Shown in pieces: positions 1-64,000 of a stretch of 64,000 bases of DNA. Each line of letters starts with the position of its first letter. Positions within the stretch are counted from its first letter, which is position 1. The DNA is from Methylovulum miyakonense HT12. GTDB lineage: Bacteria > Pseudomonadota > Gammaproteobacteria > Methylococcales > Methylomonadaceae. Made by a program: the position numbers and the translations under genes. The notes under the pieces are model-generated. The model was not told the DNA's origin. It worked only from the letters and a program-made list of their open reading frames with translations, and did no database searches. The DNA lies in assembly GCF_000384075.1 (NCBI RefSeq), contig NZ_KB913025.1, positions 1,058,119-1,122,118 of the forward strand, written 5' to 3'.

Positions 1-804
1 TCCCCCGGTAATTTCCACCGCCAAGGCCACCGCCGTTTTCAGCGGGCATCCCTTCAGCAAAATGCCCAAAACCCTTAATTGTTCCGGTGAAACTTCCTGC
101 TCGGTTTTTTCAAGCACCGCCCCATCGACAATCACCACAAACTCGCCTTTACGCATGTTTTCTTCACGCGCCACCAAGGCCAGCGCGTCCGCCAAATTGG
201 TTTTGACGATGGTTTCGTGCAATTTGGTCAACTCGCGGGCGATGACAATTTCCCTATCTAATGGCAACACCGCCGCCATATCTTCCAAACACGCCAGAAT
301 GCGGTGGCTGGATTCATAGATCACCCAGGTCACCGGGCTTAAAACCCGTTCGCTGAAAAATGCCTTACGCGCCGAAGACGTACGCGGCGCGAACCCCTCA
401 AAGGTGAATTGGCTGACAGGCAAACCCGCCGCCGACAAGGCCGCAATCAAGGCGCAAGCGCCAGGGATTGGCACCACATCCAGCCCCGCGTCTTTCACCA
501 ACTTGACCAAGGGCATTCCCGGATCGCTTAACAACGGCGTTCCCGCATCCGACACCAGCGCGATAGACAAGCCTTCGCGTAATTTTTCCAATAGCATCAG
601 CGAGGCTTTATCTTCATTATGCTGATGCAAAGACACTTTTTTATTGCTGATGCCGTAATGGCTTAGCAATAGGCCGACATGGCGCGTGTCTTCCGCCGCA
701 ATCAAATCCACCTGCTTTAAGGTCTCAATCGCCCGAAAACTAATATCGCCCAAGTTACCTATCGGCGTGGCAACCACGTATAATTTACCGCATTGATTTG
801 CCAT
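1..804 (-). CDS. rsmI: 16S rRNA (cytidine-1402-2'-O)-methyltransferase RsmI, 3' end cut by window edge
   Basis: The frame is open from ATG at 804 to the window edge (268 codons), so about 10-20 C-terminal residues are probably missing. The N-terminus reads MANQCGKLYVVATPIGNLGD, followed by the family blocks AAEDTRHVGLLL, SDAGTPLLSDPG and VPIPGACALIAALSAAGLP. These are the SAM-binding tetrapyrrole-methylase fold of RsmI. Family knowledge: it 2'-O-methylates C1402 in the decoding centre of 16S rRNA. It is transcribed away from yraN, with about 150 bp between the two starts, and the two share the promoter region. Identification is secure. Confidence 0.95.
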   Translation of the reverse strand, partial: MANQCGKLYVVATPIGNLGDISFRAIETLKQVDLIAAEDTRHVGLLLSHYGISNKKVSLHQHNEDKASLMLLEKLREGLSIALVSDAGTPLLSDPGMPLVKLVKDAGLDVVPIPGACALIAALSAAGLPVSQFTFEGFAPRTSSARKAFFSERVLSPVTWVIYESSHRILACLEDMAAVLPLDREIVIARELTKLHETIVKTNLADALALVAREENMRKGEFVVIVDGAVLEKTEQEVSPEQLRVLGILLKGCPLKTAVALAVEITGG

Positions 805-953
805 GTATTTTTCTCCACTCACTGTAGGCACGACCATGAGCCGTACTAATCACCTGCCCAAACACCGCAGACCGTCAGGCGATTATAACAGCATCAACCC
901 CACAGGCTTGGCCCCGTTCCTCAGCCCACGGCTTGCCACAACCGGAAAGCAAC

Positions 954-1319
954 ATGCTCTTCGCCAATAACAAAACCAAAGCCGCGCATCTCGCCACGGG
1001 CGAACAAGCCGAACAACACGCAGAAAAACACCTGCTCAAACACGGTTTGAAATTAGTCTGCCGCAATTTCCGTTGCAAACACGGCGAACTGGATTTAATC
1101 ATGACCGACCAGCAAGCTTTGGTCATTATCGAAGTCCGCTACCGCAAAACCGACCGCTTCGGCTCCGCCACCGAAAGCATCACCCCCACCAAACAAGCCC
1201 GCATCATCGCCGCCACCCAAACTTATTTGATGGCAAACAAAATCAATCCGCCACTACGGTTTGACGTGGTTGCGCTATCGGGGGATGGACGGTTGGAATG
1301 GGTGAAGAATGCGTTCTGA
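954..1319 (+). CDS. yraN: YraN family protein (UPF0102)
   Basis: 121 residues from ATG 954. An in-frame ATG at 933 would add seven residues; 954 is preferred because GGAAAG lies about six bases upstream. Recognisable family blocks are ATGEQAEQHAEKHLLKHG, CRNFRCKHGELDLIM and VIIEVRYRKTDRFG, the E-x-D and E-V-x-Y/K pattern of an endonuclease-like fold. The canonical V-K-x-R is VRYRK here. The biochemical role of the family is unsettled. In E. coli yraN lies between rsmI-lpoA and diaA-dolP; here the order is kept without lpoA. Confidence 0.9.
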   Translation: MLFANNKTKAAHLATGEQAEQHAEKHLLKHGLKLVCRNFRCKHGELDLIMTDQQALVIIEVRYRKTDRFGSATESITPTKQARIIAATQTYLMANKINPPLRFDVVALSGDGRLEWVKNAF

Positions 1320-1335
1320 TGCGTATGGCTTAGGC

Positions 1336-1440
1336 AGGATGGGCTGAACGAAGGGAGGCCAATCATAGTTTAGCGATAGCGTAACCCGACGAATCAGCAC
1401 CCAAATGTCGGGTTACGCTTACGCTAACCCGACCTACGAA
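1336..1440. repeat. Two adjacent dispersed palindromic repeats between yraN and diaA
   Basis: The gap 1320-1687 has no gene. It contains two repeat units. The first (1336-1360, GGATGGGCTG then GAAGGGA) recurs in inverted orientation at 21307-21337. The second (about 1369-1440) is an inverted repeat: TAGCGATAGCGTAACCCGAC at 1371-1390 faces GTCGGGTTACGC at 1407-1418, and the right arm runs on to ACCCGACCTACGAA. A second copy lies at 34357-34438. These look like REP/MITE-type intergenic elements. The rest of the gap (1441-1687) shows nothing I can name beyond the probable diaA promoter region. Confidence 0.8.
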
Positions 1441-1687
1441 TCTATTTCGTCGCCCAACATCGCAACGGACCATTCTGTGTTATGCTTTTTATCACGTTAG
1501 CATTTTCAAGCTTCAAGCCAACATAATTAAGCCGGGGCACGCCTATTTGCCAAGCTCCATGGCGATTTCCATAAGGCGGCCAAGCCTTGTATTTCCAGGC
1601 CACCACCCTAAATTACAGCTTTAGCGCATTCCCCATTTATAATCGCTTACTTACCGCTAGATTTCCATCATTTCACCTAACCGCCCC

Positions 1688-2269
1688 ATGAGCTTACAAG
1701 ACCGCATCATCAACCATTTCACCGATAGCATCCAAACCCAACAGGAAACGTTGGGGTTGTTGTGCGAGCTGATCGAATACGCTTCGCAACGGCTGGTTTC
1801 CACGCTATTAAATGATAAAAAAATCTTCACCTGCGGGAATGGGCGTTCCGCCGCCAGTGCGCAACTGCTGGCTTCGGCCTTGTTGAACCAATACGAACGC
1901 GACCGCCCGTCCTTGCCTGTGATTGGCTTGAGCACCGATGTGGTGACGATGACGGGCATTGCCAATGACCACCATTTTGATGAGATTTTTGCCAAGCAAC
2001 TTCGCGCCCTAGGCCAAAGCGGCGATATTTTGGTGGTTTATTGCGACAGCAGCAACGCCGCCAACCTCGCCAAAGCCATTGCCGTGGCGCACGATAAGGA
2101 CATGTCCGTAGTGGCGTTGACGGGCAATGGCGGGATGCTTTCGCAATTATTAAATGAAGTGGACATAGATATCCGTGTGCCTAGCGATTCCCGCGCCCAT
2201 ATCCAGGAGATCCATATCCTGATCACCCATTGCCTGTGTGACCTGATCGACCATCAATTGTTTGGTTAA
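1688..2269 (+). CDS. diaA: SIS-domain protein, DiaA-like (phosphoheptose isomerase family)
   Basis: 193 residues. A single SIS domain covers nearly the whole protein: FTCGNGRSAASAQ (about 48-60), the block LLNQYERDRPSLPVIGLSTD, GIANDHHFDEIFAKQLRALGQSGD and the C-terminal QEIHILITHCLCDLID. The RPSLP and IANDxxxDE-F-AKQ-RALG blocks match DiaA more closely than GmhA. Family knowledge: DiaA binds DnaA and promotes timely initiation of replication, whereas GmhA isomerises sedoheptulose-7-phosphate. The Gly-to-Arg change in the usual CGNGGSA loop also argues against GmhA activity. The position between yraN and dolP supports diaA. Confidence 0.85.
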   Translation: MSLQDRIINHFTDSIQTQQETLGLLCELIEYASQRLVSTLLNDKKIFTCGNGRSAASAQLLASALLNQYERDRPSLPVIGLSTDVVTMTGIANDHHFDEIFAKQLRALGQSGDILVVYCDSSNAANLAKAIAVAHDKDMSVVALTGNGGMLSQLLNEVDIDIRVPSDSRAHIQEIHILITHCLCDLIDHQLFG

Positions 2270-2300
2270 CTTCCCCCACAAGACCTGCTTAAGGTGAGCC

Positions 2301-2876
2301 ATGAAAAAATATTTACTCCTGCCCATAGCCCTATTTAGCCTCAACGGCTGCACAACCACGCCCGTGAATGAGGCGGAACTGGCTGCCGAACTGGCGCAAG
2401 GCCGCCGCAGCCGCGAGGCGCTTATCATAGACCAAGCCATTGAAGCCGATAGCTATGATGAGCTCAGTGGCGACAAAGAACTCTTTGGACAAACCCATAT
2501 CAATGTCCATGCTTTTAATGGCGCGGCCTTGGTGACGGGCGAGGCGCCCACCGAAGCCCTGCGCAGCAAAATCATCGGCATTATCCGTCTAGTTGACGAT
2601 GTCAAACTGGTGCACAACAAAGTCGCCGTCGCCGAGCCTAGCGACCTGCAGTCCCGCGCCAGGGATGCGGAGCTGGCGGACAACATCCGCTCCGCACTAG
2701 ATAAAATCCGCACCCTTCAAGGCTTCAACCCTGCAATGGTCAAGGCCTACGTTGAAAACGGCGTGGTTTACCTGATGGGTAAAGTCCACCGCAATGAAGG
2801 GACTGTCGTTATTAACTTGGTCAGATACCAACCTAATGTCAAACAAATCATCACCGTCTTTGAATACCTCGATTGA
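2301..2876 (+). CDS. dolP: Outer-membrane lipoprotein with two BON domains, DolP-like
   Basis: 191 residues. The N-terminus MKKYLLLPIALFSLNGC is a lipoprotein signal with lipobox LNGC (Cys17). Two BON domains follow, at about 48-115 (ending DVKLVHNKVAV) and 125-190 (GVVYLMGKVHRNEGT and the second repeat end VKQIITVFEYLD). Family knowledge: DolP (YraP) is an outer-membrane lipoprotein that binds anionic phospholipid and supports envelope integrity and BAM function. It starts 31 bp after diaA and overlaps the next gene by 41 bp, so the three genes probably form one operon. Confidence 0.88.
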   Translation: MKKYLLLPIALFSLNGCTTTPVNEAELAAELAQGRRSREALIIDQAIEADSYDELSGDKELFGQTHINVHAFNGAALVTGEAPTEALRSKIIGIIRLVDDVKLVHNKVAVAEPSDLQSRARDAELADNIRSALDKIRTLQGFNPAMVKAYVENGVVYLMGKVHRNEGTVVINLVRYQPNVKQIITVFEYLD

Positions 2877-4266
2877 CCTGCCGCCCTTGCCCGCTGGCTT
2901 CATCGCGGCCTTGGCGCAGGTTTTTGCCGCCAACGGGTTGCTGACCAAGCCGGAAGATTGCTGGGCGTATGGTTACGACAACAGCCGCCGCCACGTATTG
3001 CCGCAAGCCGTGGTGTTCCCGGCCACGCACGAACAAGTCGCCGCCACTGTCACCGTCTGTAATGACTACCTAGTGCCGCTGACCACGCGCGGGCGCGGTA
3101 CGGGCACGACGGGCGCAACCGTGCCGCTGAAAGGCGGTTTGGTCATGTCGCTGGAGCGGATGGACCAAGTTTTGGAATTTTCGCCCGACAACCGCTACAT
3201 CCGCGTGCAGCCCGGCATCACCAACCAGCAAGTGCAGGATATTGTGAAGGAAAAAGGCTTTTTCTGGCCTCCTGACCCGACCAGCGCGGCGTTTTGCAGC
3301 ATCGGCGGCAACCTCGCCTACAACTCCGCAGGCCCCCGCGCCGTAAAATATGGCACGCCGCGCGAAAACACGCTGGGCTTACGCGCCGTCACCGGGGCAG
3401 GCAAGGAAATCAAAGTCGGCGTGTTCACCAGCAAAGGCGTGGTGGGCTACGATTTGACACGGCTGATTATCGGCTCGGAAGGCACATTGGCGGTCATCAC
3501 CGAAGCCACCTTAAAGCTCACGCCGCTACCGGAAGCCACCAAAACCTTACGCGCCGTTTATCAAAACGTGTTCGCCGCCGCCAAAGCCGTCGCGGCGATT
3601 ATGGCCCAGCCTGTGGTGCCGTGCGCCTTGGAATTCATCGACGGCAACGCCATCAACATGATCCGGCAATATTCCACTTGCGACTTGCCCGAAAACGCAG
3701 GCGCGATTTTGATGATGGAAGTGGACGGGCAACTTGAAGGCTTGGACAACGCCGCGCAAAAAGTCGCCGACAGTGCCAAAAATGACGGTTTGCTGGACAT
3801 CCGCGTCGCCCAAACCAAGGAAGAAGTCGCCGCCCTGTGGCAAACCCGCAAAGCCTTGTCCCCCGCATTGCGCAAAGTCGCGCCTAAGAAAATCAATGAA
3901 GATGTCGTCGTCCCGGTCACGGAAATCCCGACGCTGATCGCTGGATTGGATGAACTGTCCAAACAATACCAATTGCCGATCATCAATTTCGGCCATGCGG
4001 GTAACGGCAATATCCACGTCAACCTATTGCTTAACCCAGACGACCCCGAACAAAGCGCACGGGCGCACCAATGTTTGGATGAAGTGTTCTCGCTAGTGCT
4101 CAAATTGAACGGCACGCTGTCGGGCGAGCATGGTGTGGGCTTAGAAAAACGTGATTTTGTCGATAGGGAACTGGATGCCAATTCGCTGGAGCTCATGCGT
4201 AACATCAAGCATCAGTTCGACCCGAAAGGCATTTTGAACCCTGACAAGATGTTGCCATTAATTTAA
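2836..4266 (+). CDS. FAD-linked oxidase, GlcD / D-lactate dehydrogenase type
   Basis: 476 residues from ATG 2836, which overlaps dolP by 41 bp; a further in-frame start upstream would lie deeper inside dolP. The N-terminal PCMH FAD-binding domain carries PLTTRGRGTGTTGATVPLKG, then GGNLAYNSAGPRAVKYG and GVVGYDLTRLIIGSEGTLAV. The C-terminal FAD-oxidase domain has NFGHAGNGNIHVNLL and LSGEHGVGLEKRDF, with the metal and substrate histidines of the family. Members oxidise 2-hydroxy acids (glycolate, D-lactate, D-2-hydroxyglutarate) and pass electrons to quinone or cytochrome. No GlcE or GlcF partner is adjacent, so a stand-alone D-lactate or D-2-hydroxyacid dehydrogenase is more likely than glycolate oxidase. 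Exact substrate unknown. Confidence 0.85.
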   Translation: MSNKSSPSLNTSIDLPPLPAGFIAALAQVFAANGLLTKPEDCWAYGYDNSRRHVLPQAVVFPATHEQVAATVTVCNDYLVPLTTRGRGTGTTGATVPLKGGLVMSLERMDQVLEFSPDNRYIRVQPGITNQQVQDIVKEKGFFWPPDPTSAAFCSIGGNLAYNSAGPRAVKYGTPRENTLGLRAVTGAGKEIKVGVFTSKGVVGYDLTRLIIGSEGTLAVITEATLKLTPLPEATKTLRAVYQNVFAAAKAVAAIMAQPVVPCALEFIDGNAINMIRQYSTCDLPENAGAILMMEVDGQLEGLDNAAQKVADSAKNDGLLDIRVAQTKEEVAALWQTRKALSPALRKVAPKKINEDVVVPVTEIPTLIAGLDELSKQYQLPIINFGHAGNGNIHVNLLLNPDDPEQSARAHQCLDEVFSLVLKLNGTLSGEHGVGLEKRDFVDRELDANSLELMRNIKHQFDPKGILNPDKMLPLI

Positions 4267-4354
4267 CGGGATTTATTTTCACCCATCGCCCGTGCCTTAA
4301 ACAGGCATTTACAAAGCCCTGTCCAGCCGACATGCACCCCATTAACCTAAACAC

Positions 4355-5956
4355 ATGCTAAGAATCACTGAATTAAAACTTCCCTTAGACCACACTGAAG
4401 ACATGCTGTCCACCGCCATCCTGCAAAGGTTGGCGGTCAAACCTGAGCAATTGTCTGGCTTTACGATATTCCGCCAAGGTAACGATGCACGTAAGCGGGA
4501 TGCCATATTGCTGGTTTACACACTGGATGTGTCACTCACTAACGAAGCCGAAGTGCTGGTACGTTTTCACGATGACCCGCAGATTTCGCTGACCCCAGAC
4601 ACCACTTACCGTTTCGTCGCCCAAGCCCCGGAAAATCTGGCCGAACGGCCTATCGTCATCGGCACTGGCCCTTGCGGGTTGTTTGTCGGCCTGATCCTCG
4701 CCCAAATGGGCTTCCGGCCGCTGATCCTGGAGCGCGGCAAGGAAGTCCGCGAACGCACGAAAGACACATTTGGATTGTGGCGCAAACGGGTGTTCAACCC
4801 TGAATCAAATGTGCAATTTGGCGAAGGCGGGGCGGGGACGTTTTCTGACGGCAAACTTTATACCCAAATCAAAGACCCCAACCACTACGGGCGCAAGGTG
4901 TTGACCGAGTTTGTCAAAGCAGGCGCCCCACCGGAAATATTGCGCGTTAGCAAGCCGCATATCGGCACTTATCGGCTGGTGTCCATGGTCGAACATATAC
5001 GCGCCAGCATTGAAACCTTGGGCGGGGAAATCCGTTTCCAAAGCCGGGTTGATGACCTGGAAATTGTTGACAATGAAGTGCGGGGCGTGACGCTGGCCAG
5101 CGGTGAAACCCTAGCCAGCCGCCATATCGTGTTTGCGGTTGGCCACAGCGCCCGGGACACCTTCAAAATGCTCTATGGGCGTGGCGTCTATATTGAGGCC
5201 AAGCCCTTTTCTGTGGGTTTCCGTATCGAACATCCACAGTCCTTGATAGATGCCTGCCGTTATGGCAAACACGCCGGGCATCCCTTGCTGGGCGCCGCCG
5301 ATTACAAACTGGTCCATCATTGCCAAAATGGGCGTTCGGTGTACAGCTTCTGTATGTGCCCTGGCGGTACGGTTGTCGCCGCCACATCCGAAGCAGGGCA
5401 TGTGGTGACTAACGGCATGAGCCAGTATTCACGCAATGAACGCAACGCCAACAGCGGTATCGTCGTTGGCGTCACGCCTGACGATTATCCAGGCCATCCC
5501 TTGGCTGGCATAGATTTCCAACGCCAATTGGAAGCCCAGGCTTTTGTGTTGGGGGGCGGGACTTATGATGCACCCGGGCAATTGGTCGGTGATTTTCTCG
5601 CCCATCGCCCGTCCACCCGGTTCGGCAGCGTTTTGCCCTCTTACACGCCAGGTGTGCATTTGGGCGATTTGTCCACCGCCCTACCCGAATATGCAGTTAC
5701 CGCCATCCGCGAAGCTTTACCGGCTTTCGGTAAAAAAATCAAAGGCTTTGCAATGGACGACGCGCTTTTGACGGGGGTGGAAACGCGCACGTCTTCGCCT
5801 ATCCGCATAAAACGCAACGGGCAGTACCAAAGCATCAACACCAAGGGTTTGTACCCTGCCGGAGAAGGCGCGGGTTATGCGGGCGGCATTTTATCGGCGG
5901 CGGTGGACGGCATTAAAGTTGCCGAAGCGGTGGCGTTGGCAATGGTTGGTAGTTAA
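4355..5956 (+). CDS. NAD(P)/FAD-dependent oxidoreductase, COG2509-type
   Basis: 533 residues. An N-terminal domain of about 95 residues (MLRITELKLPLDHTEDML) precedes a Rossmann FAD site, IVIGTGPCGLFVGLILAQMG at about 100-119, with acidic LERG at the end of the second strand. Family signatures follow: NVQFGEGGAGTFSDGKLYT, IVFAVGHSARDTF, a glycine-rich C-terminal FAD contact GLYPAGEGAGYAGGILSA. The family is conserved but its substrate has not been established; members are annotated only as FAD-dependent dehydrogenases. About 90 bp separate it from the preceding FAD oxidase, so co-transcription is possible but not shown. Confidence 0.85.
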   Translation: MLRITELKLPLDHTEDMLSTAILQRLAVKPEQLSGFTIFRQGNDARKRDAILLVYTLDVSLTNEAEVLVRFHDDPQISLTPDTTYRFVAQAPENLAERPIVIGTGPCGLFVGLILAQMGFRPLILERGKEVRERTKDTFGLWRKRVFNPESNVQFGEGGAGTFSDGKLYTQIKDPNHYGRKVLTEFVKAGAPPEILRVSKPHIGTYRLVSMVEHIRASIETLGGEIRFQSRVDDLEIVDNEVRGVTLASGETLASRHIVFAVGHSARDTFKMLYGRGVYIEAKPFSVGFRIEHPQSLIDACRYGKHAGHPLLGAADYKLVHHCQNGRSVYSFCMCPGGTVVAATSEAGHVVTNGMSQYSRNERNANSGIVVGVTPDDYPGHPLAGIDFQRQLEAQAFVLGGGTYDAPGQLVGDFLAHRPSTRFGSVLPSYTPGVHLGDLSTALPEYAVTAIREALPAFGKKIKGFAMDDALLTGVETRTSSPIRIKRNGQYQSINTKGLYPAGEGAGYAGGILSAAVDGIKVAEAVALAMVGS

Positions 5957-5974
5957 CATCGGCATCAACGCCAC

Positions 5975-6029
5975 GCCGCAGGCTGGGCAAAACATGGGCT
6001 AGGTGACGGACAGGAGCCTAGCCTGCGGC
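5975..6029. repeat. Inverted repeat between convergent genes
   Basis: A perfect 10-bp inverted repeat, GCCGCAGGCT (5975-5984) and AGCCTGCGGC (6020-6029), encloses a second pair GGCTAGG (5997-6003) / CCTAGCC (6017-6023) that overlaps the right outer arm, so two alternative stems are possible. It lies between the stop of the plus-strand oxidoreductase and the stop of the minus-strand lipoprotein. It may act as a factor-assisted terminator or be a small dispersed palindrome; there is no T-tract. Confidence 0.5.
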
Positions 6030-6065
6030 TTTAGCTGCAAGCAAATTTGAAGGGAAATGGAAAAC

Positions 6066-6419
6066 CTATTTGGCACGTTTTGTGGAGTTATAATTGTAAG
6101 AGCTCACAACCCCCCGCTTGTCGAACTTGATCACTAAATCTTCGGCTTGGTTTTCGCCAAATGCCGTTAGGTAATAATTTCCGTAGGTCCATGTTTTCAG
6201 GCCGTTATCAATGCCCGTACGCCATGGGGTACCGAAGGTGGTAAAGACATCGTTTTGCGTCGTTTCGCCAATGCGGATCGACTGCACTTGGCCCGCAGGG
6301 AATTCATGCCCGACCGTAGCGCACCCGGCCACCATTAAAAGACATGACATGGCCAGGCAACGGCGGACCCAATGCAACGGCCCCGAAGAAAACATATTAC
6401 AGTTCATAGCAGATTTCAT
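6066..6419 (-). CDS. Small lipoprotein, BamE/SmpA-like fold
   Basis: 117 residues if the ATG at 6419 is used; ATG 6428 and TTG 6434 are alternatives, and a GGGG tract lies about 9 bases before 6419. Charged RR is followed by the hydrophobic stretch LAMSCLLMVAGC, a lipobox. The mature part has IRIGETTQNDVFTTFGTPWR, the pattern G-x-T-x-x-D-V-x-x-x-F-G-x-P typical of SmpA/OmlA/BamE folds, then KTWTYGNYY and a strand LVIKFDKRGVVSSY. It is probably an envelope lipoprotein with a BamE-like fold, not necessarily BamE itself. Confidence 0.75.
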   Translation of the reverse strand: MKSAMNCNMFSSGPLHWVRRCLAMSCLLMVAGCATVGHEFPAGQVQSIRIGETTQNDVFTTFGTPWRTGIDNGLKTWTYGNYYLTAFGENQAEDLVIKFDKRGVVSSYNYNSTKRAK

Positions 6420-6586
6420 GAATATCATCCCCAAAAAGAATTATCGTGATTGTAAAAGTCTTATCTGTCAACTACCTACCACCAAGAACCCCGTTTAATT
6501 TCCGGTAAAACCTCCCCAACGGCTATAGCCCTGCAAAAACCAGCCAAAGCCGTCGTTTTTACTTCATACGTAGCTCTGGACAACAC

Positions 6587-9070
6587 CTAAATGCTTTGCG
6601 GTTTAGGCTGGTGCCCTTTAAGGCATAAGGCTTCAAAATCTTTCGCCGCCATCGGATGGTGCCAAAAAAAACCCTGGCCATTCTCACAGCCCAATTGGGT
6701 CAATTGCTCGGCCTGCTCATGGGTTTCTATGCCTTCTGCCAAGGTCTGCAATTCGAGCGTCTTGCCCAATTGTATGATGGCCTGGACTATAGCGCTATCT
6801 TCGCTTTTGCCGGAACTAAGCCCCCGGGTAAAAGATTGGTCGATTTTTAATTTGTTGATTGGAAATTGTTTGAGATAACTTAGCGAAGAATAGCCGGTAC
6901 CAAAATCATCTATGGCAAAACTGATGCCCAGCGCCTTCAGTTCATGGATCACTTTAATCACCGAATGGCTGTCAACCATCAGCACGGATTCAGTCAGCTC
7001 CAGCTCAAGATACTTAGGCTCCAAGCCGGAAAGGGCCAACGCCGCTTTCACCGACTCCACCAAATCACCACGCCTGAACTGCACTGACGATATATTGACA
7101 GTGACCAATAGCTTTAAGCCCACATCATGCCAGTGGCGGTTCTGTAAACACGCCTGTTGCAAGACCCAATTGCCGATCGGCAGCATCATGCCATTGTCTT
7201 CTGCGATAGGGATAAATTTTTTAGGCGGTATGCTGGTGAGCTTATCAGGTTGCCACCGTAACAGGGCTTCCACACCGATAATATGGTTGTCATGTAAAGC
7301 AAACATGGGTTGGAAATATAATTGGAATTGCTTTTTTTCCAATGCCACCAGCAGTTTGCTTTCGATGGTGACGCGTTCGATTGACGCTTGGTCCATATCT
7401 TCGGCAAAAAATTTGAAGGTGTTCCGGCCTTTATTTTTCGCCGCGTACATCGCGGTGTCAGCTTTGGTCAGCAGCTTTTGGAAAGATATGCCGTCTATAG
7501 GGAACAGGCTGATGCCAATGCTGAACGAGGTGGAAACGGTAACCCCTTCGATGGCGAACGGTTTATGCAATTGTTCGAGGATTTTCATGGCAATGCGTGT
7601 CGCTATTTTGGCGTCAGGCAGATCGGTAAGGATAATGATAAATTCGTCACCGCCTTGGCGGCATACCGAATCCACCTGCCGGACGCAATGCGACAGACGG
7701 CCCGCGATCCCTTGCAGCAAAAGGTCTCCGACATTATGCCCCAGGGTATCGTTGATCTGCTTGAAGCGGTCCAAATCAAGGAACAATACCGCCACCAAGG
7801 TATTGTTCCGTAATGCCTGGGCCTTGGCCTGGTCGAAACGGTCGTTCAGTAAAGTGCGGTTAGGCAACTTAGTCAATGCATCGTGATGAGCCAGATATTC
7901 GATTTTGGCTTCTGCGGCTTTCCGGCCTGTGATGTCGGAAAAAATGCAGATATAGTTGGTGATGAAACCTTGGGAGTTGCGGATGACAGAAATCCCCAGC
8001 AACACGGGATAGGTTTCACCATTTTTACGGACATCCCAGATTTCACCTTGCCAATAACCATTTTCCTTAACGGCTTTGCACATGCCTTGGTAATAAGCCT
8101 GGTCATGTTGCTGGGTGGACAAGATATAAGGCGTCTTGTTTCTCGCCTCACTTTCCAGATAACCGGTGATCCTGCTATAGGCCTCGTTGCTGGATAAAAT
8201 CCTGGTGTTGGCGTCACAAAGGATGATGCCTTCACCGCTGTATTCAAATACTTTCGCCAACAGCTGCAACCTGTCGGCGGCTATTTTGCTGTCGTTGATG
8301 TCGGTATAAGTGCCTAACATCCTCAAGGGTCGGCCATCATGATCCCGTTCCACAATACTGCCCAAACATAAGACCCACTTCCAAGAACCGTCAGCACAAC
8401 GCTGCCTAAATTCAACCCGGTACTCAGGAAGTTCACCCGCCAAATAAGCTTGGCAAGTGGCATTGATCAGGTCAAAATCGCCAGGGTGGATGTTCGAGGA
8501 CCAATTATCAAGCGTGATCGCCGTATATTCTTGAGGGTCATAGCCCAACATGTTGGCGAACTCGCCATTCACGACACCCTGGTCGGTTTGGATATTAAAA
8601 TCCCACATCCCTTGCTTTGCGGCGGACAACGACAAACGCAAGCGTTCTTCACTTTGCCGCAATTGCCGCTGTTTCTCGGACAATAATTGGTTCATCAAAC
8701 GGTTCCGCAAGACGAAACGGACACGATAAGGCAGCAGCATCCATTGCATTGGCTTGCCGATAAAATCGGTCGCCCCTAACTGATAAGCCAGTTCCACACA
8801 CTGGATATCCTCAACGGCGGTCATCATGACTATCGGCACCTCGCTGTGCAGCTCGCCACAGAGCAGGCGCAAACACTCAAAACCATCCATTTCGGGCATG
8901 ATGACATCAAGCAGCACCAAGTCAGGTGGCTTAGCCATAAACAAGGCTATGCCTTGCCGGCCATTTTCGGCCTCCATGATTTCAAAACCATTCCTACCCA
9001 AAGCCTCAGATGCCAACATCCGGCTCATCGCATCATCATCAATAATCAGGACCCGTGGCTTATCAGTCAT
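6587..9070 (-). CDS. Response regulator REC-PAS-PAS-GGDEF-EAL, c-di-GMP turnover
   Basis: 827 residues from ATG 9070; a start at 9100 would overlap the preceding gene. REC domain (about 1-120) with IIDDDAMS, phospho-acceptor DLVLLDVIMPEMDGFECL and lysine in FIGKPMQW. Two PAS domains (about 145-265 and 275-390). The GGDEF domain looks active: LDLDRFKQINDTLGHNVGD, signature RQGGDEFIIIL, and the product-inhibition I-site RQVD just before it. The EAL domain also looks active: IGVEALLRW, VNISSVQF, LELELTES, DDFGTGYSSL, KLKIDQSF and LAEGIE. Last gene of a six-gene operon, 19 bp after its neighbour. It probably switches between making and breaking c-di-GMP on phosphorylation by the upstream hybrid kinase. 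Confidence 0.92.
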   Translation of the reverse strand: MTDKPRVLIIDDDAMSRMLASEALGRNGFEIMEAENGRQGIALFMAKPPDLVLLDVIMPEMDGFECLRLLCGELHSEVPIVMMTAVEDIQCVELAYQLGATDFIGKPMQWMLLPYRVRFVLRNRLMNQLLSEKQRQLRQSEERLRLSLSAAKQGMWDFNIQTDQGVVNGEFANMLGYDPQEYTAITLDNWSSNIHPGDFDLINATCQAYLAGELPEYRVEFRQRCADGSWKWVLCLGSIVERDHDGRPLRMLGTYTDINDSKIAADRLQLLAKVFEYSGEGIILCDANTRILSSNEAYSRITGYLESEARNKTPYILSTQQHDQAYYQGMCKAVKENGYWQGEIWDVRKNGETYPVLLGISVIRNSQGFITNYICIFSDITGRKAAEAKIEYLAHHDALTKLPNRTLLNDRFDQAKAQALRNNTLVAVLFLDLDRFKQINDTLGHNVGDLLLQGIAGRLSHCVRQVDSVCRQGGDEFIIILTDLPDAKIATRIAMKILEQLHKPFAIEGVTVSTSFSIGISLFPIDGISFQKLLTKADTAMYAAKNKGRNTFKFFAEDMDQASIERVTIESKLLVALEKKQFQLYFQPMFALHDNHIIGVEALLRWQPDKLTSIPPKKFIPIAEDNGMMLPIGNWVLQQACLQNRHWHDVGLKLLVTVNISSVQFRRGDLVESVKAALALSGLEPKYLELELTESVLMVDSHSVIKVIHELKALGISFAIDDFGTGYSSLSYLKQFPINKLKIDQSFTRGLSSGKSEDSAIVQAIIQLGKTLELQTLAEGIETHEQAEQLTQLGCENGQGFFWHHPMAAKDFEALCLKGHQPKPQSI

Positions 9071-9089
9071 GCCTGTTCTTCTTGGCAGG

Positions 9090-11228
9090 TTACCGGCCAA
9101 AACCTAGCACAAACTTTGCGAACTCTGCGGCAGGCAATGGTTTGCTATACAAAAAGCCTTGGGCGAATTCACAACCTTGTTGCAGCAAAAAGGCGACTTG
9201 CTCCTGATGGTCGACCCCTTCCGCCACCACATCCAAAGACAATGACTTGGCGAGCCCCAATATGGCTTGGGTGATCGCCTTGTCATCGTCATTAAGGTGG
9301 ACGTCGCGGATGAAGGAACGGTCAATTTTTAGCTCCGTGATGGGCAATTTTTTTAAGTATGACAGGGAAGAATACCCCGTACCAAAATCATCAATGCTAA
9401 TTTGTACGCCTAATGCCCTGAGTTGTTTTACGGTGCCCAACACATCTTTGATGCCATCAAGCAAAATGCTTTCCGTCAGCTCCAATTTCAGATGCCCGGG
9501 GGCTAAATTCAAACGCGCCAATATTTGGCTGACCTCATCGGCAAACGTGTCTTTACGGAACTGGGTGGAGGAAACGTTAATTGAAATGACCTGCAACGGC
9601 AGCCCTTGCTGTTGCCACTGGCGCATTTGCGTACAGGCCGATTCCAACACCCAATGGCTAATGTAGTTTATTAACCCGGATTCTTCAGCAATCGGTATAA
9701 ATTGTGACGGGGGCACTAGGCCCAATTCAGGATGCTGCCAACGGATCAGGGCTTCGCAACCGATCACTGTCTTGGTGCGCATATTGACAATGGCGTGATA
9801 GAAAAGCAGCAATTCGTCACGTTCAATCGCACGTTGGAGGTTATTTTCCATTGATAGCTTATGGAATGCGGCGACATTCAGCGACTTCCTAAAAAACTGG
9901 TAGTCATTTTGCCCCTGCTCACGGGCATGGCTCATGGCAACCTTGCCGTTTTTGATGAAGCCATCCTCATCAACGCCATCCCCCGGATAGACAGCGATGC
10001 CGATGCTCATGCTGAGAAAAATTTCGTGCTCTTCAATACTGAACGGCTGTTCGATAACTTGGAAAACGCTTTTGGCTATTTTTATGCTATCGCTAGTGTC
10101 TTTTATGTTGCTGACCAAGATGACAAATTCGTCCCCGCCCACCCTGGACACCAGCATTTGGTTGATGTCGTAATCGTGGTTTGCATCATAGCCGACATTG
10201 ACCGGGACATAAGCACATTCCTGAACCTTAGCGACGAGCCGGTCAGCAAACAATTTAACGATCTGGTCCCCCACGCTCGGCCCCAAGGTTTCGATAACGC
10301 GCTTTACCCGGTCGACGCTGATAAACAATGCCGACATCTCGGCATTGTTGAGGTTGCTGTAAGCCATCGCCTGGCCGAGGATCATTTTGAAGAGCTTACG
10401 GTTTGGCAAATGTGTCAAAGGGTCGTAATAGGACAGGAAGCGTATCTGCTCTTCAATCCTCCGGCGTTCCGTAATATCTTGGATGGTGCCATGGATACGC
10501 GTCACGTCATTACCCACAACAATAGGCTCGCCGTGAACCAGCAAGACATTGTCAGAACCGTTGGCGTGGCGTATTTGGCATTCCAAGTGGAAATTTTGCT
10601 TGTTTTTGGCGCAGCGTCCGATTGCCTGAAGGAGCTTTTCCGCATCGGCATTGACCAGCCTTTTATAAATGTCCCGGCACTGCCCGTCAAATTCATCGGG
10701 CGCCACATCCAGCACATTAAAAACCTCGTCAGACCACTCCATCTTGTCTTCTTCCACCACCCAATCCCAACTGCCAAGACGGGCGATTTTTTGGGCGGTG
10801 CGTAAATCCGCCTCGCTTTTTGCCAATTCGCTTAAAGCCGAACTGGCACGCAGGAAATAACGTAAGCGGTGCGGCAACGTCGGCCAGTGAATCGGTTTGA
10901 CAATAAAGTCGGTGGCGCCCAATTCAAAAGACCGGTTAATCGAATCCGTATCGTCCGCGCCCGTCAGCATCACAATCGGCAACAATTCCATTCCGGGGAT
11001 TTTGCGTATCAGTTGCAAACATTCAAAACCGTCCATTTCCGGCATCATGACATCCAGCAACACCAGCTCCGGCCGCCGGGCGTTGATCATGCCAATGCCA
11101 TCACGCCCATTGGCGACGCTTAGGACCTCAAACCCCTCCCTGTCCAAAACATCATGCAACATCAAGCCTATCATGTGATCGTCGTCAATCGTCAAAATAA
11201 GGCTGCGTGAGGGTTGCTGCTCTCTCAT
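9090..11228 (-). CDS. Response regulator REC-PAS-GGDEF-EAL, probably a phosphodiesterase
   Basis: 712 residues. REC domain with TIDDDHM, phospho-acceptor Asp59 in ELVLLDVMMPEMDGFE and lysine in FIVKPIHW. A PAS domain (about 135-255, ARLGSWDWVVEED) precedes GGDEF and EAL domains. The GGDEF motif itself is intact (RVGGDEFVILV), but the substrate helix reads VDRVKRVIETLGPSVGD where active enzymes have F-K-x-I-N-D-x-x-G-H, so the guanine-binding Asn and following Asp are missing; no RxxD I-site precedes it. The EAL residues are complete (CEALIRW, INVSS, LELTES, DDFGTG, ELKIDRSF, VAEGVD, EFAQGF). Overlaps the kinase gene by 4 bp (ATGA), so the two are translationally coupled. Confidence 0.92.
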   Translation of the reverse strand: MREQQPSRSLILTIDDDHMIGLMLHDVLDREGFEVLSVANGRDGIGMINARRPELVLLDVMMPEMDGFECLQLIRKIPGMELLPIVMLTGADDTDSINRSFELGATDFIVKPIHWPTLPHRLRYFLRASSALSELAKSEADLRTAQKIARLGSWDWVVEEDKMEWSDEVFNVLDVAPDEFDGQCRDIYKRLVNADAEKLLQAIGRCAKNKQNFHLECQIRHANGSDNVLLVHGEPIVVGNDVTRIHGTIQDITERRRIEEQIRFLSYYDPLTHLPNRKLFKMILGQAMAYSNLNNAEMSALFISVDRVKRVIETLGPSVGDQIVKLFADRLVAKVQECAYVPVNVGYDANHDYDINQMLVSRVGGDEFVILVSNIKDTSDSIKIAKSVFQVIEQPFSIEEHEIFLSMSIGIAVYPGDGVDEDGFIKNGKVAMSHAREQGQNDYQFFRKSLNVAAFHKLSMENNLQRAIERDELLLFYHAIVNMRTKTVIGCEALIRWQHPELGLVPPSQFIPIAEESGLINYISHWVLESACTQMRQWQQQGLPLQVISINVSSTQFRKDTFADEVSQILARLNLAPGHLKLELTESILLDGIKDVLGTVKQLRALGVQISIDDFGTGYSSLSYLKKLPITELKIDRSFIRDVHLNDDDKAITQAILGLAKSLSLDVVAEGVDHQEQVAFLLQQGCEFAQGFLYSKPLPAAEFAKFVLGFGR

Positions 11229-14002
11229 GATAAATCCTGTTGTAATAATATGGGTAACACCTGCTGGAATTCGTTATTCATGTTCTCAACAAGCCCTTTA
11301 TCGAATTCCAACGAGCCATCGCGCGCGCCATGTTCCAAATTACGGGCCATTTCAGCAAGACAGAGGACGCCGACATTGGCGGCAGCCGATTTTAAACTGT
11401 GGGCGGCTTGGCGCACCGCTTCCCCATCCTGTTCAATCATGGCTACCCGCAATTTTTCGATTAACTGCGCCGAGCTGCTCTGGAACATTTGCAATAGGTT
11501 AGCCACCAACGTGTCCCCCCCCATCTTACGCAACGTGTTCAAGGGTGTCGGGTCGAACCGGCCGGTATCAGTATAAGCCTGTTGGGAAAATAGTTTATCT
11601 GATTCTCGCTTAATCGCGGTTTTTTTGGCTTTCAATAAACTGATCACCTTGTCGCGCAAAACTTCAATGGAAATCGGTTTTGCCAAATAATCGGTCATAC
11701 CGGCATCCAAACACTTCTCCCGGTCACCTTCCATGGCATTCGCTGTCAATGCCACTATGGGCACCGGCCCCTCCCCTGATTTTTGTTCCAGGACGCGAAT
11801 TTCATGGGTTGCCGTGTAACCATCCATTTCCGGCATCATACAATCCATGAGGATCAAATCAATGTTCCCCCTTTTGAAGATGTCCAGGGCTTCATAGCCG
11901 TTAACGGCCACTTCAACATGGCAACCGATCACCTTCAGTATGGCCTTAACAATTTCCTGGTTGATCGGGTTGTCTTCAGCCAGCAAGATATGCGCATCTT
12001 GCAAACCGGTTTCCAGGCTCGTGTCCGTTTGGTTTTCGGCAATCAGCTTCAGCAACGCCTCCTGTAAGATACGTTTACGCAGCGGCTTGTGCAAATACAA
12101 GTCGCAGCCGCTGATGCGGAAGCTGTCCAGCTCGTCATCATAGGCACTGGACGTGATGATGACAATACGCATCTTGGCAAAGCGGCTGTCATTGCGGATT
12201 TGTTGGCAAAGTTCGGCACCGTTCATGCCCAACATTTTCATATCCACCAAAGCAAAATCGTAGCTTTGGCCCAGACGGACGGACTGGTCAAGGATCTCCA
12301 AAGCCCGCATCCCGGTTTCGGCAAGCCGGGAATTCATGCCCAGATTCAACAGGTAATTGGTAAGGATTTTGGCATTGGTCGGGTTATCTTCAACAATCAG
12401 GGCGCGTTTGCCAAGCAAATCGGTTTTTTGCAACGTTTGGCTGGGAACGGCGGCCAACGCCTTACGCAACGGCAAATGCAAAATGAACGCCGTGTACGCC
12501 CCGACCTTGGATTCCACATTGATCGTCCCCCCCATCAGCTCCGTAAGCTCCTTGCTAATCGCCAGCCCCAACCCGGAGCCCCCGTATTTACGCGTGGTCG
12601 AACCATCGGCTTGGCTAAAGGATTTGAACAGTTTCGCCATCGCATCAGGCTTGATGCCTATGCCCGTGTCACTGATGCGGAAATTCAGGTAGAAGCTGTC
12701 ACCTAAGCCATAATGTTCGTTTTCCAATTTGCTGACATGCAGCCTGACCGAGCCGACATCCGTGAATTTGACGGCATTGGAAAGCAAATTGGTCAGGATT
12801 TGGCGTAACCGGTAAGGGTCGCCCCTGACGGAATGGGGGACGTTGGTTTCCAAAGTGCAACTTAGCTCAATATTTTTGCTGTGCGCCCTATCGAAAAACA
12901 GTCCGGTCAAATGGTCGATCAACTCCGGCAAGTTAAAGTCGATTTCCTCCAATTCCAGCTTACCGGCCTCAATTTTAGAAAAGTCCAAAATGTCATTGAT
13001 CAATGTCAGCAGCGCATCCGCCGAGCTGAACACCGTTTCGGTGTATTGCCTTTGGGTCTCCGTCAATTCCGTGCTTAACAACAATTCCGTCATGCCCAGC
13101 ACCCCGTTCATCGGGGTACGGATTTCATGGCTCATAGTGGCCAAAAACTGGGATTTGGCGAGATTGGCGGCATGGGCTTCTTCCACCGAATGGCGTAAGT
13201 CCGCTGTCCTGATTTCCACCTCATGTTCAAGCTGGCCGCGTTGCCGCTCCAGTTGCTCGTCACGTTCGTGTATCTGCCCTATCATTTGGTTGAAGCTTTT
13301 CACCAATTGGCCTATTTCGTCCTGGCCTTCCCCTTCCGCCCTGACCGTGTAATTTTTTTCCCGTGACACTTGTTGGGCCAACTGGGATAAGCGTATCACG
13401 GGTGCCGAAATCAAAGTGGCCAAGCGCCGCCCATAAAAAGAGCTCAGCAGAAAAGCCGCCAGCGTGACGAGGGAAATTTGCCCCCAATTATAAAACAGCC
13501 CCCACCACATAGGGCGCAGGTCCACCACCATATACAAATAACCTGCCGCCTCACCATTTTGGTAGACGGGCTGGACTTCCGTATGCGTCAATAACTCGAA
13601 TCGGTTCTCTTGGAGTTGGCTCTGGGCCTCGACAAGTGTCCCCGGAACCGTAGAGAAATGGTTTTTGGTGATGAAATCGGCAAACCGTTCGCCGACATAG
13701 TCGGCAAACTGGACACCTTCGCTGGTATATAGCTCGGCGGCGATGATATTCGGTTTGCTGCGCAACGCCGCAAGAATGTCCGTTGCCGACCGGCTATCGT
13801 TAAACAGCAAAGCGGCGGCAGCATTAAAACCAATCATATTTCCTGTGGTTTTAATGTCGGCCACTATTTGCCCGCGCTCCTTCCAAAATTCTGTGAAGCT
13901 ACTGACCAACAGGGTAAACACCAAGGCCATACCGACGGTCAACGCTTGTAAGCGGCGCAGCTTGCTAGTGATCGGTAAATCGGCAAAGTGTTGTCGTCTC
14001 AT
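11225..14002 (-). CDS. Hybrid histidine kinase CHASE8-HAMP-HisKA-HATPase-REC-REC-HPt
   Basis: 925 residues. TM1 about 20-40, a periplasmic domain about 45-150, TM2 about 172-190, HAMP about 192-245 and a coiled coil to 280. The periplasmic part has the pattern NAAAALLFND, ILAALRSKPNIIAAELYTSEG, which is that of CHASE8 domains as in YfiN/TpbB. The HisKA site is His292 in ATMSHEIRTPMNG. The ATPase has LTNLLSNAVKFTD, SDTGIGI and YGGSGLGLAI. Two receivers follow (Asp in FALVDMKM and in LILMDCMMPEMDG), and an HPt domain with AAHSLKSAAANVG. All phosphorelay residues are present. The gene sits 21 bp after the yfiR-like gene and is coupled to the downstream response regulator, its likely output. Confidence 0.93.
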   Translation of the reverse strand: MRRQHFADLPITSKLRRLQALTVGMALVFTLLVSSFTEFWKERGQIVADIKTTGNMIGFNAAAALLFNDSRSATDILAALRSKPNIIAAELYTSEGVQFADYVGERFADFITKNHFSTVPGTLVEAQSQLQENRFELLTHTEVQPVYQNGEAAGYLYMVVDLRPMWWGLFYNWGQISLVTLAAFLLSSFYGRRLATLISAPVIRLSQLAQQVSREKNYTVRAEGEGQDEIGQLVKSFNQMIGQIHERDEQLERQRGQLEHEVEIRTADLRHSVEEAHAANLAKSQFLATMSHEIRTPMNGVLGMTELLLSTELTETQRQYTETVFSSADALLTLINDILDFSKIEAGKLELEEIDFNLPELIDHLTGLFFDRAHSKNIELSCTLETNVPHSVRGDPYRLRQILTNLLSNAVKFTDVGSVRLHVSKLENEHYGLGDSFYLNFRISDTGIGIKPDAMAKLFKSFSQADGSTTRKYGGSGLGLAISKELTELMGGTINVESKVGAYTAFILHLPLRKALAAVPSQTLQKTDLLGKRALIVEDNPTNAKILTNYLLNLGMNSRLAETGMRALEILDQSVRLGQSYDFALVDMKMLGMNGAELCQQIRNDSRFAKMRIVIITSSAYDDELDSFRISGCDLYLHKPLRKRILQEALLKLIAENQTDTSLETGLQDAHILLAEDNPINQEIVKAILKVIGCHVEVAVNGYEALDIFKRGNIDLILMDCMMPEMDGYTATHEIRVLEQKSGEGPVPIVALTANAMEGDREKCLDAGMTDYLAKPISIEVLRDKVISLLKAKKTAIKRESDKLFSQQAYTDTGRFDPTPLNTLRKMGGDTLVANLLQMFQSSSAQLIEKLRVAMIEQDGEAVRQAAHSLKSAAANVGVLCLAEMARNLEHGARDGSLEFDKGLVENMNNEFQQVLPILLQQDLS

Positions 14003-14023
14003 AAATTATTGGCCATCATCACA

Positions 14024-14554
14024 TTATTTTGCAGTGTTAACATTCTTCGCCAGTTTAAGCAATTTGGCACTAATATGCACATTTTCAGCGTTCGCCAGCT
14101 CAAGATTAATTTCAAAAGTAAGGCGGCTGCCATCCTGGACCAAGCCAATCATGCCACCGTAGGCGATGAAGCCAGGCTGGTCGCTCACGGTCACTATGGG
14201 CAACCCCTTCAAAACCCCGATAATGGCCCGGGCATTTTCAGAAGCGCCAATAAAGACAATGTGGCAATTTTTCAGCTCGTCATTGCCCACTTCGCGGCGG
14301 ACCAGCATCGGCTTCCCATAAATGGTCTTGTTTTCCAATACCAATAAACTATCGCCTAAATGGTCGTTTTCCGTCGTACACAAGTTATAAGCCACTTGGC
14401 TGGCGGCTTGCGGCCATTCAATAAATTTAAAAAAATTGTATAAAAAAGCCGTTTTAACCGCCGCTTCGCCGCTGGCCCCCGCCTGGCCATTAATGGCCAA
14501 TACCAGCATCACGGCCAACAATGTTCGGACAATAAAGGAGGTTTTTTTTGACAT
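14024..14554 (-). CDS. YfiR family periplasmic protein (DUF4154)
   Basis: 176 residues. Signal peptide of about 27 residues (hydrophobic VRTLLAVMLVLAINGQAGA). The mature protein begins AVKTAFLYNFFKFIEWP, the diagnostic opening of DUF4154/YfiR, and continues with CHIVFIGASENA, ITVSDQPGF-like VTVSDQPGFIAYGG, MIGLVQDGSRLTFEIN and a C-terminal LELANAENVHISAKLLKLA. Family knowledge: in Pseudomonas YfiR is a periplasmic repressor that binds the CHASE8 domain of the cyclase YfiN. Here the following gene encodes a CHASE8 kinase, so the predicted partner is a kinase. The start follows the receptor stop by 4 bp, with AAAGGAGG-like bases upstream in the coding orientation not seen, so translation may depend on coupling. 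Confidence 0.9.
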   Translation of the reverse strand: MSKKTSFIVRTLLAVMLVLAINGQAGASGEAAVKTAFLYNFFKFIEWPQAASQVAYNLCTTENDHLGDSLLVLENKTIYGKPMLVRREVGNDELKNCHIVFIGASENARAIIGVLKGLPIVTVSDQPGFIAYGGMIGLVQDGSRLTFEINLELANAENVHISAKLLKLAKNVNTAK

Positions 14555-14558
14555 AGCC

Positions 14559-16658
14559 TTAAAAATTCCAACGTACGGTTGCGTACACTTCGCGTTGCAC
14601 GGTGGTCGGTACCGAATAGATAAAATTACCGAATTCGGCGTGTTGCTTGTCCAGCAGGTTGCGCCCGACTAAGGCCAACTCCAGCCCATGGCCCACATCC
14701 CAGGCCAAACGGGCGTCCAGCTCCTGATAAGCGGCGACCGATTGTGGCTCAACGGTTATGCCATCAACAAAACGCCAGTTCAAATCCAGGTTGAGCTGTG
14801 GCGTGATCTTGTGCATGGACCAGAGCATGGCCTGATGGGTGGGGAAACTGTCCTTAAACAATATAAAGGCGCCCGCAGGGGCATCGCCCGCAAGCCTGAA
14901 TTGCTGCCCGGCATAGGCATAGCTGGCACGGAGTTTCCAGGTATCGGCGACCTGCCAGTCTACCGTGGCTTCACCGCCATATACCGTAGCCGAACCATAA
15001 TTGGCAAAATTGGCAATTTGTACGGCATAGCCTGAAGCAAGATGGGAAAGGTCTAGCGATTTGGGGGCAAAACTGCACAAATCATCATAATCGTAATAGT
15101 AAAGCGATATGTCCGAAGCCAATTTTTCAGTTAATTCGCCACGCCAACCCAATTCATATCCCAACAGGGTTTCCGAACGCATCTGCTTATTGCCAACAAG
15201 CGATAGTAACGTGACCGGATTGCCGGGCGATGCCGCCCCCCCACCGACGGGCGGAAGCACGGCGGTGTTGTAGCCAAAATCTTGTTCTATCCAATTCGGT
15301 GTCCGTACGGAACGCGAAACCGAAGCCCAAAAGGCATGCTTTTTGACAGGGGTCCACGACAACCGTGCGCTAGGCTGCCATTCAAACTCGGTGACCGGGT
15401 TGTGCTCAAGTTTGCCACCTAAGGTAAGTTTCCATTGTCCGGGGATCAAGGTGATCTCGTCTTGGGCAAATAAGCTGTAAATTTGGTCTAGCCGCTGACT
15501 GGGTGTCCAGCTTAGGTCAAGGCTATTTTCGGTCTGGTTGTGGTTCAATCTGGCGCCACTGCCCCAAACCAAGCTATGCTGGCCGTTTAGCCGTATATTG
15601 TGTTGGAAGTCAACATCGACGCTGTCTATCTGATAGCCGCTATGCAGGGCATTGGCTTTACGTTCATTACGGTTCCAAAATAGCCTTAACAGGGTGCTGG
15701 ACGCATTGCCGGGCCGATGCTCCCAACGCCCCAGCAAATAATGCCCTGAAAGGTCCGCGTCAGTCGCTATGGCGCGCGAATACGGTGGCGCTACGACCGG
15801 TGTCCGGATAGCGCTGGCCTTCGGTTGGTCCTGTTCCGCGCCGCCGCTAAACCCCGAAAAGGCATCGCCTTGCAAGGTCAATTTGTCGGTGATGCCAATA
15901 TCTTTATCGAAACGGAAACCAATTTTGCCTAAACGGCTTTCATCACCCGCGTTGCCAGCCGCCACAGCCCCAATCTTGCCGGATCCGTCATATTCGCTAT
16001 AGCGGCCATAGACTTTAAGGTAAGCTTGTTTGCCAAGATCCGCACCATACCGCAAGCCGCCTCCCTGGCGCATGCTGCCACCCTGCCCGGACACCAAGCC
16101 GCCTTGGGAATTTTTGGCTTTTTTGGTGATGATATTCACCACGCCATTGACGGCATTCGCGCCCCATAAACTGCCGCCGGAGCCACGGATAACTTCAATA
16201 CGCTCAATATCCTCCATCAGCACGTCTTCCTGATCCCACCAAACGACCGAAAACATCGGCGTATAAAGGGTGCGCCCGTCCATCAGGACCAGTAATTTGG
16301 TGCCAAATTGGCTGTTGAACCCGCGCGTCGACACCGCCCATTTATTGCCGTCGATACGGGCGACATGCATACCCGGAACCATACGCAAGGCCTCGGGGAT
16401 GCTGGTCGCACCGGAACGGCGGATTGCATCGCTGTTTAAGACGTAAATCGCCGAAGGGACATTTTTCAAATCCGTCGACGTCCTGGTGATGGATGTCACA
16501 TCCAAGTCCAACAATTCCTCCATGCTTAATCCGGTCAGATCCGGCACATCTTGCTCCTCGGGAACTTGATTGGCGGCAAAAGCAATGGGCGCAAAGGCGG
16601 TTAGCGCCATTATCGCCAGGATTAATTGGGGGACGCTTAGCGCACGGCCGGTCGGCAT
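14559..16658 (-). CDS. TonB-dependent outer-membrane receptor (second of tandem pair)
   Basis: About 699 residues from ATG 16658; ATG 16661 and an upstream start at 16688 are alternatives, but GGGAG sits five bases before 16658. Signal peptide ends near APIAFA. The N-terminus has LTGLSMEELLDLDVTSI, the short conserved stretch seen before the plug in a class of TonB receptors, which may act as the TonB contact. The plug reads VPSAIYVLNSDAIRRSGATS, PEALRMVPGMHVARI, LVLMDGRTLY, IERIEVIRGSGGSLWGANAV. The beta-barrel ends with the aromatic VYATVRWNF. Ligand unknown. It is followed after 4 bp by the yfiR-like gene. Confidence 0.9.
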   Translation of the reverse strand: MPTGRALSVPQLILAIMALTAFAPIAFAANQVPEEQDVPDLTGLSMEELLDLDVTSITRTSTDLKNVPSAIYVLNSDAIRRSGATSIPEALRMVPGMHVARIDGNKWAVSTRGFNSQFGTKLLVLMDGRTLYTPMFSVVWWDQEDVLMEDIERIEVIRGSGGSLWGANAVNGVVNIITKKAKNSQGGLVSGQGGSMRQGGGLRYGADLGKQAYLKVYGRYSEYDGSGKIGAVAAGNAGDESRLGKIGFRFDKDIGITDKLTLQGDAFSGFSGGAEQDQPKASAIRTPVVAPPYSRAIATDADLSGHYLLGRWEHRPGNASSTLLRLFWNRNERKANALHSGYQIDSVDVDFQHNIRLNGQHSLVWGSGARLNHNQTENSLDLSWTPSQRLDQIYSLFAQDEITLIPGQWKLTLGGKLEHNPVTEFEWQPSARLSWTPVKKHAFWASVSRSVRTPNWIEQDFGYNTAVLPPVGGGAASPGNPVTLLSLVGNKQMRSETLLGYELGWRGELTEKLASDISLYYYDYDDLCSFAPKSLDLSHLASGYAVQIANFANYGSATVYGGEATVDWQVADTWKLRASYAYAGQQFRLAGDAPAGAFILFKDSFPTHQAMLWSMHKITPQLNLDLNWRFVDGITVEPQSVAAYQELDARLAWDVGHGLELALVGRNLLDKQHAEFGNFIYSVPTTVQREVYATVRWNF

Positions 16659-16671
16659 CATCGCTCCCACA

Positions 16672-18648
16672 CTAATAAGTAAGCACAAACTTAAAGCGGA
16701 ACTCCCTCCCGTTCATTAACAAAATATTGTTAACGCCATCACCCACCACTTGATAGTGATCATCCAGCAAATTATAAATACTGGCCGAGAGGTCCAAACC
16801 CTGGACAAGCCGGTCTGAGGTCAAATTGACATTAACCAGATCATAAGCATCCGCCAGCCCCCCCTGCTGGGTTTTACGGTCGCCGATAAAAATGCTTTCC
16901 ACCCCAAGCCTTGCAAAATTGTTAAACAGCGGCTCGGCATAATGCAGTTTGATGAGATGTTCAGGGGCGCCATAAGCCCTTGTCCCCTGGTTAGTTTGAT
17001 CGCTGACAAAATTGTAGGTATAGGAAATTTTTAACAGCCTGCCGCTTCCCCAACGTTTTTCGGCCTCCAACTCGGTGCCATAAATGTGGAATTGACCTGT
17101 GTTTTCAAGCAAGCCGGTGTCCGGGGACACCTGTAAAAACCGTGAAATGTCATTAAAAAACAGTGACCCGAACAACTTAAGCCCATCTGGAGAATTCCAC
17201 TCCATGATGCTTTCATAGCTTTGTATCTGTTCTTCGGCTATCGGCGGGCTTATGTCGAAATAATAAGGGTTATAAGCCAGTTCCGCCGCATTGGGGGCGC
17301 GGAAAGTGGAGCTGTAAAGCAGTTTCAGCGTGGTGCTGGCTAACGGGTTCCATATCAACCCCAGGCGCGGGTTGAGCGGCAAAGCCTTGATCATATGATG
17401 GTAATCGAAACGCAAACCCGCACTTAAAAGCAAACTGTCCGACAGTTGGATATCATCCTGGGCATAAACCTCCACACGATGCCCGTTAAGGTTATTATCG
17501 GCATACAGGGTGTAGGGCGCCACATCGTAAGAGAACTGATGTTGGCGAATATCATATTGATATTCCAAGCCTAGCATGAGCCGTTGCCGGTCAAATGCAC
17601 GGGTGGTCAGTTGCGCATCCCCCCCAAGCCAACGGCCTACAGTGGCATCGTGGAAGACACGCCGTTGGCCAGTTTGGCCAAAAAGATAAGGTTCTTCGGC
17701 CTGGTAATCGTAGCCTTGAAAAAAGCCCTGGAAAAGGGCCGTGGTTTTTTCATTTATGGCTTTGTTATATTTGACGTTGCCGAAAAATTGGCGGTCATCC
17801 GTATAGTTGCCAGGGTCATTGAATATATCGCCCGACACCGCCGCCGGTACCCGTTTAAAGCGGTCAACCACACCGCCGCTTACGGTCAGCCCTTGAAATT
17901 GGATTTTCCCGAACAACCGGTCGGCACGCTCGGCGTCCATGTTATGGGCAACCCCGTTGTTGGTGGCCGGGTTATCGTAAGCCGGAAAAAACAAATTGCC
18001 CGCCCCGGCACTCTCAAAATGTGAAGCGGAAAAGAGCATATCGGCCCCATTCTCCAGTTTTTTGCCATAACTGGCCCGGCCTTTATAGGTGTCAAAACTA
18101 CCTACCTCACCCGCAACTTGTGCGCCTTTAATTGCCTTGCCGCTCTTAGTGACCACGTTGATCAGGCCCAAAAAGGCATTGGCGCCGTAAATTGTCGAGC
18201 CGGAACCGGGGATAAATTCAATCCGTTCGATCAGGTCGGTGTCCAGCATGAATTCTTGGGCGATATTGCCCGTGTCATAGATATTTTCATTCATGCGCAT
18301 GCCATCAATCATGACCAGCACCCGCGAATTGTAATCGTTAGGTTGGATAAAGCCGCGGACCCCCAAAAAACTATAATTGCGGTTATTGGCGGTAAACAAC
18401 CCGCGCATACCGTTCAGCGCGTCCGCTAACGTCCTCCACCCGAAGGTGCGGATATCGCTGGCGTTCAACACGGATACGGAGGAAGGTGATTTATTGGTTT
18501 TTTGCCCCAATCTGGGTGCGCTAATAACTTCAACGTTCAACAGCTCTTCGATGGATAGGTTTGTCAAATCCTCATCAACACTAGAATGCTTGGCATTTAC
18601 TTGGCCGCTCAGAACGGCCAGAATGGCAACGATGGTCTGTTTACGCAT
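16672..18648 (-). CDS. TonB-dependent outer-membrane receptor (first of tandem pair)
   Basis: About 658 residues from ATG 18648; a TTG at 18672 is possible. The signal peptide ends near SGQVNA. It then reads DLTNLSIEELLNVEVISAP, the same pre-plug motif as the next gene, followed by plug motifs SSVSVLNASDIRTFGWRTL, VRGFIQPND, VLVMIDGMRM, IERIEFIPGSGSTIYGANAF and LINVVTKSGK. The barrel ends GREFRFKFVLTY with the terminal aromatic expected for BAM-dependent assembly. Ligand unknown. It is the promoter-proximal gene of the 12-kb operon, so its ligand is a plausible input for the downstream signalling proteins. Confidence 0.9.
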   Translation of the reverse strand: MRKQTIVAILAVLSGQVNAKHSSVDEDLTNLSIEELLNVEVISAPRLGQKTNKSPSSVSVLNASDIRTFGWRTLADALNGMRGLFTANNRNYSFLGVRGFIQPNDYNSRVLVMIDGMRMNENIYDTGNIAQEFMLDTDLIERIEFIPGSGSTIYGANAFLGLINVVTKSGKAIKGAQVAGEVGSFDTYKGRASYGKKLENGADMLFSASHFESAGAGNLFFPAYDNPATNNGVAHNMDAERADRLFGKIQFQGLTVSGGVVDRFKRVPAAVSGDIFNDPGNYTDDRQFFGNVKYNKAINEKTTALFQGFFQGYDYQAEEPYLFGQTGQRRVFHDATVGRWLGGDAQLTTRAFDRQRLMLGLEYQYDIRQHQFSYDVAPYTLYADNNLNGHRVEVYAQDDIQLSDSLLLSAGLRFDYHHMIKALPLNPRLGLIWNPLASTTLKLLYSSTFRAPNAAELAYNPYYFDISPPIAEEQIQSYESIMEWNSPDGLKLFGSLFFNDISRFLQVSPDTGLLENTGQFHIYGTELEAEKRWGSGRLLKISYTYNFVSDQTNQGTRAYGAPEHLIKLHYAEPLFNNFARLGVESIFIGDRKTQQGGLADAYDLVNVNLTSDRLVQGLDLSASIYNLLDDHYQVVGDGVNNILLMNGREFRFKFVLTY

Positions 18649-19080
18649 TACGCTGATAAATCTTGCATTCAAGAGGTGCCGGCAGAAGCAGAAAACACAG
18701 GGCGTGCTTCCTGATAAAACTGGCTATTTTAACGACCAAAGCAAGTGCTAATCCAGCTTTTTTATCCTTAACCCGCTAAAAGTAAGCAATTGAAATTTTT
18801 AGGCAAATTAAAACCACCAGAACCATTCAATGGCAAAATATCCCGGCAATTTTATTACGGCGGCCAGCACCGCCAAAAGCCCCGGATAGGCACCTTCATC
18901 CTACGGTGGCCGCAGAGCGCCGCCGCCCACCGGTAAGATCACGCGCACTTAACGTGCGGCCCTTTTTAAATACCGCTTAAGATATCTTGCGGTACAATCC
19001 CATTGAACAATGGCAGCCCAAAAAGGTCTCCCAATCCATTGGGCTTACAGCCGGATTTTTACAATTTACCGTGAGGAATT
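18649..19080. other. Divergent intergenic region between the receptor operon and the M16 peptidase gene
   Basis: About 430 bp with no credible gene. It must hold the promoter of the six-gene signalling operon on the minus strand and that of the peptidase on the plus strand. A GAGGAATT ribosome-binding site lies just before ATG 19081. I see no convincing Fur box or other named operator. Confidence 0.5.
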
Positions 19081-20436
19081 ATGAAGCATCGGATACTACA
19101 CACCCTGTTACTGTGTTTGCCTGCGTTTGCCAGCCATGCCGAACCCAAGGTTGCCGAAAAGGTTTTGGGTAACGGCCTAAAAGTGCTGGTGAAGGAAGAC
19201 CACCGCTCGCCCGTGGTGGTGTCGCAAGTTTGGTATAAAGTCGGTTCCAGTTACGAACCTAACGGCATCACGGGCATTTCGCACATGCTGGAACACATGA
19301 TGTTCAAAGGCACGGACAAGCATCCCGCCGGGGAATTCTCGCGTATCATTGCCGAAAACGGCGGTGATGAAAACGCCTTTACCGGACGCGATTACACCGC
19401 CTATTTCCAAACCATGGCGGCCTCCAAATTGGCGGTGAGCTTTGAGCTGGAAGCCGACCGGATGCGCCATTTGCATTTGCTGGCGGATGAGCTGAAAAAG
19501 GAATTGGAAGTGGTCACGGAAGAACGGCGGATGCGCACCGAGGACAACCCGCAAGCGAAAATGTCCGAGCAATTTTCCGCAATGGCCTTCACCAGCAGCC
19601 CCTATAAAAACCCGATCATCGGCTGGCCTGTCGATATTGCCAATTACCAAGTCGAGGATTTGCAAGCCTGGTACCAACGCTGGTACGCACCCAACAACGC
19701 GACGCTGGTCGTCGTCGGCGATGTCGAAACCCTCAAGGTTTTTGCCTTGGCGGAACAGTATTTCGGCGGCTTGCAACCTAGCGAGCTCAAGGCATTAAAA
19801 CCACAAACCGAATCCCCGCAACTGGGCGTGCGCAAAATGACCGTGAAAGTCCCCGCCAAATTGCCGTCGGTGGTGTTGGGCTACAAAGTGCCATCGCTAA
19901 AAACCGCCGGACAGGAATGGGAAGCCTATGCGCTGGAAGTGCTGGCGGGGGTGTTGGACGGCGGCTCCAGCGCACGCTTGAGCAAGGAATTGGTACGCGG
20001 CAAACAGCTTGCCGTGTCGGCGGGTGCGGGTTACAACTTTAGCTCGCGTTTATCAGACTTGTTTGAATTGGAAGCGACCCCGGCGGAAGGCAAAACCGTC
20101 TGGGAACTGGAATTGGAGCTGAAAAAACAAATCACGCGCCTACAGCAGGAATTGATCAAAAAAGACGAATTGCAGCGCATCAAAGCCCAAGTGTTGGCAA
20201 GCGCCGTGTATGAGCGCGATTCCAACTTTTATCAGGCCATGCAATTGGGGACACTGGAAACCATTGGCCTAGGTTGGCAAAAAGCCGACGAATATGTCGG
20301 CAAGATCAACCAAGTGACCGCGGAACAAGTGCGTGACGTGGCACGCAAATACTTGCTTGATGATCATTTGAATATCGCTTATCTTGAGCCGCAACCGATA
20401 AACCCAGCAACCGCCCAGAAGAAGGCGGTAAAATAA
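19081..20436 (+). CDS. M16 family zinc peptidase, catalytic subunit
   Basis: 451 residues with a signal peptide ending near PAFASHA. The inverted zinc site HMLEH is at residues 68-72 (GISHMLEHMMFKGT), and the downstream glutamate lies in LEVVTEERRMRTED (about 147). The C-terminal half has the M16 inactive domain with YKVPSLKT and GGSSARLSKELVRGKQLA. Family knowledge: periplasmic M16B peptidases work as a pair of a catalytic and a non-catalytic subunit that close around peptide substrates. The likely partner is at 21400-22701, with one gene between. Confidence 0.92.
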   Translation: MKHRILHTLLLCLPAFASHAEPKVAEKVLGNGLKVLVKEDHRSPVVVSQVWYKVGSSYEPNGITGISHMLEHMMFKGTDKHPAGEFSRIIAENGGDENAFTGRDYTAYFQTMAASKLAVSFELEADRMRHLHLLADELKKELEVVTEERRMRTEDNPQAKMSEQFSAMAFTSSPYKNPIIGWPVDIANYQVEDLQAWYQRWYAPNNATLVVVGDVETLKVFALAEQYFGGLQPSELKALKPQTESPQLGVRKMTVKVPAKLPSVVLGYKVPSLKTAGQEWEAYALEVLAGVLDGGSSARLSKELVRGKQLAVSAGAGYNFSSRLSDLFELEATPAEGKTVWELELELKKQITRLQQELIKKDELQRIKAQVLASAVYERDSNFYQAMQLGTLETIGLGWQKADEYVGKINQVTAEQVRDVARKYLLDDHLNIAYLEPQPINPATAQKKAVK

Positions 20437-20444
20437 GATGCTGA

Positions 20445-20473
20445 CATCTTGCCTTGAGAGAGAAGGCAAGATG
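20445..20473 (+). promoter_or_regulatory. Strong intergenic hairpin after the peptidase gene
   Basis: A perfect 11-bp stem, CATCTTGCCTT (20445-20455) and AAGGCAAGATG (20463-20473), with a GAGAGAG loop. It starts 8 bp after the peptidase stop and ends 28 bp before the next start. No T-tract follows, so it is more likely an mRNA-stability or attenuation element than a standard intrinsic terminator. Confidence 0.6.
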
Positions 20474-20501
20474 AACCCCATCTAAAAATTATAAAAACGC
20501 T

Positions 20502-21242
20502 ATGGCAAAACTACGCACCCATTACGACAATTTAAAGGTCGCCCGCAATGCCCCCGACATCGTCATTAAGGCGGCACACAAAGCCCTGTTACAACTACAC
20601 CATCCCGATAAAGCCCAAGATAAAGCCGCCGCAGAGCGCATCACCCGTATCTTGAACGATGCACGGGAAGTGTTGCTCGATCCGGCCAAACGCAAACAGC
20701 ATGACCTTTGGATTAAGGAGCAGGAACGCAAGCACAAACACCATGGTTTCGAAAGCTCCCATGCCGACCAAACCGCCCCCAAAAAACACGGCCCCAAAGA
20801 ACCGCCCGTCAGCGAAGAGCTAGTCGGGCATTACCGTCTCTTGAGCAACGGCCTTGCCCAAGACACCCAATCCCGCCTGCTGTGGTGCCGGTTCGCCCTA
20901 GGCCAGCGTTGGCAAGCGGGGCAGGTTGAAGGCGAAGCCGCCTTGTATGCCTGGCAAGCCGCGCAAGAAGCCGTGGCCTTGTTCAACAAACAAGGCGGCT
21001 ATGCGGGCCACACCGATTGGCGCCTGCCTTCGGTCAATGAACTAAAAACCTTGATTAATCCACAAGAAGGCCATAAAAGCTATATCAACGCTTACGCCTT
21101 CCCCAACAACCCGCGCTGGTTGTGGACATCCTCGCCTTACGCGGGATACGGCGGCGGTGCCTGGCTAGTGAACTTTATTGAAGGCCTGGCGATCAATGAC
21201 AACCCAAACCTGCCGTGTGCGGTGCGTTTGGTACGGGATTGA
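20502..21242 (+). CDS. J-domain protein fused to a DUF1566 (Lcl-type) domain
   Basis: 246 residues. N-terminal J domain (about 5-70) with the HPD motif at 34-36 in LHHPDKAQDK, followed by DAREVLLDPAKRKQHD. A charged linker (about 72-105) leads to a C-terminal DUF1566-like domain: LSNGLAQDTQSRLLWCRF, WQAAQEAVALFNKQGG, GHTDWRLPSVNELKTLI, LWTSSPY and the end AVRLVRD. J domains recruit and stimulate Hsp70 (DnaK). DUF1566 has a C-type-lectin-like fold with no set function. There is no signal peptide, so the protein should be cytoplasmic. It lies between two M16 peptidase genes, but a functional link is not evident. Confidence 0.85.
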   Translation: MAKLRTHYDNLKVARNAPDIVIKAAHKALLQLHHPDKAQDKAAAERITRILNDAREVLLDPAKRKQHDLWIKEQERKHKHHGFESSHADQTAPKKHGPKEPPVSEELVGHYRLLSNGLAQDTQSRLLWCRFALGQRWQAGQVEGEAALYAWQAAQEAVALFNKQGGYAGHTDWRLPSVNELKTLINPQEGHKSYINAYAFPNNPRWLWTSSPYAGYGGGAWLVNFIEGLAINDNPNLPCAVRLVRD

Positions 21243-21306
21243 AACTTCAGGACGGGTGGATGGGATAACCATAGAATGGTAGCGCCGCCACCAAACGCCC
21301 TTAAGC

Positions 21307-21337
21307 GATGGGCTTCCCTTCATCCAGCCCATCCTAC
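21307..21337. repeat. Dispersed palindromic repeat, second copy of the GGATGGGCT family
   Basis: GATGGGCT (21307-21314) and AGCCCATC (21327-21334) form a perfect inverted repeat, extended by CTAC. In reverse orientation it matches 1336-1360, differing at a few positions. It lies in the 157-bp gap before the second M16 gene. Confidence 0.7.
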
Positions 21338-21399
21338 AAAAATTTACCCAGAAAATATAATGTCATTTAACCGCATTACCCTTAAGGAAACCTAAACTT

Positions 21400-22701
21400 A
21401 TGCGCGTTTTATTCTTCAGCATCATCATCTTGATGGTTAGCCAGACTGCCAGCGCGGCCGCGAAAATCGAGCATTGGCAAACGCCACAAGGCAGCCGCGT
21501 CTATTATGTGCGCACCGAAGGCTTGCCGATGGTGGATGTGCAAGTGCTGTTCGATGCCGGCAGCGCCCGGGATGGCGAAAAATTCGGCCTCTCGGCCCTG
21601 ACCGCCGGTTTGCTCGACACCGGTGCGGACGGGTGGGATGCCGACACCATTGCCGACCGTTTTGAAAGTGTCGGGGCCAATTTCGGCGCGGGCAGCTCGA
21701 TAGACAATGCCAGCGTGTCATTGCGGACTTTGACCGACAAACCCTTGTTTGACAAAGCCTTGGCGACCATGCAAGTGATCTTGGCCAAACCGCGCTTTGC
21801 CGCCGCCGATTTTGAGCGCGAAAAAAACCGCACCCTGGCAGGGCTAAAGCAAGAAGAAGAATCCCCTGGCGATTTGGCTAAAATCGCCTTTTACCAAGCC
21901 TTGTACGGCAACCATCCTTATGCGCACCCCGATTCCGGCACCTTGAAAACCGTGGCGGCATTGACCCGCGACGATGTGCAACAGTTTTACCAACAGTACT
22001 ATGTCGCCGCCAACGCGGTCATCGTCATCGTCGGTGATTTGTCCAAGGCCCAAGCCGAGCAAACCGCCGAATCGTTGGTGAAAAACCTGCCTATCGGCAC
22101 AAAACCGCCCGCTTTGCCGGATGTGGCCCTGCCTACCAAAGGCACGGAACAGCATATCGAATTCCCGTCCACGCAAACCCACGTTTTAGTCGGTTTGCCA
22201 GGCACTTACCGCAAAGACCCTGATTATTTTAGCCTGTATGTTGGCAACCATATTTTGGGCGGCGGGGGTTTGGTGTCCAAACTGTTTGACGAGGTGCGCG
22301 AAAAACGCGGCTTGGCATATAGCGCCTCCAGCGCGTTTGTGCCTTTGTTAAGGCCGGGGCCGTTTCTGGTCAGCCTGCAAACCCGCAACGACCAAACCCC
22401 GGAAGCCCTCAAAGTCCTGCATAAAACCCTCGCCGATTTTATCGCCCAAGGCCCTAGCGAAACCGAACTGAAAGCCGCCAAACAAAATATCACCGGCGGT
22501 TTTGCGATGCGTTTTGACAATAATAAAAAACTCTCCACTTACGTCGGCATGATTGGTTTTTATGAATTGCCCTTGGATTATCTGGACACTTTCCAAGCCA
22601 ACATTGACAAAGTCACCATCGCCTCCATCACCGACGCCCTGAAACGCCGCGTCCCCCTGCCGCTATTGCAAACCGTGACGGTAGGGAAGCGTGCAAAATA
22701 A
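21400..22701 (+). CDS. M16 family peptidase homologue, non-catalytic subunit
   Basis: 433 residues with a signal peptide ending near SQTASA. It has the M16 fold (GSARDGEKFGLSALTAGLLDTG, GGGGLVSKLFDEVREKRGLAYSAS would be the C-domain block), but the zinc site HxxEH is replaced by GLSALTAG, so it cannot bind zinc there. The RGLAYS block is the substrate-binding arginine/tyrosine pair typical of the non-catalytic partner in two-subunit M16B enzymes. It is therefore the probable partner of 19081-20436. Its 3' end overlaps rsmD by 11 bp. Confidence 0.9.
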   Translation: MRVLFFSIIILMVSQTASAAAKIEHWQTPQGSRVYYVRTEGLPMVDVQVLFDAGSARDGEKFGLSALTAGLLDTGADGWDADTIADRFESVGANFGAGSSIDNASVSLRTLTDKPLFDKALATMQVILAKPRFAAADFEREKNRTLAGLKQEEESPGDLAKIAFYQALYGNHPYAHPDSGTLKTVAALTRDDVQQFYQQYYVAANAVIVIVGDLSKAQAEQTAESLVKNLPIGTKPPALPDVALPTKGTEQHIEFPSTQTHVLVGLPGTYRKDPDYFSLYVGNHILGGGGLVSKLFDEVREKRGLAYSASSAFVPLLRPGPFLVSLQTRNDQTPEALKVLHKTLADFIAQGPSETELKAAKQNITGGFAMRFDNNKKLSTYVGMIGFYELPLDYLDTFQANIDKVTIASITDALKRRVPLPLLQTVTVGKRAK

Positions 22702-23245
22702 ACTCCGCATCATCGGCGGCGAGTGGCGCAGCCGCCAAATTTTGTTTGACGACGCCGATGGCTTAAGGCCGACCCCCGCACGGGTGCGCGAGACGCTGTT
22801 CAATTGGCTGCATTACGACATCATCGGTAGCCGCTGCCTGGATTTATATGCCGGCAGCGGTGCGCTGGGTTTTGAAGCGGCCTCCAGAGGCGCGAAAGCG
22901 GTGGTGGAAGTCGAACAAAATCCCGCCGTCTGCCGATGCCTCAAGGCCAATGCCGACAAACTCGCCGCCGCCCAAATCAAGATCGTGCAATCCGATGCCT
23001 TCCGTTACCTTTCAGGCAATGCAGAGCAATTTGACCTCGTTTTTATAGACCCGCCGTTCGCGCTGGACTTGGCGGCGCAAAGCTGCCAATGGCTGGAAGA
23101 CAAAGGCTGGCTAAGCCCCCAGGCGAAAATCTATGTGGAATCGGCAAGCCATGCGCCGCTGGCGGGCTTGCCGGAGAATTGGCGCTTATTGAAGGATAAA
23201 GTGGCGGGGGACGTGGCTTACCGCTTGTTTGGGCGGAATAGCTAG
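22691..23245 (+). CDS. rsmD: 16S rRNA (guanine-966-N2)-methyltransferase RsmD
   Basis: 184 residues from GTG 22691, overlapping the peptidase gene by 11 bp. The start is supported by the conserved opening KLRIIGGEWRSRQI. Further blocks are LRPTPARVRETLFNWL, the SAM-binding LDLYAGSGALGFEAASRGA and the catalytic DPPF in LVFIDPPFAL. Family knowledge: it methylates G966 of 16S rRNA during late 30S assembly. In many bacteria it follows a peptidase or ftsY neighbour. Confident call. Confidence 0.95.
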   Translation: MQNKLRIIGGEWRSRQILFDDADGLRPTPARVRETLFNWLHYDIIGSRCLDLYAGSGALGFEAASRGAKAVVEVEQNPAVCRCLKANADKLAAAQIKIVQSDAFRYLSGNAEQFDLVFIDPPFALDLAAQSCQWLEDKGWLSPQAKIYVESASHAPLAGLPENWRLLKDKVAGDVAYRLFGRNS

Positions 23246-23265
23246 CCTTTGGGGATTACGGCGGG

Positions 23266-23457
23266 TCAACCGTTATCCGGGCGTGCCGACAACCCGACAA
23301 TTTCATTATTTTCAACGCTGACGGAAATTTCTATCGGCTTGCAACAGACTTGGCAATCTTCGATATAGTCCTGCCTTGCGCACGACATATCAACCATGAT
23401 GCCGATTTCTTCGCCGCAATAAGGGCATTGTATGGGGACGGGTTCGAGGAAACTCAT
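23266..23457 (-). CDS. CPXCG motif cysteine-rich small protein
   Basis: 63 residues. Two paired-cysteine knuckles, CPYCGEE (11-17) and CQVCCKP (about 35-41), form a small zinc-ribbon-like protein. It matches the CPXCG family found widely in gammaproteobacteria, of unknown function. It ends 20 bp from the rsmD stop (convergent). Confidence 0.85.
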   Translation of the reverse strand: MSFLEPVPIQCPYCGEEIGIMVDMSCARQDYIEDCQVCCKPIEISVSVENNEIVGLSARPDNG

Positions 23458-23467
23458 AGGGGAAGCT

Positions 23468-23494
23468 GTAGAGACGTACGGGCTACGCCTCTAC
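23468..23494. repeat. Inverted repeat upstream of the CPXCG gene
   Basis: GTAGAGACGTA (23468-23478) and TACGCCTCTAC (23484-23494) pair with one mismatch around a CGGGC loop. It sits in the 44-bp gap after the sigma-54 activator stop and before the CPXCG start (both minus strand). It could be a dispersed palindrome or a weak transcription barrier. Confidence 0.5.
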
Positions 23495-23501
23495 GGAAGG
23501 C

Positions 23502-24464
23502 TTAGTGGGCGGTGAAGCCGTGTTTTTGCATGCGGTATAGCAAAGTGTCGCGGCTGAGTCCGAGCAATTTGGCCGACTGGCTACGGTTGCCTTTGGTGCG
23601 GTCTAGGGCTTGGTTGATCAAGTCAGCTTCCAAGCTATCCAGTTGCAAACCCGCTTCCGGCAGGACAAAACCAGTGATTTTACTGGCATGGGCCGTAGCA
23701 TTAATGCGGAACTCGCTAGGCAGGTTTTCCACCTCAATGACCCTACCTGACAACAGGATGCTCAAGCGCTCGCAAAGGTTGCGCAGTTCGCGGATATTGC
23801 CGGGCCATTTATAAGCTTTTAACACTTTCAACGCAGGCTTGCTGAATTGCGGCGGCTTAATCGAATGCAGGTCGGCAAACTGCCTGAGGAAATGTTTGAC
23901 CAAGTGCTCAATATCTTCGCTACGTTTTGCCAGCGGCGGCAACTCTATCGGCACGACATTCAACCGGTAATATAAATCTTGGCGGAATTGCCCCGACTTG
24001 ATTTGCTCGTTCAGATCAGAGTTGGTGGCGGCAATCACACGCACATTCACTTTATAAGACATGGTTTCCCCGACGGGCAGGCATTCGCCGGAATCCAAGA
24101 AGCGTAATAATTTGCCTTGGACAATCAGCGGCAGGGAATTGATTTCATCAAGGAACAACGTACCGCCGTCAGCGGCTTGGAACAAACCTTGGGAACTGGC
24201 ATTCGCCCCGGTAAACGCGCCTTTCTTATGCCCGAACAATTCGGATTCGATCAGCCCTTCCGGCAACGCGGCACAGTTGATGGTGACGAATTTTTTGTTG
24301 GCGCGGGGGCTGGCCTTTTGGATGGCGGTCGCCAAGACTTCTTTGCCGGTGCCCGTTTCGCCTTTGATCAAAATGGTGACGTCCGTGGACGCGGCGATTT
24401 TGGCACTACGGATTAAGGAATCCAGCTCAGGGGACCGACCAATAATGGTGCTGAAATGATCCAT
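23502..24464 (-). CDS. Sigma-54-dependent transcriptional activator without receiver domain
   Basis: 320 residues. It starts directly with the AAA+ domain: IIGRSPELDSLI, Walker A GETGTGKE, sigma-54 contact GAFTGAN, Walker B GGTLFLDEIN and the arginine-finger region FRQDLYYRLNVVPIELPPL. A C-terminal Fis-type helix-turn-helix follows (LINQALDRTKGNRSQSAKLLG, LSRDTLLYRMQKHG). There is no N-terminal receiver, GAF or PAS domain, so activity must be set by a partner protein, by expression level or by another site. Targets cannot be read from the window; no clear -24/-12 promoter was found next to it. The TauE-like gene lies 9 bp upstream in the same direction. Confidence 0.9.
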   Translation of the reverse strand: MDHFSTIIGRSPELDSLIRSAKIAASTDVTILIKGETGTGKEVLATAIQKASPRANKKFVTINCAALPEGLIESELFGHKKGAFTGANASSQGLFQAADGGTLFLDEINSLPLIVQGKLLRFLDSGECLPVGETMSYKVNVRVIAATNSDLNEQIKSGQFRQDLYYRLNVVPIELPPLAKRSEDIEHLVKHFLRQFADLHSIKPPQFSKPALKVLKAYKWPGNIRELRNLCERLSILLSGRVIEVENLPSEFRINATAHASKITGFVLPEAGLQLDSLEADLINQALDRTKGNRSQSAKLLGLSRDTLLYRMQKHGFTAH

Positions 24465-24473
24465 AACGACCTC

Positions 24474-25202
24474 TTAATGTAAGCTTGAATGGTTGATGAT
24501 TGCCATGGGGTTTAACCAAGGCAATGCCGCTAACAAGGCTAAAATGATCATAAACAAACCCACCGCCTGTTTAAACCGTTGCATCCGGGATAGCCGTGTC
24601 AATATCCCTGTCATTATACCCACTCCCATCACTGCGGGTAAAGTGCCAAGCCCAAAAGCCAGCATGGTCAACGCGCTTTTGCTGACATCCCCAGCCGTTG
24701 CCGCCAGCGCCAAGGCGGCATAAACCAAACCGCACGGCAGCCAACCCCAGACCATTCCAAATAAAAACGCATGGCTGCGGGTCTTGACCGGAATCAGCTT
24801 ACGCCCGAACGGTTCGATGGTTTTCCAAAAATGCATCCCCGCCTTTTCGATATAGGCAAAACGCGGGAACCAGCCAGCGATATACAAACCTGCGCCCGCC
24901 ATAATCATGGCCGATAAAATTTGTAACAGCCGATGGCCATGGATTTCGCCCAACTGTAGGGTGGCGAGGGACTGGACTAGCCCTGCCAACGCGCCAGCAA
25001 TGGTGTAACTGGTGATGCGCCCGAAGTTGTAATTGAACACAAACGGCAACAGCAGGGCTTTTTTATGGCGGATTTCCGGGCTGAGGCTTAAAGTCAGTGT
25101 ACCGATGATCGAACCGCACATGCCTATGCAGTGCAAGCTACTGACCAGCCCCATGACAAACGCCACCAGATAAGACGTAGTGAACGCGGGGTCAAAAGGC
25201 AT
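24474..25202 (-). CDS. Sulfite exporter TauE/SafE-type membrane protein (DsbD_2 class)
   Basis: 242 residues, about six transmembrane helices. The first helix carries HCIGMCGSI and a later one WGWLPCGLVYAAL; a cysteine in each is the hallmark of the DsbD-like CcdA/SafE group (COG2836). Family members often lie by cbb3-oxidase maturation genes and are linked to copper or thiol handling. No such genes are nearby. Role uncertain; inner-membrane location is clear. Confidence 0.8.
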   Translation of the reverse strand: MPFDPAFTTSYLVAFVMGLVSSLHCIGMCGSIIGTLTLSLSPEIRHKKALLLPFVFNYNFGRITSYTIAGALAGLVQSLATLQLGEIHGHRLLQILSAMIMAGAGLYIAGWFPRFAYIEKAGMHFWKTIEPFGRKLIPVKTRSHAFLFGMVWGWLPCGLVYAALALAATAGDVSKSALTMLAFGLGTLPAVMGVGIMTGILTRLSRMQRFKQAVGLFMIILALLAALPWLNPMAIINHSSLH

Positions 25203-25253
25203 ATAGGCCCCGTATCACTACAACGTCAATATTCAACATATTTTTATTATTAT

Positions 25254-25997
25254 TTAATTACTTGCAACCGAACGGGTGAATACGCCCAGAATCTGCCCTT
25301 GGATTTTTTCCGCCATGGCTTTGCGGTTTTCAGCGTCACGGATGGGGCGTCCAACGACAATATAATCCGCCCCGCTTTCAAACGCCATTTCGACAGTCAC
25401 CACCCGTTTTTGGTCTTCCTCTTCGCGGTTATCGACCGGGCGGATACCTGGGGTGATAACCAGCAAATGGTGGTCAAGATGTTCCCTAAGCAGGGACGCT
25501 TCCATGCCAGAAGACACCACGCCATCGCAACCGATCTGCAAGGCGCGTTTGGCACGCGACAACACCAAGTCGCGGATATCGCACTGGAAGCCCAAATCGT
25601 CCAAGTCACCACGGTCTAGGCTGGTCAAGGCCGTCACCGCCAACACTTTCAGGTTGCCCTTTTCTTTGGCGGCGGCTTCCATAATGGCATCGTTGCCGTG
25701 TATCGTCGCCAGATCGACACCCTTGCCGCTCAAAGCCTTAATGGCACGGCCTACCGTAGCGGGAATGTCAAAAAATTTCAAATCGACAAAGACTTTTTTA
25801 TCGTGCCGTTTCAGCCATTCAATAAATCCGAAATAATCACCGGACATGAACAGCTCCATGCCAACCTTATAAAAAATGACAGAGTCGCCCAACTCTTCAA
25901 CAAGCGCCTGTGCTTCGGGGATACTGGAAACATCCAAAGCCATAATGAGGCGTTCACGGACGGGAATGGGTTTACTGGACAAAAATAATCGCGACAT
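25254..25997 (-). CDS. pyrF: Orotidine-5'-phosphate decarboxylase PyrF
   Basis: 247 residues from ATG 25997; the open frame extends upstream but only adds an AT-rich non-conserved segment. It has the TIM-barrel signatures IMALDVSS, FYKVGMELF, the catalytic DLKFFDIPATV (K-x-D-x-x-x-x-D region), VLAVTALTS, VSSGMEA, VITPGIRP and DYIVVGRPI. It decarboxylates OMP to UMP, the last step of pyrimidine synthesis. About 31 bp follow the rhodanese gene, so they may be co-transcribed. Confidence 0.95.
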   Translation of the reverse strand: MSRLFLSSKPIPVRERLIMALDVSSIPEAQALVEELGDSVIFYKVGMELFMSGDYFGFIEWLKRHDKKVFVDLKFFDIPATVGRAIKALSGKGVDLATIHGNDAIMEAAAKEKGNLKVLAVTALTSLDRGDLDDLGFQCDIRDLVLSRAKRALQIGCDGVVSSGMEASLLREHLDHHLLVITPGIRPVDNREEEDQKRVVTVEMAFESGADYIVVGRPIRDAENRKAMAEKIQGQILGVFTRSVASN

Positions 25998-26028
25998 AGG
26001 GAAAAATAAAAGCCAAAATAAGAAAAAG

Positions 26029-26421
26029 TTATTCGATGGACAATCCTTGTTGTTGCCAAGCCAGAAGGCCGCCTTCCATATTATAAACATCAGTAAAACC
26101 CGCCGCCTTCAAAGCGGCTTGGGCTTTAGCAGAACGCTTGCCACTTCGGCATTGCATAATAATCGCGCTATGCTTATAGCCGTTAAGTTCGCCCATACGG
26201 CTGTCCAACTGGCTGAGCGGGATATGCAAAGCACCCGGGATATGCTGTTCCTGCCACTCGCTATCTTCACGCACATCAACAATAATGGCATTTTTGGCCG
26301 ACTGCATGGAGGCGGCCTCTTTCGGCGACACACTGGCATCCGCCAGCACAACAGCATTGCTAAAACCCCATAACAACAGGGCGAAAACGCCTGAGCAACA
26401 ATACCTTACCAAATTACGCAT
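26029..26421 (-). CDS. Periplasmic single-domain rhodanese
   Basis: 130 residues from ATG 26421 (a TTG at 26433 is less likely). Signal peptide with core GVFALLLWGFSNAVVLA. One rhodanese domain has the active-site loop CRSGKRS with the catalytic cysteine present (about residue 91), plus DVREDSEW and HIPGALHIPLSQL. It probably transfers or binds sulfane sulfur in the periplasm. The substrate is unknown. Confidence 0.88.
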   Translation of the reverse strand: MRNLVRYCCSGVFALLLWGFSNAVVLADASVSPKEAASMQSAKNAIIVDVREDSEWQEQHIPGALHIPLSQLDSRMGELNGYKHSAIIMQCRSGKRSAKAQAALKAAGFTDVYNMEGGLLAWQQQGLSIE

Positions 26422-26519
26422 GGACACCCCCAAAGCAACGGTTAAATGTGCCTATATTACCGGAACTTGATGTATCGGTGAATGTTAAAATGCCTTAAGC
26501 TAACAATAATCTTCAGATA

Positions 26520-27434
26520 ATGAACGCAACCCTGATACAAATGGCCTTGCTCATGGCGTGCGGAGTCGCTTGGGGCATATTCCGGCCAGCCGGGCTTTCC
26601 GCTAGGCATACCCGTGTGGTGCTGACCAACATAGTCTACTACCTGCTCATGCCGGCCATGATTTTGGAGGTTTTGTGGAAAACCGACCTCGGCATCCAGT
26701 CCTTACAATACACGGTGCTAGGCTGGGGCAGCCTCACCGTCGCCGTCCTTTGCGCCTGGCTAATCGGCAGACTTTTCAAACTAGAAAAAAAACGCCTTGG
26801 CACACTCATACTCGGCAGCACCTTCCCCAATATCACCTATTTGGGCCTGCCGATACTGGAACAAACTTTCGGCAGCTGGGCGCGGCCTGTTGTCATCCAG
26901 ATGGATGTCTTCTCCGCCACCCCTTACCTATTTACCGTCGGGTTGCTCATCGCCCGCCATTACGGCGAAGAGGACCAGCACAAATCGCCGTGGTTGGCGC
27001 TCAACGCCCCACCGTTCTGGACGGCCGCCATTGCCGTGGCACTGAACATGAATGGTGTCATAGCGCCCGACTGGCTAATGGCGGCCTTGCAAAAACTGTC
27101 CGTTGCCGCCGCCCCTTTGATGATCGTTTCGCTGGGCATGGCGCTCGATTGGCAGGCGATAAGCTGGCGCAATATGCCTTACATGCCACCCGTATTATTG
27201 ATTAAAATGTTCGCCATGCCTCTATGCGCCTGGTCAATCGCCAGCCAGCTTACCCTGGACGCACAGCACCGGGCCGCCACCGTGCTGGATTTGGCGATGC
27301 CCAGCATGTTGTTCGGCATCGTGTTCTGTGACCGCTTCCGGCTTGATAGCCCGTTGTATGCGATGATTGTAACCATAACGACCCTATCCAGCCTGATCAC
27401 GTTACCCATTTGGTATCTGTTTTTAAGCAAATAA
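26520..27434 (+). CDS. AEC (auxin efflux carrier) family transporter
   Basis: 304 residues with roughly ten hydrophobic helices. Family-like features are the paired N-terminal and C-terminal halves, NIVYYLLMPAMILEV near the start, FPNITYLGLPI in the middle, and VSLGMALDW and DLAMPSMLFGIVF in the second half. AEC proteins are secondary carriers for organic acids or similar anions; the substrate cannot be read here. Divergent from the rhodanese gene across 98 bp. Confidence 0.82.
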   Translation: MNATLIQMALLMACGVAWGIFRPAGLSARHTRVVLTNIVYYLLMPAMILEVLWKTDLGIQSLQYTVLGWGSLTVAVLCAWLIGRLFKLEKKRLGTLILGSTFPNITYLGLPILEQTFGSWARPVVIQMDVFSATPYLFTVGLLIARHYGEEDQHKSPWLALNAPPFWTAAIAVALNMNGVIAPDWLMAALQKLSVAAAPLMIVSLGMALDWQAISWRNMPYMPPVLLIKMFAMPLCAWSIASQLTLDAQHRAATVLDLAMPSMLFGIVFCDRFRLDSPLYAMIVTITTLSSLITLPIWYLFLSK

Positions 27435-27439
27435 AAAAA

Positions 27440-27454
27440 GGGGCAGGTGTGCCC
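27440..27454 (+). terminator. Weak intrinsic-terminator-like hairpin
   Basis: GGGCA (27441-27445) and TGCCC (27450-27454) with a GGTG loop lie just after the AEC stop. AAAAAAA precedes and CAATTTTT follows a few bases later. The stem is short, so the call is tentative. Confidence 0.4.
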
Positions 27455-27587
27455 GAACAATTTTTAAGGCAAAACCCACCCAAATTACCGGGTTAAAAAC
27501 CGTAGCAAAGATTACTATCCCAAAAATTGAAAGGTTTCGTAACCTATTGCCATACCCATAATTTTACATTTCCTAGCCAACACTTTC

Positions 27588-28631
27588 ATGAAAAGAACAT
27601 CGAATAGAAAATTGCCCAAAAAACCGCTGCACGGAAGCACCCGTTTAAACGACGCCACCGAAGAGATTGAGCTGGCTGATTTACGGGCGATCCGTGATGA
27701 TGCGGCCTTTATGGTCACGCAAACCCAAATGCAGGACAACGAAGAAGATGCCATTGACCGTTTATTGGCCAATACGGGCTTTGATAATCCTGTCAATGAC
27801 CCTGCTCTGCAGCAACCTTTAATAGATGAAGGCCAAGGTGACGGGCTAATGAGCACGGCGGATGATTTTGAACCGGACATGGAAAGGGTTTTTATGGTCG
27901 GGCCGATTGAAAAAGACCCGCATTTACTGGTGCAACCGCTGGCTGCCAAGGATACGGACAGATTCAGCGCTACTGAAAATGGGCTTGAGGTTATCCCTAC
28001 CGGGATTGAACCTCTGGTCAATGAAAATTCAGATCAGGAAGCTCCCATTGCCGAACCAGAATTTAACCGTATACAAAATGAGCCTGTGCATAATGCGGGC
28101 ATTGAACAGACAATACCTCCCGTAACCGAACCCGAAGCGGTTTTGTTTGCCGCTGAAGGTCTTGCAGATGAGGGCAGGGCAACAGAAATCCCCGGACAAT
28201 TTGAGGCACGCAGGGAGCCTATCATTGAACCCATATTTGTCGACACGCCTGTGCACACTGTGGAAGATGCACCAGTGGATATTGCCATTGAACCTGAATC
28301 TCTATTGGATTCGAAAGACGATGACGATGTAGCGCCCGTCACCAACGACATGGATGAGCGTTGGCAAGGGCAGGATCAAGATGCCCCACCCATACCGCAA
28401 ACAAATACCGGAAACAGCCGGCAAATGCCGGAACCAAGCCCGTATAACCATGGCTTGGCACGGATTAACCTGATCACCTTGATTTTGAGCATCGCCGCGT
28501 CATTATCCACCATCGTGCTTTACTTCATATTGATGGACATGCGCCACGACTTGGTCAAACTCAATGAAATGATTGAAATTATGAAAGAAGACATCCAAAT
28601 GGACCGCGAAGAACCGCCAATCCAAGAATGA
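27588..28631 (+). CDS. Acidic hypothetical protein with a C-terminal membrane anchor
   Basis: 347 residues, family not recognised. The N-terminus is basic (MKRTSNRKLPKKPLHGS). Residues about 25-280 are low in structure and rich in Glu, Asp and Pro, with loose repeats of the type EPIIEPIF / EPEAVLF / EPEFNR. One transmembrane helix follows at about 293-315 (LITLILSIAASLSTIVLYFI), then a short amphipathic tail of about 30 residues (HDLVKLNEMIEIMKED) that could form a coiled coil. It looks like a tail-anchored scaffold with a long cytoplasmic disordered arm. It overlaps the 5'-nucleotidase start by 4 bp (ATGA), so the two are coupled. Confidence 0.75.
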   Translation: MKRTSNRKLPKKPLHGSTRLNDATEEIELADLRAIRDDAAFMVTQTQMQDNEEDAIDRLLANTGFDNPVNDPALQQPLIDEGQGDGLMSTADDFEPDMERVFMVGPIEKDPHLLVQPLAAKDTDRFSATENGLEVIPTGIEPLVNENSDQEAPIAEPEFNRIQNEPVHNAGIEQTIPPVTEPEAVLFAAEGLADEGRATEIPGQFEARREPIIEPIFVDTPVHTVEDAPVDIAIEPESLLDSKDDDDVAPVTNDMDERWQGQDQDAPPIPQTNTGNSRQMPEPSPYNHGLARINLITLILSIAASLSTIVLYFILMDMRHDLVKLNEMIEIMKEDIQMDREEPPIQE

Positions 28632-29542
28632 CCTTACCAAACGTGAATAAACCTGCACAAAAGCTAGTGGTCGCCATTTCATCCCGGGCATTGTTCAACC
28701 TTGATGATTCCCATGCGATATTTGAGGCCGAAGGCAAAGAGGCTTTCTGCCGCTATCAGATCGAGCATGAAGAAGTGGCCCTGGAGCCAGGCTATGGCTT
28801 CGCCTTGGTGAAAAAACTGCTGGCGATCAATGGGAAAAGCCCCGACGGGCCGTTGGTTGAAGTCATCCTGATCTCGCAAAACAGCGCCGACACGGGTTTG
28901 CGGATTTTTAACTCCATTGACCATTACGGGCTGAAGATCACCCGCGCCGCATTTACCAGCGGCGTGTCGCCGTTTTCTTATATCGCCCCCTTCGGGGCGC
29001 ATTTGTTCCTGTCCGCCAATGCCGAAGACGTCAGCAAAACCCTGGCGGCGGGCTTTGCCGCAGCGACCATCTTAAGCGGTTCCCCATCGGCCCATCCCAA
29101 CGACCAATTGCGCATTGCCTTCGATGGCGACTCGGTGCTGTTTTCCGATGAATCAGAGCATATATACCAACAGCAAGGCCTAAAAGCCTTTGCCGATAAT
29201 GAACGCGCCCAGGCCAAAAACCCGTTGCCCGGCGGCCCTTTCAAAGACTTTTTAAGCGCGTTGCAGCATATCCAGAATCAATTTGCCGCCGATAACTCCC
29301 CCATCAGGACGGCACTGGTCACTGCCCGCTCCGCACCCGCGCATGAACGTGTAGTCAGGACGCTACGCACCTGGAGCATCCGCATCGACGAGGCATTGTT
29401 TCTGGGTGGACTGCCTAAGGGGCCGTTTTTGCAGGCTTTTGATGCCGATATTTTCTTTGATGACCAAAAAGCCCACTGCGAATCCGCGGCGGAACATGTC
29501 ACGACTGCCCATGTGCCACATGGGATTACAAATTCCCCATAA
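28628..29542 (+). CDS. 5'-nucleotidase (cytosolic 5'-nucleotidase-like, PF06189 type)
   Basis: 304 residues. It has the family blocks LVVAISSRALFNLDDSH, GYGFALVKKLLAIN, VEVILISQNSADTGLRIFNSI and LRIAFDGDSVLFSDESE, followed by LVTARSAPAHERVVRTLRTW and FFDDQKAHCESAA. The FDGD and DDQ segments carry HAD-type aspartates. Family knowledge: nucleoside-5'-monophosphate phosphohydrolases. It is translated from an ATGA overlap with the acidic membrane protein. Confidence 0.85.
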   Translation: MTLPNVNKPAQKLVVAISSRALFNLDDSHAIFEAEGKEAFCRYQIEHEEVALEPGYGFALVKKLLAINGKSPDGPLVEVILISQNSADTGLRIFNSIDHYGLKITRAAFTSGVSPFSYIAPFGAHLFLSANAEDVSKTLAAGFAAATILSGSPSAHPNDQLRIAFDGDSVLFSDESEHIYQQQGLKAFADNERAQAKNPLPGGPFKDFLSALQHIQNQFAADNSPIRTALVTARSAPAHERVVRTLRTWSIRIDEALFLGGLPKGPFLQAFDADIFFDDQKAHCESAAEHVTTAHVPHGITNSP

Positions 29543-29633
29543 AACCTACCCTAGGGCATTTTCCCGCCGCCCCCGCGGATACCTTTTATTGAAGGGCCAA
29601 AAGAAAGTGGCCTGACAGGAACAATATGGCCAC

Positions 29634-29960
29634 TCACCCCAAATCGGCATGCCTTTGGCCGCTGCTGATGCGTCCCCCTTCCAGGGCATCAAGGACATAG
29701 ACTTTCCCGTCGCCATGTTGCCCACTATGCGCCACCCGCATGATGGCTTCAAAAATGACTTCCACCAAATGGTCGGGCGCGAAAATCTCCAGGCGTTTCT
29801 TAGGCATGAACGGGCGGTAATCTTGGACGTGTTGGGTGCGTTCCCGCCCAAACCCCTCGCAGTCCATGACTGTCATCCCGGGAAATCCCGGAATTTCCAT
29901 CAATGCCATCGTCACATGGCTGAGCTTGTTGGGTTGGATATAGGCGCGTATTTCTTTCAT
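29634..29960 (-). CDS. PII-like signal protein linked to metal efflux (PII-NG type)
   Basis: 108 residues. The PII fold is visible: MKEIRAYIQPNKLSHVTMAL at the start, a T-loop region GMTVMDCEGFGRERTQH, and the nucleotide-binding B-loop SGQHGDGKVYV near the end. The T-loop lacks the uridylylated Tyr51 of GlnB/GlnK, and the usual Arg-Ile-Arg-Thr-Gly ending is altered to GRISSGQR. It is the last gene of the RND efflux operon, 8 bp after the pump gene. Published surveys describe a PII group (PII-NG) encoded next to heavy-metal RND pumps; this fits. It might sense ATP/ADP or metal and act on the pump, but this is inference. Confidence 0.85.
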   Translation of the reverse strand: MKEIRAYIQPNKLSHVTMALMEIPGFPGMTVMDCEGFGRERTQHVQDYRPFMPKKRLEIFAPDHLVEVIFEAIMRVAHSGQHGDGKVYVLDALEGGRISSGQRHADLG

Positions 29961-29968
29961 GGGATTAT

Positions 29969-32900
29969 TTAGGCTTCATCGGGTTCGGCAAAATAGCGGT
30001 ACAGTGCGGGCAATAAGGTCAAGGTCAAAATACTGGCCGTCAGTAAGCCGCCGATAATCACCACGGCAAAGGGTTTTGCCGTTTCTGAACCCACGCTGGT
30101 GGACAACGCCGCCGGAAACAAACCCAACATCGCCATCATTGCCGTCATCACCACGGGGCGCAGGCGGCTAACCGAGCCATTGACAATCGCATCATGCAAG
30201 GATTGGCCTTCTTTGCGGAGTTTATTCAATTGCGACACCAAAATCACGCCATTTTGTACGGCAATGCCGAACAGGGCGATAAAACCGACGGCGGCGGACA
30301 CGCTAAGGTTTATGCCTGTCGCCAACAGGATCAAAATGCCGCCGATCATCGCAAACGGCACGTTCATGACAATCAACAGCGCATTTTTGACGGACATGAA
30401 CGCCCAGAACAGCAATATAAAAATCAGCCCCAGACTAATCGGCACGATAATCGACAAGCGTTTCATCGCCCGTTGCTGGTTTTCAAACTGCCCGCTCCAG
30501 ACGATATGGTAGCCGGGCGGCAAATCAACTTGGGCGGCGACTTTTTGCTGCGCTTCGGCGACGAAGCTGCCTTGGTCGCGGTTGATCAGGTTACATTTGA
30601 TCGCAATCCTGCGCATATTGTCTTCACGGCTAATCCGTGACGCGCCTTGGTTGACCTTGATCGTTGCCAGTTCGGATAAGGGGATAAGTTGCCCTGTCGG
30701 GGTTTTCACGGTCAACGCTTCCAGGCCCGCCACGGAATTACGGGCGTTTTCTTCATAGCGCAAGGTGATGTCGAAACGCCGCTCCCCTTCCAGAAACTGC
30801 GAAGCCGCCTTGCCGCCCATACCAATTTCCATCACCTTTTCAACATCGGCGACATTGATGCCGTAGCGTGAGACTTTGGCGCGGTCAATGTCGACAATGA
30901 CCTGCGCCAAGCCCGCTTGCTGTTCCGCCGCGACATCCGTCGCACCTTGGATGCCCGCCAGAATATGCGTGACTTGGTCGGCACGATCCTGCAAGGTGTT
31001 TAAATCACTGCCAAAAATTTTAATGGCAATCTCACCTTTCACCCCAGAAATGGCTTCTTCGACGTTATCTTGGATCACTTGCGAAAAGTTGGTCAGGATG
31101 CCAGGGAAAATCGCCAGTTCCTTGTCCATCGCCTGCACCAGCGCGTCTTTGGACTTGTACCGCCAAGTGTCTTTGGGGTTAAGGTCAACCAACACTTCCA
31201 AGTTATTGAAGCCTTTGGGGTCAGTGCCGTCTTCCGGCCTGCCAAGCTGGGTCAGGATAGTCCTGGCTTCAGAAAAGGTTTCCAGTTTTGCACGGATTTT
31301 TTGCTCAAAGGCTTTCGAAGTTTTCAATGACACAGGCGTTGGCAAGGTAATGGTCAGCCAAATATTGCCTTCGTCCAGTTTGGGCATGAATTCCGTGCCA
31401 ATGAAGCGCACCGACAGGAAACTCAACACCAAGGCCGCCACCGCCGTGGCAAAAACCAGCTTTGAATGCCTCAGCACCGCTTCGAGGATGCGCCGGTAAT
31501 GGTGCTCCATCGCTGCCACCAACGGGTTATGGCTTTCGGCAAGCCTTGGCCCCAATAAATACGTCAGCATCGCCGGGACGAAAGTCAGGCTGAACAGCAT
31601 CGACGCGACCAACGCGAAACTGAGCGTGTACGCCATCGGCGAGAAAATTTTCGCCTCGACTTGCTGGAAGGTAAAAATAGGCAAAAAGGCGATGATGATA
31701 ATGGCCTTGGAAAACAAAATCGGCCGGCCCATTTCCGTCGCCGTGTTCAACAAAGATTGCCGCAGATGGCGGATGTCGGCATTGTGGCGTAAATCCAAGG
31801 TGACCTGCACCATGACCGCCTCGACCAAGACCACGGCGCTGTCGACGATGATGCCGAAGTCGATGGCGCCCAACGAAATCAGGTTGGCGGAAATGCCGCC
31901 TATATCCACTAGGATAAACGCGAACAGCAGCGAGATGGGGATAATCAGCGTCACCAAAAACGCCGCCAGAAAACGCCGCAGGAACACCAGCAAGATGGTC
32001 ATAATCAGCACCGCGCCTTCGAGCATATTGTGCATGACGGTATGCACGGTATGGCCGACCAGCTCGGTGCGGTCATAAATCGGGGTGATTTTAACCCCAG
32101 GCGGCAGGCCAAAATCGTTTAATTCTTTAATTTTTTGTTTAACCCCACCGATGACATCCACGGCATCCCGGCCTTTGATCAGCAACACCGTGCCTTCGAC
32201 GACATCGTCGCGCTGGCCCATGCCGACGATGCCCGTGCGGGGTTGCGGGCCGACGCTAATGTCGGCGACATCTTTGATGCGGACTGGCACGCCGTCATTG
32301 CTGGCGACGACGATTTCGCCAATTTCCTCGGCGGTTTTCAACAAGCCACTGCCGCGCACGACCAAGGCCTCGTCGCCGTGTTCGATATAACCGCCGCCAG
32401 TGTTGGCATTGTTGGCGGCAATGGCGGCAAAGACTTGGGTCAATTCAAGCCGGTAGTTTTTCAGGCGGTCAGGCTTGGCGGAGACTTTGTATTCCTTGAC
32501 CCCGCCGCCATTGGAAGTGACGTCGGCAACCCCTTGGACGGTGCGGATATGCGGTTCTATCACCCAGTCCTGGAGCGCGCGCTGTTCGATCAGCGGCAAA
32601 TGCTTGGCGTCAATCACATAACGGTAAATTTCGCCAACCCCTGTCGATAAGGGCCCCAGCTTAGGGCTGGTGTCGGCGGGGATGTCGGCGTTTTGCAGAT
32701 GCTCCAAGACCTGTTGCCGGGAAAAATAATCTTCGGCTTTGTCGTCAAAAGTCAGCGTCACCACCGATAAGCCGAAAATCGACACCGAACGCATGTTCAT
32801 CAGATGCGGCAAGCCATTCATGACCCGCTCTATCGGCAAGGACACCTGCTTTTCCACCTCTTCAGGTGCTTGCCCAGGATATTGGGTCACCACTTGGACA

Positions 32901-33037
32901 AAAACATTCTGCACGTCGGGAAAAGCCTGCACGGGCAAGTTCTCAAAAGCGATGATGCCGGAAACAATGATCGCCACCGTCGTGCCAATGACCATCAGGC
33001 GTTGTTGCAAGCAAAACGCGATGAGCTGTTCAATCAT
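29969..33037 (-). CDS. CusA/CzcA family heavy-metal efflux RND transporter
   Basis: 1022 residues. RND architecture: TM1 at about 13-33, a large periplasmic pore domain, a central helix block, a second periplasmic domain and a C-terminal helix block. Conserved signatures include PVQAFPDVQNVFVQVVTQYPG at the start, the TM4 proton-relay segment GAIDFGIIVDSAVVLVEA and GTEFMPKLDEGN. The pump uses proton motive force to export metal ions through the adaptor and the outer-membrane factor encoded upstream. The DFG-D-E relay is of the CzcA kind; metal specificity cannot be assigned by eye. Confidence 0.93.
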   Translation of the reverse strand: MIEQLIAFCLQQRLMVIGTTVAIIVSGIIAFENLPVQAFPDVQNVFVQVVTQYPGQAPEEVEKQVSLPIERVMNGLPHLMNMRSVSIFGLSVVTLTFDDKAEDYFSRQQVLEHLQNADIPADTSPKLGPLSTGVGEIYRYVIDAKHLPLIEQRALQDWVIEPHIRTVQGVADVTSNGGGVKEYKVSAKPDRLKNYRLELTQVFAAIAANNANTGGGYIEHGDEALVVRGSGLLKTAEEIGEIVVASNDGVPVRIKDVADISVGPQPRTGIVGMGQRDDVVEGTVLLIKGRDAVDVIGGVKQKIKELNDFGLPPGVKITPIYDRTELVGHTVHTVMHNMLEGAVLIMTILLVFLRRFLAAFLVTLIIPISLLFAFILVDIGGISANLISLGAIDFGIIVDSAVVLVEAVMVQVTLDLRHNADIRHLRQSLLNTATEMGRPILFSKAIIIIAFLPIFTFQQVEAKIFSPMAYTLSFALVASMLFSLTFVPAMLTYLLGPRLAESHNPLVAAMEHHYRRILEAVLRHSKLVFATAVAALVLSFLSVRFIGTEFMPKLDEGNIWLTITLPTPVSLKTSKAFEQKIRAKLETFSEARTILTQLGRPEDGTDPKGFNNLEVLVDLNPKDTWRYKSKDALVQAMDKELAIFPGILTNFSQVIQDNVEEAISGVKGEIAIKIFGSDLNTLQDRADQVTHILAGIQGATDVAAEQQAGLAQVIVDIDRAKVSRYGINVADVEKVMEIGMGGKAASQFLEGERRFDITLRYEENARNSVAGLEALTVKTPTGQLIPLSELATIKVNQGASRISREDNMRRIAIKCNLINRDQGSFVAEAQQKVAAQVDLPPGYHIVWSGQFENQQRAMKRLSIIVPISLGLIFILLFWAFMSVKNALLIVMNVPFAMIGGILILLATGINLSVSAAVGFIALFGIAVQNGVILVSQLNKLRKEGQSLHDAIVNGSVSRLRPVVMTAMMAMLGLFPAALSTSVGSETAKPFAVVIIGGLLTASILTLTLLPALYRYFAEPDEA

Positions 33038-33058
33038 GTCAATAATCCCTTTGTGCTG

Positions 33059-34216
33059 TTATGGGTTGCCGCCGTCGGTTTCGAGCTCTTCTTCCGCCCT
33101 TAGCATCAATGCGCCCTCTGTCACCAAAAGCTCGCCAGGCTGCAAGCCTTGGGCGATGACGGCGGTGTCTTTCAACCGTAAGCCAATTTTCACCGGACGT
33201 TGTTGGTAGTGGTTTTCGTCTAAAGCAACAAACACATAATCGGCATTGCCTTCAGTGAATACGGCGGTCAAAGGGATCATCACCGCCTTGTTATCTGGCC
33301 CGCTTTCCACCGTGATATTGGCATACATTCCCGACAACAAGCGTCCGTCAGGGTTTGGCAGATCACAACGTACTTGTACCGTGCGGGTGTTCTCATCCAG
33401 CACTTGGCTAATGTACTGTACCGTCGCTGGGAAGCGTTCATCGGGATAGGCGGGCACGGTGATCGAGAGCCTTTGCCCTAATTTGATTTTGCCGATATTG
33501 ATTTCAAAAACCTCCATCAGCACGGTCAGGCTTTTGATGTCGGAAACCACGAACAAGGGCGCGTCCAGATCGGGGCGCACTTCGGTGCCGGGCGTGACAT
33601 TGCGTTCGACCACAATGCCCGGAACGGTCGCACGCAAGGCGAAATGCCCGTCGCTTTGCCCCGCTGCTATATGCAAATTTTTCAGCCTATCTTGGGCGCG
33701 GCGCACTTCGCTGCTGGCGCGGCTTAAATCATCTTGCGCCTGTTCCAGTTCCTTGCGCGACACGGCTTTTCCGGCATAAAGCTCTTGTTGGCGGTTAAAA
33801 GCATGGTTCGCGAACATCAAATCCGCCTGCGCCTTGGCAAAATCGGCTTCGGCATTGGCGACATCAGGGCTGTCCAATTCCAACAATACCGAGCCCGCTT
33901 GCACTGGTGTGCCCAGCGCGACGGGCTTGCCTGTCACACGCCCTGAAACGGAGGAACTGATCCGTGAGGTCAGGCTTTCGTTATAAGTGATCTTACCCGC
34001 CAATGGTTCTAGCAAAGGATGTTGGGACAGGCTTAAACGGGCGGTTTTGATGTAGGCTTTTTTCGGTGAATCCGCCGCCAAATACACTTGCCCCGCCACT
34101 TTTGGCGGTTGCGGCAAGGGCCGGGGGGCTTCGGCTGGACCGGAACAGGCTGTCAACAGCGCAGCCATCAACAGCCCCGCTAAGAAACTGGATTTGCTTT
34201 GAATTTTATGGGTCAT
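33059..34216 (-). CDS. Efflux RND periplasmic adaptor (membrane-fusion protein) lipoprotein
   Basis: 385 residues. The N-terminus has a lipoprotein signal, LMAALLTAC (Cys24). It then has the MFP layout: ESLTSRISSSVSGRVTG (barrel/lipoyl half), VLLELDSPDVANAEADF, a long alpha-hairpin (about 115-190), the second lipoyl half RATVPGIVVERNVTPGTEVRPD and C-terminal beta-barrel strands. It links the pump (21 bp downstream) to the TolC-like channel. Confidence 0.9.
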   Translation of the reverse strand: MTHKIQSKSSFLAGLLMAALLTACSGPAEAPRPLPQPPKVAGQVYLAADSPKKAYIKTARLSLSQHPLLEPLAGKITYNESLTSRISSSVSGRVTGKPVALGTPVQAGSVLLELDSPDVANAEADFAKAQADLMFANHAFNRQQELYAGKAVSRKELEQAQDDLSRASSEVRRAQDRLKNLHIAAGQSDGHFALRATVPGIVVERNVTPGTEVRPDLDAPLFVVSDIKSLTVLMEVFEINIGKIKLGQRLSITVPAYPDERFPATVQYISQVLDENTRTVQVRCDLPNPDGRLLSGMYANITVESGPDNKAVMIPLTAVFTEGNADYVFVALDENHYQQRPVKIGLRLKDTAVIAQGLQPGELLVTEGALMLRAEEELETDGGNP

Positions 34217-34356
34217 TTTTTTAATATTTATACAAACTCAATTTAGGGTTATTAAGAGCCTATAAAAGGCAACCCAATTTATCTCCCGTTCCCACGCGGC
34301 GCATCACTGCCCACAGTTAAGAACTTTATATTTATTATCAATAATATAACTCAGAT

Positions 34357-34438
34357 GTAGGGCGGGTTAGCGATAGCGTAACCCGACGCGACCAGCATCC
34401 AAAATGTCGGGTTACGCTGACGCTAAGCCGACCTACGA
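34357..34438. repeat. Dispersed palindromic repeat, second copy of the GTAACCCGAC family
   Basis: It lies inside the efflux operon in the 410-bp gap (34217-34626) between the outer-membrane factor and the adaptor genes. GGCGGGTTAGCGATAGCG and TAACCCGAC on the left face GTCGGGTTACGCTGACGC on the right. The sequence matches 1369-1440 closely. The rest of the gap is AT-rich and holds no convincing gene; a promoter for the adaptor gene may lie in 34217-34356. Confidence 0.8.
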
Positions 34439-34626
34439 ATTCGTAATACATTGTTAAATTACATTAAACTCTTAACTTAATGGCAGTGACGCGGCGCGTG
34501 GGAACTAGGACGAAAAGTAACCCCATTGTCTTATTTGCCCAATGCGGGGCGGGGCATTCAAAATACCCATAACGGTAATAAACGTTTCCGGCTTTAAGCC
34601 TTTCGTGTTTTTCGTGGACAACCGCA

Positions 34627-35967
34627 TCAGTCAGGTAAGTTATTGTGTGAAAAATATGTTTTATCGTTAGCAGGTTCCACGCCCACCGCTTTGGCCAAAT
34701 CATAATAGGCATTAGTACGGGCAATCAGTGCCGAATAATAATCCCGCATGACATTCTTATAACTGCGCTGGGCTTCAATAAAATCCAGGACACTGGTCGC
34801 GCCCCGGCTATAGGCCAGTTCGGCACTATTGCGCACCACCACGGCATCATTGAGCAAACCGTCTTCGAAACGGCGGACGATTCTGTCGGTGCTGTGCCAA
34901 GTCGCCAAGGCACTGGCCACATCAGTGCGGATACCGAGTTCGGTTTGTTCCGCCGCTAAACGGCTTTGGCTGAAATTGACCGCCGCTTTGTCAGCTTCGC
35001 CTTTATATTGATAAAACAAGGGCAGCGGCACACTGACACCGACAAAGCCGGAATTCAGCGCGTTGTTGCTGGGGTCACGCGCATAACCCGCCGTGACGGT
35101 GACATCGGGATATTTAAGCCGATGCGCCAATTCCAGTTCCTTATCAGCCTGGGCGGCACGGAGTTGGTCAGCCTGCAAATCAGGGCGTTGTTGCAAGGCT
35201 TTGGCGATCAACTGCCCGTTGCCAAGGTTCTGCCCGATGTCTTTGACTTCAGGCCACTGTTCTTTAGCCTCAAAGGTTAAGCTTTGTTCAGGCCAACGCA
35301 GGATCATCGCCAAATGGGCCTTCGCCTGCTCCACCGCCGCTTGCGCATTATCCAAATCCGATTCGGCGCGCACGGCTTCCATTTTGACCCGCAGGAAATC
35401 CGATTCGGCTATATCCCCGCTGTCCAGGCGCAAGCGGTTGGCTTTGGCTATGGTTTGGTAATGGCCGGTGATTTCTTGCGCCAGCCAACGATTTTTTTGG
35501 GCTTGCAACAGGCCATAATAGGCATGCCTGACCATATTGGAAAATATCCGCAGCGCATCGCGGAAATCGCTTTCAGCGGCTTGGGTGGCGAAACCGCTGC
35601 TTTGGACACGCAAACCGCGTTTGCCCGCAACTTCAAGCAATTGGCTGAAAGAGAAATACTCGGCAGGCCCGCAGGAAACACCAGGGCTCTGGCTGCAACC
35701 GGTCGCGCTGGCGCCATTATTGAGGTTCCCGCTGAGCTCGGAAAGCTGGAAACTGAAAGTGGGGTTAGGTATCGCCGAGGCGATCACGGCATCGGCCTGG
35801 GATTGGCCGATATTGTATTGCGCGGCGATCAGGTCAAGATTGCGTTGGTAGAAAATGGCCATCACTTCGTCTATGGACAATTCCTTGTTGGCGCCATGGG
35901 CGTCAATAACGACAAGTGAACTGGACAACAGCAGGAAAGCCGTTAGCTTCAAATAAATTTTTTTCAT
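34627..35967 (-). CDS. TolC family outer-membrane factor (CzcC-like)
   Basis: 446 residues from ATG 35967 (MKKIYLKLTAFLLLSSSLVV signal); the open frame runs 95 codons further but lacks family similarity. Two OEP repeats: LSIDEVMAIFYQRNLDLIAAQYNIGQSQADAVIASAIPNP at the start of the first (written here in short pieces SIDEVMAIFYQ and SAIPNPTFSFQ), and AKALQQRPDLQADQLRAAQ with ARDPSNNALNSGFVGVSVPLP in the second. It forms the outer-membrane channel of the RND system. It is separated from the adaptor gene by the palindromic repeat. Confidence 0.88.
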   Translation of the reverse strand: MKKIYLKLTAFLLLSSSLVVIDAHGANKELSIDEVMAIFYQRNLDLIAAQYNIGQSQADAVIASAIPNPTFSFQLSELSGNLNNGASATGCSQSPGVSCGPAEYFSFSQLLEVAGKRGLRVQSSGFATQAAESDFRDALRIFSNMVRHAYYGLLQAQKNRWLAQEITGHYQTIAKANRLRLDSGDIAESDFLRVKMEAVRAESDLDNAQAAVEQAKAHLAMILRWPEQSLTFEAKEQWPEVKDIGQNLGNGQLIAKALQQRPDLQADQLRAAQADKELELAHRLKYPDVTVTAGYARDPSNNALNSGFVGVSVPLPLFYQYKGEADKAAVNFSQSRLAAEQTELGIRTDVASALATWHSTDRIVRRFEDGLLNDAVVVRNSAELAYSRGATSVLDFIEAQRSYKNVMRDYYSALIARTNAYYDLAKAVGVEPANDKTYFSHNNLPD

Positions 35968-36031
35968 TCGTTTCAGCGATGCCAAAAATGCCAGGCCCAT
36001 AGGCTTTGTTAAATCAGCCACGGTTGTAGCA

Positions 36032-36376
36032 TCAATGCAAATCCGCTTCAATGTCCGTGTTAAACCAAGCCCAAAAATCCGCCGCTTTTTTGGCCAGATA
36101 CGCAGGCCTAGGAAACATCGCTTTAGTGCCGGTTTTTCCACTTTCACGCAATACCCTAGGGGCGTCTGGACGCGCATTTCCGGCATTTGGGCAAAGGTGC
36201 GGGCTGGATTCCGAAGGCCCCTTGCGTTTGCTTGTCGTTGTGCTTTTATCATCCCCCCAAAAGGCGATATCTTGGGTGGATTCTTTTTCGGCAGCCAGTA
36301 CGTCTATGGAAACAGGTTGGGTAGAAATGAAAATAACTACGGTGTAAGCCGCTATTTTATGGAAAATAACTTTCAT
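36032..36376 (-). CDS. Small secreted hypothetical protein, first gene of the efflux operon
   Basis: 114 residues from ATG 36376 (ATG 36412 is less likely; GAAGAAG lies upstream of 36376). It has an N-terminal signal-like stretch KIAAYTVVIFISTQPVSIDV ending near LAAE, then a basic/polar mature part with no recognised domain, ending DFWAWFNTDIEADLH. The N-terminus closely resembles that of a 57-residue protein at 40867-41040 (shared YT..I.IS..P...D...AE). It lies 64 bp before the outer-membrane factor gene. It may be a periplasmic accessory or a leader peptide of the operon; function unknown. Confidence 0.6.
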   Translation of the reverse strand: MKVIFHKIAAYTVVIFISTQPVSIDVLAAEKESTQDIAFWGDDKSTTTSKRKGPSESSPHLCPNAGNARPDAPRVLRESGKTGTKAMFPRPAYLAKKAADFWAWFNTDIEADLH

Positions 36377-36835
36377 GGACTTCTTCTCTTCGTTTGTTAA
36401 GCATTTGGGCATCTTAAAAACTCGTTAAACACTAGTTTCTAATAGACACCTGTTTCTTGATATAGCCATTTTCATGCCATCGCACCCTTAAAATAACAAT
36501 TGTTTTTATATTCATTTAGTTGCATTATCAATAATGGATAAATTTAAATTTTCACCCCAATAACAATTAAAAAATAAATCGGAAAAGGTTTATTTCAACC
36601 GTTTATATACCCATGCGGCCTATGCCGTTGGGCACGCCCACGGGGTTTCTTTGACGATGTCTTCGAATGAATTGGCGGCCCTGTTGGGCAATACTAAAGC
36701 TTGAATTGGTTTCAGGGGCAGGCCATGCAGCCCCTGTCACCCATGCCCGGCAAATCAACGCATTAATTGCAGCCTTTTTGGGCATCAAACCGACCGGGTA
36801 AAATCCCATTGACGTATTTTAAAGTGGACCAGCCT
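36377..36835. other. Divergent intergenic region between efflux operon and virJ-like gene
   Basis: About 460 bp. The left part (36430-36600) is AT-rich and probably holds the efflux operon promoter. The right part includes an open stretch without a start codon (36564-36705) that was not called. No operator is clear. Confidence 0.5.
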
Positions 36836-38182
36836 ATGAAAACCAACAAAACCACGGTTGCCTTCCTTTTGTTCGGCTTCACGGCCTTGGCCATAGCTCT
36901 AGCCGTTTATGTCAAGCCGCCGGTTGTGCAGGAACTTTCCCGCACCGAAAGCTTTGGCGAGCTAACGGTTACACGGCCGCTATGGGGATCGCAAGGCCTG
37001 GCGATAGTTTTTGCTGATACTAAAAAGTTTCCGGCAAGCGTTTTGGGGCGGCGTGTGGCGGCCCTTGGGATGGCCACGGCCATTATCAATCCATGGCCAT
37101 TTTTCAAGCGCTTTAACGCCGCAACCGGGCAGTGCCTTGATGCCAACGCCGCCGCGACATCAATAGCCAGCCTGTTAAAAGGATTGCCGCCAACCTCAAC
37201 AAAACCGCTGGTAATTGCCGGCATCTCCGAGGGGGCATTGCTGCCATTTCTCAATGCCCAGTCAAGCCAGGCCGATACGGCAACTAACCTCGCCATTGAT
37301 TTTTCGGTCAACTTACCTGACGGTTTGGCTGTGTGCCCGCCCCTAGCCAGCCAAGACCCAAAAAATACCTTGCTTGCGTCCACTGCGCTGAAAGGCCATT
37401 GGCGACCGGTCTGGACAGATCATCCTGCCGGGCAAACTGCGGTATTTATTAAGGCCATAGGCAACACCAATACGCGGATTGCGGCTTATGACACGCCGCT
37501 AGACGCCGTATTGCTTGAAGAACTAAAGGCAAGCCTAGGCCAAACCGACCCGTCTTCGCAGCCGTTGCCCTTAGTCGATGTGCCTGCCGCCAAGCCCAAC
37601 GGCACCATTACGGTTTTTTATTCCGGCGACGGTGGCTGGCGTGATTTGGACAGAACCGTGGCCGGGGAAATGGCGGCCCAGAACTATCCGGTGGTGGGCG
37701 TCGACGCGTTGCGTTATTTTTGGGAACGAAAAACACCGGGGCAGGTGGCCGCCGATCTGTCCGCAACAATGGCTTATTACCGGAACAACCGGGGGATAAA
37801 ATTTTTCGTATTGGCAGGCTATTCTTTCGGCGCCGACATCTTGCCTGCCGTTTACAACCGTTTGCCGCAGCAAGACCAAGACAGTGTCAGGTTATTGGTA
37901 TTGCTGGCATTGGCGAATAACGCCGATTTTGAAATCCATGTCTCGGGCTGGCTAGGGCAAAACGCGGGTGAACTTCCCCAAGCGCCTGAATTGGCGAAAA
38001 TACCGAAAACGAAGATTTTATGCATCTATGGCAAGGAAGAAAAATCTGAAACGGCCTGTACCGGTTTGCAAAATAGCGACGCTAACATTTTGGAACTGCC
38101 CGGCGGCCACCATTTTGATCAGGATTATCCCAAACTAACCCGGCAAATTCTGGATGTCTACCGCCAACATGGCATCAATTGA
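36836..38182 (+). CDS. VirJ/AcvB family protein, probable lysyl-phosphatidylglycerol hydrolase
   Basis: 448 residues from ATG 36836. One N-terminal signal-anchor (TVAFLLFGFTALAIALAVYV). The C-terminal alpha/beta-hydrolase (VirJ domain) begins VFYSGDGGWRDLDRTVA and has the nucleophile elbow GYSFGAD (Ser) and a late histidine in LPGGHHFDQDY. An N-terminal half of similar hydrolase type (GISEGALLPF) is also present, as in AcvB. Family knowledge: in Agrobacterium AcvB is a periplasmic lysyl-PG hydrolase paired with the synthase LpiA. The next gene, 31 bp downstream, is MprF/LpiA-like, which supports that reading. Confidence 0.88.
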   Translation: MKTNKTTVAFLLFGFTALAIALAVYVKPPVVQELSRTESFGELTVTRPLWGSQGLAIVFADTKKFPASVLGRRVAALGMATAIINPWPFFKRFNAATGQCLDANAAATSIASLLKGLPPTSTKPLVIAGISEGALLPFLNAQSSQADTATNLAIDFSVNLPDGLAVCPPLASQDPKNTLLASTALKGHWRPVWTDHPAGQTAVFIKAIGNTNTRIAAYDTPLDAVLLEELKASLGQTDPSSQPLPLVDVPAAKPNGTITVFYSGDGGWRDLDRTVAGEMAAQNYPVVGVDALRYFWERKTPGQVAADLSATMAYYRNNRGIKFFVLAGYSFGADILPAVYNRLPQQDQDSVRLLVLLALANNADFEIHVSGWLGQNAGELPQAPELAKIPKTKILCIYGKEEKSETACTGLQNSDANILELPGGHHFDQDYPKLTRQILDVYRQHGIN

Positions 38183-38213
38183 CTTGAGCCTTTCACCACA
38201 CTTCATCTAGCCT

Positions 38214-40796
38214 ATGACCCGCGAAACATTAAGCAGGATTACCCAAAAAACCGTTCACTTATTGCCCGTCGTTTTATTCGCTTGCGCGCTTTACATCGTC
38301 CATACCCAGCTGAAAGCGCATAACTTGGGCGACATCCTGTCATCGTTGCAAACCATGCCTGCGCGGATTATTTGCGCAGCTTTGGCGCTGACAGTGATTA
38401 ATTACCTGGTGCTGGCGGGTTATGACTGGCTGGCCTTACGTTTCACAGGCTACAGCCAAGTCCCGGTGCCCAAAATGATTGCGGCGGCCATGTTAAGTTA
38501 TGCGATCAGTAACAACACCGGGCATGCCTGGGCGGCAGGCGGCTCGATCCGTTACCGGTTTTATTCAAAATGGGGGGTGGCGGGCTGGGATATTTTAAAA
38601 ATATCATTATTCCAAACAGCCACCTATCTTTTAGGTGCATTGAGTTTGGGGTTGGCCGGCAGTTTGCTCTTGCCGCACTATTTATCAACCAAAATTCAAG
38701 AGCCGCAAGCCATCCATTGGGTCAGTTTGGTTTGCGCCGCGGCATTACTGGCCTATTGGGCGGCTGTCCTGCTGTGGCGCAAACCGCTCGCCATTAAGGG
38801 CTTCGAATTAGTTTTACCGTCGCCAGCGATGACACTATCCCAAACAGTGGTGTCCAGCCTCGATATTATCCTGTCGGCGCTGGTGCTTTGGGCATTGTTG
38901 CTCGGTAAGGTCAATATTGGTTTTGGCGCCTTCCTGGTGGTGTTTGTGGTGGCGCAGGCCGTGGGCGTGATTAGCCAGGTGCCTGGCGGTATCGGCGTGT
39001 TTGAAAGCACTTTTCTATGGCTCATGTCGGATATCGAAGCGATTGATCAACATTTAATTTTAATCGGCGCATTGCTGCTGTTCCGGGTTATTTACTACTT
39101 CGTGCCGTTGCTGCTGGCCGGCGTTGGCCTGCTGGGTTACGAGATTTACAGCCGGCGGGAGAGGATAGCCGAAGGCAGTACGGCGCTGCGGCAGGCAATA
39201 ACGGCCATCGTGCCACAACTCTATTCGCTATTGCTGTTGCTGGCCGGCGGTATTTTGCTGGCTTCCGGTTCGATGCCTGCAAACTCGGCGGCAATGGGCT
39301 GGCTATGCAAACTGGTGCCCTTGCCCGTCATCGAGCTGTCGCATCTTACAGGCAGCCTGATTGGCGTGCTGCTGTTATTCTTAGCACGGGGCATCCGGCT
39401 CAAGATTGATGCGGCTTGGTACGGCAGTATGTTGCTGCTGGGTTTGGGCACCGTTGCTTCGCTGCTCAAGGGGTTTGATTGGCGGGAAGCCTCGGTGTTA
39501 TTGTTGATACTGCTGTTGATGTCGCCAACGCGCAGTTATTTTCAACGCCAGTCATCGTTGTTGCACATGTCTTTTTCAAAATCCTGGTCGGCAGCCATTG
39601 TGATGGTGCTGGCGGGCTCAATTTGGTTAGGTTTTTTTGCTTACCGGGATGCCAGCTACGCGCACGAATTATGGTGGCAGTTTTCCTATGAAGACAACGC
39701 GCCAAGGTTTTTACGGGCATTGCTGCTGATAGCGGTAGTGACGGTGTCCTTGGGTTTGGCGCGGTTGCTCAGTGTCGCCCCGCCCCACTTGCCGACAAAG
39801 CCATCGGCAACCGAGCTGGCTGAAGCACAGCGCTTGGTCTGGCAAGGCCAGCAAACCCAAGGGTTCCTGGCCTTGCTAGGCGATAAGCAGCTGTTTTGGA
39901 ATCCTGGGCGTAACGCTTTCATCATGTATGCAATAACGCCGCAATTCTGGATAGCCATGGGTGACCCGGTCGGTGAACCCTTGGCTTGTGCAAACCTACT
40001 TTGGCAATTTGAGGAGCAGGCCGACCGTTTTGGCGCAAAAGCCGTGTTTTATCAGGTCAGCCAGGAATGGTTGCCGCATTACCTTGATTTAGGCCTGTCG
40101 TTGTTCAAACTGGGGGAAGAGGCGCGCGTAAATTTGGCAACCTTTAGCCTGCAAGGTAAGCGGCATGACGCCCAGCGCAGCGCCCGCAATAAATTCGGCA
40201 AAACCGGTTATGTCTTTGAAATATTGTCCGGGGCGGCCGTGGATGCCGCGCTACCAACCTTGCGGCAGATTTCCGATGCGTGGCTGGCGAACAAAAACAC
40301 CCGCGAAAAAGGGTTCTCGCTGGGTTTTTTCGACGAAGATTATTTACGCCGGACCGATGTTGCCGTGATAAAAAACGGGTCGGGGCACATCAAGGCGTTT
40401 GCCAATCTCTGGCAAACCGCAAGCCATCAGGAATTATCCATCGACTTGATGCGTTATGACCCGGACAGTCCAAAAGGCATCATGGATTTTTTGTTTGCCG
40501 AGCTGTTGCTATGGGGTAAGGCCGAAAATTACCATTGGTTTTCGTTAGGCATGGCACCGTTGGCCGGGCTGGAACGCCGGCCTTTGGCGCCGTTGTGGCA
40601 TAAGATTGGCGCCACTATTTTCGACATGGGCGACCAATTCTACAATTTTGAAGGGCTGTACGAATACAAGGCGAAATTTTTACCGCAATGGCAACCGCGC
40701 TATCTGGCTGCCCCGGCAGGTTTAGCCATGCCCCGCACATTAATGGCGATCACCCGGCAAATTTCAGGGGGCTGGCAAGGGATTTTTAGCAAATAG
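38214..40796 (+). CDS. mprF: Phosphatidylglycerol lysyltransferase/flippase MprF
   Basis: 860 residues. The N-terminal part (about 1-500) is a multi-helix flippase domain: SYAISNNTGHAWAAGGSIRYRFY, GVISQVPGGIGVFES and so on. The C-terminal soluble DUF2156 domain (about 530-860) contains AITPQFWIAMGDPVGE, VATF-like LATFSLQGKRHDAQRSARNK and the end MGDQFYNFEGLYEYKAKFLP with QPRYLA. MprF transfers lysine from Lys-tRNA to PG and flips it outward, changing envelope charge and resistance to cationic peptides and acid. The upstream virJ-like gene would remove the modification. Confidence 0.92.
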   Translation: MTRETLSRITQKTVHLLPVVLFACALYIVHTQLKAHNLGDILSSLQTMPARIICAALALTVINYLVLAGYDWLALRFTGYSQVPVPKMIAAAMLSYAISNNTGHAWAAGGSIRYRFYSKWGVAGWDILKISLFQTATYLLGALSLGLAGSLLLPHYLSTKIQEPQAIHWVSLVCAAALLAYWAAVLLWRKPLAIKGFELVLPSPAMTLSQTVVSSLDIILSALVLWALLLGKVNIGFGAFLVVFVVAQAVGVISQVPGGIGVFESTFLWLMSDIEAIDQHLILIGALLLFRVIYYFVPLLLAGVGLLGYEIYSRRERIAEGSTALRQAITAIVPQLYSLLLLLAGGILLASGSMPANSAAMGWLCKLVPLPVIELSHLTGSLIGVLLLFLARGIRLKIDAAWYGSMLLLGLGTVASLLKGFDWREASVLLLILLLMSPTRSYFQRQSSLLHMSFSKSWSAAIVMVLAGSIWLGFFAYRDASYAHELWWQFSYEDNAPRFLRALLLIAVVTVSLGLARLLSVAPPHLPTKPSATELAEAQRLVWQGQQTQGFLALLGDKQLFWNPGRNAFIMYAITPQFWIAMGDPVGEPLACANLLWQFEEQADRFGAKAVFYQVSQEWLPHYLDLGLSLFKLGEEARVNLATFSLQGKRHDAQRSARNKFGKTGYVFEILSGAAVDAALPTLRQISDAWLANKNTREKGFSLGFFDEDYLRRTDVAVIKNGSGHIKAFANLWQTASHQELSIDLMRYDPDSPKGIMDFLFAELLLWGKAENYHWFSLGMAPLAGLERRPLAPLWHKIGATIFDMGDQFYNFEGLYEYKAKFLPQWQPRYLAAPAGLAMPRTLMAITRQISGGWQGIFSK

Positions 40797-40866
40797 GGAC
40801 ATGACAATCCCCGGACACATCTTGGGCTTTCCCTTAACCCCCCAATAGTGGCTAAAAATATCCCGC

Positions 40867-41040
40867 TTATTGGTCTTGTTCAGTTTTAGGTTTGTGGTTT
40901 GCAGAAGGTTTGCTGACTACCGTTTCGGCAGCGACTTGTTGTTCGGTCGTTTCCGCGTAAGCATCGTCAAACGGTATAGGCGCCGCCGAAATTAAAATTA
41001 ACGCCGTATACCGGGCCAACCTGTGGATATGTTTCATCAT
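40867..41040 (-). CDS. 57-residue secreted peptide
   Basis: 57 residues, MMKHIHRLARYTALILISA at the start, then PIPFDDAYAE and a polar tail TTEQQVAAETVVSKPSANHK ending KTEQDQ. A strong ribosome-binding site, AGAGGAAA, lies 5-6 bases before ATG 41040. The N-terminus resembles that of 36032-36376. The hydrophobic core is short for a signal peptide but consistent with one. It converges on mprF, 70 bp from its stop. Function unknown; the reading frame, RBS and match to the second protein make it likely to be real. Confidence 0.6.
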   Translation of the reverse strand: MMKHIHRLARYTALILISAAPIPFDDAYAETTEQQVAAETVVSKPSANHKPKTEQDQ

Positions 41041-41349
41041 AAAATTTCCTCTAAGAATTTAGCTTGGGCCTGCCGATGCCCGTAACAAGCATCAACAGGT
41101 TATCAGCCAATTCCATGCCATTTATTAAAACAGCAACAAATTCAAAGGGAAGGGGGTTTTATAGACCGTATCCCCTAAAAATAGCGGAGGGCGATTGGTT
41201 GAAACAAACCGTAATGGCCGGGGTTTATCAACTACTACCGGCAACCCATACGGCATGCCTTGTGGCATAGTTTTGCTAGCCTATGGCAAGCGTTTTACTG
41301 TTGCAATCATGGGCTGGAAACCGCGTAACTTCAACTAAACAGCATTGCC
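41041..41349. other. Intergenic region with no recognised feature
   Basis: About 310 bp between two minus-strand genes. Small open frames on both strands have neither ribosome-binding sites nor recognisable products. It likely carries the promoter of the 57-residue gene near 41041-41120. Confidence 0.4.
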
Positions 41350-42054
41350 CTAACCATTACCGGGCATCAACTTAAGCAGCCAAGAGGCAAAGCTTTCACG
41401 GCTCCGTGAGCAAATAATGACCTTGCCTTGCCCCGAAAACTTCAGCACCATGCCTTCACCGCTGGTGACGCTGTTGACGATTTGTCCAAAAAAACCGCCG
41501 CTGTTGCTGGTGGCGACCGTGATTTCATGATGCAAACGGCTATCCCAGGCCACCACATGGGCGTTGTCGATAACCACATCCTTGCCCGGCTCGACATCAA
41601 TCGCAAAACTGGAGCCAAAGCCTGACACCGCCAACTTGCCCATGCCCGTGGCTTCCATGATAAAAAACCCGCCAGTGCCGCCAAATAAGGCCGAACCGAC
41701 ATTTTGGGTACGGACGTTCAGGCTGACCCCGCTTTCCGCCGCGACAAACGCGCCATCGGTGAGCTTATAGCTGGCATGGCCGACTTCCAGCACTTCAATC
41801 GCCCCCGGCAACGTCGGTGACAACAGGCAATCGCCATCACCGCGTGTTGCTTCGATATGGGTTTGGAAGAACGATTCGCCATTGGCAAAGCGGCGCATCA
41901 ACGCACTGCCAATGCCGCCCGTGATTTTGCCTTTCAAGTCCAAGGCGCTTTCCATCATGACCATCGCATTAGATTCGCAATAGATTTTTTCACCGCGTTG
42001 CATGCTGACATGCAAAAATGGGTCGACATCACCAGTAACGGTAAACTGTGCCAT
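41350..42054 (-). CDS. AIM24 / TIGR00266 family protein
   Basis: 234 residues from ATG 42054 (an upstream in-frame start at 42111 adds non-conserved sequence). The family layout is visible: FTVTGDVDPFLHVSMQRGEKIYCES, MVMMESALDLKGKITGG, FQTHIEATRGDGDCLLSP, a double-psi-like beta repeat with GVSLNVRTQNVGSALFGGTG, GGFFIMEATGMGKLAVSGFG and VVAWDSRLHHEITVAT. No catalytic residues are known for the family, and its bacterial function is unsettled. Cytoplasmic, no signal peptide. Confidence 0.88.
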   Translation of the reverse strand: MAQFTVTGDVDPFLHVSMQRGEKIYCESNAMVMMESALDLKGKITGGIGSALMRRFANGESFFQTHIEATRGDGDCLLSPTLPGAIEVLEVGHASYKLTDGAFVAAESGVSLNVRTQNVGSALFGGTGGFFIMEATGMGKLAVSGFGSSFAIDVEPGKDVVIDNAHVVAWDSRLHHEITVATSNSGGFFGQIVNSVTSGEGMVLKFSGQGKVIICSRSRESFASWLLKLMPGNG

Positions 42055-42233
42055 AAGCTGATATCCTCTAGGGTAGGTTTTATTAAAATTGAAGGGTTCA
42101 AGCGAAAGCAATCAGGCTTAAAAAAAGCCAGCCACAAAGATACCAGATTGGGATATTAAAGAAAGCGTGGACAGATCAGAAACAGCATTAAGGAACACCT
42201 AAGAATGGATGCGCATACTCGGCTTAAGCCAAC

Positions 42234-42240
42234 GTTAGAC
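42234..42240 (+). other. Cassette-boundary core site GTTAGAC
   Basis: GTTAGAC fits the R' consensus GTTRRRY. It is preceded by GGCTTAAGCCAAC, which resembles the L'-spacer part of an attC site (compare CCCCTTAACGTAAC before the core at 43743). A convincing left half was not found, so this may be a decayed attC or an attI remnant. Confidence 0.55.
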
Positions 42241-42259
42241 AATAGTCGTTAAGGAATCC

Positions 42260-42814
42260 ATGAATAACTATAACTTGACTTCAATCCAAGAAAAAAATGG
42301 AAATTGTTATCTTCAAACTTCCTTTTATCAACTTCCAGTATGTGTCTCAAAAGAGTTGATTGAACGAGTACTTGAAAATGATTTACTTGAAAATATCCAT
42401 GACATTTTAAAATCAGGAAAAGTTGAGTTATTCTGGGTGGATGAAAAACAGAATATGATTTTTATAGATAGACTATTATCCAAAAATCCTGATGCATCAT
42501 TTTTGCCCAATGGATTAAAAGACCAAATACTCAATGCATCTTTGAGAAAGCAACCTTACAGTTTTTTTATTGAGAGAGGTATTTCACAAAACTCAAGAGG
42601 CTTATTTGAAATGAAACTTAGGTTGTCTTGTGAGGCAAAGCCACATAAAAAAGGTTTCAAGCATGGCTATAAGCTTTCTATTGTTGCAGGCACTTCTCTT
42701 TTTCTACTATTGGTAGATAGTGATTTGAAAATAGTCTCAGTTACCGAAAAAGAGGAATACATATTGCCAAACAAGGCATTTATTAAACCCGAAATAACTG
42801 GCAGAGAAAATTAA
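42260..42814 (+). CDS. Cassette-borne hypothetical protein 1
   Basis: 184 residues, family not recognised. It is an AT-rich gene lying wholly within a predicted cassette; the start lies 20 bp after the core site and the stop 2 bp before the attC-like site, the compact spacing usual for gene cassettes. The product is predicted soluble with no signal peptide: VCVSKELIERVLENDLLENIHDIL near the start (in short form SKELIERVLEND), FWVDEKQNMIFIDRL, YSFFIERGISQNS and a hydrophobic strand LSIVAGTSLFLLLVDSD near the C-terminus. Weak AAGGAATCC precedes the ATG. Codon and base use differ sharply from neighbours, consistent with horizontal origin. Confidence 0.7.
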   Translation: MNNYNLTSIQEKNGNCYLQTSFYQLPVCVSKELIERVLENDLLENIHDILKSGKVELFWVDEKQNMIFIDRLLSKNPDASFLPNGLKDQILNASLRKQPYSFFIERGISQNSRGLFEMKLRLSCEAKPHKKGFKHGYKLSIVAGTSLFLLLVDSDLKIVSVTEKEEYILPNKAFIKPEITGREN

Positions 42815-42816
42815 AT

Positions 42817-42853
42817 GTCTAACCCAACGCTCCAGCGGAGCTTTGCGTTAGGC
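42817..42853 (+). repeat. Short attC-like recombination site between cassettes
   Basis: GTCTAAC (R'', 42817-42823) and GTTAGGC (R', 42847-42853) are complementary with one G-T pair. Inside them, GCTCC and GGAGC form a 5-bp stem with an AGC loop, separated by CCAAC and TTTGC spacers. At 37 bp this is shorter than described attC sites, so the central part may be deleted, but the order R'', L'', loop, L', R' is kept. Confidence 0.6.
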
Positions 42854-42870
42854 GCTAAAGGAGGTCAACG

Positions 42871-43602
42871 ATGAATAAAGGTGTGGTTTCATATCAATGT
42901 TCATGTGTAGGTATTAATTTCAATGATTATAAAATTGAAATTGACGCACTTCCTTTATTGGGCTTTGCAATTAAAGCAGACGGCTCTCTTTTGGAAATAG
43001 ATGTGGAATTAGTTGATATATTTGATGAATCAACAGCAAATAAGTTGGCTTATGATTCGGTCTGTAAATTACTAGACCATATTTGCCTGATGTTTTTAGT
43101 AAAAACTGGTGAACCACGTCAAATTCGTATTTCACTTCCTCAAGAATTTGAGTCAGAAGTTCGTTTGACTGTACATAACATGTATCAAGCACAATTTATA
43201 GAAAATATCCAGCTTCAAGTTTTCCCTAATCCAAAAAGCTTGGATTCATTAAAAATGCAAGTTGAAAATTATTGGGGTTCTCACAATGTACATATGAGGC
43301 TTTTTCGAAATTCAATATCACAAGAAGATCCGGTAACTAGATATTTGCTCTTATACAATCTGTTGCTTTTTATACATTCTGATCAGCAAAAAGAACTTGA
43401 TAAATTCATTGCTAAGATTGATACGAATGTAGAACGTAAACCAAGCCCCAAAGATAATAAACCTGAAACTATTTATACCCGCCTAAGAAACGAAATTGGG
43501 CATAATAGACAAGGTGTCAAATCTCAAACTACTATAAAAGAAATAACAGAGCAGCTATCAAAGTTTACTGATATTGTTAAGCAAGTAGTTCTTAACCCAT
43601 AA
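42871..43602 (+). CDS. Cassette-borne protein 2 with a HEPN-like RNEIGH motif
   Basis: 243 residues, family not known to me by name. A beta-rich N-terminal half (about 1-120) is followed by an alpha-helical C-terminal part containing DPVTRYLLLYNLLLFIH and then IYTRLRNEIGHNRQG. The R-N-E-I-G-H at 206-211 fits the R-x4-6-H motif of HEPN nucleases, and the flanking helices have the right spacing. A clear AAAGGAGG lies 8 bases before the ATG. The gene is AT-rich, single in its cassette and ends 23 bp before attC. A ribonuclease toxin or anti-phage role is inference. Confidence 0.72.
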   Translation: MNKGVVSYQCSCVGINFNDYKIEIDALPLLGFAIKADGSLLEIDVELVDIFDESTANKLAYDSVCKLLDHICLMFLVKTGEPRQIRISLPQEFESEVRLTVHNMYQAQFIENIQLQVFPNPKSLDSLKMQVENYWGSHNVHMRLFRNSISQEDPVTRYLLLYNLLLFIHSDQQKELDKFIAKIDTNVERKPSPKDNKPETIYTRLRNEIGHNRQGVKSQTTIKEITEQLSKFTDIVKQVVLNP

Positions 43603-43625
43603 TCCGTGTAGCGGTGTTCCGTCCA

Positions 43626-43749
43626 GCCTAACAAACCGTTCAAAGGGATGCGCCGCCCGTTGGCGGTTTTGGGGGTTTGTTTTTATCAAGGTTCTGCGAC
43701 TTCGCTTAAGCACGCAGAGGCGACGTGCCCCCTTAACGTAACGTTATGC
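43626..43749 (+). repeat. attC site closing cassette 2
   Basis: 124 bp. R'' GCCTAAC (43626-43632), spacer AAACC, L'' GTTCAAAGGG (43638-43647); on the right L' CCCCTTAAC (ends 43737), spacer GTAAC and R' GTTATGC (43743-43749). L'' and L' pair apart from an extra C in L'' and one mismatch, the asymmetry that sets strand choice in attC folding. The middle holds smaller stems (GCCGCC/GGCGGT). Confidence 0.75.
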
Positions 43750-43833
43750 ACCGTTTGGGCTCCGCAGCCACTTTCCATAACCCCCGCTTCCCTGTATTCT
43801 ATAAAAAATCATCACCTTGTTGACGCTTAAATC

Positions 43834-44721
43834 ATGTCTAACCAAACCCTTGATATTTCCTGGAAAAACTACCTCACACTCTGTAAACCCAATGTGGTTT
43901 TGGAAATGCTGTTCACAGCCGTGGTCGGCATGTTGCTTGCCGTACCCGGGATGCCAGCGATTGCAACCGTTTTTTATGCCACGTTAGGCATCGCGCTTGC
44001 CGCTTCGTCAGCCGCCGCGATCAACCATTTCATCGACCGCAAGGCCGATGCGCAAATGGCCCGCACCGAAAACCGCCCTTTACCTAAAGGCAATTTAACG
44101 GCAACCAATGTCATGGCGTTCGCCATTGTGCTGGGGGCCGCCTCGATGCTGATCCTGGTGCTGATGGTCAATGTCCTGACCGCGATCCTGACCTTTTTGT
44201 CGCTGTTCGGCTATGCGGTTGTTTATACGCTGTATCTGAAACGCGCCACCCCGCAAAACATCGTCATCGGCGGTGCGTTTGGCGCGACCCCGCCATTATT
44301 GGGATGGTGCGCGATGACCAACAGCATCCACCCTTATGCCCTGCTGTTGGTGCTGATTATTTTCGTTTGGACACCGCCGCATTTCTGGGCATTGGCCATT
44401 GCCCGGCGCGAGGAATACGCCAAGGTCAATATCCCCATGTTGCCGGTCACGCATGGCGTGGAATTCACCCGCTTACAAATTTTGCTGTACACCGTATTGC
44501 TGCTCATCGTCACGATATTGCCTTATTTGACGGGCATGAGCGGGCTGATCTATTTAGGCGTGACGTTGCCTTTAGGGATTTTCTTCATTTATCTGGCGGT
44601 CTTGATGATGCGCACCAAAGATAACAAGACCGCGATGAAAACCTTTGGCTTTTCCATCGTCTATATCACCGTATTGTTTGCGGCCCTACTCATCGACCAT
44701 TATGTTTTCCTGACGCTATGA
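43834..44721 (+). CDS. cyoE: Heme o synthase (protoheme IX farnesyltransferase)
   Basis: 295 residues, about nine helices, UbiA superfamily. The first prenyl-diphosphate site is NHFIDRKADAQMARTENRP and the second loop carries YTLYLKRATPQNIVIGG. Opening WKNYLTLCKPNVVLEML is typical of CyoE/CtaB. It adds farnesyl to heme b to make heme o for terminal oxidases. No oxidase subunit genes are adjacent. It overlaps the YbiB-like gene by 4 bp (ATGA). Confidence 0.92.
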   Translation: MSNQTLDISWKNYLTLCKPNVVLEMLFTAVVGMLLAVPGMPAIATVFYATLGIALAASSAAAINHFIDRKADAQMARTENRPLPKGNLTATNVMAFAIVLGAASMLILVLMVNVLTAILTFLSLFGYAVVYTLYLKRATPQNIVIGGAFGATPPLLGWCAMTNSIHPYALLLVLIIFVWTPPHFWALAIARREEYAKVNIPMLPVTHGVEFTRLQILLYTVLLLIVTILPYLTGMSGLIYLGVTLPLGIFFIYLAVLMMRTKDNKTAMKTFGFSIVYITVLFAALLIDHYVFLTL

Positions 44722-45740
44722 CTTTCACCCATCACGAAGAAACCCCGTATCCTGAACATCCTTTCGCGGAAATCGTCCGCATCCTCGGCAAAGGCAAAAA
44801 AGGCTCCAGGCCATTGACGCAAGAGGAAGCCCACCGTGCCATGAAAATGATTCTGGCGGATGAGGTCTTGCCCGTGCAGCTAGGCGCATTTCTGATGCTG
44901 ATGCGGGTGAAGGAAGAAACGCCGGACGAATTGGCGGGCTTTGTCCAAGCCGCGTGGGAATCGTTCCAAATTGACAATGGCGGCCTAGTGGATTTGGATT
45001 GGTCGTCGTATGCGGGCAAACGCCGCCATTTGCCGTGGTTTTTGCTGTCCGCCTTGCTACTCGCCGAGAACGGCGTCACCGTGTTCATGCACGGCGCCAG
45101 CGGCCATTCGGCAGGCCGTCTATACACCGAAAACATGTTGGAATACTTGGGCTTAAGCTGCGCCAATTCGGTGGCGGAGGCCAGGCAACAACTGGAACAG
45201 CGGCGGTTCAGTTATTTGTCATTGGAACATTTCTGCCCAAAGCTGCATGAAATCATTGAATTGCGGCCGATACTCGGTTTGCGCTCGCCGGTACACACGC
45301 TGGTCAGGTTGTTAAACCCGTTCAACGCCCCCTACAGCATCCAAGGCATCTTCCACCCCAGTTACCGGCCCGTCCACCAACTAGCCGCCGCGTTATTGCA
45401 ACAACCGCACATGGCGGTTTTGAAGGGCGAAGGCGGCGAGACCGAACGCAACCCGGATATGGAATGCTTGGTGCAAAGCGTCCATCATGGCGAGCTATCC
45501 GATGAAAACTGGCCCGCCCTGTTTCCGCGCCGCCATGTCAAACCCGAAGGGCTCGACCCCGAACAACTGGGCCAACTTTGGCAAGGCAGTTTCATTGATG
45601 AATTCGCCACCGCATCGGTGATAGGCACAGCGGCAATTGCCCTGAAACTATTGGGCAAGGCGGATACCCAACAACAGGCACATGAATTGGCCATGGAATA
45701 CTGGAAAGCACGGGACCGTTTGAAATTTAACCGTCCGTAA
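44718..45740 (+). CDS. YbiB/TrpD2-type protein, anthranilate phosphoribosyltransferase-like fold
   Basis: 340 residues. The N-terminus FAEIVRILGKGKKGSRPLTQEEAHRAMKMILADE (seen as ILGKGKKGSRPLTQEEA) and the helical block QLGAFLMLMRVKEETPDEL match the YbiB group of the glycosyltransferase-3 family. Middle blocks MHGASGHSAGRLYTENMLEYL and RPILGLRSPVHTLVRLLNPF follow. The glycine-rich PRPP loop of true TrpD is not evident. Family knowledge: E. coli YbiB binds nucleic acid and has no TrpD activity. It is coupled by overlap to cyoE. Confidence 0.85.
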   Translation: MTFTHHEETPYPEHPFAEIVRILGKGKKGSRPLTQEEAHRAMKMILADEVLPVQLGAFLMLMRVKEETPDELAGFVQAAWESFQIDNGGLVDLDWSSYAGKRRHLPWFLLSALLLAENGVTVFMHGASGHSAGRLYTENMLEYLGLSCANSVAEARQQLEQRRFSYLSLEHFCPKLHEIIELRPILGLRSPVHTLVRLLNPFNAPYSIQGIFHPSYRPVHQLAAALLQQPHMAVLKGEGGETERNPDMECLVQSVHHGELSDENWPALFPRRHVKPEGLDPEQLGQLWQGSFIDEFATASVIGTAAIALKLLGKADTQQQAHELAMEYWKARDRLKFNRP

Positions 45741-45822
45741 ACCCTTCGCCAGTTTACCAAAACCAAGGACAATTGGGCGGTTTCATGGCGGGCATTATTG
45801 GCCAACTTAATAAGCCCTATTT

Positions 45823-45847
45823 GGGACGGGCCTTTAAAACCCGTCCC
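45823..45847. terminator. Hairpin between convergent genes
   Basis: GGGACGGG (45823-45830) and CCCGTCCC (45840-45847) form a perfect 8-bp stem around a CCTTTAAAA loop. It lies between the YbiB stop and the TPR-protein stop, so it may stop transcription from either side. GCCTTCTT follows on the plus strand; not a pure T-tract. Confidence 0.55.
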
Positions 45848-45866
45848 GCCTTCTTAAACGGCCCGC

Positions 45867-46577
45867 TTACTTTTCCCCAGCCGCTGTTTCTGCGGCAGCT
45901 GCTTCAGCAACTTCCTCACCGACAGGGGCGGCCTCTTCTTCCGCTGCTGCGGCTTCAACTGGTGCAGGCTCTGGCTTCACCATAGGCTCAATAAAAGCGA
46001 TGAACCAATCTTGCCCCTTAACATTGTCAAGGTCAGGGTCATTTAAAATATCGCCGGCTTCGGGCAAGCTACCGCGGCTCCTGGAATTTTCCAGGGCTTG
46101 TAGGCAGGCGTCAAAATCACTGCGCAAAGCATAAATACATGCCAAATTATACGAAGCCGTACCCGCTTGGATCCTATTGGCCGTTTCAAATTGTTGTTGG
46201 GCCAACGTATATAACACATCATCCGCCCCAACGTTTTTTAGCCTTGCCAAATCCATATAAGCCACGCCGCCGTTAATCGCCGCGCCCAAATAGTCCGGGT
46301 TAATCAGCAAACAAAAAGCAAACTTGTTGATCGCATCCTGATAGATGCCTGCCGCCACCTCACCTTCTTTCGTTTTGGCTTGGTTCAACAAGGCGAAACC
46401 CCAGTTATATAAAGCATCGGCACGGATAGGATCATCCAACAACACCTCGGCATAGCCCGCATAAGCGCTTTTAAACAGCTGGTCGGCAGTGTTGCCTTCG
46501 CTATTACGCGCTTGCTGGGTTTGCTTGATGGTGGCGGACAGCTTGGATTTTTTAGTGAACGATGATAATAATGACAT
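45867..46577 (-). CDS. TPR-like protein with Ala/Glu-rich tail
   Basis: 236 residues. Residues about 25-190 are helical with TPR-like repeats: YAEVLLDDPIRADALYNWGFAL, YQDAINKFAFCLLINPDYLGAA, and ASYNLACIYALRSDFDACLQAL. The C-terminus (about 200-236) is a low-complexity Ala, Glu and Pro tract. No signal peptide. It is likely a protein-interaction adaptor; partner unknown. The gene ends just beyond the shared hairpin. Confidence 0.75.
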   Translation of the reverse strand: MSLLSSFTKKSKLSATIKQTQQARNSEGNTADQLFKSAYAGYAEVLLDDPIRADALYNWGFALLNQAKTKEGEVAAGIYQDAINKFAFCLLINPDYLGAAINGGVAYMDLARLKNVGADDVLYTLAQQQFETANRIQAGTASYNLACIYALRSDFDACLQALENSRSRGSLPEAGDILNDPDLDNVKGQDWFIAFIEPMVKPEPAPVEAAAAEEEAAPVGEEVAEAAAAETAAGEK

Positions 46578-46680
46578 GACGGCTCCGGCTGAATGGTTTA
46601 TGGGCTAAAGGGTTTATGGTCAAAACCGTTATAGAATAACAGCTCATCCTTATAACGACAGGCGCTATTGTAAACCAAGC

Positions 46681-46977
46681 ATGAACGAAATTATCGACAC
46701 GACGCTAAAAGAAAAAATCAACCTGGAAACTTCGCAAATTGCCTGGCGCGGATTGCAACGCTTTTTCGCCCAAGGCCTCGCGGTTAATGTCGCGCCAGAA
46801 TTGGATCTGGTCGAAGTTGCCTATCAATTTTCTAATGACAACAAATCCCAAGTTGCACAATGGCTGGCAAACCAGCAGATAGGTTTAGTGACTGACCAAC
46901 AGGCGTTGGCTTGGTGGGAGGATGACACGGCGGTGTGGGCGGTCGTGGTTAAACCTTGGCTTTTGGTGCAAGGATAA
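46681..46977 (+). CDS. DUF2288 family small protein
   Basis: 98 residues. Family pattern LKEKINLETSQIAWRGLQRFF, then LDLVEVAYQFSNDNKSQVAQW, and WWEDDTAVWAVVVKPWLLVQ at the end. DUF2288 is found in proteobacteria and cyanobacteria; function unknown. Start ATG 46681 is preceded by no strong ribosome-binding site. Confidence 0.85.
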   Translation: MNEIIDTTLKEKINLETSQIAWRGLQRFFAQGLAVNVAPELDLVEVAYQFSNDNKSQVAQWLANQQIGLVTDQQALAWWEDDTAVWAVVVKPWLLVQG

Positions 46978-47060
46978 GATTAGCCCGGCCATCCCAATAA
47001 ATTTTCCGCCTAATCATTACGGATCGAAAACTGCCGGAAATAACCTGATCCTGTCCTCAA

Positions 47061-47107
47061 GCCCCGTATCAGATAAGATGGCGTAACGCACTTATGCTCT
47101 ACGGGGC
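47061..47107. repeat. Large intergenic hairpin downstream of the phospholipase gene
   Basis: GCCCCGTA (47061-47068) and TACGGGGC (47100-47107) pair perfectly; inside them ATAAG and CTTAT extend the stem. It lies between the DUF2288 stop and the phospholipase stop (convergent) and may terminate either transcript, though it has no T-tract. Confidence 0.45.
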
Positions 47108-47163
47108 TATCAAAGACACTAATTTTGCATGGGCCTTAGCTTAAGGACAGCAAAACCAATGGG

Positions 47164-49362
47164 TCAGTATTGTTCACTTACCGCACTACCGTGCATTGCC
47201 GGGTCGCTAAATGAATGCTTGCCGGTTTCGATATGGCCAGCAAAGCGGCGGAGGAACGTGGCTTGGCCTTTCACTTTGACAGAAAAGTCATACCAATAAG
47301 CACTTTTCCTCATCGGCAAGTATAGTTTGAATTCACTAAACGCCCCAACCTGATGGGCTGAATTAAACTCAGACTTATAATATTTATTGGCGGTCAGCTT
47401 AAACACGCAAGGGGCATCACCTTGGTTAGTCAACTTGATGACTAATTCGCCATATAATTTATTATATGAAACCGAAACGTCAGGGTTGGCATGGCCAGCC
47501 ACTAGGGCTTGTTTGGCGTTGCCCATAAAATGGCGATGGAAACCATTGGGGCCCAGCACCCATAAATCGTATGCGCCGGTGCTGCTTAGCTTCCAAGAAC
47601 CCGCCAATTTTTTGCCAGGCTCAACGGTATAACGGCGTGGAATGGCGTCTAAATTCAGCCTGTCATAAACATGGAACACCGCCGCCGCTTTTCCGGTATT
47701 GGAGAATTGCAAACTTACTTTAGGCTCGCCCGTTACAGGGCTGAGCTTAATGGTACTGCCCACTTTCAATTCATAAGGCAAGCTACGGGCTGGACGCACA
47801 CCTGCTTTTTGGACTGGCAATGAAATCGTATCGGGTGTGGCAGGCAGGGTTTGCCCAGGTAACGCACGCGCTAAATTGGCAAGATCCGCCGTGTTTGGCA
47901 ATGAGCTGAAAAACTCGTTGTCATTGGGGTCTTTGAAGTTGAATATCGAAGTCATATCGCCACAAACAGCACGTCTCCATGGGCTGATATTGGGTTCCGC
48001 CACGCCAAACCGTTCTTCTATAAAGCGGATAATTGAAGTATGGTCAAATACTTGCGAGTTGACCCAGCCACCTTTAGTCCAAGGTGAAATGACATACATG
48101 GGCACACGCGGCCCAAGGCCGTAAGTCCGGTGCAATAATTGTTCTTCTTCGGCGTTGTTATGGTAGCTGACAAGGTGCTCATGATACTCGCCGGTTGTGT
48201 CGACAGTCGATGCGCCTGCCAATTTTGCCTTACTGGGGTCGGCATCCCATTTTGTATAAGATGGCGCGGCGGCAGGCGGGACATGGTCGAAGAAACCGTC
48301 GTTCTCATCGAAATTAACGATGAATACGGTCTTGCTCCAAACTTCAGGATTAGAAGTCAGTGCGTCTAAAACCATAGCCGTGTAATCAGCGCCTTGCGCA
48401 GGGCTAGACGGGCCAGGATGCTCCGATCCTTCAGCGGTAGCAACGATCCACGAAACTTGCGGCAGTTTGTTGGCCAACACGTCTTCCTTAAGTTTGTCCA
48501 AATCACGCGTGCTGACACCACGGTCACGCAAGTTTTGTGAATATCCTGGATTTTGGAACCAAGCATCACGGAAACTATGGAAGCCGGCCAATGAGTTATC
48601 AGTGAAATTATCATCCATGTTTTCATAAACTTGCCAAGTGATTCCGGCAGCTTCCAGCCTTTCCGGGTAAGTGGTCCAAGTGTAGCCGCCATCGTTGCCA
48701 GGGTTGGAATCGAACCAGTCGTAATCGTTATATGTCGCCGGGCCGTTACCTAACGCCAAGGGATCGTTGCTGCCCGTTTGCAAAAATAGGCGGTTGGTAT
48801 TGGTGCCGCCTTGGAACGAACAATGGTAAGCATCACAAATAGTGAACGCGTCGGCAAGCGCGTATTGGAAAGGCATGTCCTCTTCAGTGAAATAGCCCAT
48901 TGAGTGGTTATATTTGGCTTTTGGCCAAGCATTCATCCTGCCGTTATCCCAAGCATATTGGGCATTTGTCCATGAATGGGGGGTTCCTGTCACGCGCATG
49001 TACTCAAAATGCTGGACGGTATTCAAACGGAACGGTGCAACCACTTTAACAGGGTCGGTTGATGAATAATTGGGCTGGTACCAAACGTTTTTCCCTTCAA
49101 TACCGTCTTTGTTTGCCACTGGAATCGGGAAAGGGTCGGCAAAGCCGCGCACACCATTTAGGGTGCCGAAATAATGGTCAAAAGAACGGTTTTCTTGAGT
49201 CAGGATAACGATGTGCTCGACATCTTTAATGGTGCCGGTGCGGTTGTTGGCTTCGATAGCCAGGGCCCGTTGAATGGCAGGAGGGAATACAGAAAGGGCT
49301 AGGCTTGCACTGGTAGCGGATGCAAGGGTGGAAAGGAATTCTCTCCGGGTTTGTTTAATCAT
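47164..49362 (-). CDS. Phosphocholine-preferring phospholipase C, Tat-exported
   Basis: 732 residues from ATG 49362; AGGAG lies 8-9 bases upstream, while ATG 49380 lacks one. A Tat signal with QTRREFLSTLASAT is followed by a hydrophobic region ending near RALA. The phosphoesterase domain reads HIVILTQENRSFDHYFGTLNG, GMNCS-like DAYHCSFQGGTNTNRLFL, and VNFDENDGFFDHVPPP-type NFDENDGFFDHVPPAAAP. Two C-terminal DUF756 repeats follow (about 540-720). Family knowledge: non-haemolytic PlcN/acid phosphatase-like enzymes cleave phosphatidylcholine and are often phosphate-regulated. Confidence 0.9.
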   Translation of the reverse strand: MIKQTRREFLSTLASATSASLALSVFPPAIQRALAIEANNRTGTIKDVEHIVILTQENRSFDHYFGTLNGVRGFADPFPIPVANKDGIEGKNVWYQPNYSSTDPVKVVAPFRLNTVQHFEYMRVTGTPHSWTNAQYAWDNGRMNAWPKAKYNHSMGYFTEEDMPFQYALADAFTICDAYHCSFQGGTNTNRLFLQTGSNDPLALGNGPATYNDYDWFDSNPGNDGGYTWTTYPERLEAAGITWQVYENMDDNFTDNSLAGFHSFRDAWFQNPGYSQNLRDRGVSTRDLDKLKEDVLANKLPQVSWIVATAEGSEHPGPSSPAQGADYTAMVLDALTSNPEVWSKTVFIVNFDENDGFFDHVPPAAAPSYTKWDADPSKAKLAGASTVDTTGEYHEHLVSYHNNAEEEQLLHRTYGLGPRVPMYVISPWTKGGWVNSQVFDHTSIIRFIEERFGVAEPNISPWRRAVCGDMTSIFNFKDPNDNEFFSSLPNTADLANLARALPGQTLPATPDTISLPVQKAGVRPARSLPYELKVGSTIKLSPVTGEPKVSLQFSNTGKAAAVFHVYDRLNLDAIPRRYTVEPGKKLAGSWKLSSTGAYDLWVLGPNGFHRHFMGNAKQALVAGHANPDVSVSYNKLYGELVIKLTNQGDAPCVFKLTANKYYKSEFNSAHQVGAFSEFKLYLPMRKSAYWYDFSVKVKGQATFLRRFAGHIETGKHSFSDPAMHGSAVSEQY

Positions 49363-49395
49363 TGGGAAGCTCCTGTACATTTTAGGTTAATGAAA

Positions 49396-49413
49396 TAACT
49401 AGCTATCTAGTTA
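49396..49413. promoter_or_regulatory. Inverted repeat upstream of the phospholipase gene
   Basis: TAACTAG (49396-49402) and CTAGTTA (49407-49413) around CTAT, ending about 33 bp upstream of the start. It could be an operator or a 5'-UTR hairpin. No clear Pho box was found beside it. Confidence 0.4.
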
Positions 49414-49596
49414 AGCGGCTTTGCCACTAAGCAAAGTCTATCAACCCAAAATGACACACATGTGAACCCCACTATAACGCCCGGCCCCTTTGGCAGGCCG
49501 GCCCCTGCGTTAGCGCGGCAGGCCCAACTGGCCAAGGCAAGCTATTGTTAGGCCTTAGAAGGGCCCAACCCATAATGGCGGCAAGACGCCTTATGG

Positions 49597-51165
49597 CTAA
49601 TGGCCTTGGTTAGGCAAGGCTTCCAACGTGAATTGCGGATTACCGTCCAACATCTGTTCCGCCAGTTGCCTGCCGGCTTCGATTAAAGGGTTAACCACAA
49701 AACTTGCCCCTAAACCGTACAATTTGGCTTCTTCATCCTCCTGAAAACATATCGAACCGATGTGCCCCTGAAACCGCCTAGTCTTCAACTGCATAATTGA
49801 CGAAGCCCGCACATCGAATTCTGGCATGGCGAGGATCACGCCCTTGACTTTTGACAAGGGCAGTTTTTCCCACAACGCGTTGTCTTCGGCATCGCCATAA
49901 ACCACGCGCCGCCCGTCCGCGAGCAGGGCTTCCAAAACCGTCGGATCCGCATCCAAACCCAACACCCGCTTGTCTTGTTGGCAGAAAGCCTGATAAGCCG
50001 ACAAGCCCGTACGCCCCATGCCGATGACCAACCATTCGGCAATGCCTATGCTGCTAGGCAACCTGTCAGGATGGTTCACCTTACGTTCAAAACGGGTTAA
50101 AAATGGCTCCAAAAACGAAAAAATACGGTGGGAAAATCGGTTCAAAGGCGCGGCAACCGCCAACGACAGCGCGACCGCCAGACCAATGATCGCTTCCCAA
50201 ACAGGCGGCAGCAAATGCGCATCAATCACTGAACTAGATGTGATCAAGGCAAATTCGCTATAGGTCATCAACGCCAATGAGGAAATGAACGCGGTGCGGG
50301 CGCGTAAACCCACTACTAAAAACAACGCGAAAAACAGCCCGCCTTGTAAAGGCAACAACGCCAATAACAGGAATGCCTGCAACACTTCGTCATAACCCGG
50401 CAAATCGGTGAGCCCTATTTGCAGGAAAAACGCCACCAAAAAAGTTTCTTTCAAGCCCCATAATTTATCTGACAGTTCGTCGGTTTTAACGTGCCCGGCC
50501 AAGGTCACGCCCATCAATAACGCGCCTATATCATTGGAAATACCCACTTGTTCCGCTAGCATCCCGCCCGCCAACGCCAGGGAAACGCCTAACAGCAATT
50601 TTAATTCATCCGCATGGCTGGCATTCAGCAAACGGTACATGAGAGGCCGGAGCAATGGTAACAATAACAAACCCAATGCCCACGGGGTCGGTTGCTTGCC
50701 GCTGGTAAACGCCAATAGGCCAATAGCCACAATGTCTTGTAAGATTAAAATGCTCAGGACATCCCGTCCATACATCGTCGACAGTTCACCGCTATCATCC
50801 AACACCTTAATGGCCAACACGGTGCTGGAAAAAGCCAAGCTGATACCCAACACTAAGCCGCCAGAAATATAACCGCCTAAGGCAAAGAATATGACCACCG
50901 AAACGGCGGTGACTATCAGCAAATGCATTCCGCCGACACTCAACACCTCACGCCTTAACAAGGAACGCAGCTTGAGCTTCAGGCCGACCGTAAACAACAA
51001 GAGCTGGATACCAATATCGGCAAGATGCGCGAGCGTGTTGTCAGGATGGACACCCAAGGCATGTAAGGCATATCCGGCGATCAGGTAGCCGACCAAAGGC
51101 GGAAAATATAAGCTGCTGGTGACCAACCCCGCCATATAGGCGGTACCTATCAAAACTAATTCCAT
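49597..51165 (-). CDS. Monovalent cation:proton antiporter with RCK domain (Kef/YbaL type)
   Basis: 522 residues. The N-terminal CPA2 exchanger domain (about 1-380) has roughly 12 helices; AYMAGLVTSSLYFPPLVGYLIAG begins it (read as LVTSSLYFPPLVGYLIAG). A C-terminal RCK N domain follows (about 390-500): LVIGMGRTGLSAYQ, LGLDADPTVLEAL, GDAEDNALWEKL. RCK domains bind NAD(H) and gate K+ efflux. No C-terminal RCK C half or KefF/KefG ancillary gene is present. Confidence 0.88.
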   Translation of the reverse strand: MELVLIGTAYMAGLVTSSLYFPPLVGYLIAGYALHALGVHPDNTLAHLADIGIQLLLFTVGLKLKLRSLLRREVLSVGGMHLLIVTAVSVVIFFALGGYISGGLVLGISLAFSSTVLAIKVLDDSGELSTMYGRDVLSILILQDIVAIGLLAFTSGKQPTPWALGLLLLPLLRPLMYRLLNASHADELKLLLGVSLALAGGMLAEQVGISNDIGALLMGVTLAGHVKTDELSDKLWGLKETFLVAFFLQIGLTDLPGYDEVLQAFLLLALLPLQGGLFFALFLVVGLRARTAFISSLALMTYSEFALITSSSVIDAHLLPPVWEAIIGLAVALSLAVAAPLNRFSHRIFSFLEPFLTRFERKVNHPDRLPSSIGIAEWLVIGMGRTGLSAYQAFCQQDKRVLGLDADPTVLEALLADGRRVVYGDAEDNALWEKLPLSKVKGVILAMPEFDVRASSIMQLKTRRFQGHIGSICFQEDEEAKLYGLGASFVVNPLIEAGRQLAEQMLDGNPQFTLEALPNQGH

Positions 51166-51278
51166 GGTGGATTCTTGGATCTAGGGAAACGGAGGTTGAT
51201 TATATTGCACGGGGCATAAGTATCGGGCATCAATTAAACGCTGCACTCCAATATACATACCCGTTTGACCCAGCAAAC

Positions 51279-51302
51279 CGGAACGGGTTTGTACCCGCTC
51301 CG
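51279..51302. terminator. Hairpin downstream of rhlE
   Basis: CGGAACGGGT (51279-51288) and ACCCGCTCCG (51293-51302) pair with one mismatch around TTGT. It lies about 90 bp beyond the rhlE stop on the minus strand. No strong T-tract follows on that strand, so it is a tentative terminator. Confidence 0.4.
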
Positions 51303-51393
51303 TAAAGTTTCCTGCACTGATGGCTATTGTGGGCGTTGGACGATTATGACATAGCCTTTCTTCTGAAAGATTGGGAAACCCAACACCAAAATC

Positions 51394-52689
51394 CTAAACC
51401 CTGCCCGTCCGGCGTCCTGTCTTCTCTGAACTGCGTGGTGTTTTGGGGCGCGTGTCACGGCCTATCGGGGCTTTGGGTTTATGGCGGAAATCTTTTTTGC
51501 CCGTGGTTTTGCTAGGTGCGGCTTTTTTGGGCGCGTCATTCACGTTTAATGAAACGGGTTCATAGCCGGTATCGGCGACACGGGTGATTTGCCGTTTCAG
51601 CAATTTCTCAATGTCCGCGAGCAGTTGCGATTCTTCAGGGCTGACCAACGACAAGGCTTCGCCGGAAGCGCCCGCACGGCCGGTGCGGCCTATGCGATGC
51701 ACATAATCTTCCGGGACTTGCGGCAAGTCGTAATTGACGACGTGCGGCAGGGTGTCAATATCCAAGCCCCGCGCAGCGATGTCAGTGGCGACCAGGACGG
51801 CGACCTTGCCTTCCTTAAACGAATCCAAGGCTTTGGTGCGCGCACCTTGGGATTTGTCGCCATGCAGGGCGGCGGAACGGATGCCGTCTTGGACCAGCTG
51901 TTTTTCCAGACGGTCGGCACCATGTTTGGTGCGCACGAACACCAGGACTTGTTTCCAATTGTTGCTACCGATCAAATACGACAGCAATTCACGTTTGTGT
52001 TCGCGGGCGATGCCGTAGACACGCTCGGTGACGGTGTCGGCGGTGGCGTTTTGCCGGGCGACTTCGATCTCGACAGGCTTGTTCAACAGTTGCGCGGCAA
52101 GGGCTTTAATGCTGTTGGAAACGGTGGCCGAAAACAGCAGGTTTTGGCGTTGTTTGGGCAGATACGCCATGATTTGGCGTATGCTGGGCAAGAAACCCAT
52201 GTCGAGCATACGGTCAGCTTCGTCCAACACCAAAATGTCGACATGCGCAAGGCTGACATTTTTTTGTTGGACGTGGTCGATCAAACGGCCAGGGGTGGCG
52301 ACGACGATGTCACAACCGTGCTTTAAGTTGCGCATCTGCATCTTGATGCTTGCACCACCCACCACGACTTCGGTATGCAAGGGCAGATATTTACCATAAA
52401 TGGCGACGTTTTCTTGCACCTGCACCGCCAGTTCGCGGGTCGGGGTCAAAATCAAGGCACGCACACGGCGTGGTTTGTGGTGGATCACATCTTTATCAGA
52501 CAAAAGCTGCAACAAGGGCAAGGTGAAACTGGCGGTTTTGCCAGTTCCGGTTTGTGCGCCCGCCAAGACATCTTTGCCTTGCAAAATGATCGGGATGGCT
52601 TGTTTCTGGATGGGTGTAGGTAGGGTGTAACCTTGTTCGGCTACGGCTTTAAGTAGGGCTTCGGATAAACCGAGTTGGTCGAAAGACAT
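51394..52689 (-). CDS. rhlE: DEAD-box RNA helicase RhlE-like
   Basis: 431 residues. It has all helicase motifs in order: Q motif [14 protein letters not shown], motif [19 protein letters not shown], motif Ib TPGRLIDH, motif [14 protein letters not shown], motif III FSATVS, motif [16 protein letters not shown] and motif [12 protein letters not shown]. The basic C-terminal tail ([15 protein letters not shown] and RTGRV) binds RNA. Family knowledge: RhlE unwinds RNA in ribosome assembly and decay. Confident as a DEAD-box helicase; the RhlE subgroup is likely. Confidence 0.92.
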
Positions 52690-52792
52690 TAAAAACCTCA
52701 GGTAAAAATAATGGGTAAAAATCAGATAAAAATTCAGCGGATAAACCGGACGGTGGCGGGCAATCAGCCAGCGGGTAAAACCGTTGGTTTGC

Positions 52793-53173
52793 TTAGTGGT
52801 TTGTAGAACGCCGGATTCGGGAACGTAACCACGCGCCGAAAACCGGGGCCAATAGAAGGATGATCATACCGATAAGCATGAAACCGCCTTTGGCAGGGTT
52901 GTATCCAGAAACCATGCGTTCCCACCCAAAGCCACGCGCCAGGCCTAAGCCAACTTCAAATAGGGACATCAGCGCCATCCATAGTGCGCCAACCTTCAAT
53001 TGGCACTGGCGGGCTAGTGATGATGAGTATCAAAAAATGCCGGAAAAAAAGCTCAGTTGACGCGCCAGGGAGTCGCCGATAAGTGGCGTAATGATAAATT
53101 CGCGGAGACTGCCGTGTATGGATTCCACCAAAACCATCAGCAGCCATACAATGAAGGCCTTAAGCCAAATCAC
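52793..53173 (-). pseudogene. Broken small membrane protein gene, in-frame TGA
   Basis: 127 codons in one frame from GTG 53173 to the stop at 52793, with a TGA at codon 48 (53030-53032). The first half reads IWLKAFIVWLLMVLVESIHG and SLREFIITPLIGDSLARQLS, the second LKVGALWMALMSLFEVGLG then GWERMVSGYNPAKGGFML. Together they match a family of about 125-residue, four-helix membrane proteins. The expected central helix (LILIIT) appears in another frame right after a T6 run on the coding strand (A6 at 53032-53037), so one lost T there and a compensating change about ten codons on would explain it. A sequencing error is possible. Confidence 0.7.
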
Positions 53174-53197
53174 AAAACAGCGTAATTGTACGCTATG

Positions 53198-54202
53198 TTA
53201 GCCGCCCGTCATATTCATATAACGCAATATGACCGGTTGTTCGTGGATATTGAACTCATGTTTCTCAGGTTTGACCAACATGGCTTCAATAATCGCCTGC
53301 TTTAAGGCCTGCATATCGCCAGGGTGGCTACGCAACACCTGTTTCAAATCCACTGAATGCTCATTGCCTAGGCATAGCAGCAAACGGCCTTCCACGGTCA
53401 GGCGCACACGGTTGCAGGCGCTGCAAAAATTTGCGCTATGCGGCGAGATAAAACCAACGCGGCTTTGGGTGCCGACGACATTAAAATATTTGGACGGGCC
53501 GCCCGTGTTGGCGGTGCTGGGCATCAGCGTAAACTCCCGCGCCAAATCGGCCTTAATCCTGTCGCTGGAATAATAAGCGTCCGATCGGTCATGTTGTGCA
53601 ACCACGCCCAAGGGCATTTCTTCGATAAAACTGATGTCCACGCCATTTTCAACGGCGAAAGCGACCAAATCGCCCACTTCCTGATGGTTGCGGCCTTTGA
53701 GGATTACGGCGTTGATTTTGATGCGCTCAAAACCGACAGCGGCAGCGGTTTTGATGCCATTCACGACTTGCTGCAAATCGCCCGTGCGGGTAATCGCCTT
53801 AAATTTATCCGCATCCAAAGTGTCAAGGCTGACATTGATGCGCTTGACCCCGGCAGCTTTTAAAGCTTCCGCCATGTTCACCAGTTGGGAACCGTTGGTG
53901 GTCAAAACCAACTCATTAAGCCCGTCCAAACGGCCTAGGTTTTGCAGCAATTCCAACGCACCTTTGCGCACTAAAGGTTCACCGCCGGTAATACGGATTT
54001 TGCCAACACCCAATTCCGTAAACGCCTGCGCCAAAGTATGAATCTCTTCCAACGTCAGAATCTGCGCACGCGGCAAAAACACCATGTCTTCCGCCATGCA
54101 ATAGACACAACGAAAATCACAGCGGTCAGTAATGGAAATACGCAGGTAATTCACCGTCCGGCCAAAACGGTCTACCAATTGTGGTGTAGCGGCAGAGGTC
54201 AT
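53198..54202 (-). CDS. moaA: GTP 3',8-cyclase MoaA
   Basis: 334 residues. The radical-SAM site C-x3-C-x2-C lies in ISITDRCDFRCVYCMAED near residue 30. Further blocks are ITGGEPLVRKG, TTNGSQL, INVSLDTLDADKF and the second cluster site FCSACNRVRLTVEGRLLLCLG. The C-terminus ends MTGG, the conserved Gly-Gly that inserts into the active site. It makes the first intermediate of molybdenum cofactor. moaC is not adjacent. It starts 155 bp from argG, divergent. Confidence 0.95.
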   Translation of the reverse strand: MTSAATPQLVDRFGRTVNYLRISITDRCDFRCVYCMAEDMVFLPRAQILTLEEIHTLAQAFTELGVGKIRITGGEPLVRKGALELLQNLGRLDGLNELVLTTNGSQLVNMAEALKAAGVKRINVSLDTLDADKFKAITRTGDLQQVVNGIKTAAAVGFERIKINAVILKGRNHQEVGDLVAFAVENGVDISFIEEMPLGVVAQHDRSDAYYSSDRIKADLAREFTLMPSTANTGGPSKYFNVVGTQSRVGFISPHSANFCSACNRVRLTVEGRLLLCLGNEHSVDLKQVLRSHPGDMQALKQAIIEAMLVKPEKHEFNIHEQPVILRYMNMTGG

Positions 54203-54317
54203 AACAAAATCTTAAAAAAATAGCCGTCAATATTAACATAATATGACTAGCCTGAGGCAGCCGTGTTCATTAAGTTGCCCTTAAAAACTCCTTCCTGCTG
54301 AAAAGCGCATTTTCCGG

Positions 54318-54323
54318 TATAAT
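54318..54323 (+). promoter_or_regulatory. Candidate -10 box for argG
   Basis: TATAAT at 54318-54323, about 35 bp before the argG start. The -35 hexamer about 17 bp upstream (CTGCTG) is weak. The divergent moaA promoter must also lie in this 155-bp gap. Confidence 0.45.
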
Positions 54324-54357
54324 TTGTGGCATTTTTAACACAAGGCCAGAAAATTTT

Positions 54358-55572
54358 ATGTCGGATATTAAAAAAGTAGTTTTAGCTTATTCCGGAGGTT
54401 TGGACACTTCCGTGATCCTGAAATGGTTACAAGACGTATATGACTGTGAAGTGGTCACCTTCACCGCCGATTTGGGCCAAGGCGAAGAAGTTGAACCCGC
54501 CCGCGCCAAAGCCCAAAGTATGGGCATCAAAGAAATTTACATTGACGATTTACGCGAAGAGTTTGCCCGTGATTTCGTGTTCCCGATGTTCCGCGCCAAC
54601 ACCATTTATGAAGGCGAATACCTGTTAGGCACCTCCATTGCGCGTCCGTTGATCGCAAAGCGTTTAATTGAGATTGCCAACGAAACAGGGGCGGATGCCA
54701 TTTCCCACGGCGCGACCGGAAAGGGCAACGACCAAGTGCGTTTTGAACTGGGTGCTTACGCGTTACGCCCTGACATCCATGTCATCGCCCCTTGGCGGGA
54801 ATGGAACCTGACTTCCCGGCAAACATTGTTGGATTATGCCGAAAAACACGGCATCCCTGTCGAAATGAAAAAAGGCAAATCTTCACCGTATTCCATGGAT
54901 GCCAACTTGCTGCACATTTCTTACGAAGGCCGAGTCCTGGAGGATCCTTGGGCGGAGCCGGAAGAAGACATGTGGCGCTGGACCGTGTCACCAGAAGCCG
55001 CGCCTGACCAAGCAACGTACATTGAACTGGCTTACCAACAGGGCGATATTGTGGCGATTGACGATGTGCCGCACTCGCCCGCTGAAGTCTTGGCAAAATT
55101 GAACAAAATTGCAGGCGCAAACGGTATTGGCCGTTTGGATATTGTCGAAAATCGTTATGTCGGCATGAAATCACGCGGTTGCTACGAAACCCCGGCCGGC
55201 ACCGTGATGCTGAAAGCCCACCGGGCAATAGAATCATTGACATTAGACCGCGAAGTGGCCCATTTGAAAGACGAATTGATGCCGCGTTACGCCTCGTTGA
55301 TTTATAACGGCTACTGGTGGAGCCCCGAGCGTGAAATGCTGCAAACCATGATCAATGCCTCACAAGCCTCGGTTAACGGCAAAGTCAGGCTGAAACTTTA
55401 CAAAGGCAATGTGGTTGTCGTCGGCCGTGCGTCCGCCACTGACAGTTTGTTTGATGAAAGCATCGCCACGTTTGAGGAGGACGGCGGGGCTTATAACCAA
55501 AAAGATGCGGAAGGCTTTATTAAATTGAACGCCTTGCGGATGCGTATCGCCGCCGCCAAACGGCTGAAATAA
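54358..55572 (+). CDS. argG: Argininosuccinate synthase
   Basis: 404 residues, usual family length. The ATP P-loop is [16 protein letters not shown], followed by [63 protein letters not shown] and the substrate-binding DENLLH-type region [11 protein letters not shown]. It joins citrulline and aspartate in arginine synthesis. Single gene; argH is not next to it. Confidence 0.96.
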
Positions 55573-55661
55573 AACCCGGAACAATTCCCATTAAACTTGT
55601 ATAATTGCCCGCCAGCCAAGTTATATCCTTAAATAAGAGCCATAATAATAAAATATTTGTC

Positions 55662-55684
55662 CGGAGCGGATTTTGTCCGCTCCG
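55662..55684 (+). promoter_or_regulatory. Perfect hairpin just before a ribosome-binding site
   Basis: CGGAGCGGA (55662-55670) and TCCGCTCCG (55676-55684) form a 9-bp perfect stem with a TTTTG loop. It ends immediately before AGAGGAAA, the ribosome-binding site of the gene at 55699. It could control translation of that gene or protect its mRNA. Confidence 0.6.
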
Positions 55685-55698
55685 AGAGGAAATTAAAA

Positions 55699-56286
55699 AT
55701 GAGCCAGAAACAGAAAATACCGTCAGAACTTGTTGTCTTGCAAAATATCCCGTCACACCAACAGTTGATGAAAGCCAACCGATGGTTATTGAAAGGCGTA
55801 TTTTTCCTCATGACGGTTATTTTTATCGCTGGCTTTTTATTGCTTCCTGGTAATGATTTTTTAGCCAATTATGAAAAGGTGACCGCTACGGAAACGGACG
55901 CCACTACCGCCAACCCGCAATTGTCGGCCGAGGTTAATGCCCTTAAGGGCCAAATGGTGGGATTGGTCAGTGGTTCGATAGAAAGCAAACTCAGGATGTT
56001 GGAAGAAAGCCTACGGTCAGGTACGCTGAACGCATCCTTAGGGACTATTGAGGATCTCAAAAGCGAGATAAAAATCCTCCGTACCTATTCAGAACCCGTC
56101 AAGCCAGCCCCCGCCACCGTTTCAAATTTGCAGCTCATGCAAGAAATGTCCCAATTGAAACGCCTGATCTACTGGACATTGGCTTCTTGCAGCTTAATGA
56201 TAGCCGCCGTGGTAGGCATCTGGATCAGGAACATAAAAAAACTGCCTCTAAAAGAAAGCATCATCCGTTATCTGGGCAAACATTAA
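55699..56286 (+). CDS. Hypothetical two-helix membrane protein with coiled coil
   Basis: 195 residues from ATG 55699 (GAGAGGAAA upstream). TM1 about 33-53 (GVFFLMTVIFIAGFLLLPG) and TM2 about 162-182 (WTLASCSLMIAAVVGIWI). Between them, residues about 75-155 are charged and helical with heptad-like spacing (LKGQMVGLVSGSIESKLRMLE, shown as SIESKLRMLEESL, and IEDLKSEIKILRTY). Probably inner-membrane with a periplasmic coiled coil. Not recognised as a known family. A strong terminator follows. Confidence 0.7.
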   Translation: MSQKQKIPSELVVLQNIPSHQQLMKANRWLLKGVFFLMTVIFIAGFLLLPGNDFLANYEKVTATETDATTANPQLSAEVNALKGQMVGLVSGSIESKLRMLEESLRSGTLNASLGTIEDLKSEIKILRTYSEPVKPAPATVSNLQLMQEMSQLKRLIYWTLASCSLMIAAVVGIWIRNIKKLPLKESIIRYLGKH

Positions 56287-56309
56287 CATTAGTTTTTTCG
56301 CATAAAAAA

Positions 56310-56343
56310 GCCGCCCCAGGATGACTGGGGCGGCTTTTTTTTT
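56310..56343. terminator. Strong bidirectional intrinsic terminator
   Basis: GCCGCCCCAG (56310-56319) and CTGGGGCGGC (56325-56334) form a perfect 10-bp stem with a five-base loop, followed by nine T on the plus strand and preceded by six A, so the minus strand also has a T-tract. It serves the 55699-56286 gene and the cytochrome gene converging from the right. Confidence 0.95.
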
Positions 56344-56363
56344 ACGCCAACAACCAGCGTGGC

Positions 56364-56702
56364 TTATTTTGATTCCAGATATTTGTACAACGCGTCAACC
56401 GCTTGGTCTTCGCCATAACCCGCTTTAGCAACCGCAGGTTGTTTCATGATTTCTGCGATGGCTTTTGGCATGCCGCCTTTGCCTTCTTTCAATACTGATT
56501 CAAACTTTGCCCGATCCAATTGGCCAGCTTTGATCAAAGCGGTCAATTGTGGGTTTGAAGCGATGTCGTGGCAAGTGCCGCAACCACGGCCAAACGCGCG
56601 TTCATAGATTTTTTTACCGATTTCCAATTGCTCATCGGCCATAGCTTGTCCGCTCAACGCGATTAAAGCAATACCAGCTGCTGTTATTAGTGTTTTTTTC
56701 AT
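56364..56702 (-). CDS. Small periplasmic c-type cytochrome
   Basis: 112 residues. Signal peptide ends near GQAMA. A single heme site CGTCH at 41-45 (GRGCGTCHDI). Downstream MPKAIAEIM offers the candidate axial methionine. The length and single heme match a class I cytochrome c. GAGAGGTCACC lies before ATG 56702. It probably carries electrons in the periplasm; partner unknown. Confidence 0.9.
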   Translation of the reverse strand: MKKTLITAAGIALIALSGQAMADEQLEIGKKIYERAFGRGCGTCHDIASNPQLTALIKAGQLDRAKFESVLKEGKGGMPKAIAEIMKQPAVAKAGYGEDQAVDALYKYLESK

Positions 56703-56951
56703 GGTGACCTCTCTTATGTTAAAAAAGAACTGTATTGCTTTAAAAGTGATTACAGTCCGGCGGAAAGTTAAACCCGTAAAGAATATGGAATTTGGCCGAA
56801 AAATTCAATGCTTTTATTGATATTTTTAATTATTGGCGTGTACGGCAAAAGCCGGCAGCAAAGCCACTTGAAATAACCGATAGCAATAGTTTCCTTTAAC
56901 CACAAAAACAGTGCCATAACCTAACCACGGGATACAGGTTGCCATGAGCCA

Positions 56952-57398
56952 TTACCTGCCGTCCATGCCATTGCCAAGATAAGCCCCCGCCGCCGCACCG
57001 ATCCCTGCCGCCAACGGGTCACCGCCACCGAACTGGTAACCCATGGCCCCACCAATCACCCCGGCCGCCAAACCTGAAACCGAACGCGGATCATTGGGTT
57101 GGTAATGTTGTTGGTAATAAGGGTAGGGTTGTGGACGGGGCTCCTGGTAGTAACGGATTTCTTCGCGGTAATAAGGCCGGGGACGCGGCGGGTAATATTG
57201 GATGACCTCGCGGTAATAAGGGCGGGGCGGGGGATAATATTGGATGACCTCCCGATATTGGGGACGCCAATGAGGGTTCCCGTGATGATGCCCATGGTGC
57301 TCCCCCCATTCGCCACCGTACCCATACCCACCCGAGGCGTATGCCGCGCTAAACCATAACGCAGTGACTGCTAACGCCAACAATAATAGTTTTTTCAT
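56952..57398 (-). CDS. Secreted glycine-zipper protein with Tyr/Pro repeats
   Basis: 148 residues from ATG 57398. Signal peptide ends near SAAYA. The middle has three near-tandem copies of the unit RPYYREVIQYYPP (57120-57270), rich in Tyr, Pro and Arg. The C-terminus is a glycine-zipper 2TM domain, GLAAGVIGGAMGYQFGGGD and GAAAGAYLGN. Such proteins associate with membranes or the cell wall. The tyrosine repeats could serve for cross-linking or surface binding; function unknown. Confidence 0.78.
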   Translation of the reverse strand: MKKLLLLALAVTALWFSAAYASGGYGYGGEWGEHHGHHHGNPHWRPQYREVIQYYPPPRPYYREVIQYYPPRPRPYYREEIRYYQEPRPQPYPYYQQHYQPNDPRSVSGLAAGVIGGAMGYQFGGGDPLAAGIGAAAGAYLGNGMDGR

Positions 57399-57541
57399 AA
57401 CAACCTTCCTTAAAATAAAGTGACTGATTTGTCCAAATGCCCGTAAACGCCTTGCGTAAACAGACAATGCGGGCAAATCATAGGCTGCCGATTCTTAATG
57501 ACGGCTTAATGCTTTTGGCTTGCACAGTATTGCCACAATGG

Positions 57542-59944
57542 CTATGCCTCCGGCTCTTTTTCAAAGCCATCCGGCCATTGCCAGTTTTGGATTTCCGGCA
57601 TATCTTCGCCATGCTTGTAAATATAATGCTTATGGTCGATCAGCTTGTCACGGATGTATTGTTTGAGATAAACCGATTGGGGGGCAAGGCGTGGCACACG
57701 GTCAATCACGTCGGCCACCAGATGGAAGCGGTCCATGTCGTTCATGACCACCATGTCAAAAGGCGTGGACGTGGTGCCTTCTTCTTTATAGCCCCGGACA
57801 TGTAAATTCTGGTGATTGGTGCGCCGGTAAGCCAGGCGATGTATCAGCCAAGGATAGCCGTGATAAGCGAACACAATCGGCTTGTTTTTGGTGAAGATTT
57901 CATCAAAATCTTTGTCGGACAAGCCATTAGGATGTTCGCTGGTGGGTTGCAGGCGCATCAGATTGACGACATTGACCACGCGGATTTTCAAATCGGGCAC
58001 TTTCGTACGCAAAATATCCACCGCCGCCAGTGTTTCCAAGGTCGGCACATCGCCGGCGCAGGCCATGACCACATCGGGCTCGACGCCACAATCATTGCTG
58101 GCCCATTCCCAAACGCTGATCCCGGCTTCGCAATGCTTGACCGCCGCATCCATCGTCAACCATTGCGGCGAGGGCTGCTTGCCGGCCACAATGACATTGA
58201 CATAATTGCGGCTGCGCAAAACATGGTCGGTCACAACCAGCAAGGTGTTGGCATCAGGCGGCAGATACACGCGGATGACTTCAGCTTTTTTATTGATGAC
58301 ATGGTCTATAAAACCAGGGTCTTGATGGGAAAAACCATTGTGGTCTTGCCGCCAAACGTGTGACGTCAGCAAATAGTTCAAGGATGCGACGGGCCGCCGC
58401 CACGGGATACGGTTGCAGGTCTTCAGCCATTTCGCATGTTGGTTGAACATGGAATCGACAATGTGGATGAACGCCTCATAGCAAGAAAAAAAGCCGTGCC
58501 GCCCGGTCAGCAAATACCCCTCAAGCCAGCCTTGGCAGGTGTGTTCACTAAGGATTTCCATGACCCGCCCGTCTTGGCTAAGGTTTGTGTCTTCCGGCAA
58601 GATTTTTTCCATCCAGACCCGTGAAGTCACATCAAAAATATCATCCCAACGGTTTGATGCCGTTTCATCGGGGCCAAAAACCCGAAAATTGCCTTGTTCC
58701 AAATTATTGCGCATGACATCACGCAATAGCCGACCCATCACCCGCGTGGCTTCGGCGTTGACGGCACCTGGCGAAGGCACGTCAACCGCGTAATTACGGA
58801 AATCCGGCAGGCGCAAATCGCGTAACAACAAACCGCCGTTGGCATGGGGATTATCGCCGATACGCCGTTGCCCGATAGGCGCAAGTTCCAGCAATTCCGG
58901 CATGGGCCGGCCTTGGTCGTCAAACAATTCTTCAGGACGGTAACTTTTCAGCCAACGTTCGAGCAGTTCAATGTGCTCTGGGTTTTCTGCCAAATTGGCC
59001 AACGGCACTTGGTGCGACCGCCAAAAACCTTCGGTTTTTTTACCATCGACACCGCTGGGCCCCGTCCAGCCTTTGGGCGTGCGTAAAATGACCATCGGCC
59101 AAATAGGCCGGGTAATCGGCAAATCGCCCGTACGGGCTTGGTGTTGGATGGCGGCAATTTCCGCCATGCATTGGTCGAGGACGCTGGCCATGCGGGTATG
59201 GACTATTTCAGGGTCATGGCCTTCGACCAGATAAGCCCGGTAACCGTAACCGGCAAACAGCTGGATCAGCTCGTCTTCTTCAATTCGCGCCAGAATGGTC
59301 GGATTGGCGATTTTATAGCCGTTCAAATGCAGGATCGGCAACACCACGCCGTCACGCTTAGGATTGAGGAATTTATTGGAATGCCAGGCCGCCGCCATCG
59401 GGCCTGTTTCAGCCTCGCCATCACCGACCACGCAACAGGCGACCAAATCAGGGTTGTCGAACACCGCGCCGTAAGCATGGCTTAAAGCGTAGCCTAACTC
59501 GCCGCCTTCGTGGATGGAGCCTGGGGTTTCCGGCGCGACATGGCTAGGGATACCACCCGGAAAAGAGAACTGCTTAAACAACGCTTTCATGCCGTCTTTA
59601 TCTTGCGATATGCTCGGATAATAATCGCTGTACGTGCCTTCCAGCCAACTGTTCGCCACCATCGCAGGGCCGCCATGGCCGGGCCCGCAGATAAAAACCA
59701 TATTCAGGTCACGCGTTTTGATCAGCCTATTGATATGCACATAAATAAAGTTCAACCCGGGGGTCGTCCCCCAATGCCCCAGCAAACGCGTTTTGATATG
59801 TTCCAGCCTCAATGGCTCTTTCAGCAGCGGGTTATCCAATAGGTAAATCTGCCCGACTGACAAATAATTGGCGGCCCGCCAATATGCATTCATGCGTTCC
59901 AGCATTTCAGCCGACAAACTCAGGTCGTGATTGTTAGATTCCAT
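57542..59944 (-). CDS. xfp: Phosphoketolase (xylulose-5-phosphate / fructose-6-phosphate)
   Basis: 800 residues, normal length. Conserved blocks: [36 protein letters not shown] in short pieces [13 protein letters not shown], the TPP/phosphate segment [45 protein letters not shown] and a C-terminal [13 protein letters not shown]. It splits xylulose-5-P or fructose-6-P into acetyl-phosphate and a triose or tetrose phosphate. Its ATG overlaps the ackA stop (TAATG), so they are coupled. Confidence 0.95.
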
Positions 59945-61158
59945 TATGCTTCCTCGTTTTTATCGTCGGACACTTGGCCCAGAAATGTTAACATCTGTCT
60001 GGCGCAAACACGCTCTTCTTCGGCATGGATCACCAAAATGCGCGAGCGGCTGGCCGCATCGCTTATGTCGCCGTTGTGCTTGATATTTTTATTGGCAACG
60101 TCATTCAAGGCAAACCCCAGCGGCTCCAAACCGCCGACTACCCGCTGGCGGATCTCTGCGGCATGTTCGCCGATTCCGCCCGTAAAAACCAGCGCGGACA
60201 CTTCCCCCAAGATCGCGCAATAGGCGCCAATATATTTTTTGATACGGTAACAAAACATCTCGATGGCCAATGCCGCTTGGTGGTCGCCCTGCCCTGACCT
60301 TTGCAATATGCTGCGCATGTCCCCATCCCCGCAAATGCCTTGCAATCCGCTTTGATGGTTCAGCACATCATCCAATTTATCCAAAGGCATGCCTTGCCTC
60401 AGCAATGTCAAAAGGATCATCGGGTCTATGTCCCCGCAACGGCCTGCCATCATCAGACCTTCAGTGGGGGAAAACCCCATGGAAGTGTCCACGCTGCGCC
60501 CCTCACGAATGGCGGTGACACTATTCCCCCCGCCTAAATGCAAGACAATCAAATTAAGCTTAGAGGGTTCGGTAGCCAATAATTGCGCGGCGGCCATTAA
60601 GCTGTGGTGGCAAGAAAGCCCATGGAACCCGTAGCGATAAAAAGCCACTGCCGATGACAACCATTCAGGGATGGCATAACGCTTTGCAACATCGGGGAGA
60701 TTACGATGAAACGCAGTATCAAATAAGGCGAACTGGGCAACATCCGGAAACCGGTCAAGCGATTGCTCCACACCCATGCGGTTAAACGGATTATGCAGGG
60801 GTGCATAAGGGTCAAGCCCGGCAAGCCGCTGCAATACGTCCGGACTGATGGGCGTTAAGGCATCAAACCAATCGGCGCCATGGACGATACGATGCCCAAC
60901 CGCAATTAACACCGAACCGCTTGCCTGCAACCATTGCTGCCAACGGCCTAGCACCAACGCCAATACTGCGGCAACATCCATGCCCTGCCCAAACCGCTCG
61001 GCAATTGGCCTGCCATGCAGATCATGGCCATCCATAACAACAGACCCGGCATGCCCATAATCCGCCGCCAGTAAGGCTTTAGCCTGTAACCCGACATCGA
61101 ACGCCTGCGTTTTTACCGATGTGCTGCCTACATTAACCACCAGTAACAACAGGCTCAT
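59944..61158 (-). CDS. ackA: Acetate kinase
   Basis: 404 residues from ATG 61158; the open frame continues upstream but the family N-terminus [20 protein letters not shown] begins here. Later blocks are [84 protein letters not shown] (seen as [14 protein letters not shown] and [14 protein letters not shown]) and [12 protein letters not shown]. It converts acetyl-phosphate and ADP to acetate and ATP. Promoter of the pair lies near 61222-61251. Confidence 0.94.
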
Positions 61159-61221
61159 AAACACAAACCGCTTGCCATCATCATGCCGCCCATCAATTTT
61201 TATGCCGTTTCGGATGACCCT

Positions 61222-61251
61222 ATAATAAACAGGATCAGCACATAGGGACAA
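61222..61251 (-). promoter_or_regulatory. Candidate sigma-70 promoter of ackA-xfp
   Basis: On the minus strand TTGTCC (61251-61246) and TATTAT (61227-61222) are spaced by 18 bp, about 65 bp before the ackA start. Both hexamers match the consensus at four or five of six positions. Confidence 0.45.
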
Positions 61252-61449
61252 AGCTTATTTGTAAACAATATGTATTGAGGCTTGTTTTGTATCGGGCAGG
61301 ACAGAATAATCTCCCGCCCCCAAAAACACTGGATTCAACGCATCCGCAATGCTACAGCAGAATATCCACACGGCAACGCCACAATATGGATGGAGCCTTC
61401 CTGACCTGCCTACTTTGCCATCCACATCCAGCACATCCCACCTAAACCT

Positions 61450-64000
61450 TTAATGGTGCAAATGCGCCGCCAGCCACCGCGCCGCAACTTCTTCGGCAAT
61501 GCCTTTACGCCGCGCGTAATCTTGCAATTGGTCTTTATCAATTTTCCCGACGTTGAAATACTGCGATTCAGGATGCGAAAAATACCAACCGCTGACGGCT
61601 GAGGCAGGATACATGGCGTAACTTTCGGTCAATTCAATCGTGGTGTGTTCGGTGACCTTGAGCAATTCAAACAACTTCGCCTTTTCGGTATGGTCGGGGC
61701 AGGCCGGGTAGCCAGGGGCGGGACGGATGCCTTGGTAAGCTTCGTTGATGAGTTGGCTGTTGTCGTGGTTTTCGTCTTCCACATAACCCCAGAACTCTTT
61801 ACGGACGCGCAAATGCAGGTATTCGGCGAAAGCTTCCGCTAATCTGTCTGCCAGGGCTTTGAGCATGATGCTGCTGTAGTCGTCGTTGTCAGCGGCAAAC
61901 TCTGCCAGTTTGGTTTCGATGCCGATGCCGGTGGTGACGGCAAAGCCGCCGAGGTAGTCCGCCACGCCGCTGGATTTGGGCGCGATAAAGTCGGACAAAC
62001 AGTAATTTGGGCGGCCTGGGGCTTTGACGTTTTGTTGGCGCAGGTGGTGCAGGGTTTCCAAAACTTCGCTGCGGTTTTCGTCGGTGTACAAAATGACGTC
62101 GTCTTCATCGCTGTAGGCGGGGAAGAAGCCGACCACGGCGCGTGCGCCTAGCCAGTTTTCGGCGACGATTTGTTTGAGCATGGCTTGCGCGTCGGCGAAC
62201 AGTTTGCGGGCTTCGCTGCCGATGACTTCGTCTTGCAGGATTTTCGGGTAGCTGCCCGCCATTTCCCAGGTTTGGAAGAACGGCGACCAGTCGATGAATT
62301 CCGCCAGCGTTGCCAAACTCACGTCATCAATCACTTTCACGCCCAAAAATTTAGGCTTTACTGGCTGATGATAGCCCCTAAATTTATTGGCGCGGGCGGC
62401 TTCGATGCTGTGTTGTTTGGTTTTCGATTCTTTGCCTTTGTGGCGTTCGCGCACTTCGGCGTATTCGCCGCGCAGGCCTTCGACAAACTCGGCTTTTAAA
62501 TCCGTGCTTAACAAGTTGCTGGCGACACCCACCGCGCGGGAAGCATCGGTGACGTAGACCGTTGTGCCTGTGTAGTTGGGTTCGATTTTCACTGCAGTGT
62601 GGGCGCGGGACGTCGTTGCGCCGCCAATCATCAAGGGAATGGTAAAACCTTGGCGCTGCATTTCTTTGGCGACATGCACCATCTCATCGAGCGACGGCGT
62701 AATCAGGCCGCTAAGGCCGATAATATCGACATTTTCCAGCCGTGCGCTTTGCAGGATTTTTTCAGTCGGCACCATCACGCCCAAGTCGATCACGTCGTAG
62801 TTATTGCATTGCAAGACCACGCCGACGATATTTTTGCCAATGTCATGCACGTCGCCTTTGACGGTCGCCATGAGGATTTTGCCGTTGGTTTGCCTATCGC
62901 CCGCGACTTTGTCGGCTTCCATGTACGGCATTAGATAGGCCACGGCTTTTTTCATGACGCGGGCGGATTTGACCACTTGCGGTAGGAACATTTTACCTGC
63001 ACCGAACAAATCGCCGACTACGTTCATGCCATCCATCAACGGGCCTTCAATGACGTGCAAGGGGCGTTCAGCTTCTTGGCGGGCGGCTTCGGTGTCTTCG
63101 TCGATGAAATCAGTAATGCCTTTGACCAGCGCGTGTTCGAGGCGTTTGGAGACAGGCCAACTGCGCCATTCCTGTTCTTCCGGCTTGGCTTCGTTGGTGC
63201 TGCCGTCACCCCGGTATTTTTCCGCGAGTTCCAGCAGTTTTTCCGTGCCGCTGCCGTCATGCCTGTTGAGAATGACGTCCTCAACCGCATCGCGCAAATC
63301 CAGCGGGATGTCTTCATAAATCGCCAATTGTCCGGCGTTGACTATGCCCATCGACATGCCCGCTTGGATGGCGTGGTACAAAAACACTGCGTGGATGGCC
63401 TCGCGCACCGGATTGTTGCCCCGGAACGAAAACGACACGTTGGACACGCCGCCGGACACCAGCGCGTGCGGCAGGGTTTGTTTGATGGTGCGGGTGGCTT
63501 CGATAAAATCCACGCCGTAGTTATTGTGTTCTTCGATACCGGTGGCGACCGCGAAAATGTTGGGGTCGAAAATGATGTCTTCGGGCGGGAAGCCGATTTG
63601 CCCAACCAAAATCTTATACGCACGGGTACAAATTTCGACTTTGCGGGCCTGGGTGTCGGCTTGGCCGGCTTCATCAAAGGCCATGACGATGACCGCCGCG
63701 CCGTAGCGTTTCACCAATTTGGCATGTTTGATAAAGGCTTCTTCGCCTTCTTTCATGGAAATGGAGTTGACGATGCCTTTGCCTTGGATGCACTTGAGAC
63801 CCGCTTCCAGGATGTCCCATTTCGACGAGTCGAGCATGATAGGCACTTTGGCGATGTCGGGTTCGGAGGCGATCAGCATCAAGAAGCGCACCATCGCTTC
63901 TTTGGATTCGAGCATCCCTTCATCCATATTGATGTCGATGATTTGTGCGCCGTTTTCGACTTGCTGCCGCGCCACGTCCAAGGCCGCTTCAAAGTTGCCT
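61450..64000 (-). CDS. metH: Cobalamin-dependent methionine synthase MetH, 5' end cut by window edge
   Basis: The frame is open through the right edge ([13 protein letters not shown] precedes the apparent TTG at 63981, so that is not the start). The visible 850 residues include the C-terminal part of the pterin-binding barrel ([33 protein letters not shown]), the helical cap, the B12 domain with the D-x-H-x-x-G motif [16 protein letters not shown] and the AdoMet-activation domain ([37 protein letters not shown]). The homocysteine-binding domain lies outside the window. It makes methionine from homocysteine and methyl-tetrahydrofolate. Confidence 0.96.

Follow-up and report, generated by a model that had tools for sequence, protein, structure and literature searches.

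The window, the whole stretch of 64,000 nucleotides from Methylovulum miyakonense HT12 that was analysed, carries a run of six minus-strand genes at 6587-18672, each overlapping or nearly touching the next according to the ORF list and Pfam. Going from A to F, neighbouring genes have spacings of -11, -4, 21, 4 and -17, and by Pfam assignment transcription runs through receptor F, receptor E, the YfiR-like D, kinase C, B and A. The features of the operon are as follows.

16672..18672, minus strand: gene F, TonB-dependent receptor (Pfam), 666 aa counted from TTG
18520..18558, minus strand: pre-plug motif of F, LSIEELLNVEVIS, immediately N-terminal of the plug
14559..16688, minus strand: gene E, TonB-dependent receptor of 709 aa, close to the TOL_0244 family of NCBIfam
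16491..16529, minus strand: pre-plug motif of E, LSMEELLDLDVTS
14024..14554, minus strand: gene D, YfiR-like periplasmic protein (DUF4154/YfiR, PF13689), 176 aa
11225..14002, minus strand: gene C, hybrid kinase CHASE8-HAMP-HisKA-HATPase-REC-REC-HPt, 925 aa
9090..11228, minus strand: gene B, REC-PAS-GGDEF-EAL, without an RxxD I-site
6587..9100, minus strand: gene A, REC-PAS-PAS-GGDEF-EAL, with the RxxD I-site RQVD

ORF calls and Pfam agree with the earlier note on six minus-strand genes with small gaps or overlaps and these domains, and the pre-plug motif that it had assigned to both TonB-dependent receptors is indeed common to E and F. This six-gene arrangement is far above chance. For gene F, the ATG at 18648 is a likelier start than the TTG and coincides with the position at which that note had ended the operon. 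The operon is flanked by an M16 peptidase gene divergent from it (19081-20436, plus strand) and, after its end, by a small ORF (6066-6434, minus strand). A promoter scan of 18600-19100 returned a single 9-of-12 site where chance alone would give 0.6, which is no evidence of a promoter in this interval.

Domain analysis revealed all the parts of a multistep phosphorelay, namely a His kinase, receivers and an HPt domain with intact acceptors, plus the separate receivers of A and B. CHASE8 in C scored 56.4 bits against a Pfam cut-off of 27. The acceptor motifs SHEIRTP (kinase) and AHSLKS (HPt) look intact, and the receiver Asp is present in REC1 and REC2 of C as well as in the receivers of A and B. 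Both A and B carry the GGDEF motif, and the EAL signature motifs searched look intact; the QG motif of A was missed by the pattern search, yet NGQGFF is visible in the translation.

Profile, sequence and predicted structure all relate D to YfiR. The protein matched PF13689 at 137.5 bits (Pfam cut-off 24.9) and the PDB YfiR sequence at 1.1e-9, and its predicted model (pLDDT 92) returned YfiR as the best Foldseek matches (3.5e-9), followed by type I periplasmic binding proteins, among them 6k1x, 3lkv and 3lft; the likeness of YfiR to 3lft and 3lkv is already stated in the sections of PMC4655355 considered here. The nearest named relatives of D come from Methylovulum, Methylobacter and Methylomonas, which points to a methane-oxidising gammaproteobacterium as the probable host. 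C59 and C97 of D align with Cys71 and Cys110 of YfiR, a redox-responsive pair according to the same sections of PMC4655355, and at least 90% of the 37 family members in the alignment retain them. D differs from YfiR in lacking the Cys145-Cys152 disulfide pair, the alignment giving Ile and Gly at these positions.

As described in the sections of PMC3375315 and PMC4655355 considered here, YfiBNR of Pseudomonas aeruginosa shares with this operon a YfiR-family periplasmic protein beside a HAMP-containing membrane signalling protein with a periplasmic sensor, a c-di-GMP output, and an outer membrane-periplasm-inner membrane logic. The operon differs in that the sensor C is a hybrid kinase rather than a GGDEF cyclase like YfiN, that the c-di-GMP enzymes A and B are separate response regulators, and that receptors stand instead of the lipoprotein YfiB; Pfam found no OmpA/PAL lipoprotein YfiB among the six genes. 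Within 6 kb of 105 DUF4154 places, a motif regex for OmpA/YfiB that divergent copies may escape yielded one candidate, at L111. In the same locus, at 7409-10129, DUF4154 is joined via an apparent transmembrane segment, recognised by eye, to a PAS-histidine kinase-REC protein.

Part of this architecture has been published. According to the parts of PMC3375315 covered here, yfiB is missing from most of the divergent Yfi operons described in 2012, many of which have GGDEF-EAL, HPt or sensor kinases in place of the GGDEF output, for example a hybrid kinase accompanied by two YfiR in Thauera; a yfiR-yfiN core with a swapped output is common to those operons and to this one. The word 'TonB' is absent from the main text of PMC3375315, and those parts of its divergent-operon section contain no outer-membrane receptor, motif or REC-GGDEF-EAL partner that we could find. 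NCBIfam holds a consecutively numbered trio of the same three kinds, NF053590 (TOL_0244 TonB receptor), NF053591 (TOL_0243 YfiR-like) and NF053592 (HK near YfiR-like). E, D and the N-terminal region of C cover nearly the whole of these models and narrowly miss their curated cut-offs (597.6/645, 111.4/125 and 153.3/194, respectively), while F lies far from the TOL_0244 model (127.3). The kinase and receptor layout behind the idea of a 'rebuilt' Yfi switch is real, but its novelty had been overstated, given the output swaps and missing yfiB published in 2012 and the NCBIfam trio. We found no earlier description of receptors standing in for YfiB, of a motif specific to the partner, of a PF04392 counterpart or of the relay fusions presented below, and no treatment of receptor-YfiR coupling among the titles and abstracts that our searches of open-access literature listed.

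TOL_0244, the namesake of E's closest NCBIfam family, showed a sevenfold rise on n-C28 alkane versus Tween 80, and its relative OmpS of Alcanivorax dieselolei is described as detecting alkanes and starting alkane signalling. The portions of PMC6304351 and PMC5174103 from which this is drawn mention no YfiR or kinase partner for these alkane receptors.

We surveyed a class sample of 274 genomes, 39 with DUF4154 and 52 with a CHASE8 match over the cut-off, and annotated neighbourhoods with profiles built from domains of the M. miyakonense HT12 genome itself. The 108 DUF4154 places comprise 65 from the class sample (three in the window's genome) and 43 from order relatives. From the 71 class places, G233:C416 and G058:C60 were left out; G154:C128 (= L229) also stands outside the 108, as do L034, L067, L107 and L112, where no DUF4154 ORF was called. 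The sets overlap, L128, L136 and L137 being the same records as L072, L084 and L107.

A CHASE8 gene lies within 3.5 kb in 83/108 DUF4154 places, on the same strand in 83/83 and on the downstream side in 82/83, with a median gap of 4 bases in the class and 11 bases in the relatives; 25/108 places have no CHASE8 gene, some of them due to a contig end. From the other direction, the 274 genomes hold 74 CHASE8 matches over the cut-off, of which 44 are no more than 1 kb from DUF4154 and 28 have none within 4 kb. These counts exclude non-conservation of the YfiR-like gene beside CHASE8 kinases, an outcome that the earlier note had named as counting against its reading, and the search for its gene order in other genomes showed such kinases recurring beside YfiR-like genes, usually with a receptor in the module. 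The complete six-gene order was recovered in seven Methylomonas loci (L130-L135 and L138; 14 loci found, 11 assessed, with L137, L139 and L141 left out).

Among 14 CHASE8 loci without DUF4154 (L114-L127), the neighbours show no common partner; those of L117 include a phosphonate-binding-type protein. Elsewhere in the window's genome, L006 (5218-10335; G000:C1, ~1326217-1331334) combines DUF4154, CHASE8-GGDEF-EAL and a receptor in one operon with no phosphorelay and so offers an internal comparison, and L007 (7174-7788) is a lone DUF4154 gene with no CHASE8 or receptor adjoining. The class member G032 has nine DUF4154 genes, several near receptors and not near CHASE8.

Receptors show a comparable linkage. 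A same-strand receptor lies within 6 kb of DUF4154 in 37/65 places of the class sample and 41/43 of the order relatives (78/108 overall), against a chance expectation of ~3% by our own estimate from 22 plugs in 4.69 Mb. Restricting the count to places with both flanks longer than 6 kb gave 26/44 and 23/23, respectively. In the remaining 30/108 places no receptor on the same strand lies inside 6 kb, in some cases because of a contig end. In the reverse test, which scored up to four candidates per genome, the 274 genomes yielded 32 TOL_0244-like receptors, 24 of them no more than 1.5 kb from DUF4154, and the two co-occur by genome (Fisher p 4e-22). Four receptors without a DUF4154 neighbour (L221-L224) belong to two genomes that have several DUF4154 genes at other sites; the motif regex described below accepts two of these receptors, and in the other two a comparable segment can be seen by eye. 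The receptors of L226 and L227 lack the motif and adjoin a PF04392-like gene and a kinase. In L228 the contig ends inside the segment and a PF04392-like gene is nearby, and L225 has neither a DUF4154 nor a PF04392 partner and fails the regex. An apparent receptor-YfiR fusion (L074, 861 aa) was dropped as evidence and read as an assembly error, because its receptor and kinase genes are split too.

The 83 CHASE8 proteins beside DUF4154 comprise 46 kinases, 28 GGDEF/EAL proteins, 4 fused kinase-relay-GGDEF-EAL proteins and 5 with no output domain detected. Of the CHASE8 kinases, 24/46 have a separate REC..GGDEF/EAL gene no more than 6 kb away, as against 0/28 CHASE8-GGDEF proteins; the 22/46 kinases with no REC-GGDEF/EAL gene near count against our best explanation. 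The fusions, at DUF4154 loci L048, L079, L099 and L106, are single chains of 1632-1696 aa with the architecture CHASE8-HisKA-HATPase-REC-REC-HPt-REC-PAS-GGDEF-EAL; similar fused relay chains occur in L120 and L126, yet without DUF4154. Given these fusions and the adjacency of REC-GGDEF/EAL genes to kinases, we read the phosphorelay as feeding the c-di-GMP enzymes. The DUF4154 tree requires at least seven changes between GGDEF and kinase, but has few well-supported branches. In L019 and L020, CHASE8 kinases of ~1,800 aa with four HPt domains (own profile) adjoin DUF4154.

The receptor motif has the consensus LSxEEL(x4)VxS and is located just before the plug, a site at which other receptors, aligned by eye, show only TonB-box-like VTA/VTS; in F, again by eye, its VxS end occupies their TonB-box position. 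A motif regex recognised 10/10 receptors of YfiR-like operons, 0/4 of PF04392 operons and 0/38 others, PF04392 neighbours having been checked for 23 of these 38 (G000, G306). A motif profile trained on 38 module receptors from outside the eight tested genomes, some of them from congeners of the window's genome, gave at least 16.2 bits for 10/10 DUF4154-operon receptors and at most 2.9 bits for the other 42. A plug search produced 38 matches, 30 of which became loci. In the wider set the regex was passed by 31/40 receptors at DUF4154 loci of the relatives and the window's own genome, 22/33 of the class and 0/19 at PF04392 loci, compared with 1.4% of shuffled segments. This strict regex misses 20/73 DUF4154-locus receptors, and the receptor of L229, which adjoins DUF4154, fails it with LGLEDLLSMEVTS. 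A class-only profile was weaker: it scored 27/40 of the relatives' receptors above 8 bits and 11/40 at 4 bits or less, nine of these 11 carrying a SPAEL-type variant. On the class itself, training rows included, 24/33 scored above 8 bits and 8/33 at 4 bits or less, most of these eight truly lacking the segment.

Phylogenetic analysis grouped the module receptors and four PF04392-linked ones in one 28-row group (support 90/87), and gene F in a 9-row receptor branch (support 99/98). Because the module receptors form nearly one clade, inheritance may contribute to the motif specificity. In a tree of receptors within 1 kb of DUF4154 (F and the L006 type left out), 200 random pairings gave on average 2.6 of 3 well-supported contrasts (range 1 to 3) in which the motif follows the partner, and none in the opposite direction; three independent contrasts are too few for significance to be within reach. 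In the predicted receptor model, the motif of E forms a short helix of low confidence.

Motif-less receptors of the same group share their operons with PF04392 'ABC_sub_bind' genes and with kinases, often with GGDEF or GGDEF-EAL at the end. Among 20 loci chosen by PF04392 alone, our own profile found the protein in 17; within the fetched stretch, a kinase or GGDEF-EAL gene is present in 16 of these and a receptor in 14. L194-L197, chosen for their receptors, have the PF04392 protein, the kinase or GGDEF-EAL gene and the receptor. Of the 56 PF04392 matches, 24 were studied; the others were 28 located in triple-domain frames, 2 fragments, G279:C3 and one locus resembling a transporter. The parallel operons are listed in one line.

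L194-L197, L201-L206, L210-L212, L214-L216, L220, L226, L227: receptor, PF04392-type protein, hybrid kinase or GGDEF-EAL

The PF04392 proteins match known structures by sequence, L194 with 3lkv (5e-15) and L197 with 3lft (6e-10). Since the model of D matches 3lkv and 3lft as well, two relays of related fold fill one slot, and on these sequence and model matches the PF04392 family resembles YfiR in fold. Our own profile labelled several PF04392-linked kinases as CHASE8; we do not claim this domain there because Pfam PF17152 was found in 0/8 such kinases and cyclases tried.

We propose, with a probability of about 0.6, that the operon is a trans-envelope signalling module running from receptor E or F through D to C and on to A and B. 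Receptor E or F would bind an extracellular ligand, and the pre-plug LSxEEL(x4)VxS segment would provide the periplasmic contact that engages or releases D in YfiB's place, as the partner specificity of the motif suggests. D would bind the CHASE8 domain of C and set its kinase activity as YfiR does on YfiN, which homology and adjacency point to. Phosphate would then travel His-Asp-His by way of REC1/REC2 and HPt and on to the A and B receivers, consistent with the fusions and adjacency, and A and B would alter c-di-GMP in one net direction or the other. In its general form the module has an exchangeable output, GGDEF-EAL or kinase, and at sister loci an exchangeable periplasmic relay, YfiR-like or a PF04392 binding protein of related fold. 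The path from ligand through receptor, YfiR-like protein, kinase and phosphotransfer to c-di-GMP, outlined in the earlier note, fits the genomic tests of CHASE8 kinase recurrence, receptor linkage and relay fusions. Outer-membrane receptors probably control the kinase and c-di-GMP enzymes via a small periplasmic go-between. The system is widespread and modular, spans the envelope and represents an extended relative of Yfi. Its gene content and order, domain make-up, linkage and fusions are shown directly, together with the specificity of the motif and the likeness of fold, and we infer the contacts, the phosphotransfer and the ligand steps.

The alternative that survives best, though we consider it unlikely, is that the receptors only import the ligand, which D (or the PF04392 protein) binds before acting on the kinase, the receptor never touching D. 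The resemblance of D's fold to type I periplasmic binding proteins (6k1x, 3lkv, 3lft) and the presence of a PF04392 binding-protein family member in D's slot at sister loci are both in line with it. Against this, YfiR is not known to have a ligand, and the LSxEEL segment, of which transport alone has no need, tracks the YfiR-like partner. Lower still we rank a redox or envelope-stress module in which D reports thiol or envelope state via its Cys pair and the receptors are co-regulated neighbours: the conserved C59/C97 (at least 90% of 37 members), aligned with a pair called redox-responsive in the considered sections of PMC4655355, would suit this, but both the receptor linkage (41/43 relatives' loci; 24/32 in reverse) and the receptor motif would go unexplained. 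That there is no single pathway, the receptor and YfiR-like genes co-travelling for uptake and the kinase feeding other regulators, as the 22/46 kinase loci without a nearby REC-GGDEF/EAL gene might suggest, is very improbable in view of the overlapping genes, the four relay-to-GGDEF-EAL fusions adjoining DUF4154 and the seven Methylomonas loci that keep the six-gene order.

Known TonB receptors signal mainly via FecA-type STN domains and sigma/anti-sigma pairs, the FecA-type transducing receptor being a TonB receptor thought to signal inward. E and F differ from this type in having no N-terminal STN domain, with plug and barrel families only in Pfam, and there is no sigma/anti-sigma pair among the six genes. 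Returning to signalling from the receptors through D, we tentatively extend it to a general route, an extension that is appreciably less secure than the proposal for the operon itself. In this route, a dedicated receptor clade with a partner-specific docking segment directly before the plug would signal via a binding-protein-fold relay, either one-lobed YfiR-like or two-lobed PF04392, to a membrane kinase or cyclase and so set c-di-GMP. Both the relay and the output would be swappable cassettes, and YfiBNR would be one particular form, with a lipoprotein having taken over from the receptor. If so, many receptors filed as transporters would be sensors setting c-di-GMP, and the pre-plug motif would make them findable by sequence. 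YfiR-like proteins without YfiB would gain an outer-membrane partner, and the contact between YfiR and a receptor peptide would be directly testable.

PF04392 domains also occur in tandem: a frame of ~992 aa at G000:C1:53694-56492 contains three of them, and similar frames are present in at least seven relatives.
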